Part shown: positions 1-37,351 of the stretch, one piece after another | Position numbering within the stretch: position 1 is the stretch's first letter | Layout of the letters: each line of letters opens with the position of its first letter | Origin: Rhodocyclaceae bacterium | Lineage (GTDB): Bacteria > Pseudomonadota > Gammaproteobacteria > Burkholderiales > Rhodocyclaceae | Assembly (NCBI GenBank): GCA_006218025.1 | Contig: VBWA01000027.1 | Span: 1-37,351, forward strand | DNA length: 37,351 nt | Direction: 5' to 3' | The notes under the pieces: model-generated | The model's input: only the letters and a program-made list of their open reading frames with translations | Database searches by the model: none | Told to the model about the DNA's origin: nothing | Program-made: the position numbers and the translations under genes

Positions 1-10
1 GAAACACGCG

Positions 11-93
11 AAAACGAAGTTTCAGTGGAGGCTAACGCCGGCATCATCGGCGTTAAGCGCAGCGGCCGTAACTAAAGGCAAATTGAAGGCCCG
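11..93 (+). repeat. Structured intergenic repeat, element A copy 1
   Basis: About 80 bases here match 12749-12826 almost base for base. The core is an inverted repeat, TAACGCCG then CGGCGTTA, an 8-bp perfect stem around a 7-base loop. It is followed by a shared stretch reading GCAGCGGCCGTA. It sits directly before element B and about 180 bases before the glycogen operon. No protein is supported. Its function is unknown; it resembles a dispersed REP-like element. Confidence 0.7.
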
Positions 94-113
94 CCCCTCC
101 CATCCGCTACGCG

Positions 114-204
114 GCCCACGGCTGGCTTTGCACAGCCAGCCGGCTGCGGCGGCGCGACGCTTGCGTCGCGAATTCCCGCCTCGCCCCCTCACGGGGAGGC
201 TACT
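114..204 (+). repeat. Structured intergenic repeat, element B copy 1 (hairpin cluster)
   Basis: The element contains a hairpin GGCTGGCT-TTGCAC-AGCCAGCC (120-141), a second perfect palindrome CGCGACGC-TT-GCGTCGCG (153-170), and a weaker CCCC/GGGG stem at 184-196. Copy 2 at 12038-12125 keeps the layout and the TTGCAC loop but changes both arms of the stems in a compensating way. Positions 1-270 hold elements A and B only; I see no gene there. The orientation relative to neighbouring genes differs between copies, so a dispersed repeat is likelier than a gene-specific leader. Confidence 0.7.
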
Positions 205-270
205 GGTCTGCTCGCTTCGCTCGACTATCACCAGTCGCTCCGAACGAGTTATTTCACGCTAAGTCCGCTT

Positions 271-2283
271 ATGCCCATCAGTCTCCTTTTCGGGGTCCAC
301 GCCCACCAGCCCGTCGGCAACTTCCCCGCCGTCATCGACGACGCCCATGTCCGCAGCTACGGCATGTTCCTGCGCGTGATGGAGCGCTATCCGGAATTCC
401 GCTTCAGCGTGCACTTTTCCGGCTGGTTGCTCGATGTCCTGTTCGAGCGCTTCCCCGACGACATGGCGCGACTCACGGCCATGACCCGCAGAGGGCAAGT
501 CGAGTGGTTCGGCTCAGGCGACTGCGAGCCGGTGCTGGCCGCGATTCCGCATCGCGACCGGCTGACGCAGATCGCCACGCTGTCGGACAAGATCGAGCAG
601 CGTTTCGGCATGCGTCCGGCCGGGGCCTGGCTGACCGAACGGGTCTGGGAATCCTCTGTGGTGCCGGCGCTGGTGGAAACCGGAATCCGCTATGTCGCGG
701 TCGACGACTACCACTTTCTGTGCGCCGGCGAAGACGGTGCGAAGCTGGACAGCTTCTACACCACCGAAGAGGACGGCCGCAACCTCGACCTGTTTCCCAT
801 TTCCGAAGCGGCGCGCTACCGGCTGCCGTTTTCGCCGGCGGCCGAGGCCGTCGCCTGGCTCGAGGATCTTGCCCGCCAGGGCCATCGCGCTTCGATCTAT
901 TTCGACGACATCGAAAAGTTCGGCATCTGGCCCGAGACCTATGAATGGGTTTTCGAGAAAGGCTGGCTGACGCAGTTCGTCGAAGGCGTGCTGGCCTCGC
1001 CCCTGATCCGTACCGAGACGTTTGCCGACTATCACGCCCGCGAGAAAACACGCGGCATCGTCTACCTGCCGACGACCTCCTACATCGAGATGAACGAATG
1101 GACGCTGCCGGCGCCGCGCGCCGCGGCCTATCACGCCCTGATCGAAGCCGAAAAGACGGCCGGCCGCTTCGAGAAGCACAAGCCCTTCCTGCGCGGCGGC
1201 ATCTGGCGCAACTTCATGTCGCGCTACCCGGAAGCCAACTGGATGCACAAGCGCATGCTGGAAGCCTCGCAACGCTTTGCGGCACTGCCTGCGGCAGAAC
1301 GCACTCCCGCCATGCAGGAACACCTGCACCGCGCACAGGCCAATGACGCCTACTGGCACGGACTGTTCGGCGGCCTCTATCTGCCCCACCTGCGCCGTGC
1401 CGTTTGGAACAACCTGCTGGCGCTCGAAGCGGCGCTGGCGTCCCTTGCGCCAGCCCTTGTTTGCGAGCAGAACGATCTCGACCACGACGGCTGCCTCGAA
1501 CTGGCCCTGCGCAACAAGGATTTGCAGGCCTTTGTCCGTGACGACGGCAATGCTGCGCTGGTGGAATTTTCCAGCCTGACGCTGGCGCACAACTTCGGCG
1601 ACACGCTGCGCGCCTATGCCGAGGCCTACCACGCCAAGATCGACCAGGCGCAGGCGGCGCAGGCCGCGCAGGAAGGAGGCGAAGGCATCGCCTCGGCCCA
1701 TGACCGCGTCGCCTTCCTCCACGCCATCGCGCCCGAGGATGCGGCACCCGACACGCGTCCGCGGGGAATATTCCAGGAACGCGCGGGTAGCCCCGATGAC
1801 ACACTGACGGCCCTCGACAACTACCGCGCCGACGACAGGCAAGGCACCTGGGTCGCGAGCGGCAAAGGCTGGCGGATATCGAAGACTTACCGCCTCGAGG
1901 CCGACACGCTGAGCGTCGTCTTCCGCGCCGAGGGCAGCCGGCTGCCTGCCCTGATCGAGACCGAACTCAACCTCGCCCTGCCCAGTTGCGACGGCTACGG
2001 CGGGCGCTACGTGCTTGCCGGCGGCAGCATTCCCGGCGGCTTCGGCCACGCATTGGAACTCGACGGCATGCAGCGGATCACCCTGGAGGACAGCGAACTG
2101 GGCGGCACCCTGCAGATCGAAGCCGCGCAGCCGGCGCAATTCAGGGCGAGACCTCATCGCACGGTTTCCCAATCCGAGGCGGGCTTCGAAAAGATCATGC
2201 AGGCCGTCTGCATCGCGCTCGCCTGGTCTCCTGCCTCCGGTCTCGATCAGCGCATCACGCTCAGGGTGACTCCTGCGTCGTAG
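271..2283 (+). CDS. Glycoside hydrolase family 57 4-alpha-glucanotransferase / alpha-amylase
   Basis: Predicted cytoplasmic 670-residue GH57 enzyme that transfers or hydrolyses alpha-1,4-glucan chains. The N-terminus GVHAHQPVGNF is the first GH57 conserved region. The motif WLTERVWE places the expected nucleophile at Glu123, the same number as in the Thermococcus litoralis glucanotransferase. The FDDIEKFGIWP motif (211-221) supplies the acid/base Asp (212/213). The C-terminal half matches the beta-sandwich region of this subfamily. It is the first gene of an operon with phosphorylase, pgi and glgA, which fits glycogen or maltodextrin remodelling. Sequence alone does not separate amylase from glucanotransferase activity. 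No strong Shine-Dalgarno is seen before the ATG. Confidence 0.88.
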   Translation: MPISLLFGVHAHQPVGNFPAVIDDAHVRSYGMFLRVMERYPEFRFSVHFSGWLLDVLFERFPDDMARLTAMTRRGQVEWFGSGDCEPVLAAIPHRDRLTQIATLSDKIEQRFGMRPAGAWLTERVWESSVVPALVETGIRYVAVDDYHFLCAGEDGAKLDSFYTTEEDGRNLDLFPISEAARYRLPFSPAAEAVAWLEDLARQGHRASIYFDDIEKFGIWPETYEWVFEKGWLTQFVEGVLASPLIRTETFADYHAREKTRGIVYLPTTSYIEMNEWTLPAPRAAAYHALIEAEKTAGRFEKHKPFLRGGIWRNFMSRYPEANWMHKRMLEASQRFAALPAAERTPAMQEHLHRAQANDAYWHGLFGGLYLPHLRRAVWNNLLALEAALASLAPALVCEQNDLDHDGCLELALRNKDLQAFVRDDGNAALVEFSSLTLAHNFGDTLRAYAEAYHAKIDQAQAAQAAQEGGEGIASAHDRVAFLHAIAPEDAAPDTRPRGIFQERAGSPDDTLTALDNYRADDRQGTWVASGKGWRISKTYRLEADTLSVVFRAEGSRLPALIETELNLALPSCDGYGGRYVLAGGSIPGGFGHALELDGMQRITLEDSELGGTLQIEAAQPAQFRARPHRTVSQSEAGFEKIMQAVCIALAWSPASGLDQRITLRVTPAS

Positions 2284-2334
2284 AATTGCCGCGGACAGTC
2301 CTTCACCCCTTACACCTCCTCGCAGCCAACCATC

Positions 2335-4887
2335 ATGCCCGGCACCCGTTACCAACTCGAAGTCAATCCCGAGATTCCGTCGCGCCTCGCGCGCCTCGAA
2401 GAACTCACCAACAACCTCTGGTACAGCTGGGACCGGCCGACCCGTTCCCTGTTCGCTCGGCTGAGTCCGGGTTTGTGGCGTGCGGTGCATTACAGCCCGA
2501 AGGCCTTCCTCAAGCGCATCGACCAGAAGAAGCTCAGCGAGGCCGCCGAGGATCCGGTATTCCTCGGCACGATGAACCGGGTGCTGTCGGCCTATGATTC
2601 CTATCACGCGGAACCCAGGCTGGAACTGCCGGGCAAGCCGCCGCTGCAGGCAAGCGACCTGGTCGCCTATTTCTGTGCCGAGTTCGGTTTTCACGAAAGC
2701 CTGCCGATCTACTCGGGAGGCCTCGGCATTCTCGCCGGCGACCATTGCAAGGGCGCCTCCGATCTGCACCTGCCCTTCGTCGCCGTGGGCCTGCTCTACC
2801 GGCAAGGCTATTTCCGCCAGACCATCGACCGCGACGGAAACCAGACCGCGCATTACGGCGACAATGATTTCGATGACATGCCGATCGAGCCGATACACAG
2901 CGAGGACGGCCGCGACCTGCGGATAGGCGTGGATTTCCCGGGCCGCACGGTATGGGCGAGGATCTGGCGGGCGCGAGTCGGCACCAACTGCCTCTATCTG
3001 CTCGATACCGATCTGGAAGAAAACAGCGAGGCCGACCGCGGCATCCTGCACCAACTCTACGGCGGCGACCGGCGCACGCGCATCGAGCAGGAAATCCTGC
3101 TCGGCGTCGGCGGCGTGCGCGCCCTCAAGGCGCTCGGACTGAATCCCACCGTCTGGCACATCAACGAAGGACATGCCGCGTTCCTGGTGCTGGAACGCGT
3201 TCGCCACCTGGTCGGCCAGAACATGCCCTTCGCCGCTGCGCTCGAAGCGGCCGCCGCCAACACGGTATTCACCACGCACACGGCGGTGCCCGCCGGTCAC
3301 GATCACTTCGCCGACGACATGGTCATGCACTACTTCGGCGACTTCTGCAAGGCGGTCGGCCTCGATCGCGATGGCCTGCTCGACATTGGCCGCGTCGGCG
3401 GCGCCGGCGAGTTCAACATGACGGCGCTGGCCGTGCGCGGCTCGCGCTTTCATAACGGGGTCTCGCGCATTCATGGCGAAGTGTCGTCGCGCATCTGCGC
3501 CGACATGTGGCCGCAAGTCACCTCCTACGAGAATCCGATGGATTACGTCACCAATTCGGTGCATGTACCGACGTTTCTCGCAACCGACTGGCATGAGACC
3601 TTCGACCGCCATCTCGGTCTCGGCTGGCAAAACCGCCTTACCGATCAAAGCTGCTGGGACGGCGTACATCGCATCCCGGACCAGATCTTCTGGAGCATCC
3701 GCCAGTCGCTCAAGGCCCAGTTGCTGCATCTGGTGCACAGCCGGGTACGCGCGCAGCATCTGCGCAACCAGGGTTCGGAGGCGCACCTGGATCGCGTCCT
3801 GCGCGGCGCCGACCCGACCAATCCCACGGTGCTCACCATCGGCTTCGCCCGGCGTTTCGCGACCTACAAGCGCGCCGCGCTGCTGTTCAACGACCTCGAC
3901 TGGCTGCGCGAGATCATGTCCGATGCGCAGCGTCCGGTGCTGTTCATCTTTGCCGGCAAGGCGCACCCGGCAGACGAACCGGGACGGCAACTGATCCGGC
4001 AAATCGCCGAGCTCTCGCGCCAGCGCGAGTTCGAAGGCCGCATCCTTCTGGTCGAGGGCTATGACCTGCACCTGGCCCGACGCATGGTGGCCGGGGTCGA
4101 TGTCTGGCTCAACAACCCGATCTATCCTCTGGAAGCGTCCGGCACATCGGGGATCAAGGCGGCGATCAACGGCGCCATCAACCTGTCGGTACTCGACGGC
4201 TGGTGGGGCGAAGGCTACGACGGCAAGAACGGCTGGGCGATCAAGCCGGCGGCCGACGGCCTCGACCCCGCCCAGCGCGACGCCGACGAGGCGCGCACCT
4301 TGTACGAGCTGCTTCAGGACAGCGTCATTCCAATGTACTACCGCAACACCTCGCTCGGCTATTCCCCGGAATGGGTGAAGATGGCCAAGCAGTCGATCGC
4401 CTCCATCATGCCCCGCTTCAACATGCAGCGCATGGTGACCGACTATGCCGACAAGTTCTATTCGCGGGCCGCGGACCAGTGGCGCCGGTACTCCGATGAC
4501 AGCTTTTCCGGCGCACGCCAGCTCGCCGAATGGAAGGCACGGATACGCGCCGCCTGGCCCGGCATTCGCCTGCGCCGCATCAATCAGGCCGTGCCGCGCA
4601 TCCGCTACGGCGAAACCCTGCACTTCGCCATCGGCGTCCAGCTGGATGGTCTGAAGCCGAACGACCTGACGGTGGAACTGGTATTTACCCGTCCCGGCGA
4701 ACCGACATCGGCCGCGGCCCGACGCTATGAGCTGCTCTATGAGTGTCTGCTGGAAGATGGCGAGCACCGCTTCTCGCGCGAACTGACGCCCGATCAGTGC
4801 GGAAAGATGGAGTACCGCGTGAGAGTGTTTCCGACGCACGAGCTGCTCACCCATCCCTTCGAGATGGGCATGACCATCTGGCTGTGA
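2335..4887 (+). CDS. glgP: Alpha-glucan (glycogen/maltodextrin) phosphorylase
   Basis: Catalyses phosphorolysis of alpha-1,4-glucans to glucose-1-phosphate with pyridoxal phosphate. At 850 residues it belongs to the short 'alpha-glucan family phosphorylase' branch with an N-terminal DUF3417-type region (NNLWYSWDRPTRSLFARL, about 24-41). The active region includes FCAEFGFHESLPIYSGGLG near 115-135 and EASGTSGIKAAINGA near 600-615, in which Lys608 is the expected PLP lysine. The C-terminus adds a small beta domain. It starts 51 bases after the GH57 stop and ends 10 bases before pgi, so co-transcription is likely. Its product reaches glycolysis through a phosphoglucomutase that is not in this window. 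Confidence 0.93.
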   Translation: MPGTRYQLEVNPEIPSRLARLEELTNNLWYSWDRPTRSLFARLSPGLWRAVHYSPKAFLKRIDQKKLSEAAEDPVFLGTMNRVLSAYDSYHAEPRLELPGKPPLQASDLVAYFCAEFGFHESLPIYSGGLGILAGDHCKGASDLHLPFVAVGLLYRQGYFRQTIDRDGNQTAHYGDNDFDDMPIEPIHSEDGRDLRIGVDFPGRTVWARIWRARVGTNCLYLLDTDLEENSEADRGILHQLYGGDRRTRIEQEILLGVGGVRALKALGLNPTVWHINEGHAAFLVLERVRHLVGQNMPFAAALEAAAANTVFTTHTAVPAGHDHFADDMVMHYFGDFCKAVGLDRDGLLDIGRVGGAGEFNMTALAVRGSRFHNGVSRIHGEVSSRICADMWPQVTSYENPMDYVTNSVHVPTFLATDWHETFDRHLGLGWQNRLTDQSCWDGVHRIPDQIFWSIRQSLKAQLLHLVHSRVRAQHLRNQGSEAHLDRVLRGADPTNPTVLTIGFARRFATYKRAALLFNDLDWLREIMSDAQRPVLFIFAGKAHPADEPGRQLIRQIAELSRQREFEGRILLVEGYDLHLARRMVAGVDVWLNNPIYPLEASGTSGIKAAINGAINLSVLDGWWGEGYDGKNGWAIKPAADGLDPAQRDADEARTLYELLQDSVIPMYYRNTSLGYSPEWVKMAKQSIASIMPRFNMQRMVTDYADKFYSRAADQWRRYSDDSFSGARQLAEWKARIRAAWPGIRLRRINQAVPRIRYGETLHFAIGVQLDGLKPNDLTVELVFTRPGEPTSAAARRYELLYECLLEDGEHRFSRELTPDQCGKMEYRVRVFPTHELLTHPFEMGMTIWL

Positions 4888-4897
4888 GCGCCGGCGA

Positions 4898-6529
4898 ATG
4901 AATCCTGCACTCGCCACCGCCTTCAAAGCGCTGAAGCACGCCGCCGGGGCTGAACGCAGTGTGCATTTGCGCGACAGGTTCGCCACCGATGCGCAGCGTT
5001 TTTCGCGGCAGTCCGTTTCGTGGAACGACTGGCTGCTGGACTATTCCAAGCAGCGCGTCAGCGCGCAAACCATGGCACTGCTGCATGGCCTCTGGCAGGC
5101 CGCCGATGTGCCGGGCTGGATTGCGCGCATGCGTGCCGGGGCGCCGATCAACCACAGCGAGGGGCGCGCGGCCTTGCACATCGCCTTGCGCCATCCGGCC
5201 CACAAGGGGCCGATCCTTTGCGCCGGCCGCGATGTCATGCCGGCGGTGCATGCCGAACTGGACAAGATGCAGCGCTTCGCTGCGCAGATCCATGGCCGCC
5301 ACTGGCGCGGCGCCACCGGCGAGCCGATCACCGACATCGTCAACATCGGCATCGGCGGCTCGGACCTCGGGCCGCGCATGGCCACCCAGGCACTGGCCGC
5401 TTTTCGCCACCCCGAGCTCAAGGTCCATTACGTCGCCAATCTGGACGGCGCCGATCTGGCCACGGTGCTCGCCGGCCTGCAGCCGCGCACCACACTGTTC
5501 ATCATCGCCAGCAAGACCTTCACCACCCAGGAAACCATGCAAAACGCCGCGTCGGCGCGCCACTGGCTGGTGCAGGCGCTGGGCGAGACCGCCGTGGCCC
5601 GGCACTTCGTCGCCGTGTCGACCCATCTGGCCGAAGTGGCGCGCTTCGGCATCGACCCGGAAAACGCCTTCAGCTTCTGGGACTGGGTGGGCGGGCGCTA
5701 CTCGCTGTGGTCGGCGATCGGCTTGCCGCTGGTGCTTGCAGTCGGCTTCGACCACTTCCGCCAGCTGCTGGCCGGGGCTCACGCCATGGATGAGCACTTC
5801 TTTTCCGCGCCAGCAGCAGAAAACCTGCCGGGCCTGCTCGCGCTTCTGGAAATCTGGAACACCAATTTTCTCGGCGCCGACAACCGCGCCCTGCTGCCCT
5901 ACAGCCAGTCGCTGGGCTTGCTGCCGCGCTATCTGCAGCAACTGGAAATGGAATCGAACGGCAAGCAGGTGGATCGGCAGGGACTGCCGCTCGATTGCAC
6001 CACGGCGCCGGTGCTCTGGGGCGAAGCCGGCACCAACGGCCAGCACGCGTTCTACCAGTTGATTCACCAGGGAGGGCGGCTGGTACCCTGCGAGTTCATC
6101 GCTTGCCGGCAACCCGACTTTGCCCTGCCGGGACACCACGAAAAACTGCTGGCCAATTGTTTCGCCCAGAGCGAAGCCCTGATGCGCGGCAGAACGCTGG
6201 CCGAAACCACCGCCGAACTCGTTGCGAGCGGCATGGCGGCCGAACAGGTGGCATTGCTCGCTCCCTACCGCTGCTTCCCGGGCAACCAGCCGTCGACCAC
6301 GCTGTTGCTGCCGCGCCTCGATCCGTTCAGTCTCGGCGCTCTGCTGGCCCTCTACGAACACAAGGTCTTCGTGCAGAGCATCATCTGGAACATCAATCCC
6401 TTCGACCAGTGGGGCGTCGAATATGGCAAGCAACTTGCCAATCGTCTGCTTCCGATCATCGAGGGCAAGGCCCCGACTGAAGGCCTCGACAGTTCGACCG
6501 CGGGGCTCATCGCCGCCTGCAAATCTTGA
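4898..6529 (+). CDS. pgi: Glucose-6-phosphate isomerase
   Basis: Interconverts glucose-6-phosphate and fructose-6-phosphate in the cytoplasm. The 543-residue length is normal for the bacterial long form. Visible landmarks are the sugar-phosphate-binding region NIGIGGSDLGPRMA (about 149-162), the signature VGGRYSLWSAIGLPL (about 264-278) and the C-terminal INPFDQWGVEYGKQLAN stretch carrying the conserved active-site lysine. Together with the flanking phosphorylase and glgA it links glycogen turnover with central metabolism. The stop codon overlaps the TTG start of glgA (6526-6529), suggesting translational coupling. Confidence 0.97.
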   Translation: MNPALATAFKALKHAAGAERSVHLRDRFATDAQRFSRQSVSWNDWLLDYSKQRVSAQTMALLHGLWQAADVPGWIARMRAGAPINHSEGRAALHIALRHPAHKGPILCAGRDVMPAVHAELDKMQRFAAQIHGRHWRGATGEPITDIVNIGIGGSDLGPRMATQALAAFRHPELKVHYVANLDGADLATVLAGLQPRTTLFIIASKTFTTQETMQNAASARHWLVQALGETAVARHFVAVSTHLAEVARFGIDPENAFSFWDWVGGRYSLWSAIGLPLVLAVGFDHFRQLLAGAHAMDEHFFSAPAAENLPGLLALLEIWNTNFLGADNRALLPYSQSLGLLPRYLQQLEMESNGKQVDRQGLPLDCTTAPVLWGEAGTNGQHAFYQLIHQGGRLVPCEFIACRQPDFALPGHHEKLLANCFAQSEALMRGRTLAETTAELVASGMAAEQVALLAPYRCFPGNQPSTTLLLPRLDPFSLGALLALYEHKVFVQSIIWNINPFDQWGVEYGKQLANRLLPIIEGKAPTEGLDSSTAGLIAACKS

Positions 6530-7956
6530 AAATTCTTTTCGCCACCTCCGAACTTGCGCCCTGGGTCAAAACCGGCGGCCTCGGCGAAGTCTCCGGCACG
6601 CTGCCCGCAGCGCTGCGCGCGCACGGCGTGGACGTGCGCATACTGGTGCCCGCGTACCCGGAAATACTGAGGAGCTTCCCGAACGCCACAGAGATCGCGC
6701 AGCCCAACCGGCTTGGCGGTCTGTTGCCTGCCCCCATGCTGCGAGAGGCGATCTCGCCCGACGGCACGCCGCTGCTGCTGCTCGATTACCCGCCCTATTT
6801 CAAACGGCCCGGTAGCCCGTATCTCGGGCCCGAGGGACGCGACTGGCTCGACAATCATCTCCGCTTCGGCCTGCTGTCCCGTATTGCCGCCTGGCTCGGC
6901 TCGGACGCGAGCACGCTAGCCTGGCGGCCCGACATCGTCCACTGCAACGACTGGCAGACCGGGCTGGCTCCGGTCTATCTGAACTACCTGCCGGGCCGCA
7001 GCGCGAAGTCGCTATTCACCTTGCACAATCTGGCCTTCCAGGGCTTGTTTGACCACGCTTCCCTGTTCGAACTCGGACTGCCGGATGCCGCCTGGGGCAT
7101 CGACGGCGTCGAGTTCTACGGCTACCTGTCCTTTCTCAAGGCCGGGCTGCAGCATGCCGACGCCATCACCACGGTAAGCCCGACCTACGCCCGCGAAATC
7201 CAGACCGAGGCCGAAGGCATGGGTATGGCCGGCATATTGCGCCATCGCAGCGAAAAGCTTTCCGGCATTCTCAATGGCATCGACACCAATATCTGGAACC
7301 CGGCAAGCGATCAGCATCTCTACCAGACCTACAGTGCGCGTCGCCTCGATGGCAAGACGACCAACAAGGCCGAACTGCAAGTGGAGCTTGGCCTCGAGCC
7401 ACGCCCCGACCTTCCGCTGTTCGGCGTGGTGAGCCGGCTGACCGAGCAAAAGGGCCTCGATCTTCTGCTCGAAGCGGCGCCGCAGGTGTTCAAGCTGCCT
7501 GCACAACTCGCCGTTCTCGGCAGCGGCACGCCGGAACTGCAACAGGGCTGGGCGGCGCTGGCGCACAAGCATCGCGGTCTATGCGCGGTGACCATCGGCT
7601 TCGATGAGGCACTGGCGCATCGCATCGAGGCGGGAGCAGACATTTTCGTCATGCCCTCGCGTTTCGAACCCTGCGGCCTCAACCAGATGTACAGCCTGCG
7701 CTACGGCACGCCCCCGGTGGTGCGCGCCACGGGCGGCCTGGCGGATACCGTGATCGATGCCGTCGATGAAAAGCACGGCAACGGCTTCGTCTTCGGCCCC
7801 GCTACCACCGCAGCCCTGCTGCAGGCGCTGCAGCGCGCGACGACGGCATGGCGCGATCCCGACCGCTGGCGCAAACTGCAGAAGCGTGGCATGGCCCGCG
7901 ATTCGAGCTGGGAAGAGGCGGCCCGGCAGTATGTCGAGCTTTACCAGCGGCTATAA
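6526..7956 (+). CDS. glgA: Glycogen synthase (ADP-glucose type, GT5)
   Basis: Transfers glucose from ADP-glucose to the non-reducing end of glycogen. The 476-residue protein opens with [21 protein letters not shown], which contains the KTGGL nucleotide-sugar motif of bacterial starch/glycogen synthases. The C-terminal GT-B half has [16 protein letters not shown] and [21 protein letters not shown], the conserved catalytic glutamate region. The start is TTG at 6526, overlapping the pgi TGA; the family N-terminus begins exactly there, so the unusual codon is well supported. No glgC or glgB is present in the window, so the ADP-glucose supply and branching enzyme lie elsewhere. Confidence 0.95.
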
Positions 7957-7966
7957 TCGCCGCCCG

Positions 7967-8461
7967 ATGCCCAAACCCCTTCTCACGCTGATTGCCGCCG
8001 TCGCCCGCAATGGCGTGATCGGCATCGACAACCGCCTGCCCTGGCACCTGCCCGCGGACCTCAAGCACTTCAAGGCATTGACGCTGGGAAATACGGTGAT
8101 CATGGGGCGCAAGACCTGGGAGTCCCTGCCGACGAGCTTTCGCCCGCTGCCGGGCCGGCGCAACATCGTGGTTACGCGCGATGGCAGCTACCGCGCCGAA
8201 GGCGCCGTAGTCGCTCCGTCCCTGCCTGCCGCGATTGCCGCGGCGGAGAGCGGCGAAGCCTTCGTCATCGGCGGCGCGGAACTGTATGCGGTGGCCCTGC
8301 CGCTGGCGGATCGTCTGCAACTGACCGAGATCGATGCGGCATTCGAGGGCGACACCCATTTCCCGGCCATCGACCCGCATCACTGGCGCGAGACCGCGCG
8401 CGAAACGCATCGCGACGAAGCGGGTTTCGACTACGCCTTCGTCATCTACGAAAAAATCTGA
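7967..8461 (+). CDS. folA: Dihydrofolate reductase
   Basis: Reduces dihydrofolate to tetrahydrofolate with NADPH. The 164-residue chromosomal type begins [28 protein letters not shown], with the Met20-loop Trp and the substrate-binding acidic residue (Asp in PADLKHF). It continues with [19 protein letters not shown] and IGGAELYA. The chosen ATG at 7967 gives the family N-terminus; the frame is open further upstream inside glgA but that part is not DHFR-like. A TATAAT hexamer at 7952-7957 overlaps the glgA stop and could be a -10 element, though no good -35 is seen. The gene trails a glycogen operon with which it shares no metabolic role. Confidence 0.96.
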
Positions 8462-8533
8462 GTCACGGCCTCCGGCAGCTGCGGCCAGGCCCGCGGCGCC
8501 GAACCGGGAGTCGGCGCTGGCGGGACGGCGACA

Positions 8534-9691
8534 TCACGGCACGTAGCCGTCGCTCAGGGTCTGCAGGAAGGCGACGATGTCGTCGACGTCCTGTTCGCTC
8601 AGTCCCAGCCGTCCCATCTCTTCCGTGTTCACGTTGCGGCGCAACTCCGGCCGCGGCCAGCAGCCGCGCTTAAGCGCTTCTGCCTCTATCGCTGCGCCCT
8701 TGCAGGCGGGACGCAGGTCGCGGTCGTTGTAGAACGCCACCACGCCGCGCAGCGTCCTGAAATAGCCGTTGTGCATGTAGGGCGCGGTGCGGGCGATGTT
8801 GCGCAAGGTCGGCACCTTGAACTTGCCGTCCTCGCTGCGTTTCTTCACGACGCCGCCGAGGCCGCGGTCGACGAACTTCGCTCCCTGCGGGTTCCAGGCC
8901 TTGTGCTGGCGGTAGAACGGATTTTCGGGATTCTTCGGCACGCCAAGGTTGTCGTAGGTGAAGTCGGTAAACAGCGGCAGCCCGCCATCGGGCCGTCGCT
9001 GGCTGGGATGGCAGGCGGCGCAGTTGCCCTTCTTCTCGTCGTTGAACAGCGCCAGCCCGCGCAATTCCTGCGAGCTCAGTTTTGCCCGGCCCTGCAGCCA
9101 TGCATCGTGTTTGGTGGTGAAAGGCTGAAACTCGGCGGTGCGCTCGAAGGCGGCGAGCGCCGCCACGATGCACTCGAAGGCCGGCTCGACAGCGGCGAGC
9201 GCGTCCTTGCCGAAGACCTCGTCGAACTGCCCGGCATAGGCCGCGCGGCGCACTTTCTCGACCACCGCGCGCTTGTCCGGGTTGGCCATTTCCAGCGGAG
9301 CGAGGAAGGGAGCCTTGGCCTGCTCCTCCAGCGTCGCCGCACGGCCGTCCCAGAACTGGCCGCCGACGTAGTGCCCCTCGGCCTGGTCGAAATGGAAGGC
9401 GGGAGAAAAGGCCATGTACATCGCCGATGGCGTATTGCGGCTGCCGAAGCGCTCGCGATGCACGCCCTTCGATGTCGGCTTGGCCGTATCGGGATCGACG
9501 AAGGCGACGGCCGGATCGTGGCAGCTCGCGCAGGACTGGCCCGCCGGCTCGGACAGCGTGGCATCGAAGAACAGCAGGCGGCCGAGCTGTGCCTTTCGCT
9601 CGACGGGGCTGACTTCGGCCGCAGCGAGGGATGCAACGGCCATCAGGTTGCAGGCCACCAGGGCCGCCCATCCCAGGGAGAGAGTTTTCAT
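8534..9691 (-). CDS. Di-heme cytochrome c peroxidase family protein (CcpA/MauG-like)
   Basis: A periplasmic c-type di-heme protein expected to reduce hydrogen peroxide or act as a MauG-like oxidase. From the ATG at 9691 a Sec signal peptide covers about residues 1-25, with cleavage near AAA. The two heme-binding sites are CASCH (54-58) and CAACH (224-228). FWDGRAATLEEQA and TPSAMYMAF are typical of the family, as is the C-terminal VDDIVAFLQTLSDGYVP. Length is about 385 residues. An alternative TTG start seven codons upstream is less likely because the ATG gives a clean signal sequence. It lies 76 bases downstream of the decarboxylase on the same strand; a functional link is not evident. Confidence 0.9.
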   Translation of the reverse strand: MKTLSLGWAALVACNLMAVASLAAAEVSPVERKAQLGRLLFFDATLSEPAGQSCASCHDPAVAFVDPDTAKPTSKGVHRERFGSRNTPSAMYMAFSPAFHFDQAEGHYVGGQFWDGRAATLEEQAKAPFLAPLEMANPDKRAVVEKVRRAAYAGQFDEVFGKDALAAVEPAFECIVAALAAFERTAEFQPFTTKHDAWLQGRAKLSSQELRGLALFNDEKKGNCAACHPSQRRPDGGLPLFTDFTYDNLGVPKNPENPFYRQHKAWNPQGAKFVDRGLGGVVKKRSEDGKFKVPTLRNIARTAPYMHNGYFRTLRGVVAFYNDRDLRPACKGAAIEAEALKRGCWPRPELRRNVNTEEMGRLGLSEQDVDDIVAFLQTLSDGYVP

Positions 9692-9767
9692 CGCGCTTCT
9701 GCTCTTGACCAATCACCCCAAGCATAGCAACTTTTCGGCAGACGCCAAAGGCGAGGGAGCTACACTT

Positions 9768-12008
9768 TCAATTTGCCACGCAATCCACGTAATAGCGCAC
9801 GGCGCCGTTGCTGGCATCCTTCACCAAGCCATGAATGTCGGTCTCGAAGCCGGGGAATTTCTCGTTGAACTCGCGGGCGAACTGCAGGTAACGCACGATG
9901 GTGGCATTGAAGCGCTCCCCCGGAATCAGCAGCGGAATTCCCGGCGGGTAAGGCGTCAATAGCACCGCAGTGACGCGGTTCTCGAGTTCGTCGATCGAAA
10001 CCCGGTCGATCTCGCGATGCGCCATCTTGGCAAACGCATCGGCCGGGCGCATCGCCGGCACCATGTTGGACAGATACATCTTGGTGGTCAGGCGGGCGAT
10101 GTCGCGCGCCTTGTACACCTCGTGGATCTGCGTACATAGATCGCGCAGGCCGACGCGCTCGTAGCGCGGATGCTTGGCGACGAACTCGGGCAGCACCTTC
10201 CACAGCGGATGGTTGCGGTCGTAGTCGTCCTTGAACTGCTGCAGGGCGGTCACCAGGGTATTCCAGCGGCCCTTGGTGATGCCGATGGTGAACATGATGA
10301 AGAAGGAATAGAGGCCGCACTTCTCGACGATCACGCCGTGCTCGGCGAGATACTTGGTGACGATCGCGGCGGGAATGCCGAAGTCATCCGAGAAATCGCC
10401 ATCGACGTCGAGGCCCGGCGTGATGACCGTGGCCTTGATCGGGTCGAGCAGGTTGAAGCCCTTGGCCAGCTTGCCGAAGCCGTGCCAGCGGTCGCCGGGC
10501 TTGAGCATCCAGGCGTCGCGCTCCTCGATGCCTTCCTCGGACAGGTCGTCCGGGCCCCAGACCTTGAACCACCAGTCGGCGCCCCATTCCTTGTCCACCT
10601 TGCGCATGGCGCGGCGGAAATCCAGCGCCTCGGCGATCGACTCCTCGACCAGCGCCCTGCCGCCGGGTTCTTCCATCATCGCTGCGGCCACGTCGCAGGA
10701 GGCGATGATCGAATACTGCGGGGAGGTCGAGGTGTGCATCAGGTAGGCTTCGTTGAACACGTCGCGGTCGAGCTTGTTGTTCTCGGCGTCCTGCACCAGG
10801 ATCTGCGAGGCCTGCGAGAGGCCGGCCAGCAGCTTGTGCGTCGACTGCGTGGAGAAGATCATCGATTCCTTGCAGCGCGGCCGGTCGGCGCCGATGGCGT
10901 GGTAGTCGCCGTAGAAATCGTGGAAGGCCGCGTGCGGCAGCCAGGCCTCGTCGAAGTGCAGGGTGTCGATCTTGCCGTCGAGCATCTCCTTGATTTCCTC
11001 GACGTTGTAGAGGATGCCGTCATAGGTGCTCTGGGTGATGGTCAGCACGCGCGGCTTGGCGTTCTTGTCGGTGGCAAAGGGATGGGCGGCGATCTTCTTC
11101 TGGATGTTCTTCCAGCGAAATTCCTCCTTCGGGATCGGGCCGATGATGCCGAAGTTGTTGCGCGTCGGCATCAGGAACACCGGAATCGCGCCGGTCATCA
11201 TGATCGCGTGCAGCACGGACTTGTGGCAGTTGCGGTCCACCACCACGATGTCGCCCGGCGCCACGGTGGAATGCCAGACGATTTTGTTCGAGGTCGAGGT
11301 GCCGTTGGTGACGAAGAACAAATGATCGGCGTTGAAGATGCGCGCGGCGTTGCGCTCGGATGCGGCCACCGGACCCGTGTGGTCGAGAAGCTGGCCGAGT
11401 TCCTCGACCGCGTTGCAGACGTCGGCGCGCAACATGTTCTCGCCGAAGAACTGGTGGAACATCTGGCCCACCGGCGACTTGAGGAAAGCCACGCCGCCAG
11501 AATGGCCGGGGCAGTGCCACGAGTAGGAACCGTCGGCGGCGTAGTGCACCAGCGCACGGAAGAATGGCGGCGGCAGCGAATCGAGATAGGTCTTCGCCTC
11601 GCGCACCACGTGGCGGGCGATGAATTCCGGCGTGTCCTCGAACATGTGGATGAAGCCGTGCAGCTCGCGCAGGATGTCGTTGGGGATGTGTCGGCTGGTG
11701 CGCGTCTCGCCATGCAGGAAGATCGGAATCTCGGCATTCTTGTAGCGGATTTCCTCGACGAAAGCGCGCAGTTCGGCGATGGTTTCCTCCGCCCGGTTGG
11801 CGAGCTCCTCGTCGTCGATGGACAGAATGAAGGCCGAGGCGCGGCTCTGCTGCTGGGCAAAGGAGCTCAGGTCGCCGTAGCTGGTGACGCCCAGCACGTC
11901 CATGCCTTCCTTTTCGATGGCGTCGGCCAGGGCGCGGATGCCCAGGCCCGAGGCGTTCTCGGAACGGAAGTCCTCGTCGATGATGATGATGGGAAAGTGG
12001 AAGCGCAT
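9768..12008 (-). CDS. PLP-dependent arginine/lysine/ornithine decarboxylase
   Basis: A fold-type I (group III) basic amino acid decarboxylase of 746 residues, with an N-terminal receiver-like wing domain, a PLP core and a C-terminal domain. The PLP lysine is Lys392 in STQSTHKLLAGLSQAS. HFDEAW (351-356) supplies the cofactor-binding Asp, and SWHCPGHSGGVAF lies near 163-175. Overall it resembles E. coli AdiA/LdcC/SpeC, and by eye the C-terminal half is closest to AdiA. Substrate (arginine, lysine or ornithine) cannot be settled from sequence reading, so no symbol is given. GGTAGG lies just upstream of the ATG as a ribosome site. It probably serves polyamine synthesis or acid resistance. Confidence 0.9.
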   Translation of the reverse strand: MRFHFPIIIIDEDFRSENASGLGIRALADAIEKEGMDVLGVTSYGDLSSFAQQQSRASAFILSIDDEELANRAEETIAELRAFVEEIRYKNAEIPIFLHGETRTSRHIPNDILRELHGFIHMFEDTPEFIARHVVREAKTYLDSLPPPFFRALVHYAADGSYSWHCPGHSGGVAFLKSPVGQMFHQFFGENMLRADVCNAVEELGQLLDHTGPVAASERNAARIFNADHLFFVTNGTSTSNKIVWHSTVAPGDIVVVDRNCHKSVLHAIMMTGAIPVFLMPTRNNFGIIGPIPKEEFRWKNIQKKIAAHPFATDKNAKPRVLTITQSTYDGILYNVEEIKEMLDGKIDTLHFDEAWLPHAAFHDFYGDYHAIGADRPRCKESMIFSTQSTHKLLAGLSQASQILVQDAENNKLDRDVFNEAYLMHTSTSPQYSIIASCDVAAAMMEEPGGRALVEESIAEALDFRRAMRKVDKEWGADWWFKVWGPDDLSEEGIEERDAWMLKPGDRWHGFGKLAKGFNLLDPIKATVITPGLDVDGDFSDDFGIPAAIVTKYLAEHGVIVEKCGLYSFFIMFTIGITKGRWNTLVTALQQFKDDYDRNHPLWKVLPEFVAKHPRYERVGLRDLCTQIHEVYKARDIARLTTKMYLSNMVPAMRPADAFAKMAHREIDRVSIDELENRVTAVLLTPYPPGIPLLIPGERFNATIVRYLQFAREFNEKFPGFETDIHGLVKDASNGAVRYYVDCVAN

Positions 12009-12037
12009 TTTTTACCTACCCCCTAAAAACTTGCCCC

Positions 12038-12125
12038 GCCCCACGGTCGGCTTTGCACAGCCGACCGGCTTCGGCAGCACGGAGCAATGCTCCGCGAAAC
12101 CCTGCCTTCGCCCCGTGGAAGGGGG
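12038..12125 (+). repeat. Structured intergenic repeat, element B copy 2
   Basis: The hairpin GGTCGGCT-TTGCAC-AGCCGACC (12045-12066) has the same loop as copy 1 and paired changes in both arms. A second hairpin CGGAGC-AAT-GCTCCG spans 12080-12094, and CCCC/GGGG arms follow at 12111-12124. It fills the gap between dcd and the decarboxylase gene, and could also act as a terminator or RNA-stability element between them. Confidence 0.7.
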
Positions 12126-12170
12126 TAACGGTTGTTCGGCCGCGAACGACGCGGCCTCCGTGTTACATGG

Positions 12171-12737
12171 TCAGATCTTCGGCAAGGTCACGCCGACCTG
12201 GCCCTGGTATTTGCCGCCGCGATCCTTGTAGGAGGTCTCGCAGACTTCGTCGGCTTCGAAGAACAGCACCTGGGCGCAGCCTTCGCCGGCGTAAATCTTG
12301 GCCGGCAGCGGCGTGGTGTTGGAAAATTCCAGCGTCACGTAGCCCTCCCATTCCGGCTCGAAGGGCGTCACGTTGACGATGATGCCGCAGCGCGCGTAGG
12401 TGCTCTTGCCGAGGCACACGGTCAGCACATTGCGCGGAATGCGGAAGTACTCCAGGGTGCGCGCCAGGGCGAAGGAGTTGGGCGGGATGATGCAATGGTC
12501 GCCATCCATCTCGACAAAGGAATTGGGATCGAAATTCTTCGGATCGACAATGGTCGAGTAGATGTTTGTGAACACGCGGAATTCGCGCGAGCAGCGAATG
12601 TCGTAACCGTAGCTGGAGGTCCCGTAGGACACGATCTTCTGGCCGTCGACCTCGCGCACCATGTCGGGCTCGAAGGGTTCGATCATTCCGTGCTGGGCCG
12701 CCATGCGGCGGATCCACTTGTCACACTTGATGGTCAT
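12171..12737 (-). CDS. dcd: dCTP deaminase
   Basis: Deaminates dCTP to dUTP for thymidylate synthesis. The 188-residue protein is full length. [16 protein letters not shown] (41-56) and [29 protein letters not shown] (109-137) carry the nucleotide-binding Ser/Arg residues and the catalytic glutamate at 137. The C-terminus [19 protein letters not shown] is the closing lid. Proteobacterial dcd often sits near apbC and metG; here the bio genes separate it from apbC. Repeat element A lies 11 bases upstream of its ATG. Confidence 0.97.
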
Positions 12738-12748
12738 GGTTCATCCGG

Positions 12749-12826
12749 AAAACGAAGTTTCAGTGAAGGCTAATGCCGGGTTTACGGCGTTAAGCGAAGC
12801 GGCCGTATCTAAAAGGAAACTCAAGG
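12749..12826 (+). repeat. Structured intergenic repeat, element A copy 2
   Basis: Matches 11-93. The stem is TAATGCCG then CGGCGTTA, where one pair is a G-U wobble replacing the G-C of copy 1. It occupies the dcd upstream region on the plus strand, so in the dcd transcript it would be read in the opposite sense. Confidence 0.7.
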
Positions 12827-12855
12827 GGGCGCAGTATACGCGGCCTGAGCGGGTT

Positions 12856-13524
12856 TCAGGACAGCAACCCGGCCAACCGGGCGACCCCGGCCCGGGGGCT
12901 GGCGCGCAGAATGGCCACCCGCGGGATACCCGGCGCATGGTGCGACAGGGTTTCCAGCGTGGCATCGAGCGCAACCGTCGAATCCGGCGATTCATTGACC
13001 GCAATCGCCGTGACGCCAGCGCCGACTTCTGCCAGTGCCGCGAGCGCAGTCAGCGTATGGCTGAGGCTGCCCAGGTAGCTGCCGGCCACCAGGATGCAGG
13101 GCAAGCCGCTGGCGGCGATCCAGTCGCGCACGGTATGGGTGGCGTCGAGCGGCGCCATGACGCCGCCGACGCCTTCCACCAGCAGCGGCCGCTGCGGCGC
13201 GGCAACGACGCGGCGCGTAAAAGCGACCAGATCGTCGAAATCGATCCGGCGTCCTTCCCGCGCTGCCGCCATGTCCGGCGACAGCGCCGCGGCGAAACGC
13301 CAAGGCGCGATGGCATCCAGTCCGGCAGGGCCCGCATCGCGCCCGAGCGCGGCCAGCAAGGCCCCGGCATCGCTTGCCTGCGGCTGCAGCGGATCGAAGC
13401 CGGACAGCACCGGCTTGATCGCCGCCGGGCGCCGGCCCTCGGCCCGCCAGTGGCGCAGCAGGGCACAGGCAAGCCAGGTCTTGCCGATGTCGGTACCGGT
13501 GCCGGTGATAAAATGCGCCTCCAC
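12856..13524 (-). CDS. bioD: Dethiobiotin synthetase
   Basis: ATP-dependent closure of the ureido ring on 7,8-diaminopelargonic acid to give dethiobiotin. The 222-residue protein opens with the P-loop FITGTGTDIGKTW. It also has KPVLSGFDP (substrate-lysine region) and VEGVGGVMAPL (EGxGG motif) near 115-125, both typical of BioD. The start is GTG at 13524 with AAGGAG seven bases upstream. It is transcribed divergently from bioA across 65 bases. No bioB, bioC or bioH is seen in the window. Confidence 0.95.
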   Translation of the reverse strand: MEAHFITGTGTDIGKTWLACALLRHWRAEGRRPAAIKPVLSGFDPLQPQASDAGALLAALGRDAGPAGLDAIAPWRFAAALSPDMAAAREGRRIDFDDLVAFTRRVVAAPQRPLLVEGVGGVMAPLDATHTVRDWIAASGLPCILVAGSYLGSLSHTLTALAALAEVGAGVTAIAVNESPDSTVALDATLETLSHHAPGIPRVAILRASPRAGVARLAGLLS

Positions 13525-13589
13525 CCTGCTTCTCCTTTTTGCTGCTGCTGGCGCGCCATTCTAGCCGCCGCCGCCTGCCGGTTCCCACA

Positions 13590-14888
13590 ATGTCCGAAGC
13601 CCGCGACTGGCTCACCGAGGGCCTGCCCCACATCTGGCTGCCCTACACCCAGATGGCCACCGCCACACCACCGCTGGCGGTGGTTGCCACGCAAGGCGCG
13701 CGCATCCGTCTCGGCGACGGCCGCGAACTGATCGACGGCATTTCCTCGTGGTGGACCGCCTGCCACGGCTACAACCACCCGCACATCCGCGCCGCCGTCG
13801 AGCAACAACTGGCGACCCTGCCGCATGTGATGTTCGCCGGCCTGGTGCACGAGCCGGCGCTGCGGCTGGCGCAACGCCTGGCTGCGCTGTTGCCGGGCGA
13901 CCTCGAGCGCGTCTTCTTCACCGAATCCGGTTCGGTGGCCGTGGAAGTCGCGCTCAAGATGGCGATCCAGTACTGGCGCAACAAGGGCCAGGAGGAAAAG
14001 AAGCGCATCGTCTATTTCCGCCACGCCTATCACGGCGACACCTTCGCCACGATGGCGCTGTGCGACCCCGAAGAGGGCATGCACACGCTGTTCGCCGGGA
14101 CCATGCCGGACCAGCTGATGGCCGAGCTGCCGACTGACGAGAGCCTGCGCCGCGCCTTCGACCTGCTGCTGGAGACCCACGCCGAACGCCTCGCCGCCGT
14201 CATCGTCGAGCCGCTGGTGCAGGGCGCCGGCGGCATGAAGATGCACGACGCGCAGACGCTGGCTTTCATCGCCGAGGCCTGCACCCGACACAAGGTGCTG
14301 CTGATCGCCGATGAAATCATGACCGGCTTCGGCCGCACGGGCCGCATGTTCGCCTGCGAGGAAGCCACTCAGTTGACAAACACGGTTCCCGACATCGTCT
14401 GCCTCTCGAAGGCGCTGACCGGCGGCACGCTGCCGCTGGCGGCCACCGTGGCGCGCCGTCACGTGTTCGAGGCCTTCCTGTCCGACGACCCGTCGGCCGC
14501 ACTGATGCACGGCCCCACCTACATGGCCAATGCGCTGGCCTGCGCCGCCGCCAACGCCTCGCTCGACCTGTTCGAGCCCGTTCACAATTCGCCGCGCCTG
14601 GCGCAGGTGGCGGCGATCGAGGTGCGGTTGAGCGCAGAACTCGCGCCCTGCCGCGAACTCGCCGGCATCGCCGCGGTGCGCGTCAAGGGCGCCATCGGCG
14701 CGGTGGAACTCAGTGGCGACATCGATCTCAAGCACTTGCGCCTGCGCTTCGCCGAGCTCGGCGTCTGGGTCCGTCCCTTCGGCAACGTGGTGTATCTGAT
14801 GCCACCCTTCATCATCGCCGCCGACGAACTGGCGACGCTCACCGCCGCCGTGCGCAAGGTGCTGGACGAGCGCGCGGCCCAACTCTGA
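13590..14888 (+). CDS. bioA: Adenosylmethionine-8-amino-7-oxononanoate aminotransferase
   Basis: Converts 7-keto-8-aminopelargonate to 7,8-diaminopelargonate, using S-adenosylmethionine as amino donor and PLP. The 432-residue protein contains the BioA-specific GISSWWTACHGYNHP (Trp54/Trp55), IADEIMTGFGRTG with the PLP-ring Asp, and LSKALTGGTLPLA with Lys274 as the Schiff-base lysine, the same number as in E. coli. HGPTYMANALACAAANASL also matches. Translation starts at ATG 13590; the 17 in-frame codons upstream are not BioA-like. The stop shares one base with the bioF start (TGATG). Confidence 0.96.
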   Translation: MSEARDWLTEGLPHIWLPYTQMATATPPLAVVATQGARIRLGDGRELIDGISSWWTACHGYNHPHIRAAVEQQLATLPHVMFAGLVHEPALRLAQRLAALLPGDLERVFFTESGSVAVEVALKMAIQYWRNKGQEEKKRIVYFRHAYHGDTFATMALCDPEEGMHTLFAGTMPDQLMAELPTDESLRRAFDLLLETHAERLAAVIVEPLVQGAGGMKMHDAQTLAFIAEACTRHKVLLIADEIMTGFGRTGRMFACEEATQLTNTVPDIVCLSKALTGGTLPLAATVARRHVFEAFLSDDPSAALMHGPTYMANALACAAANASLDLFEPVHNSPRLAQVAAIEVRLSAELAPCRELAGIAAVRVKGAIGAVELSGDIDLKHLRLRFAELGVWVRPFGNVVYLMPPFIIAADELATLTAAVRKVLDERAAQL

Positions 14889-16057
14889 TGGACGCCGACC
14901 TCGACAGGCTCCTGCAGGCAGGGCTTGAGCAGATCGATGCGGCCGGGCTGCGGCGCCGCCTGCGGCCCTGGCACTGGCACAACGGGGCTTTGCACGATGC
15001 CGACGGCCGCGCCCTGATCGACGCCTCGTCGAACGACTACCTGGGCCTCTCCCAGCATCCGCTGGTGAAGACGCGCGCCGCCGAATGGGCCGAGCGCCAC
15101 GGCGCCGGAGCGCCGGCCTCGCGCCTCGTCACCGGCACGCGCGACATCACCCTGGCGGTCGAAGAAAAGCTGGCGGCCTTCAAGCGCTGCGAAGCCGCGC
15201 TGCTGTTCTCCACCGGCTTCCAGGCCAACGCCACGGTGATTCCTGCGCTCACGAAAGTCGGCGCTGGTGAGACGGCGATTTTCAGCGACGAGCTCAATCA
15301 CGCCAGCATCATCCACGGCGTGCGCGTCGCGAAGAGCCGGACCGGGATTTTTCGCCACAACGATCTCGACCACCTCGACCACCTGCTGCGCCAGACCACG
15401 GGACGCAAGCTGATACTCACCGAATCGGTGTTCAGCATGGACGGCGGCCGCGCCGACCTGCCTGCGCTGGTGCAACTGGCCGAACGCCACGGCGCGGTGC
15501 TCTACGTCGACGAAGCGCATGCCACCGGCGTACTGGGACCGCAGGGCCGCGGGCTCGCAGCAGAGTGCGGCGGCGTGGATGTGGTGATGGGCACGCTGGG
15601 CAAGGCGCTGGGCGCCTTCGGCGCCTACATCGCCGGGTCGCGCGCACTGATCGACTGGCTGGTGAATCGCTGCCCCGGCTTCATCTACACCACGGCATTG
15701 CCGCCTGCGGTGCTCGGCGCGGTCGATGCCGCGCTCGATCTGGTGCCGACGATGGACGCCGAGCGGGCACGACTGGCGACGAATTCACAACGCTTGCGCG
15801 ACGCGCTCGCATTGCGCAACTACGACACGCTGGGTTCCAGCACCCAGATCGTACCCGCGGTGATCGGCAGCGCGGAAGACGCGCTGGCCGCCGCGCAAGA
15901 ACTGGAAGATGCGGGCGTGCTGGGCGTCGCCATCCGCCCGCCGACCGTGCCCGAAGGCACCAGCCGACTGCGCCTGACGCTGCACAGCAATCTCGGCGAG
16001 GCCGGCCTGCAGCGGCTGCTCGACGCCGTCGCCGCCAGCCTGCCGCCGAGGCCGTAA
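14888..16057 (+). CDS. bioF: 8-amino-7-oxononanoate synthase
   Basis: Decarboxylative condensation of L-alanine with pimeloyl-ACP or pimeloyl-CoA, the step before BioA. The 389-residue alpha-oxoamine synthase shows SSNDYLGLSQHP, DELNHASIIHG, YVDEAHATGVLG (PLP-binding Asp/His) and GTLGKALGAFG with the catalytic Lys239. It overlaps bioA by one base and is certainly co-transcribed. A short transcript end is likely because an inverted repeat follows at 16086-16157. Confidence 0.96.
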   Translation: MDADLDRLLQAGLEQIDAAGLRRRLRPWHWHNGALHDADGRALIDASSNDYLGLSQHPLVKTRAAEWAERHGAGAPASRLVTGTRDITLAVEEKLAAFKRCEAALLFSTGFQANATVIPALTKVGAGETAIFSDELNHASIIHGVRVAKSRTGIFRHNDLDHLDHLLRQTTGRKLILTESVFSMDGGRADLPALVQLAERHGAVLYVDEAHATGVLGPQGRGLAAECGGVDVVMGTLGKALGAFGAYIAGSRALIDWLVNRCPGFIYTTALPPAVLGAVDAALDLVPTMDAERARLATNSQRLRDALALRNYDTLGSSTQIVPAVIGSAEDALAAAQELEDAGVLGVAIRPPTVPEGTSRLRLTLHSNLGEAGLQRLLDAVAASLPPRP

Positions 16058-16085
16058 GACCGGTAGATCGTTCCGCCAACAATTA

Positions 16086-16157
16086 CCGTTCGCGGTGAGC
16101 CTGTCGAACCGCCCAAGCCACGCCGCTAGCGGCCTTCGACAGGCTCAGGCCGAACGG
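16086..16157. repeat. Inverted repeat of the common 'TTCGACAGGCTCA' intergenic type; possible bidirectional terminator
   Basis: The left arm 16086-16108 and right arm 16135-16157 are reverse complements at 20 of 23 positions. The core is TTCGACAGGCTCA with CGAACGG at the outer end, and a 26-base spacer separates the arms. It lies between the convergent bioF and apbC genes. This core is a widespread dispersed repeat in proteobacterial genomes. A role in ending both transcripts is inferred; no T-run follows. Confidence 0.75.
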
Positions 16158-16189
16158 CTTCATTCGCATTGACTTGCCAGAACTGGCTG

Positions 16190-17281
16190 TCAGGTGTTCA
16201 TCACCTTGATCGAGGGGAACTTGCTGGTGTGGTCCTTGGCCTTTTCGGCGATCTTCACCGCGATGCGGCGCGCGATGGTCTTGTAGATCACCGTTGCCGG
16301 GCCTTCGGGATCGGCTTCGACGGTCGGCTTGCCGCCGTCCATCTGCATGCGGATCGCCATGTCGAGCGGCAGGGCGCCAAGCATTTCCACACCATAGTCA
16401 GCAGCCATCCTGTCGCCGCCGCCGGAACCGAAGATGTGTTCGGCGTGGCCGCACTTCGAACAGATGTGGATGCTCATGTTCTCGACGATGCCGAGGATCG
16501 GGATGCCGACCTTCTCGAACATCTTGAGGCCCTTGCGCGCGTCCAGCAGCGCGATGTCCTGCGGCGTGGTGACGATGATGGCGCCGGTGACCGGCACCTG
16601 CTGCGCCAGCGTCAGCTGGATGTCGCCGGTACCCGGCGGCATGTCGATGACAAGGTAATCCACGTCGCGCCAGCGCGTCTCGGTCAGCAGCTGGGTCAGG
16701 GCCTGCGTCACCATCGGACCGCGCCAGACCATGGGTTGCTCGGGGTCGATAAGGAAGCCGATCGACATGGCCTGGATGCCGTGCGCCTCCATCGGCTCGA
16801 GGCCCTTGCCGTCGGTCGACTCGGGCCGGCCGCTGGCGATGCCCAGCATCTGCGGCAGCGAAGGGCCATAGATGTCGGCATCCAGCAGGCCCACCGTGGC
16901 GCCTTCGGCGGCCAGCGCCAGCGCCAGATTGACGGCGGTGGTCGACTTGCCGACGCCGCCCTTGCCGCTGGCCACCGCGATGATGTTCTTGACGCCCGGA
17001 ACCAGCTTGACGCCCTTCTGCACCGCATGGGTGACCACCTTCGAAAAGACGTTGGCGCTGACATTGCCGATGCCGGGGATGGTCTTCAGCTGCGCGATCA
17101 CCGCCGTGCGCAGGCCTTCGATCTGGCTCTTCGCCGGGTAGCCCAGCTCGACGTCGAGCGCAACGTCGCTGCCCGTGATCTTGATGTTCCTGGCACTGCG
17201 GCTGCTGACCAGATCCTTGCCGGTATTGGCATCGACCACAGTGCTGAGTGCCGCCTGAATGGATTGTTCGTTGATGGACAT
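16190..17281 (-). CDS. apbC: Iron-sulfur cluster carrier ATPase Mrp/ApbC
   Basis: P-loop NTPase that carries Fe-S clusters to apo-proteins in the cytoplasm. Residues 1-90 form a MIP18/DUF59-type domain. Residues 98-350 are the Mrp/NBP35 ATPase, with the deviant Walker A ASGKGGVGKST (about 104-114), YLVIDMPPGTGD (209-220) and the cluster-bridging pair Cys274-x-x-Cys277. The 363-residue length is standard. In many proteobacteria apbC is adjacent to and divergent from metG; here 4.9 kb of accessory DNA lies between. An IscR-like operator sits about 75 bases upstream of its ATG. Confidence 0.96.
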   Translation of the reverse strand: MSINEQSIQAALSTVVDANTGKDLVSSRSARNIKITGSDVALDVELGYPAKSQIEGLRTAVIAQLKTIPGIGNVSANVFSKVVTHAVQKGVKLVPGVKNIIAVASGKGGVGKSTTAVNLALALAAEGATVGLLDADIYGPSLPQMLGIASGRPESTDGKGLEPMEAHGIQAMSIGFLIDPEQPMVWRGPMVTQALTQLLTETRWRDVDYLVIDMPPGTGDIQLTLAQQVPVTGAIIVTTPQDIALLDARKGLKMFEKVGIPILGIVENMSIHICSKCGHAEHIFGSGGGDRMAADYGVEMLGALPLDMAIRMQMDGGKPTVEADPEGPATVIYKTIARRIAVKIAEKAKDHTSKFPSIKVMNT

Positions 17282-17355
17282 GAAAGGCCTTTGATGATGA
17301 CGAAGAATGGGGAGGAAATCGTGTGCGCCGGATTATCACTCGGAACAAGCACACC

Positions 17356-17380
17356 ATACCTGAGTGAATTAGTCGGGATT
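17356..17380 (-). promoter_or_regulatory. Candidate IscR (type 1-like) operator upstream of apbC
   Basis: The 25-base stretch reads, in two parts on the plus strand, ATACCTGAGTGAA and TTAGTCGGGATT. Compared with the E. coli type 1 IscR consensus (ATASYYGACT...AGTCRRSTAT), 22 of 25 positions agree, including AGTC and both YY/RR flanks. It is 75 bases from the start of an Fe-S carrier gene, the expected kind of target. The site is seen in sequence; regulation is inferred. Confidence 0.5.
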
Positions 17381-17430
17381 TTATATTAGATTCGGCTGAT
17401 TTGCACCGAGGCGCCTGACGCCTGGCTAGA

Positions 17431-17495
17431 AGTCGGCGCTGGCAGTGCTCTGCATGCCGGGAATGCCACTTCGCGGGCCGGCAATACGGCGATTC
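17431..17495 (+). repeat. Mini-repeat edge (AGTCGGCGCTGGC family)
   Basis: The 13-base core AGTCGGCGCTGGC begins here and is followed by GCTCTGC and a CTTCGCGG stretch. The same order appears at the right end of the large repeat at 21131-21185. It fills the end of the gap between apbC and the histidine kinase gene. Isolated or repeat-linked copies also occur near 8509, 18928, 19083, 19782, 22080 and, diverged, inside metG at 23903. Confidence 0.6.
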
Positions 17496-17498
17496 CGA

Positions 17499-18818
17499 TC
17501 AGCCGGGCGCTGCGTTCGCCTCGGCCAGCGGCAATTCCACCCAGAAGCTGCTGCCGAGGCCTTCGATGGACTCGAAGCCGATGCGGCCGCGCATCCTTTC
17601 GATCAGCCGTTTCGACATCACGAGCCCGAGGCCGGCGCCCTTGATCGTCCCTTCTTCCAGGCCAAGGCGCGAAAACGGCTCGAACAGCTCATGCTTTCTT
17701 TCGCTCGCGATGCCGACGCCGGTATCGGCGACGACAATGCGCAGGTAGGAAGCGCCGGCCGGCTGGCACGAGACCGTCACGGTGCCGCTGACGCGATTGA
17801 ACTTGACGGCATTGGACAGCAGGCTCAGCAGCACCTGCTTGACCACGATCCGGTCGGCCCACACCACCGATCCGGCATGGGTGCCGCACTCGTTGATCAG
17901 CGCGATGCCTCTTTTTTGCGCTTCCGGCTCTATGATCGACAGGCAGGGCGCGATCACTTGCTCCGTGAGCACGGGTTCGATGTTCAGCGACAGTTCGCCC
18001 GTTTCGGCGCGACTCATTTCCAGCACCTGCGTCAGCAGGTCGCCCAGGTAAAGCCCCGCCGTCTGGATGCCGCCGAGCTGCTTTTGCTGTTCCTCGCTCA
18101 ACGGATGCTCCCGGTCCGCGCCGACCCGCTGCGCCAGGCCGAGAATCGCATCCAGCGGCGCGCGAAACTCATGGCTGATCGACCGCAGGAACACGGCTTT
18201 GGCCCGGCTCGATTGCTCCGCGGCGTTCTGCGCCTTGACCAGATGCGCCTTGACCCGCGCCCGGTCGCGCGCCACGACGAAACCAGCCAGGACCACCATG
18301 CCGGCGGAGCCCAGCATCGAAGTCAGCATCACTCCGGGAGCCTGCGACGCAGCAATGAAACTCGCGGGAACCCAGCCCATCGTTGTCGCCAGATAGAGGA
18401 ACACCAGCGCCACCGCCAGCGCCGCGCCGGTAACGAGGAGGATGGCTACATTGCCGAAGGTGCTCAGCAGGGCAAGGTTGGCGAGAAATCCCGGCAGCGC
18501 GATCGAGATGATGCCGCCGGTCAGGAAGGCCCAAACCGCGATGATGATGATCCCGCCCATGTTGGCCACCACCAAGCCGAGCGTGATGTCCGCCGTGGCG
18601 CGAATCAGCACGGCGCCGAGCACGGGAGTGAGAATGCCGGCCGCGAACAGGGCAACTTCGACCGCAGGAAGACGCCCACGCGCCATGACGATGCCGACCA
18701 GCATCAGCGAAACGACCACCGAAATGGTCAGGAGGGATTTCGCGATGCCCCGGTGACGCGTGTTCTTGCGCGGGTCGTCGCGAACCGCGGGTGGCACAAA
18801 CCAATCGATGACATCCAT
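17499..18818 (-). CDS. Membrane-bound hybrid-less sensor histidine kinase, orphan
   Basis: A 439-residue inner-membrane kinase. Residues about 27-182 contain six hydrophobic stretches consistent with an integral membrane input domain. A short linker leads to the HisKA box SISHEFRAPLDAILG with phospho-acceptor His216. The HATPase_c domain follows with N-box LLSNAVKFN, G1 VVADTGVGIA and G2 GAGLGLVMSKRL. No receiver domain and no adjacent response regulator gene are present. The start at 18818 has AGGGAG ten bases upstream; an in-frame ATG at 18896 is possible but adds no domain. The N-terminal membrane family is not recognised and the signal is unknown. Confidence 0.88.
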   Translation of the reverse strand: MDVIDWFVPPAVRDDPRKNTRHRGIAKSLLTISVVVSLMLVGIVMARGRLPAVEVALFAAGILTPVLGAVLIRATADITLGLVVANMGGIIIIAVWAFLTGGIISIALPGFLANLALLSTFGNVAILLVTGAALAVALVFLYLATTMGWVPASFIAASQAPGVMLTSMLGSAGMVVLAGFVVARDRARVKAHLVKAQNAAEQSSRAKAVFLRSISHEFRAPLDAILGLAQRVGADREHPLSEEQQKQLGGIQTAGLYLGDLLTQVLEMSRAETGELSLNIEPVLTEQVIAPCLSIIEPEAQKRGIALINECGTHAGSVVWADRIVVKQVLLSLLSNAVKFNRVSGTVTVSCQPAGASYLRIVVADTGVGIASERKHELFEPFSRLGLEEGTIKGAGLGLVMSKRLIERMRGRIGFESIEGLGSSFWVELPLAEANAAPG

Positions 18819-18918
18819 GTTTCTGGTGCTCCCTGTCTGGGCCAGGCTGTCGAGGGATATCGGACAGAAACGATTGTACAGGCGGCGGCGAATCATTAAA
18901 CCCTCAAGTGAATGTGGT

Positions 18919-19095
18919 CGCCGTACTGTCAGCGCCGACTTTTGGGGCTTCCTTCGAAGGGAGATGCCGGGTCTCGCCCCGACGAACCTGCCTCGCTCGG
19001 CGAGACAGAGGGGAATTAAACCCGTCGCGCGTGTCGAGCCGGGACAAAAGTAGCTGCGAAGCCAACCCCAAATCGCTGTGCCAGTCGGCGCTTGC
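18919..19095 (-). repeat. Large GC-rich repeat (element C), internally deleted copy 1
   Basis: The left edge, with AGCGCCGACT near 18931, and the segment GAGATGCCGGGTCTCGCCCC match the outer end of element C. The text then jumps directly to CCTCGCTCGGCGAGACAGAG, which in full copies lies about 300 bases away. A second AGTCGGCGCT edge follows at 19083. Open frames here are repeat translations and not genes. It fills most of the 309-base gap upstream of the AbrB/PIN pair. Confidence 0.75.
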
Positions 19096-19120
19096 AGCAT
19101 TACTGCTTTTCTGCAATACT
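19092..19120 (+). promoter_or_regulatory. Promoter/operator of the AbrB-PIN module
   Basis: TTGCAG (19092-19097), a 17-base spacer and AATACT (19115-19120) form a plausible sigma-70 promoter placing the transcript start almost at the ATG (19128). TTGCAG and CTGCAA (19111-19116) are perfect inverted half-sites that overlap it, as expected for autoregulation by an AbrB-fold antitoxin. Confidence 0.45.
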
Positions 19121-19127
19121 GCGAAGC

Positions 19128-19361
19128 ATGAAAACCACCCTTACCATCACCGGGCGCGGCGTCATCACGCTTCCCGCCAAACTGCGTCAAGCCATGGGCC
19201 TCTCCGCGGACGATCAACTGATAGCGGAAACGACGCCCGAAGGTCTTTTGTTGCGGCCCGCCGTTACCTTGCCGATCGAGTTGTACAGCGATGAGCGTCT
19301 GCGTGAATTCGACGAGGCGGAGGCCGAACTGGCCGCCGTGCTGAAAAAGAAATCGCACTGA
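19128..19361 (+). CDS. AbrB/SpoVT-type antitoxin
   Basis: A 77-residue protein with an N-terminal swapped-hairpin DNA-binding fold. TLTITGRGVITLPAKLRQAMGLSADDQLIAE (about 4-34) is the classic AbrB/MazE/VapB pattern. The acidic, charged C-terminal tail (DERLREFDEAEAELAAVLKKK) is where such antitoxins bind the toxin. It ends four bases before a PIN-domain gene, the usual order for VapBC-like modules. The ATG at 19128 is chosen because the preceding in-frame residues do not fit the fold. Confidence 0.88.
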   Translation: MKTTLTITGRGVITLPAKLRQAMGLSADDQLIAETTPEGLLLRPAVTLPIELYSDERLREFDEAEAELAAVLKKKSH

Positions 19362-19365
19362 CGCG

Positions 19366-19776
19366 GTGCGGATCCTCCTCGACGCCAACATCCTGTTCTC
19401 GGCCGCCCGCGCCGATGGCGCGATCCGGCAATTTCTGGCGCTCACCGAAGCCGCCGGACATGAACTGTGGGCGGACGCCTACGTCTTCGAGGAGGCGAGG
19501 CGCAACCTGGCCGTCAAAACCCCCGACAGCCTTCCTGTGCTCGAGGCCATGGCCGCCCGCATCAAGATCGGCGGCCTGCGCGCCGGAGGAACGCCGCTGC
19601 CCGAAACAATGGTCTTGCCCGAAAAGGACAGGCCGGTACTCGCCGCAGCCATCCACCATCGCTGCGACATACTGGTCACAGGCGACCGGACCCATTTCGG
19701 CGTGCTCTATGGCAAGACGATTCGCGGCGTGACAGTCATGTCGCCGGCCATGCTGGCGGAAGTTGTATTGGGCTAA
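19366..19776 (+). CDS. PIN-domain ribonuclease toxin (VapC-like)
   Basis: A 136-residue PIN domain expected to cleave RNA with Mg2+. The acidic residues fall at Asp6 in ILLDANILF, Glu42/Glu43, Asp88 in EKDRPVLAAAI and Asp107 in VTGDRTHF, the spacing of an active PIN nuclease. Translation starts at GTG 19366, four bases after the antitoxin stop. This arrangement marks a type II toxin-antitoxin operon in which the upstream AbrB protein neutralises the toxin and represses the operon. It ends just before an element C repeat. Confidence 0.88.
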   Translation: MRILLDANILFSAARADGAIRQFLALTEAAGHELWADAYVFEEARRNLAVKTPDSLPVLEAMAARIKIGGLRAGGTPLPETMVLPEKDRPVLAAAIHHRCDILVTGDRTHFGVLYGKTIRGVTVMSPAMLAEVVLG

Positions 19777-19781
19777 CGAGT

Positions 19782-20085
19782 CGCCGTATCGCCGGCACCG
19801 ACTATCTGGGGTTTCTTCGCACGAGAGATGCCGGGACTCGCCCCGGCGGGCGAGATACTTTCTTGCTGCGCGGCAAGAAAGTCCCCAAAGAAACGCGCCC
19901 CACCACCCCGGCCCTGCGGCGGAGGGCTCGCCAGAGTCTCGCAGGGCCGGTCGCTAAACTAGCCGCCCGCTGCGCGGCCGTCGTCGGACAACGCGACCGG
20001 ACTTCCCCCGGCGAACCTTCCTCGCTCGGCGGGACAGAGGGGAATGAAAACCGTCGCGCGCATGAGGCCGTGACGGAAGCTGACC
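19782..20085 (-). repeat. Element C, copy 2, internally deleted, inverted relative to copies 3 and 4
   Basis: It carries the outer edge with GCACCGACT, the hairpin arms ACTTTCTTGC and GCAAGAAAGT around 19857-19881, the GGAGGGCTCGCCAGAGTCTCGC stretch in part, and the CCTCGCTCGGCGGGACAGAG segment. Compared with copy 3 it lacks about 100 bases containing the GGCCAAT palindrome. It fills the 328-base gap between the PIN gene and the XRE gene; no gene is seen. Confidence 0.8.
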
Positions 20086-20104
20086 CGTTGGGCTCCAGCA
20101 TCGC

Positions 20105-20347
20105 CTACGCTTTATCTTCGGGGCGAGCAACCAAGGTTTCCATACGGACGCCCAATGCGTCGGCAATCCGCGCGATGTTGCAGATTGAGATGTTGCGCTG
20201 GCCCCGCTCGACCGAACTGATGTAGTTGGGATGCAGGTCGGCAGCTTCGGCCACGTTCTCCTGGGTCAGTTTTTTCTCCAGTCGGATGCGTCGCATGTTC
20301 ATTGCGAAAAGCTGCTGCGCTCCACACTTTTGAGTTGGGTTGTGCAT
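20105..20347 (-). CDS. XRE-family helix-turn-helix regulator
   Basis: An 80-residue protein that is essentially one Cro/C1-type HTH: MRRIRLEKKLTQENVAEAAD, then LHPNYISSVERGQRNIS, then NIARIADALGV. TQENVAEAADLHPNYISSVERG is the HTH proper. The ATG at 20347 is chosen because homologous domains need the 'LFAMNMRRIR' helix; a GTG at 20383 is also in frame. It is divergent from a 93-residue unknown gene with near-identical 20-base direct repeats in and beside its 5' end, which may be its operators. It resembles small phage-like or restriction/toxin-antitoxin controllers. Confidence 0.85.
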   Translation of the reverse strand: MHNPTQKCGAQQLFAMNMRRIRLEKKLTQENVAEAADLHPNYISSVERGQRNISICNIARIADALGVRMETLVARPEDKA

Positions 20348-20400
20348 GCCCGGAGTTTTTCCGAGCAGGCCAATTGAATCCACACACTTTGAGTTTGGTT
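20321..20400. repeat. Pair of direct repeats at the XRE gene 5' end
   Basis: TCCACACTTTTGAGTTGGGT (20321-20340) and TCCACACACTTTGAGTTTGG (20379-20398) are near-identical with a 58-base period. One lies in the first codons and one just upstream of the XRE gene. They may be operators for autoregulation or a small local duplication. Confidence 0.5.
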
Positions 20401-20498
20401 TGGGTTACATTGACTATCTCGCAGGGGTAAGCCTCCAACCTAGCCGGTGGGCTTTTCAAGCTTTGACCTTGCAAGCAGCTGCGCAGGAGGTGACGGCA

Positions 20499-20780
20499 AT
20501 GGACTGGAAGGTCTACGAAAAGGCGGAGGACAAGGACGGCGTGAAAGAGTGGTCTTTGTTTATCGTAATGAAGGGCGAGCAACTCTCAAACAGCATGAGA
20601 AATCCGCTCAGGAAAGGTTACTGGTTCTTTGGTAAAGACGATGGCGACCCGGCGGGCCAGAGAATATATATGGAAGGTCTGAGGGAAGCCGAGGCGGAAG
20701 TTGAGCGGTTGAACCGGCTATCAGTTTCGCCGTATCGGCAGCGAAAGCGGCAAAACGATAACGGCTCGGCTTCGGATTGA
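20499..20780 (+). CDS. Hypothetical protein, 93 residues
   Basis: I do not recognise this family. The ATG at 20499 has a perfect AGGAGG eight bases upstream (20485-20490), strong support for translation. The protein is hydrophilic and highly charged with no signal peptide or membrane segment. It begins MDWKVYEKAEDKDGVKEW, has an aromatic GYWFFGKDDGDP turn and an acidic, probably helical stretch EGLREAEAEVERLNRL near 62-77, and a basic Arg/Lys/Gln-rich tail. The base composition is less GC-rich than its neighbours. It is divergent from an XRE regulator between two element C repeats, in a block full of toxin-antitoxin genes. An accessory effector or toxin controlled by the XRE protein is possible but unproven. 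Confidence 0.65.
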   Translation: MDWKVYEKAEDKDGVKEWSLFIVMKGEQLSNSMRNPLRKGYWFFGKDDGDPAGQRIYMEGLREAEAEVERLNRLSVSPYRQRKRQNDNGSASD

Positions 20781-21217
20781 TTTCCGGCACGGCCCACCAC
20801 GCGCGACGGTCTTCATCCCCCTCTGTCCCGCCGAGCGAGGAAGGCTCGCCGGGAGTTGTCCGGTCGCGTTGTCCGACGACGACCGCGTAGCGGGCGGCTA
20901 GTTTAGCGACCGGCCCGGCGGGCCTTCCGCAGCGAGGGGTGAGCGCGGGGTTTCGCAAGGCCAATTTATTGGCCTTGCGCCGCGCGAACGGGCGAGACTC
21001 TGGCGAGCCCTCCGCCGCAGGGCCGGGGCGGCGGGGCGCGCTTCTTTGGGTACTTTCTTGCCGCGCAGCAAGAAAGTACCTCGCCCGCCGGGGCGAGTCC
21101 CGGCATCTCCCTTCGAAGGGACAACCCCAAAGTCGGCGCTGGCGCGCTCTGCGTACCTGGGATTCCGCTTCGCGGTAGGCAACGCAACCAAAACCCGGCA
21201 CCCATTCCACCCCGGTA
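20781..21217 (+). repeat. Element C, copy 3 (full length)
   Basis: A ~430-base GC-rich repeat beginning TTTCCGGCACGGCCCACCAC and ending near CCACCCCGGTAC. It contains the palindrome AAGGCCAAT-TT-ATTGGCCTT, a perfect 13-bp stem GGTACTTTCTTGC / GCAAGAAAGTACC (21049-21080, loop CGCGCA), and the AGTCGGCGCTGGC edge at 21131. Copy 4 at 21709 is a close direct repeat. Proteins such as those starting around [19 protein letters not shown] are translations of this repeat and should not be annotated as genes. The rest of the gap to 21278 holds a TACAAT-like -10 near 21245. Confidence 0.9.
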
Positions 21218-21278
21218 CGTTCGGCGTCGCAGGCCATGGCGCGTTACAATTCTGCTCGTTCCCTCTCGGAGATGAATC

Positions 21279-21488
21279 ATGAATTTCAGCATCGAATGCG
21301 AGGAAGAGGTTGATGGCCGCTGGATCGCTGAGGTTCCGCAGCTTCCTGGTGTCCTGTGTTACGGCAAGACTGCCGATGACGCTATGGCGAAGGCAGAGGT
21401 ACTTGCCCTTCGCGCCATGGCTGAGCGCCTTGAGCTAAACGAGTCGCGTCCCGTCGAGATCAACATCTCTCTTCCCCTCGCCGCGTGA
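21279..21488 (+). CDS. HicB-like antitoxin
   Basis: A 69-residue protein with the partial RNase H-like HicB fold: FSIECEEEVDGRWIAEVPQLPGVLCYGKTADDAMAKAEVLALRAMAERLE. The VPQLPGVxxYGxTxxxAxxxAxxA pattern is diagnostic. GGAG precedes the ATG at about eight bases. The stop overlaps the GTG start of the HicA-like gene (21485-21488). The antitoxin comes first, the reverse of classic hicAB but common for this subfamily. The short C-terminus leaves no obvious separate DNA-binding domain. Confidence 0.87.
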   Translation: MNFSIECEEEVDGRWIAEVPQLPGVLCYGKTADDAMAKAEVLALRAMAERLELNESRPVEINISLPLAA

Positions 21489-21697
21489 GTCATTGGCCGT
21501 CCGTCAAGGCCAAACGTTTGCTGGCAGCTCTATTTGGCATTGGGTGGACGCTCAAGCGACAGTCCGGGTCACACCGCACGTTGTCACGCGAAGGATGGCC
21601 CGACGTTGTTTTCGCGTTCCACGACGGCGAGGAAATTGGCCCACGAATGCTCGCTCGTATTGCCAAGCACACTGGCATTGCTCCCGGCGACTTGTAG
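21485..21697 (+). CDS. HicA-like mRNA interferase toxin
   Basis: A 70-residue protein with the HicA double-stranded-RNA-binding-like fold: VKAKRLLAALFGIGWTLKRQSGSHRTLSR, with the catalytic His30 in the GSH motif. It continues FAFHDGEEIGPRMLARIAKHTGI, matching the family's 'H..EI...ll..I.k..gi' end. Translation starts at GTG inside the antitoxin stop (GTGA). It is expected to cleave mRNA when its HicB partner is lost. Direct repeats (copies 3 and 4 of element C) bracket the pair. Confidence 0.87.
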   Translation: MSHWPSVKAKRLLAALFGIGWTLKRQSGSHRTLSREGWPDVVFAFHDGEEIGPRMLARIAKHTGIAPGDL

Positions 21698-21708
21698 TCC
21701 AGCCAGTA

Positions 21709-22134
21709 TTTCCGGCACCGCCCACCACGCGCGACGGTCTTCATCCCCCTCTGTCCCGCCGAGCGAAGAAGGTTCGCCGGGGGAAGTCCGGTCGCGTTGT
21801 CTGACGCCGTCCCGCGAAGCGGAATCCAGGCGCGCAAAGCGAGAAGCGAGTTTAGCGACCGGCCCGGCGGACCTTCCGCAGCGAGGGGTGAGCGCGGGGT
21901 TTCGCAAGGCCAATTGATTGGCCTTGCGCCGCGCGAACGGGCGAGACTCTGGCGAGCCCTCCGCCCGAAGGGCCGGGGAGGCGGGCGCGTTTCTTTGGGT
22001 ACTTTCTTGCCGCGCAGCAAGAAAGTATCTCGCCCGCCGGGGCGAGTCCCGGCATCTCCCTTCGAAGAGAAGACTTGGAAGTCGGCGCTGGCGATACGGC
22101 GCCGCAACCCGGCCCCCACCCCACCCCGGTACAA
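21709..22134 (+). repeat. Element C, copy 4 (full length)
   Basis: Same orientation and landmarks as copy 3: it begins TTTCCGGCACCGCCCACCAC, with palindrome AAGGCCAAT-TG-ATTGGCCTT, the ACTTTCTTGC / GCAAGAAAGT stem near 22000-22026, and AGTCGGCGCTGGC at 22080. Its right end, CCACCCCGGTAC, runs into TACAAT (22130-22135), which may serve as the metG -10. It differs from copy 3 by a short insertion near 21800-21840. No gene is supported in the 499 bases before metG. Confidence 0.9.
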
Positions 22135-22196
22135 TGCCCCCCTCAAGATGCGGCCGGCCCCACGCCCGCCGCCAGCCCCCCCGGAAAGACCGTGTC

Positions 22197-24368
22197 ATGA
22201 CCCGCAAGATCCTCGTCACCAGCGCCCTGCCCTATGCCAACGGCGCGATCCATCTCGGCCACCTGGTCGAGTACATCCAGACCGATATCTGGACGCGCTT
22301 CCAGAAAATGCGCGGCCACGAATGCTGGTACGTCTGCGCCGACGACACCCACGGCACGCCGATCATGCTGCGCGCCGAGAAGGAGGGCATCACTCCCGAG
22401 CAGCTGATCGCGCGCGTGCATGAGGAGCATTCGCGCGATTTCGCCGGCTTCCATGTCGCCTTCGACAACTACTACACGACGCATTCGGAAGAGACGCGCC
22501 ACTATTCCGAGGACATCTTCGGCAAGCTCAAGGCCGCCGGCCTGATCGAAATCCGCTCGATCGAGCAGTACTACGACCCGGTCAAGCAGATGTTCCTGCC
22601 CGACCGCTTCATCAAGGGCGAGTGCCCCAAGTGCGGGGCGAAAGACCAGTACGGCGACGCCTGCGAATCCTGCGGCGCGGCCTATGCGCCGACCGACCTG
22701 AAGAACCCCTACTCGGCGGTGTCTGGTGCCGAGCCGGTGCTGAAGTCCTCCGACCACTACTTCTTCCGGCTTTCCGACCCGCGCTGCCAGGCCTTCCTGC
22801 GCGAGTGGACGCAGCGCGGCGGCCGCCTGCAGTCCGAGGCCGCCAACAAGTTGCAGGAATGGCTGGGGGCGCCCGACGAGAACAAGCTCACCGACTGGGA
22901 CATCTCGCGCGATGCGCCGTATTTCGGCTTCGAGATCCCCGGCGCGCCGGGAAAATTCTTCTACGTCTGGCTCGATGCGCCGATCGGCTACATGGGTTCG
23001 TTCAAGAATTTCTGCACGAAGAAGGGGCTCGACTTCGACGAGTTCTGGGGCAAGGATTCCAAGGCCGAGCTGTATCACTTCATCGGCAAGGACATTCTCT
23101 ACTTCCACGCCCTGTTCTGGCCTGCCGAACTGGAACACGCCGGCTACCGCACGCCGACCAATGTCTTCGCCCACGGCTTCCTGACCGTCGACGGCGCCAA
23201 GATGTCGAAGTCGCGCGGCACTTTCATTACCGCCGAGTCCTACCTGACACAGGGCCTCAACCCGGAGTGGCTGCGCTACTACTTCGCCGCCAAACTCAAC
23301 GGCAGCATGGAAGACCTCGACCTCAGCCTCGAGGACTTCACCCAGCGCGTCAATTCCGATTTGATCGGCAAGTACATCAACATCGCCAGCCGCGCGGCGG
23401 GCTTCATCGCCAAGCGCTTCGATGGCAAGTTGCAGCGGGAGCACGTCATCGCCCGGTTCAGAGCGGAATTGCCGGGATTGCTGGAAGCGGCGGATGAAAT
23501 CGCCGGGCATTACGAGATGCGCGACTACGCCCGCGGCCTGCGCAGCGTCATGGCCCTGGCTGATCGGGTCAATCAGTACGTCGACCGCAACCAGCCATGG
23601 CAACTGGCCAAGCAGGAAGGCCAGGACGCGAAGCTGCACGAGGTCTGTACGCTGCTGATCAACGCCTTCCGCCTGCTGACGATCTACCTCAAGCCGGTGC
23701 TGCCGAAACTGGCGCAGCGCGCCGAGGAATTCCTCAATGTCGCCCCGCTGCACTGGCGCGATGCCGAATACCTGCTGCCGCCGGCGCACCCGATCAATCC
23801 CTACGAACACCTGATGCAACGCATCGACGTCAAGCAGATCGACGCGCTGATCGCCGCCAACCGCGAATCGCTGGAACCCACAGCCGCGCCGGCCGCCGTA
23901 TCACCAGCACCGACTTCCGAGCCGCACTCGCCGCAACGTCATGCGCAGCACCAGCAGGCGATCATCCCCCCTCCCCAACCCTCCCCCGCGGGGGGGGAGG
24001 GAGTAAGTGGCGGCGCTTTCGCGCCGGTCATAGGGATTGACGACTTCAGCAAGGTCGACCTGCGCATCGCGCGCATCGTCGACGCGCAGCACGTCGCCGG
24101 TGCCGACAAGCTGATCCGCCTGAGCCTCGACATCGGCGAAGGCGACGGCAAGACGCGCACCGTCTTCGCCGGCATCAAGGCGGCCTACGATCCGGCCACG
24201 CTGGTCGGCCGGCTCACCGTGATGGTGGCCAACCTCGCCCCGCGCAAGATGAAATTCGGCCTCAGCGAAGGCATGGTGCTCGCTGCCTCGGACGCCGACG
24301 GCAAATCGCCCGGCATCTTCCTGCTCTCGCCCGACAGCGGCGCGCAGCCGGGCATGAGAGTGAAGTGA
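22197..24368 (+). CDS. metG: Methionyl-tRNA synthetase
   Basis: Charges tRNA-Met. The 723-residue protein has the class I HLGH motif near residue 21, a zinc knuckle with Cys143, Cys146, Cys156 and Cys159, and KMSKS at 335-339. A C-terminal EMAP-II/Trbp111-type tRNA-binding domain runs from about 612 to the end. Between the anticodon-binding domain and that appendix is an unusual proline-rich linker (about 561-612) encoded partly by repeat DNA. Translation begins at ATG 22197; the long in-frame stretch upstream is translated repeat. The stop overlaps the acyP start. It is normally next to apbC, from which it is now 4.9 kb away. Confidence 0.97.
23893..24010 (+). repeat. Repeat-derived insert in the metG linker
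   Basis: Two pieces lie in frame inside metG. The first (23893-23917) matches the edge of element C copy 4 in inverted sense at 23 of 25 positions. The second contains CCCTCCCCC (23979-23987) and GGGGGAGGG (23993-24001), a 9-bp stem with a GCGGG loop, resembling the common CT/AG-rich intergenic hairpin repeat. Both are translated into the low-complexity linker. Confidence 0.65.
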
Positions 24369-24640
24369 CCGAAACTCGCCGGCTGGTCATCACCGGCCTG
24401 GTGCAGGGCGTCGGCTTCCGCTACGGCATGGCGGCCGAGGCCCGCCTGCTCGGAGTCACCGGCTGGGTACGCAACCGCCGCGACGGCAGCGTCGAGGCCA
24501 TGATCGCCGGTAGCGCGGGCCAGATCGAAGCGATGCTGGAGTGGGCCAACGTGGGGCCGGGCGGCGCCCTGGTCGAGAACGTCATGTGCGAAACCGCGAC
24601 CGGCGAATTCGCCGACTTCGAGCTGCGACCGACCTCCTGA
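24365..24640 (+). CDS. acyP: Acylphosphatase
   Basis: Hydrolyses acyl phosphates in the cytoplasm. The 91-residue protein shows the family signature [37 protein letters not shown]. The phosphate-binding arginine is in GFRY and the catalytic Asn in VRNR. Translation starts with GTG overlapping the metG TGA (24365-24368). A decayed second copy lies at 28767-28869. Confidence 0.95.
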
Positions 24641-24801
24641 ATTGCGGCGAATCGGCGTTGCCCATCAGCAGATTCCTCAAGCGCTGATTCCTTCGTAGCG
24701 CAATCCAACGCAGCGTTGCAAGCAGGCAGACATGCCTTCCCCCGGCACATTCCATCGTGTTTGTTGCCCTCGTCATGATGCTCGATAATCGTTTCGGGAA
24801 T

Positions 24802-24826
24802 GACCGGGGTCAACTGCCGTCCGGTC
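24802..24826. promoter_or_regulatory. Inverted repeat upstream of the first acyltransferase gene
   Basis: GACCGG (24802-24807) and CCGGTC (24821-24826) flank a 13-base spacer, about 105 bases before the start codon. It could be an operator. No matching site was found before the paralogous gene at 28975. Confidence 0.3.
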
Positions 24827-24888
24827 TATAGCGCGGGCAGATGCTGTTTCTATTGAAGTCGGCCATTCCGTTTCAACCGCAATCAGCC

Positions 24889-24909
24889 GTGGCAATGCCA
24901 CTTTTTTTT
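24889..24909 (+). terminator. Terminator-like hairpin in the leader of the acyltransferase gene
   Basis: GTGGCA-A-TGCCAC is immediately followed by eight T (24902-24909). It lies only seven bases before the AAGGA ribosome site of the gene starting at 24930. It may simply end acyP transcripts, with the acyltransferase promoter missing or overlapping, or act as an attenuator for the downstream cassette. The short 6-bp stem limits confidence. Confidence 0.45.
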
Positions 24910-24929
24910 GTTGAAAAGGAAAATTTCAA

Positions 24930-25709
24930 ATGAAACCGAATACACGTGTGGAAGCAGGGAAACAAAACGGTACGGCATCTCGTGAAGATTCTCCGTCCAT
25001 GACGGAAGACAAGACGTCGCAACCGGCCATGGACGAGGAAAGGCTGCCGTTCCGCGTCGGGATAGTCCGCAACGAGGATGAACTGGAAAAGGCGGTTTCG
25101 ATTCGCCACGAAGCCTATGAGCGGCATATCCCGACGGTCGCGGCGCTGCTGGAAAAAGCCGAGGACTACGACAACGAGCCCGGTTCGGCGGTACTGCTGG
25201 CGCAATCCAAGCTGGATGGTTCGCCCCTGGGCACGATGCGGATCCAGACCAACCGCTACCGCAAGCTGGCGCTGGAACAGTCGGTGACATTGCCCCCATG
25301 GCTGCAAGGCAGGAGCCAGGCGGAAGCCACCCGTCTTGGCGTGGCCCACAGCAGCATGGGACCGATGGTCAAGACGGCGCTGTTCAAGGCCTACTACCAC
25401 TACTGCCTGCGGGAGCAGATCGAATGGCTGGTCATTGCGGCCCGCTCGCCAATGGATGAGCAGTATGAGTCGCTGCTGATGAAGGATGTGTTTCCCGGCG
25501 GCGAATTCACGCCGATGCTGCATGCCGGAAATATCCCGCATCGGGTACTGGCACTCAGGGTCGACCGCGTAGAACCTGAGTGGCGCCAGGCCAGGCATCC
25601 GCTATACGGCTTCTTTTTCCATACGCACCACGCCGATATCGATTTGCACGACAAGGAGGCCCCGGCGCCAGACGAGGAGGGCTGTCCAGCCTCGACTAAC
25701 GCCAATTGA
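24930..25709 (+). CDS. FeeM/LuxI-like N-acyltransferase, paralogue 1
   Basis: A 259-residue protein of the GNAT-fold N-acyl amino acid synthase (FeeM) group, relatives of LuxI autoinducer synthases. The first 35 or so residues are polar and disordered-looking. The core runs from LPFRVGIVRNEDELEKAVSIRHEAYERH (about 35-62), through GTMRIQTNR and AEATRLGV (the ExxR-like motif), to DVFPGGEFTPMLHAGNIPHRVLAL near 185-208. AAGGA lies nine bases before the ATG. It is followed by a GGDEF-EAL sensor, and the pair is duplicated downstream. The likely reaction is acylation of an amino acid or amine with a fatty acyl group from ACP; substrate and product are unknown. Confidence 0.78.
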   Translation: MKPNTRVEAGKQNGTASREDSPSMTEDKTSQPAMDEERLPFRVGIVRNEDELEKAVSIRHEAYERHIPTVAALLEKAEDYDNEPGSAVLLAQSKLDGSPLGTMRIQTNRYRKLALEQSVTLPPWLQGRSQAEATRLGVAHSSMGPMVKTALFKAYYHYCLREQIEWLVIAARSPMDEQYESLLMKDVFPGGEFTPMLHAGNIPHRVLALRVDRVEPEWRQARHPLYGFFFHTHHADIDLHDKEAPAPDEEGCPASTNAN

Positions 25710-25788
25710 TTTAAGCTGAATCTGTATGGCGGTAGAATCGCGGCTCGAAGCTGCCGGGTTTCTACTGCCACTGTTTGGGACAACAAAT

Positions 25789-28722
25789 ATGCGACGACCA
25801 TTTGGATCAGGCATCAGTACGGCGGTTGATACATTTCTGTACCGCCTTTCGGTGTATGGCATTCCTGTGGCTATTGGCATGGCATCGCTGGGCGCGCTGC
25901 TCCTGTTGCCGAATCAATATCCGCTGCAAGGCGCCAGTCGCCTTGAGCTAAACTCGTTCGAGCAGGGCGAGCAGACCCTGACGCCGCGCCAGGCGCTGGC
26001 GCGCTTGACCGACAAATCCGATCCGCCCCAACTCAATACGCGCCTGTCGGAGTCGCCGTTCTGGTTCAGCTTCGTGGCGCCGGCCAGCGAGCAGCCGGCA
26101 ATCGTGGAGTTTCCCTCCCGACATGCGCTGGATACCGCGTGCTGGAGCACGGCCGACCTGAGCCCCCTGGGCGCGGCGACGCGCACCGCGGCGGCGGGTG
26201 CCATGACTGCGACGAAGACCGGCTTTGCGCTGGCACTCGGGCAACTGCCGGCGCCAACCCGTGTGCTGTGCCAGGCCAGGCACACCGGTCCCGCCCATAT
26301 CTCTGCAACCCTGTGGCCGGCGGAGCCGTTCCGGCTGTCGCAACTGAAATTTCATCGCAACTCGGGTTTGCTGGACGGCGGCCTGATCGTACTCTCGCTG
26401 TTCGTGCTGCTGACCGCGATCGTCAGCCGCGAGTGGCTGTACGTGCTGTTTGCCGCCTGGCTGGTCGCCAACCTGCGCATGGCGACACTTTCCGCCGGCT
26501 GGGATGTGCAGTGGCTGGAACGCATGGTGCCTCCGGACTGGACCATTCCGATGCGGAAGCTGACGACGTGCGCATATTATCTTTTGACCATAACCCTTTT
26601 CAGCCGGCTGTTTCGCCACGATCTGAAGGGGATGAAATACACCCTGTTGTTGCGCGTTGCGCAGTGGTCGTGTCTGCCCCTGCTGCTGGCGGCGATAAGC
26701 TTTCCGTTCGCACATTACCTGCCCTTGCTGTGGGTATCGAGCGCCTATACCGCCGGGGTGATCTTCTTTCTCCTTGCCCGCATCCTGATGCTGACGCGCT
26801 CCACGGTCGCGATGTGGTATGGCGCGGGGCTCGCCGTCGCAGTGCTTGCCAGCCTCAACGAAGTCGTGGCGGCCGCTTTGGGCTACCGCGACCTGATCGG
26901 CACCGTCAATAGCGTGACGGCGGCCCTGGTATCGAGCCTGCTGGCCGCACTGGCCATTGCCGAGCAGATGCGACTGGAGCGGCAGGAGCGAAGGAAGGCG
27001 CAGGATGAGTTGCGCAACACCTATGAAGCCATTCCAATCGGGCTGTTTTCGCTGGACGAACAAGGACGCATCGTCCAGGACAATCCTGCCTTCAGGACCA
27101 TGCTGGGAAAGCATGCGGGCGACGTCGCGCACTGGGGCGACGGCCTGGAAACCGACGCCTGGGAACGCTTGCAGGCCCTGGTCGACGATCCGGCCATGGA
27201 GGACATGGAGTTGCGGAGCCTCGCCGGTCACGGGGGAAGTCCACGCAGCTTCCTGGTCAGAGCGACGCGAGTCAAGGAGCGGATCGAGGGTTCGTTGCAG
27301 GACATCACGGCACGCGTCGAAGCGACTGAAAAGCTGCGTTTCCTGGCCGACCATGATCCATTGACCGGTATCTTCAACCGGCGCGGCATCGAGAAGACCT
27401 TCGAAGCGGCAAACAGTTCGCTTGCCGATGGCCATACGATGGCGCTGGCCTACCTGGACCTGGATCGATTCAAACTGATCAATGACCTTTTTGGGCATCT
27501 CGCCGGCGACATGGTGCTGAAAAAGGTCTGCGAGCGCATCAACATGATTCTGGTCGACGGACAGGTGCTCGGCCGCGTCGGCGGGGACGAGTTCGTGGTG
27601 ATTTTCCCGGACGGCCCGATCGACTCGGCCGACGGCATATGCCGACAACTTGTTGCCGGAATTTCCTCGGAAGCTTTCACGGTCGGGACGCGGGCATTTC
27701 AGGTCAAGTGCTCGATCGGCCTGGTCGAAGTCGCCGCAGGAACCAGGGAAGACGATGCCGTATCGCTGGCGGACCGCGCCTGCCGAAAGGCCAAGACCGA
27801 GCACGACGGCAACGTGGTGGTGTACCGGCAGGACATGGCGGTGTACGCGGAACGCACGGCGGAATTGCGCCTGATCCAGCGCCTGGACATGCCCCGTCCC
27901 GAGGGACTGTTCCTGATGATGCAGCCGATCATGTCCTTGCGGGATCCCCACGGATCGCTCAATTTCGAAGTTCTGCTGCGCATGCGCGATCATGACAATT
28001 CGATCGTGCCGGCCTGGAAAGTCATCACCGCGGCGGAACGCAACGGCCGCATCGCGACGATCGACAAATGGGTGCTCACGACAGCGCTGGAGTGGCTCGC
28101 CACCCATGCCGAAATTCTCAAGAACTCGAGTTACGTGTCGATAAATCTGAGCGGCGGTTCGCTCAACGACGAGAATTTCATCGAGGAGGCATTTGCCATC
28201 CTGGCGCGCCATGGCCCCACGGTGGAGCGGCTTTGCATCGAAATCACCGAGAGCGTGGCGCTGCACGACCTCGCCAATACCCGGCACTTCATCGACGGCA
28301 TCCGGAAGTACGGTGCGAAACTCGCCCTCGACGATTTTGGCGCCGGTTACACGTCTTTCTCCTATCTCAGGAGCCTGCCGGCCGATGCGATCAAGATCGA
28401 CGGTGCCTATGTCAAGGACTTGCTGGTCCATCCGGCCAATCAGGCGATTGTTCAGGCGATTGTCGATCTCACCCGCAATCTGGGCATGAAAAGCATCGCC
28501 GAATGGGCCGAAGATGTCCCCACGCTCAAGGCTCTGGCGGAGATGGGTGTCGATTATGTGCAAGGCTACGTGGTGTCCGTGCCGCTGCTGCCGGAAAGAA
28601 TACTGCTGGCCGGTTCCGCCGCGGACTGCATCGAAGACCAGAGCACGGCCCGCTTCGTCAGGGACTCGCTACCCGGAATTCGGGCGCGCGCCAATCAACC
28701 CACCCCCTATATTCTGAACTGA
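25789..28722 (+). CDS. Membrane sensor with PAS, GGDEF and EAL domains, paralogue 1
   Basis: A 977-residue c-di-GMP turnover enzyme. An N-terminal membrane helix leads to a periplasmic domain (about 40-200) with SPFWFSF, resembling 7TMR-DISM extracellular sensors. A multi-span membrane region (about 205-395) and a PAS domain follow (TYEAIPIGLFSLDEQGRIVQDNPAF, about 410-430). GGDEF is intact at 598-602 with no RxxD inhibitory site at the usual place. The EAL domain has EVLLR (Glu727) with INLS, EITES, DDFGAGYTSF, KIDG, IAEWAE and QGY all present, so both activities may be retained. An ATG at 25726 is in frame; 25789 is preferred for its GGGA and its spacing, like the paralogue's. Confidence 0.85.
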   Translation: MRRPFGSGISTAVDTFLYRLSVYGIPVAIGMASLGALLLLPNQYPLQGASRLELNSFEQGEQTLTPRQALARLTDKSDPPQLNTRLSESPFWFSFVAPASEQPAIVEFPSRHALDTACWSTADLSPLGAATRTAAAGAMTATKTGFALALGQLPAPTRVLCQARHTGPAHISATLWPAEPFRLSQLKFHRNSGLLDGGLIVLSLFVLLTAIVSREWLYVLFAAWLVANLRMATLSAGWDVQWLERMVPPDWTIPMRKLTTCAYYLLTITLFSRLFRHDLKGMKYTLLLRVAQWSCLPLLLAAISFPFAHYLPLLWVSSAYTAGVIFFLLARILMLTRSTVAMWYGAGLAVAVLASLNEVVAAALGYRDLIGTVNSVTAALVSSLLAALAIAEQMRLERQERRKAQDELRNTYEAIPIGLFSLDEQGRIVQDNPAFRTMLGKHAGDVAHWGDGLETDAWERLQALVDDPAMEDMELRSLAGHGGSPRSFLVRATRVKERIEGSLQDITARVEATEKLRFLADHDPLTGIFNRRGIEKTFEAANSSLADGHTMALAYLDLDRFKLINDLFGHLAGDMVLKKVCERINMILVDGQVLGRVGGDEFVVIFPDGPIDSADGICRQLVAGISSEAFTVGTRAFQVKCSIGLVEVAAGTREDDAVSLADRACRKAKTEHDGNVVVYRQDMAVYAERTAELRLIQRLDMPRPEGLFLMMQPIMSLRDPHGSLNFEVLLRMRDHDNSIVPAWKVITAAERNGRIATIDKWVLTTALEWLATHAEILKNSSYVSINLSGGSLNDENFIEEAFAILARHGPTVERLCIEITESVALHDLANTRHFIDGIRKYGAKLALDDFGAGYTSFSYLRSLPADAIKIDGAYVKDLLVHPANQAIVQAIVDLTRNLGMKSIAEWAEDVPTLKALAEMGVDYVQGYVVSVPLLPERILLAGSAADCIEDQSTARFVRDSLPGIRARANQPTPYILN

Positions 28723-28766
28723 GCAAGCCCACGCGCCCGGGCGAATCCGTCAAGGGATCTGATCGA

Positions 28767-28869
28767 GCGTCGGCTTCCGCTACGGCATGGCGGCACTGTG
28801 GTCGAAAATGTCATGAGCGAAACCGTGACCGGCGAATTCACCGATTTCGAGCTGCGACCGACGGGCTGA
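28767..28869 (+). pseudogene. Acylphosphatase fragment with 130-base internal deletion
   Basis: The first 28 bases are identical to acyP 24408-24435 (start GCGTCGGCTTCCGCTACGGC). The remainder matches acyP 24563-24640 at roughly 85% by eye and ends with a stop at the equivalent place. The missing 130 bases lie between two GGCGGC hexamers in acyP, so deletion by microhomology is likely and shifts the frame. The fragment has no start region. It precedes the second acyltransferase gene exactly as intact acyP precedes the first. Confidence 0.88.
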
Positions 28870-28974
28870 ATAGCCCCGCAACGCCCGGCGGACTGTGGTT
28901 AATTCCACACCAATTGCACTGCAACATGCCTCTCCCTCTTGTCACTTAAGTTAGAAACAGGCATATTCGACGCC

Positions 28975-29697
28975 ATGCCCTCGAAATCTAAAACTCAATC
29001 CAGCCTTTCGGAACGCCTGCCCTTTGTCGTGCGCTGCGTGCGCGACGAGTCGGAACTCGAGAAAGCGGTATCAATCCGCCGCAGCGCTTACGGGCGCCAC
29101 GTTCCGGAGTTGGCGGCGCGATTTGCAACGCCCGAGCCCAGCGACCTCGATGGCAGCAGCCGTGTCCTGGTGGCCCTGTCGAGGGTCGACGGTGCGCCGC
29201 TGGGCAGCATGCGCTTTCGCACCAACCAGAACCAGCCGCTGGATCTCGAACACTCCGTGACCTTGCCCGGGAAGCTCTCGGGCAGAGTCCTGGCGGAAGC
29301 GACACGCCTTGCAGTCACCCAGGCGGCCGTAGGACGGGTGGTGAAGGCCATGCTCATGAAGAGCATGTTCCTGTATTGCGAGGCCAACAGCGTTGACTGC
29401 ATCGTGGCTGCCGCCCGCACGCCGATGGACCGGTTCTACCACTGGCTGCTGTTCGAGGATGTCTTTCCCGGCGGCGAGTTTATCCCGATGGCCCATGCGG
29501 GCATGATCCCGCACCGGGTCATGATGTGCGACGTGGTCGCAACCAAGCGCCGCTGGATCGAAGCCGACCATCCATGGTTCGACTTGTTCTTCCGGGCCCA
29601 CCATCCGGACATCGAATTCGCTCTGGGCGCGAAAACCGCCGCCGGGCGCGATCATGACAGCGAAGAGGAAGCAGCAGCTTCGATGTCATTGCGCTGA
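28975..29697 (+). CDS. FeeM/LuxI-like N-acyltransferase, paralogue 2
   Basis: A 240-residue paralogue of the 24930 gene, about half identical by eye through the core. Shared blocks are LEKAVSIR, RVDGAPLGSMRFRTN (versus KLDGSPLGTMRIQTN), SVTLP, AEATRL, DVFPGGEF.PM.HAG.IPHRV and the HHPDI tail. It lacks most of the polar N-terminal extension. ATG 28975 is chosen; an in-frame TTG at 28939 would add 12 residues. It is followed after 67 bases by its own GGDEF-EAL partner. The chemistry is as for paralogue 1, with substitutions between the blocks that could change the acyl or amine substrate. Confidence 0.77.
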   Translation: MPSKSKTQSSLSERLPFVVRCVRDESELEKAVSIRRSAYGRHVPELAARFATPEPSDLDGSSRVLVALSRVDGAPLGSMRFRTNQNQPLDLEHSVTLPGKLSGRVLAEATRLAVTQAAVGRVVKAMLMKSMFLYCEANSVDCIVAAARTPMDRFYHWLLFEDVFPGGEFIPMAHAGMIPHRVMMCDVVATKRRWIEADHPWFDLFFRAHHPDIEFALGAKTAAGRDHDSEEEAAASMSLR

Positions 29698-29764
29698 CAC
29701 GCGCCATTCGGTTCCGAGGAATGGCAGTGAACCGATGTAGACCGACGGCGCGGATTCCGATTCA

Positions 29765-32755
29765 ATGAGTCCTCGTCGCGTTCGCCGATTGTTGCTTTTG
29801 GCTTCGCGGGATATTGTCCGCGGGTTCCTGCGGCGCAATTCCACCTGGCTGGAACGGCTTTGCGTCATTGGCCTTCCGTTCGCGCTGGCTTGCGTGATGG
29901 CGCTGGCGCTGGTGAATTGGGAGTCCGACGGCCCGCTCGGCAACGCCGTCGACGTGCCGTTCACTGCCATGGTCTTTTCCCCGGATGATGGCGGTATCAA
30001 ACCCGCCACGGCCCGCGAGGCCCTAGGCGGAATCCAGCCGGTTTCATCCTTCGACACACAGCTGTCGGAAGCGCCTGTCTGGTTCAGTTTCACGCCGCCG
30101 GTGCTCTCCGCCGACACGGCAGGCCCGCCGCTCGTTTACTTCCCGTCCCGCCATGCGCGCACGCTTTCCTGCTGGCGTGGTACCGCGTTGACCCCGCTGG
30201 GCAGCGCGACGCGTACCGGTACCAACGGGGCGCTGACATTGGCAAACGCCGGTTTCGCAACGACCTCCGTCGATCTCTCCAGCGTGCCGATCCTGTGCCG
30301 TGCCACATTCGTCGGCCCCGCCCGCCTTTCGGTCGCGGCCTGGAGATCCGCGGATTTCGACCGGACGGTGCAGGTTTTCGCCAACGACATGGGCATGCTC
30401 GAGGGCGGCCTGACGGTGCTGGCCGTGTTCATGCTGCTGGCCGCGATTGTCAATCGCGAACCCGTCTACCTGGTGTTCGTGGCCTGGTTGCTGGTCAATG
30501 CCCGGCTGGGCGCAATTTCCGCCGGATGGGATACGCACTGGCTCGGCCATCAGGTGCCGGCAGCATGGCTGGACGGGATACGCAAGTTCGTGCTGGCGGC
30601 GAATTTCCCGCTGACGGCCTACCTGTTCCTGCGGTTGTTGCGCAAGGACCTAGACCGGATCGACAGCCGGACGGTGCAGCAAGGACTGGAACTGCTCTAC
30701 ATTCCGATGTTCGTCGGCGCGCTTTTCCTGCCGTACCGGCAGTTCATTCCAATGCTGTGGCTCGGCTCCGTGGTCGGCTATGGCATCATCGTCTATCTGT
30801 TGGCGCGCATCCTGCTGGTTTCGCAGTCCCGCATCGCCCTCTGGTTCGCGGCGTCGCTGGCGGTGACCGCGATTGCCGCCTTTGCCGAAATAATCCGGGC
30901 GATGCTGGGTATGCCGGGACTTATCCCCTACGTCAACAGCGTCACCGCTGCACTCTGTTCCGGCCTGCTGGCGGCGACGGCGCTGGCCGAGCAGATGCGC
31001 AGTGAACGATCGGGCCGCGAGGAGGCCGAGGTCGCCCTGCGCAAGACCTATGATCAGGTTCCGGTCGCTTTCTTCACTGCCGACGCGACAGGGCGAATTC
31101 TGCGCGGCAACCCGGCCCTCGGTCGCCTTCTCGGCCAGCAGGCGCTGGACGGCAAGGCACACTGGCAGCGGCTCTTCGAGCCCGGGACATGGGAGTCGCT
31201 CAGCCTGACGCTGACCCAAAGCCCGCGAGCGCAATTGCGCTTCCAGTCCATCACCCAGGATGCCTGGTACGAGGTGCGGGCTTCGATCGGAGATGGACTG
31301 ATCGAGGGATCGATCGAGGACATCACCGAATCCGTCACCGCCAATCGCAAGTTGATGTATCTGGCCGACCACGACCAGCTTACGGGGGCGCTGAGCCGGC
31401 GCGCGATCGAACAGGCGCTGCGCGGCGCGATCCGGTCCGCCGGCCCATTGGCGCATAGCACGCTGGCCTATATGGATCTGGATCGGTTCAAGACGGTCAA
31501 CGATCTTTTCGGGCACACCGCCGGTGACGCGGTACTGCGCCAGTTCTGCGCCCAGGTCGTCAAGTCGCTCGGGGCCGACCATCTGCTCGGCCGCATCGGT
31601 GGCGATGAGTTTCTGATCCTGTTCAATGGCCTGGCGTTGGCGGAAGCCGGAGCAAAATGTCGCGAGCTGGTCGATCAAGTCGACGGCAGCTCGTTCCGGG
31701 TCAACGACCTGGCTTTCCGTATCGGCGTGTCCTTCGGCGCCGTGGAGGTCACGGCCGGGCTCGAGGTGGCGGATCTGATCTCCGCCGCCGATCGCGCGTG
31801 TCGCGAGGCCAAGCGCAAGTCCATCGCCGGCCATGTCGTTACCTACGGCGCAGACGCGCCCGCGTTTCAGGAACATGAGGAGGAACGGGCGCTGGTGGCC
31901 CGCCTTACACCGGAACAAGCGCCAAAATTCCTCGCCATCGCGATGCAGCCGATCATGTCGCTGCGCGATCCCTTTGGCGCGCTGGATTTCGAGGTGCTGC
32001 TGCGGGCGCGAGCACCGGACGGCACGGTGATGCCGGCGGGCCGGGTGATCGCGGTCGCCGAGGCGCACGGTCGCGTCGGGGTGATCGATCGATGGGTGCT
32101 GCGTGAAGTGCTGGAATGGCTCGACACCAATCTCGCACAACTGACCGCCACCCGTTTTGTGACCATGAATTTCTCCGGCGCCTCGATCAACGACGAGCAG
32201 TTCATGGCCGACGCCTACGCCATGCTGCGCGCCCACCCGCGCGCCGCCAGCCGTCTTTGCGCGGAGATCACCGAAGGAGTCGCCTTGCGCGACTTCGACC
32301 AGACGCGGCGGGTGATCGAACGACTGCGCGAGTTCGACGTAAAACTCGCACTGGACGACTTCGGTGCCGGCTACACATCCTTCATGTACCTGAGCGACCT
32401 CCAGGCGGATGTCATCAAGATCGACGGCGCGATCGTCGAATCGGCGGCTCGCCACCCGTCGCGCCTGTCCATCGTGCAAGCCATCAGCGACCTGTCGCGC
32501 AACCTTGGCATGCGCTCGATCGCCGAATGGGTCGAGGACGCAGAGACTCTGCGCGCCATGGCCGAAGTGGGCATCGACTACATCCAGGGCTTCGGCATCG
32601 CGAAGCCGATGGCGCCGGCAGAGATTCTGCTGGGCCCCCATGCCGCGCACTGGATCAGCGATCCCGCGATCAGGAAGGCGCTGGTCGATATCCAGGCGAA
32701 CCGCTCGGTAGTCGACGATGGCATCACCTTCAGTACCGGCAAGAACCTGCACTAG
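29765..32755 (+). CDS. Membrane sensor with PAS, GGDEF and EAL domains, paralogue 2
   Basis: A 996-residue paralogue of the 25789 gene with the same order: N-terminal membrane anchor, periplasmic sensor (LSEAPVWFSF near 105), multi-span membrane region, PAS (TYDQVPVAFFTADATGRILRGNPAL), GGDEF (intact at 612-616, no I-site) and EAL (EVLLR with Glu743, MNFS, EITEG, DDFGAGYTSF, KIDG, IAEWVE, QGF). Similarity is strongest in the GGDEF-EAL half and weakest in the periplasmic part, suggesting the two proteins sense different or differently modified ligands. It may make and degrade c-di-GMP at the inner membrane. The start at 29765 has no strong ribosome site. Confidence 0.86.
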   Translation: MSPRRVRRLLLLASRDIVRGFLRRNSTWLERLCVIGLPFALACVMALALVNWESDGPLGNAVDVPFTAMVFSPDDGGIKPATAREALGGIQPVSSFDTQLSEAPVWFSFTPPVLSADTAGPPLVYFPSRHARTLSCWRGTALTPLGSATRTGTNGALTLANAGFATTSVDLSSVPILCRATFVGPARLSVAAWRSADFDRTVQVFANDMGMLEGGLTVLAVFMLLAAIVNREPVYLVFVAWLLVNARLGAISAGWDTHWLGHQVPAAWLDGIRKFVLAANFPLTAYLFLRLLRKDLDRIDSRTVQQGLELLYIPMFVGALFLPYRQFIPMLWLGSVVGYGIIVYLLARILLVSQSRIALWFAASLAVTAIAAFAEIIRAMLGMPGLIPYVNSVTAALCSGLLAATALAEQMRSERSGREEAEVALRKTYDQVPVAFFTADATGRILRGNPALGRLLGQQALDGKAHWQRLFEPGTWESLSLTLTQSPRAQLRFQSITQDAWYEVRASIGDGLIEGSIEDITESVTANRKLMYLADHDQLTGALSRRAIEQALRGAIRSAGPLAHSTLAYMDLDRFKTVNDLFGHTAGDAVLRQFCAQVVKSLGADHLLGRIGGDEFLILFNGLALAEAGAKCRELVDQVDGSSFRVNDLAFRIGVSFGAVEVTAGLEVADLISAADRACREAKRKSIAGHVVTYGADAPAFQEHEEERALVARLTPEQAPKFLAIAMQPIMSLRDPFGALDFEVLLRARAPDGTVMPAGRVIAVAEAHGRVGVIDRWVLREVLEWLDTNLAQLTATRFVTMNFSGASINDEQFMADAYAMLRAHPRAASRLCAEITEGVALRDFDQTRRVIERLREFDVKLALDDFGAGYTSFMYLSDLQADVIKIDGAIVESAARHPSRLSIVQAISDLSRNLGMRSIAEWVEDAETLRAMAEVGIDYIQGFGIAKPMAPAEILLGPHAAHWISDPAIRKALVDIQANRSVVDDGITFSTGKNLH

Positions 32756-32835
32756 GCCTCGCCCGGGCAGCTGAACTCGCACGCGGGCTTTGCCGAGCCG
32801 ACTTTCGCCGCGCCGGCCCATGCCATAATCAAGCG

Positions 32836-34611
32836 ATGTTCCGTCTTTCCCGCGATATCCTGATCGGTTTTCTGCTGGTGTGCGCCGCGGCCTGGGGCCT
32901 GATGTCCACCCGCACCCTGCGCTTCGCCGACCAGTCGCTCTACGATGTCCAGGCTCGCTGGCTGCGCGCCAACGCGCCGACGCCGCTGGCCCATGATGTC
33001 GTGGTCATCGGCCTCGATGAGGCCGCCTACGAAACCATCCCGGAGCCCACGGTCCTCTGGCACACCCATCTGGCCGCCCTGTTCGCCGGCCTTTCGGCCG
33101 CGCAGCCGGCCGTGGTCGGGCTGGCGATACCGCTGCCGGTGCGCTCCTACGACTTTCTGGTGAAGGACATCGATGCCACGCTGATTGCCGGCATCTACCT
33201 GCTGCGCGGCGCGGCGCCGCTGGTGGTGGGCCAGCCGCCCGGCGTCGGCAAGCGGCTGCGCCCGATCGCGCCGGAACTGCTGGCCGCGATCGGCCCGGGC
33301 GCGGTCGCTTCGCTGGCCATCTGCGAGGACACCGACGGCACCGTGCGCCGCATCAACCAGCGCCGCTGCCGCTCCGATGAACAGCAGGAGCCGCTGGCGC
33401 TGGCCATGGCGAAACACCTGGGCCGTCAGGGCTCACTCACCGGCATGATCGACTACAGCGTGGGCGGCGCCATCGAATACACGCCGGTCGGCACGGTACT
33501 GGACTGGATCCACGGTGGCGAAAGCGAAAAACTGCGCGCCCTGGTCAAGGGCCGCGCCGTCGTGGTGGCAAACCTGCTGCCGACCGAAGCCCGCCATCGC
33601 CTGCCGGTGCCGCTGGCAGCGTGGGAGCCGGGCAGCCGCACCGAGCCGGGTGCCGTGGTGCACATCCAGGCCCTGCGCTCCCTGCTCGGACGCGGGCTGA
33701 TCGAACGCGTGCCGCAAAACCTGTCGCTGTTGCTGGCCGGCATCGGCACTCTGCTCTGGTTCAGCCGCGGCGGCTGGCTCAAGGCCCTGGTGCTGGCCGG
33801 CGTCATCGGCGGCTTCGTCGCCGGTTCCACCTTCGCGCTCTGGCACGGCAGCTACCTGCCCGTGGCGAACATCGTCATCGTCACCCTGCTCGCCTTCACG
33901 GCGCGACAGGCATGGGACTTCGCGCGCCGCTTCCGCGAAATGCAGACCTTGCGCAGCATGTTCGCCGGCCACGTCAGCCCGCAGGTGATGCGCGCCCTGC
34001 TCGGTGGAGAACTGCAAGTCGAGCAGAACGGCCGGCGCCAGAACGTGACCCTGCTTTTCGCCGGCATCCGCGGCTTCGCGGCGCGCAATGCGCAGTCGAC
34101 ACCCGAAGCCATGATCAGCCTGCTCAACCGCTTCCATGCCGCCGCCAGCATGGCGATCCAGAACAGCGGCGGCGCCATCGACAAGTATGTCGGCGACGGC
34201 CTGATGGCGACCTTCGGCCTGCCGCAACCGCTGCAGGCGCCGCAGCGCAACGCGCTGGAAGCCGCGCAGGAGCTGCTGTTGCGAGTCGACCAGCTCAACC
34301 TCGAACTCGCCGCTGAAGGCATCGAGCCGCTCAAGATCGGCATCGGCATCCACTGCGGCGGGGTGCTCGCCGGCCATGTCGGCTCACGCCGGCGCCGCGA
34401 GTTCTCGGTGATCGGCGACGCCGTCGCCGTCGCCAGCCGCCTCGAAGCCATGACCAAGGAATACGGGCATCCGGTGCTCTGCTCCCAGGATGTCGCCGCC
34501 GCCGTGGGCTTTGCCGGCGGCCTGACCGATCTCGATGCGCCGGTGGCGGATATGCCCCACCTCTGGGGCTGGACGCCGCCGCGGACGGCGCCGCGCGGAG
34601 GGGACAAGTGA
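32836..34611 (+). CDS. CHASE2-domain class III nucleotide cyclase homologue, probably inactive
   Basis: A 591-residue membrane protein: an N-terminal helix (about 7-24), a periplasmic CHASE2 sensor (about 30-300), three membrane helices near 295-360, and a class III cyclase homology domain (about 395-575). The fold landmarks are kept: IDKYVGDGLMATFG with Lys450 and metal Asp454, IHCGGVLAGHVGS and RLEAMTKEYG. The first metal aspartate is Gly410 (LFAGIRGF) and the transition-state asparagine is Ala531 (GDAVAVASRLE). A catalytic role is therefore doubtful. Its stop overlaps the permease start (GTGA), placing it at the head of an Mla-like operon. ATG 32836 gives the family N-terminus. Confidence 0.87.
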   Translation: MFRLSRDILIGFLLVCAAAWGLMSTRTLRFADQSLYDVQARWLRANAPTPLAHDVVVIGLDEAAYETIPEPTVLWHTHLAALFAGLSAAQPAVVGLAIPLPVRSYDFLVKDIDATLIAGIYLLRGAAPLVVGQPPGVGKRLRPIAPELLAAIGPGAVASLAICEDTDGTVRRINQRRCRSDEQQEPLALAMAKHLGRQGSLTGMIDYSVGGAIEYTPVGTVLDWIHGGESEKLRALVKGRAVVVANLLPTEARHRLPVPLAAWEPGSRTEPGAVVHIQALRSLLGRGLIERVPQNLSLLLAGIGTLLWFSRGGWLKALVLAGVIGGFVAGSTFALWHGSYLPVANIVIVTLLAFTARQAWDFARRFREMQTLRSMFAGHVSPQVMRALLGGELQVEQNGRRQNVTLLFAGIRGFAARNAQSTPEAMISLLNRFHAAASMAIQNSGGAIDKYVGDGLMATFGLPQPLQAPQRNALEAAQELLLRVDQLNLELAAEGIEPLKIGIGIHCGGVLAGHVGSRRRREFSVIGDAVAVASRLEAMTKEYGHPVLCSQDVAAAVGFAGGLTDLDAPVADMPHLWGWTPPRTAPRGGDK

Positions 34612-35369
34612 ACGCCTTCGCCAACAGCCGCGTGGGCGGGACCCTGAGTGCCTACCTGCTGCTCGCCTGGTTCGCCGGCAGCCGCCACCGCGAACTGCAC
34701 CGGCCGCTGCTGCACGATCAGCTCCAGCGCCAGATCTATGCGGCCGGCGTCACTGCGCTGCCGGTCGTCGCCGTGCTGGCCATGCTGACCGGGGCCACGG
34801 TCGTCACCCAGCTCGCCGCGCTGGTCGGCGCCGACAGCGACCTGACCCAGCGCATGGTCTTCCTCGGTCTCTTCTTCGAGCTGGCGCCGCTGCTCACCGC
34901 GCTGGTGGTAGTGGCCCGCAGCAGCGCCGGAATTGCCTCGGAACTCGCCGTGATGCACCTGCACGACGAATTCACCACCTTGCGCCGGCTCGGCGTGCCC
35001 GCCGCCGACTACCTGCTGCTGCCGCGCGTTTTCGGTCTGGTCATCGCCCTGCCGGCGGTCACCGCCTGTTTCCAGGCCATTGCCATCGGCAGCGGGTGGC
35101 TCGCCACGGCGCTGCTCGAAGGCCGTCCTCTGGCGGAGACGGCCGGGCGCTTCCTCGATCTCGCCGACCCGTGGCTGGCCCTGCTGAGCCTCGTCAAGAG
35201 CGCAGTCATGGGTGCCGCCGTCGGCATCATCGCCTGCCACCACGGCAGCAGCGGCAAGGGCTCGACCCAGGCGATTTCCGACGCCGCGATCCAGGCCGTG
35301 GGCGGCGGGCTGATCGCCGTCTTCGTGGTGGATGTCGCCTTCGCCACACTGATCTACGCCCTGCGATGA
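34608..35369 (+). CDS. MlaE-like ABC lipid-transport permease
   Basis: A 253-residue inner-membrane permease of the MlaE family, with five or more hydrophobic segments. It contains the conserved cytoplasmic coupling region ELAVMHLHDEFTTLRRLGVPAADYLLLPRVFGLVIALP (about 111-147) and a C-terminal helix GGGLIAVFVVDVAFATLIYAL. It starts with GTG overlapping the cyclase-homologue stop and overlaps the next gene by ATGA. MlaE homologues move phospholipid or other hydrophobic molecules between membranes with an ATPase and an MCE protein. The substrate here is unknown. Confidence 0.9.
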   Translation: MNAFANSRVGGTLSAYLLLAWFAGSRHRELHRPLLHDQLQRQIYAAGVTALPVVAVLAMLTGATVVTQLAALVGADSDLTQRMVFLGLFFELAPLLTALVVVARSSAGIASELAVMHLHDEFTTLRRLGVPAADYLLLPRVFGLVIALPAVTACFQAIAIGSGWLATALLEGRPLAETAGRFLDLADPWLALLSLVKSAVMGAAVGIIACHHGSSGKGSTQAISDAAIQAVGGGLIAVFVVDVAFATLIYALR

Positions 35370-35998
35370 ACAACGCCCTCACCGCCACCCTCGAAGACCG
35401 CCGGCTGTCGCTGTTCGCCGGCGACCGTTTATGTCTGACGCTGCCGCTCGACGAAGGCGGCCGCCATCGCCTTGTCGTTGCCGACCCGGCGACCGCGCAG
35501 CGGGTGGTGGAGGCGCTCGAGCGCTGCCCCGGCGTCGGCGTCCTGCCCGCCGGCGGCGGCCTGCTCGGCGCCAAGACGGTGGCCGAGAATTTCACGCTGG
35601 CCCTGCGCTACGACGACGATCCCGATGATCCGCGCGACTGGGAACGCGACCTGGAAGCTGCCCTCCAGCTTTGCGGCCTGCCAGTGCAACGTATCGCCAT
35701 GCTGGGCCGCCAGCAACCGATGAACCTCGAACGCACCGAGCGCTGGGCAATCGGCTTCGCCCGCTGCCTGCTGCGCCCGCCCGAGTTGCTGGTGATCGAC
35801 CGCCTCTTCGCCGGTCTCTCGCGGCGCGAGGCGAATGCCCTGATCGCCGTGGAAGCCGTCTACCACCAACGCTACCCTTTCCGGCCGGTGGTGTTCGTCG
35901 ACCTCGACAGCCATGAACTGCCAGCGCTGCCCGACTGCCGCACACTGACCGAACTTGCCGAACCAGCCGAAACCGCGGAGACTCCATGTCCCTGCTGA
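35366..35998 (+). CDS. Degenerate MlaF-like ABC ATPase subunit without nucleotide-binding motifs
   Basis: A 210-residue protein in the position of the transporter ATPase. Relics of the ABC fold are visible: TVAENFTLALRY (71-82, normally after the Q-loop), then ARCLLRPPELLVIDRLFAGLS (132-152), the segment that normally reads 'ARAL..PELLLLDEPTSGLD'. The P-loop is replaced by LVVADPATAQRVV (36-48) with no GxxGxGKS/T. The signature motif is replaced by NLERTERWAI, the catalytic Glu after Walker B Asp145 is Arg146, and the Q-loop Gln is absent. The frame is open and overlaps both neighbours, so this looks like a maintained non-catalytic subunit rather than decay. The permease may use another ATPase. 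Confidence 0.75.
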   Translation: MNNALTATLEDRRLSLFAGDRLCLTLPLDEGGRHRLVVADPATAQRVVEALERCPGVGVLPAGGGLLGAKTVAENFTLALRYDDDPDDPRDWERDLEAALQLCGLPVQRIAMLGRQQPMNLERTERWAIGFARCLLRPPELLVIDRLFAGLSRREANALIAVEAVYHQRYPFRPVVFVDLDSHELPALPDCRTLTELAEPAETAETPCPC

Positions 35999-36924
35999 TC
36001 CAACACGACAGCGACGCCGCCGCGCTGCGCCGCGGCACCCGCCGCTTCCTGTTCGCAGCCCTGCTGGTGACGCTGGCGCTGATTGCCGCCATCGTCGTTC
36101 GCCAGGGCCTGTTCCGCCAGACCACGAATTACAGTTTCGTCACCAACAGCGCCCAGGACATCGTCAAGGGCCAGGCGGTGCGCATTGCCGGATTTCGCGT
36201 CGGCGCAGTGGCCGACGTCAGCCTGAAGGATGACGGGCAGGTGGTGGTCATCATGGAGATCGATGCCGATCACATGCGCTTCATCACCCACGACGCACGG
36301 GTCGAACTGCGCAAGGAAGGCCTGGTCGGTTCGCCGACGCTGGAAATCGTGCCGGGACCGGACAAGACCCGGCTCGCCGCAGCCCAGGCGCGGCTGGCGT
36401 TTTCGCGCGCCGAGGGCCTGACCGCGCTGGCCAACCAGGTTCGCGAGGAGTTCGTGCCCATCCTCAAGGACATCAAGCTTATCACCGGCGTGCTGGCCGA
36501 TCCGCAGAAGGGCCTGCCCGGCACACTGGCCCAGGTGCGCGCAAGTTCTGAGGCGCTCAACGCCCTGCTCGCCAACAGCAACCGCCAGGTGGATGGCATC
36601 GGCAAGGCGGCCACCCGGGTGCTGGGCAAGGCCGAGGAAGGCCTGAGCCAGCTGGGCCAGACGCTGACGGTCGCCAACCAGCGCCTGCCCGGCCTGATCG
36701 ATCGCACGCAGCAGGTGCTCGACCACGTCGAAAATATCACCGCCGAGGCCGAGATCAGCGTGCCGCCGGCCCTGCGCGAAGGCCGCGCGGCGGCCGCGGA
36801 CGTCCGTGAAATCGTCAGCGGTGCCAGGCAGGCGTGGCCGATCCGGAACTTCGTGGATGCGCCGGCGCCAGCAAAACTCAAGCTGGACAGCGATCTGCGC
36901 GGGGAGGCCGGCCGTGCGCGCTAA
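35986..36924 (+). CDS. MCE-domain (MlaD-like) substrate-binding protein
   Basis: A 312-residue periplasmic protein anchored by one N-terminal helix (about 20-40). The MCE domain (about 45-125) contains TNSAQDIVKGQAVRIAGFRVGAVADVSL and ARVELRKEGLVGSPTLEIVPG. A long helical C-terminal part (about 135-285) has repeated charged and small residues suited to coiled coil. MCE proteins form hexameric channels for lipid passage beside MlaE permeases. The start overlaps the preceding gene by 13 bases. Confidence 0.9.
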   Translation: MSLLIQHDSDAAALRRGTRRFLFAALLVTLALIAAIVVRQGLFRQTTNYSFVTNSAQDIVKGQAVRIAGFRVGAVADVSLKDDGQVVVIMEIDADHMRFITHDARVELRKEGLVGSPTLEIVPGPDKTRLAAAQARLAFSRAEGLTALANQVREEFVPILKDIKLITGVLADPQKGLPGTLAQVRASSEALNALLANSNRQVDGIGKAATRVLGKAEEGLSQLGQTLTVANQRLPGLIDRTQQVLDHVENITAEAEISVPPALREGRAAAADVREIVSGARQAWPIRNFVDAPAPAKLKLDSDLRGEAGRAR

Positions 36925-37351
36925 GACACTGTTGCTGGCGGTGCTGATCCTCGCCGGCTGCGCCGCGGCGCCGAATTCCGCCAACTCGCCGGCCGACCCG
37001 CCCCGCCTCAAGGCCGCGCTGGAAGCCGAAAGCGATGGCGCCAAACGCTACGGACGCGGCGACTACGCCGGCGCGGCACGCCGCTTCGACGAGGCGACGC
37101 GGCTCCATGCGAGCATCGACGACACGCCGGGCACCACACGCAACCGCTTGCATCTGGCCCGCAGCGAACTCGCCATGGGCCGCGCCGAGGCCGCGCTGCT
37201 GGCGCTGGAATCGGCGGAACGCGGCAGCGACGCCGGCCTGGCGCTCGACACCTTGCTGCTCAAGGCCCAGGCACAGCTGGCGCTGGACCGGCAGCCAGCC
37301 GCGCAGCAGAGCCTCGCGGCGGCGAGCGGCCGATGCGCCGGCGCCTGCCCG
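36914..37351 (+). CDS. TPR-like lipoprotein, 3' end outside the window
   Basis: A 146-codon partial gene starting at GTG 36914, with GGGGAGG at 36901-36907. It begins RAKTLLLAVLILAGC, a lipoprotein signal with lipobox LAGC and the lipidated Cys at residue 16. The following sequence has helix-pair patterns like tetratricopeptide repeats (AKRYGRGDYAGAARRFDEATRL, then LARSELAMGRAEAALLALESAE, then LLLKAQAQLALDRQPAAQQSL). It overlaps the MCE gene by 11 bases, so it is likely the outer-membrane-associated partner of the transport operon. The family beyond TPR-like is not recognised. Confidence 0.78.
   Translation, partial: MRAKTLLLAVLILAGCAAAPNSANSPADPPRLKAALEAESDGAKRYGRGDYAGAARRFDEATRLHASIDDTPGTTRNRLHLARSELAMGRAEAALLALESAERGSDAGLALDTLLLKAQAQLALDRQPAAQQSLAAASGRCAGACP

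Follow-up and report, generated by a model that had tools for sequence, protein, structure and literature searches.

A FeeM-like acyltransferase gene paired with a 7TMR-DISM GGDEF-EAL receptor gene across Burkholderiales relatives, and a locus of a Rhodocyclaceae bacterium carrying two types of the pair

Two enzyme-receptor pairs in the window

The window analysed here is a stretch of 37,351 nt from a Rhodocyclaceae bacterium (GCA_006218025.1, contig VBWA01000027.1, positions 1 to 37,351), and all coordinates refer to it. On its + strand lie, in this order, metG, the acylphosphatase gene acyP, FeeM-like gene 1, receptor gene 1, an acyP remnant, FeeM-like gene 2, receptor gene 2 and a CHASE2-adenylate cyclase gene. 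An earlier note on this DNA had described two consecutive pairs, each a FeeM-like gene followed by a 7TM-PAS-GGDEF-EAL gene, and coordinates and Pfam domains confirmed this description. The span given in that note starts at acyP (24365-24640, +; PF00708, 71.2 bits against a cut-off of 22.5), a gene that the note leaves out. As read from the sequence, acyP starts with a GTG that overlaps the metG stop. It forms the left border of the insertion site, relatives sharing the metG-acyP order, and the cyclase gene (32836-34611, +; assigned by Pfam) forms the right border.

Pair 1 consists of FeeM-like acyltransferase 1 (type 1; 24930-25709, +) and receptor 1 (25726-28722, +; alternative start ATG 25789), and pair 2 of FeeM-like acyltransferase 2 (type 2; 28975-29697, +) and receptor 2 (type 2; 29765-32755, +), the latter assigned by Pfam and by its homologue in the relative G028. 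The ORF list starts FeeM-like 2 at TTG 28939; the G028 homologue begins at ATG 28975. Enzyme and receptor genes are separated by 16 nt in pair 1 (79 nt if receptor 1 starts at ATG 25789) and by 67 nt in pair 2, so that the spacing of about 70-80 bases noted earlier is fair given the 79 and 67 nt.

A terminator-like hairpin with a run of eight T, identified by consensus match only, lies at 24889-24909 (+), about 20 nt 5' of the FeeM-like 1 start codon. Downstream of it there is scant promoter space ahead of FeeM-like 1, and the hairpin is perhaps a leader attenuator. Hairpins occur at the equivalent position in three other loci of the home genus (L034, L038, L039). A general attenuator 5' of the FeeM-like gene was rejected: it was seen at 5 of 82 loci (82 of the 84 being used), against 1.2 expected from crude dinucleotide-block shuffles, and since four of the five are from the home genus, the feature is a local one only. 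Control by a riboswitch was likewise rejected, as Rfam gave no match up to E 1 across 24300-33000.

Both enzymes exceeded the cut-off of the Pfam FeeM family PF21926 (27 bits), with 30.9 bits for enzyme 1 and 31.4 bits for enzyme 2 (scanned as the ORF from 28939), and 26 of 28 relatives matched the family at E<=0.01. FeeM was the sole Pfam match; PilZ was absent, and no autoinducer synthase came up in Pfam at E<=1. For FeeM-like 1, a model built from a 28-row alignment (pLDDT 85.3) had FeeM 2g0b as its best structure match (E 7.2e-11, TMt 0.74), followed by further GNAT enzymes, the AHL synthases BjaI and LasI among them. The enzyme is thus predicted by the model to have the FeeM/GNAT fold and, judged from its sequence, is a divergent, low-scoring FeeM subfamily. 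Neither a profile search nor a single-protein search of solved structures, run for residue mapping, returned a FeeM match.

Residue conservation was assessed in 84 pairs, which remained when one short FeeM-like protein, six short receptors and seven duplicates were removed from 98 pairs. Among the enzymes, R59, A62, R65, H66, P68, E78, D81, D96, G101, R104, N108, R135, L136, P174 and Y179 were invariant (84/84), and position 132 held Glu in 79, Gln in 3, Gly in 1 and His in 1; substitutions were observed, for example, in L065 (Q), L090 (G) and L110 (Q). The five enzymes without Glu132 are possibly inactive or altered, with the receptor kept. Of 27 classical FeeM members, 24 have a Glu aligned with Glu132, and all 27 share Tyr179; the conserved catalytic Glu is Glu95 in FeeM and Glu103 in Nas354, according to the portion of PMC4897644 available to us. 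At window residues 170, 172 and 174, all 27 classical members carry an E-x-N-x-R motif, which we took from the alignment with these members and not from a published definition (the alignment omits L216, which has a stop, and L227 and L229, whose flanks are cut). At the same positions, a paired subset of 25 enzymes had A in 14 (170), R in 25 (172) and P in 25 (174). The segment of residues 170-174 resembles GNAT motif B. Because the classical motif is replaced, the donor or acceptor substrates may differ from those of classical members.

Both receptors matched GGDEF and EAL in Pfam, with a PAS match below threshold. The full proteins scored 28.3 bits (receptor 1) and 37.8 bits (receptor 2) against 7TMR-DISM_7TM (PF07695; cut-off 29); the sensor half of receptor 1, scanned alone, reached 30.9 bits, above the cut-off, and all 28 sensor halves scanned matched PF07695 at E<=0.01. 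By these sequence matches the receptor is a 7TMR-DISM protein. Pfam gave no DISMED2 match in receptors or sensor halves and no LuxR-type domain in the receptors. The sensor-half model (pLDDT 83.9) contains one helix of transmembrane length, a beta-sandwich and a helical bundle, and with the topology inferred from it the sensor half would be mostly in the membrane and periplasm. A PDB search with the model returned nothing at E 0.001 or better; the sandwich is similar to the periplasmic domain of RetS (3jyb; E 5e-3, TMt 0.67), and the entire model has only a weak likeness to human WLS and TMEM87A. Pfam, the model and intact motifs together describe receptor 1 as a transmembrane anchor, periplasmic beta-sandwich, 7TM, PAS, GGDEF and EAL, and receptor 2 has the same architecture.

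Between the two receptors, identity was 39% in the periplasmic domain, 44% in 7TM, 35% in PAS, 46% in GGDEF and 54% in EAL. The earlier view that conservation is highest in the catalytic half held, and its other part, that the sensor is lowest, did not, as the lowest value belongs to PAS. The EAL residues E, N, E, DD, K, E and Q were invariant in all 84 non-redundant receptors and GG[DE]EF was present in 82. Taking the usual spacing of an RxxD I-site as the criterion, none of the 84 receptors carries one.

Recurrence and linkage of the pair

A search for FeeM-like genes in 81 genomes (the window's own and relatives) gave 20 with a match. At 19 of the 20 fetched loci the FeeM-like gene was followed by a receptor gene in the same orientation, about 2 kb away in L043; at the remaining one (L047) the FeeM-like match lies at a contig edge. 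We then scanned GTDB species genomes with the FeeM alignment, which gave 277 relatives, and the best 80 were kept; some of these loci are contigs of the first 20, and the seven duplicates among the pairs compared come from this overlap. At 78 of the best 80 of 277, a receptor gene adjoins the FeeM-like gene, codirectionally in 72 and convergently in 6 (L097, L107, L109, L112, L117, L121). A same-strand receptor lay within 1.5 kb at 70 of these 80 loci and after about 2 kb at one (L054); at L093 the contig stops after the first 50-60 receptor residues (best E 8.6e-19). The two unpaired loci are contig ends, L060 and L108, where the sequence stops 2 and 150 nt past the match. As 6 of the 78 linked loci are convergent, the linkage is not operon hitchhiking alone. 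The receptors of the six convergent loci formed one clade (support 0.93), and their enzymes did not form a clade. Other groups appear in the record titles of two of the best 80 of 277, L064 (Rhodospirillales) and L112 (Gammaproteobacteria).

We screened 250 genomes of the order, all at least 95% complete, for the sensor half at E 1e-20 and for the FeeM-like protein at E 1e-10. The same 14 genomes had both genes, and the remaining 236 had no match to either. Within the 14 genomes, 14 of 15 pairs were same-strand neighbours; in G228 the two genes are on separate contigs, with the FeeM-like match at a contig edge. In a class-wide draw of 323 genomes, with a few from the same order, only the window's own genome matched at E 1e-10. 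Among plasmid records, the pair was present at 13 of 13 matches, all in Paraburkholderia or Caballeronia. One of them (L175) is Paraburkholderia graminis plasmid pPHS1_P, which is typed as conjugative; past the pair, on its downstream side, come another sensor diguanylate cyclase and a transposase. Recurrence of the pairing across genomes was a check set beforehand, and these surveys of loci, genomes and plasmids bear it out strongly. More divergent pairs were observed in genomes of family f10 (L162-L165), with the sensor half 27-32% and the enzyme 40-46% identical to type 1.

ORF clustering at 101 loci, of which L059 and L166 share sequence, gave a receptor cluster with 88 members and a FeeM-like cluster with 81; the next clusters had 10 and 8. 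Neither a third conserved gene around the pair nor a recurrent exporter gene was found by this clustering. Some other FeeM-type synthases have been linked to PEP-CTERM/exosortase systems. Such a link was rejected here, as the two exosortase matches of the window's own genome sit on other contigs and the 18 largest clusters at the 101 loci include no exosortase gene beside the pair.

The wider FeeM family (PF21926) was found at 119 places in 83 of the 250 genomes. Six of these places belong to the paired subfamily; of the remaining 113, with coordinates compared by reading, not one lies beside a sensor match. We therefore rejected pairing as a general habit of FeeM enzymes, and it is a property of this subfamily. 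The pair is a real and widespread module across Burkholderiales relatives, and it has no name: features are listed there in 3 of the 13 plasmid stretches, the gene table being incomplete, and the labels are a hypothetical protein beside an EAL protein in two and two hypothetical proteins in one. In our judgement, on sequence evidence, a functional partnership of enzyme and receptor is close to certain.

Co-divergence of enzyme and receptor, and origin of the double locus

Trees were built from 93 pairs (ten more added and one duplicate taken out). The enzyme and receptor trees were congruent: of 29 splits with support of at least 0.95 in the FeeM tree, 25 recurred at this level in the receptor tree and one was contradicted. 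The 11 type 2 pairs came out as one clade in either tree (support 1.0 each); the type 1 pair of the window belongs to a home-genus clade of seven (support 0.997 and 1.0). In the distance tests below, type 1 takes in all pairs with an enzyme nearer to FeeM-like 1; the distances are non-independent, and the correlations express co-divergence, not binding.

Within types, FeeM divergence was tied more closely to the sensor half of the receptor than to the enzyme half. Given the enzyme half, the correlation with the sensor half was 0.53 in type 1 and 0.42 and 0.40 in thinned sets (p 0.0005 each); given the sensor half, that with the enzyme half was 0.25 (p 0.0005), 0.12 (p 0.11) and -0.02 (p 0.52) in the same sets. 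When both types were pooled, the enzyme half was the stronger (0.52 vs 0.41), which speaks against a sensor-only effect. As a species control we added metG, which was obtained from 28 of the 29 genomes searched (all but G008). Given the enzyme half and metG, FeeM correlated with the sensor half at 0.63 (28 genomes), 0.75 (19, type 1 and outgroups) and 0.67 (9, type 2); given the sensor half and metG, it correlated with the enzyme half at 0.72, 0.17 and 0.19, respectively; and given both halves, it correlated with metG at -0.02, 0.27 (p 0.0015) and -0.25. A test for co-evolving synthase-sensor pairs had also been proposed in the earlier note; within types the greater weight of the sensor half persists when metG is controlled for.

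By domain, each given the other four, partial Mantel tests on the 84 pairs coupled FeeM to 7TM (0.37, p 0.001) and PAS (0.30, p 0.001), with lower values for EAL (0.10, p 0.044), GGDEF (0.09, p 0.055) and the periplasmic domain (0.06, p 0.18). In the 73 type 1 pairs the values were 0.35 for 7TM, 0.28 for the periplasmic domain, 0.13 for PAS, -0.05 for GGDEF and 0.13 for EAL, and in 40 column bootstraps 7TM exceeded EAL in 92.5%, GGDEF in 90%, PAS in 97.5% and the periplasmic domain in 80%. The sliding profile of type 1 stood at 0.18-0.30 in windows 40 to 439 and at or below 0.07 for windows starting at 390 or later. The 11 type 2 pairs gave a mixed pattern (periplasmic 0.56, EAL 0.32, 7TM 0.25, GGDEF -0.02, PAS -0.24). 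In the 402 cross-pairs of convergent with codirectional loci, 7TM held at 0.36, evidence against an effect of simple proximity between the enzyme gene and the sensor end, and the periplasmic domain dropped to 0.15.

Recurrent pairing and within-type co-divergence with the sensor half both fit a synthase with its cognate receptor, and this co-divergence favours the acyltransferase as the input. A synthase-receptor function is therefore likely on the sequence data, and the direction with the best support, which we hold with moderate confidence, is that each pair would be a self-contained module whose enzyme feeds its receptor. For chemistry, ligand, signal direction and output we infer the following course. 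The FeeM-like enzyme, in the cytosol, would couple a fatty acyl chain, with acyl-ACP as the probable donor, to a small acceptor amine. The product would be amphiphilic, could get to the membrane or periplasm and would be read there by the sensor half of the enzyme's own partner, through the RetS-like beta-sandwich, the 7TM bundle or both; the receptor would then shift its GGDEF/EAL balance and with it the c-di-GMP level. Several observations count against this model: in both pooled comparisons (0.52 vs 0.41; 0.72 vs 0.63) FeeM tracks the enzyme half at least as closely as the sensor half; across the 84 pairs the periplasmic domain showed no coupling while PAS did; the motif kept by all 27 classical members is replaced, and 5 of the 84 enzymes are without the Glu; the type 2 domain pattern is mixed; and there is no recurrent exporter gene.

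The pooled result would also suit the reverse direction, to which we give a small but real chance. Here the receptor would sense something else, c-di-GMP would control the acyltransferase, and the product, such as a surfactant or membrane lipid, would be the output. There is a precedent in FeeM-type synthases with a PilZ-like C-terminal domain, which make N-acyltyrosines and for which regulation by c-di-GMP has been proposed (PMC4897644, seen in part). However, the enzyme has FeeM as its sole Pfam match and is without PilZ, and within types its divergence tracks the sensor half more than the enzyme half.

That sensor-half signal would also suit a GNAT-fold enzyme that acylates the receptor protein or binds it directly, without any diffusible ligand, as would the strict partnership and the lack of a recurrent exporter; moreover, RpfR directly binds and inhibits its synthase RpfF, as stated in the accessible part of PMC6361424. 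We nevertheless consider it unlikely, because by structure the enzyme comes closest to an N-acyl amino acid synthase, a maker of small molecules, and because the model, by inferred topology, places most of the sensor half in the membrane and periplasm, away from a presumably cytosolic enzyme. It is very improbable that the two genes are linked only through joint inheritance as a neutral or mobile block: many genomic contexts, the position of the pair at an acyP-cyclase junction that is empty in relatives, and its occurrence on plasmids agree with such a block, but the linkage persists through the change of orientation at the six convergent loci, neither gene was found alone in the 250 genomes at the thresholds used, and all or nearly all receptors retain their active-site residues.

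Between the window's two pairs lies the end of an acyP copy followed by a G028-type acyP-FeeM2 spacer (28767-28974, +; assigned by sequence identity): 28767-28793 is identical to 27 nt of acyP at 24408, and 28789-28874 matches the end of acyP at 73 of 86 bases. By this sequence the remnant is a recombination scar. In relatives each type is found singly. In G010, G025, G022 and G014 the order is metG, acyP, type 1 pair and cyclase, and in G009 the cyclase is further off; G028 has a type 2 pair and no type 1 at the metG-acyP-cyclase site, with homologues 96% (enzyme), 95% (receptor sensor half) and 97% (receptor enzyme half) identical to type 2 of the window. At nine fetched type 2 loci there was no metG, acyP or cyclase in the stretch read. 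The site also occurs without a pair, as metG-acyP-cyclase in G001, G011, G015 and G017 and with a longer spacer in G005, G006 and G013. The metG-acyP-pair order was seen in loci named Sulfuritalea sp., Rhodocyclaceae and Rhodocyclales and in one labelled Burkholderiaceae.

The earlier note called the pairs tandem duplicated. A simple recent tandem duplication of one pair would account for two homologous pairs in tandem with an acyP fragment repeated between them, yet it is hardly credible and we rejected it on trees, identities and pair-free sites: the acyP fragment, presumably free of selection, keeps 73 of 86 bases, but the two FeeM-like proteins agree at only 118 of 247 aligned residues, type 2 is monophyletic in both trees with the window's type 1 in a separate clade, and the window's type 2 enzyme has its 96% identical homologue in a genome with no type 1 at this one insertion site. 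The 73/86 and 118/247 identities suggest that the pairs met later than they diverged. The sequences thus indicate that the pairs are old separate lineages, each single in relatives, that were joined at the metG-acyP-cyclase site, and the simplest reading is that a block of acyP and type 1 was inserted beside acyP at a type 2 site, or the reverse. The window would then hold a type 1 and a type 2 channel, united at one site by recombination. A wider proposal, which we offer tentatively as somewhat short of an even chance, is that a FeeM-like synthase of changed specificity and a dedicated 7TM receptor form a new class of cell-to-cell or self-sensing lipid signal, in which the receptor binds the product and directly sets c-di-GMP, with the types gathered by recombination at a shared site.

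Comparison with known systems

The literature search found no description of the pair, including FeeM with GGDEF; it covered titles and the starts of abstracts, with most subscription journals outside, so it is weak. The module offers an experimental handle, since each 7TM receptor is accompanied by a candidate maker of its ligand, and in the annotation seen the pair is nameless.

With classical FeeM the window enzymes share the Pfam family, the fold and a Glu, and they differ in the replaced E, N and R of the motif and in having a GGDEF-EAL receptor as partner. NAS-PilZ proteins make N-acyltyrosine and have a C-terminal domain modelled on a c-di-GMP-binding PilZ protein; by this description, in the part of PMC4897644 seen, the fusions are set apart from the window enzymes, which are without PilZ. 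The same source, as far as available, mentions a cAMP-activated synthase, NasP; given the CHASE2-adenylate cyclase gene flanking the insertion site, there could be a cAMP link to the FeeM-like enzymes. The enzyme model is also similar to the LuxI-type AHL synthases BjaI and LasI; unlike LuxI systems, there is no Pfam autoinducer-synthase match (E<=1), and the partner has no LuxR-type domain.

On the receptor side, the periplasmic model resembles RetS (3jyb, TMt 0.67), and the 7TMR-DISM c-di-GMP proteins compared were RgsP and NicD; a c-di-GMP census was consulted in part (PMC8846402). RgsP consists of DISMED2, 7TM, PAS, GGDEF and EAL, works with RgsM and has GGDQF and an I-site (PMC6107284, in part). 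The window receptors share its order of 7TM, PAS, GGDEF and EAL, but their kind has GG[DE]EF in 82 of 84 and an RxxD I-site in none, and a synthase partner goes unmentioned for RgsP in the accessible text of that paper.

Compared with the plan of RpfR, in which an FI domain is N-terminal and the ligand sits in PAS, the window receptors have PAS (weak), GGDEF and EAL, and their N-terminal part is modelled as a transmembrane helix, beta-sandwich and membrane bundle. RpfF is an enzyme of the enoyl-CoA hydratase (crotonase) type, whereas the window enzyme has FeeM as its sole Pfam match and a GNAT/FeeM fold in the model. The rpfF and rpfR genes are convergently transcribed, and RpfR is made up of FI, PAS, DGC and PDE domains, so that the window receptors differ in having a periplasmic domain and 7TM before PAS where RpfR has FI (PMC6361424, seen in part). 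The likeness lies in the arrangement, as in the BDSF system of Burkholderia and Cronobacter the gene of a synthase that works on acyl-ACP also stands beside that of a PAS-cyclase-phosphodiesterase receptor (the same part of PMC6361424). RpfF/RpfR is the closest working analogue of the module, which is not a member of that family.
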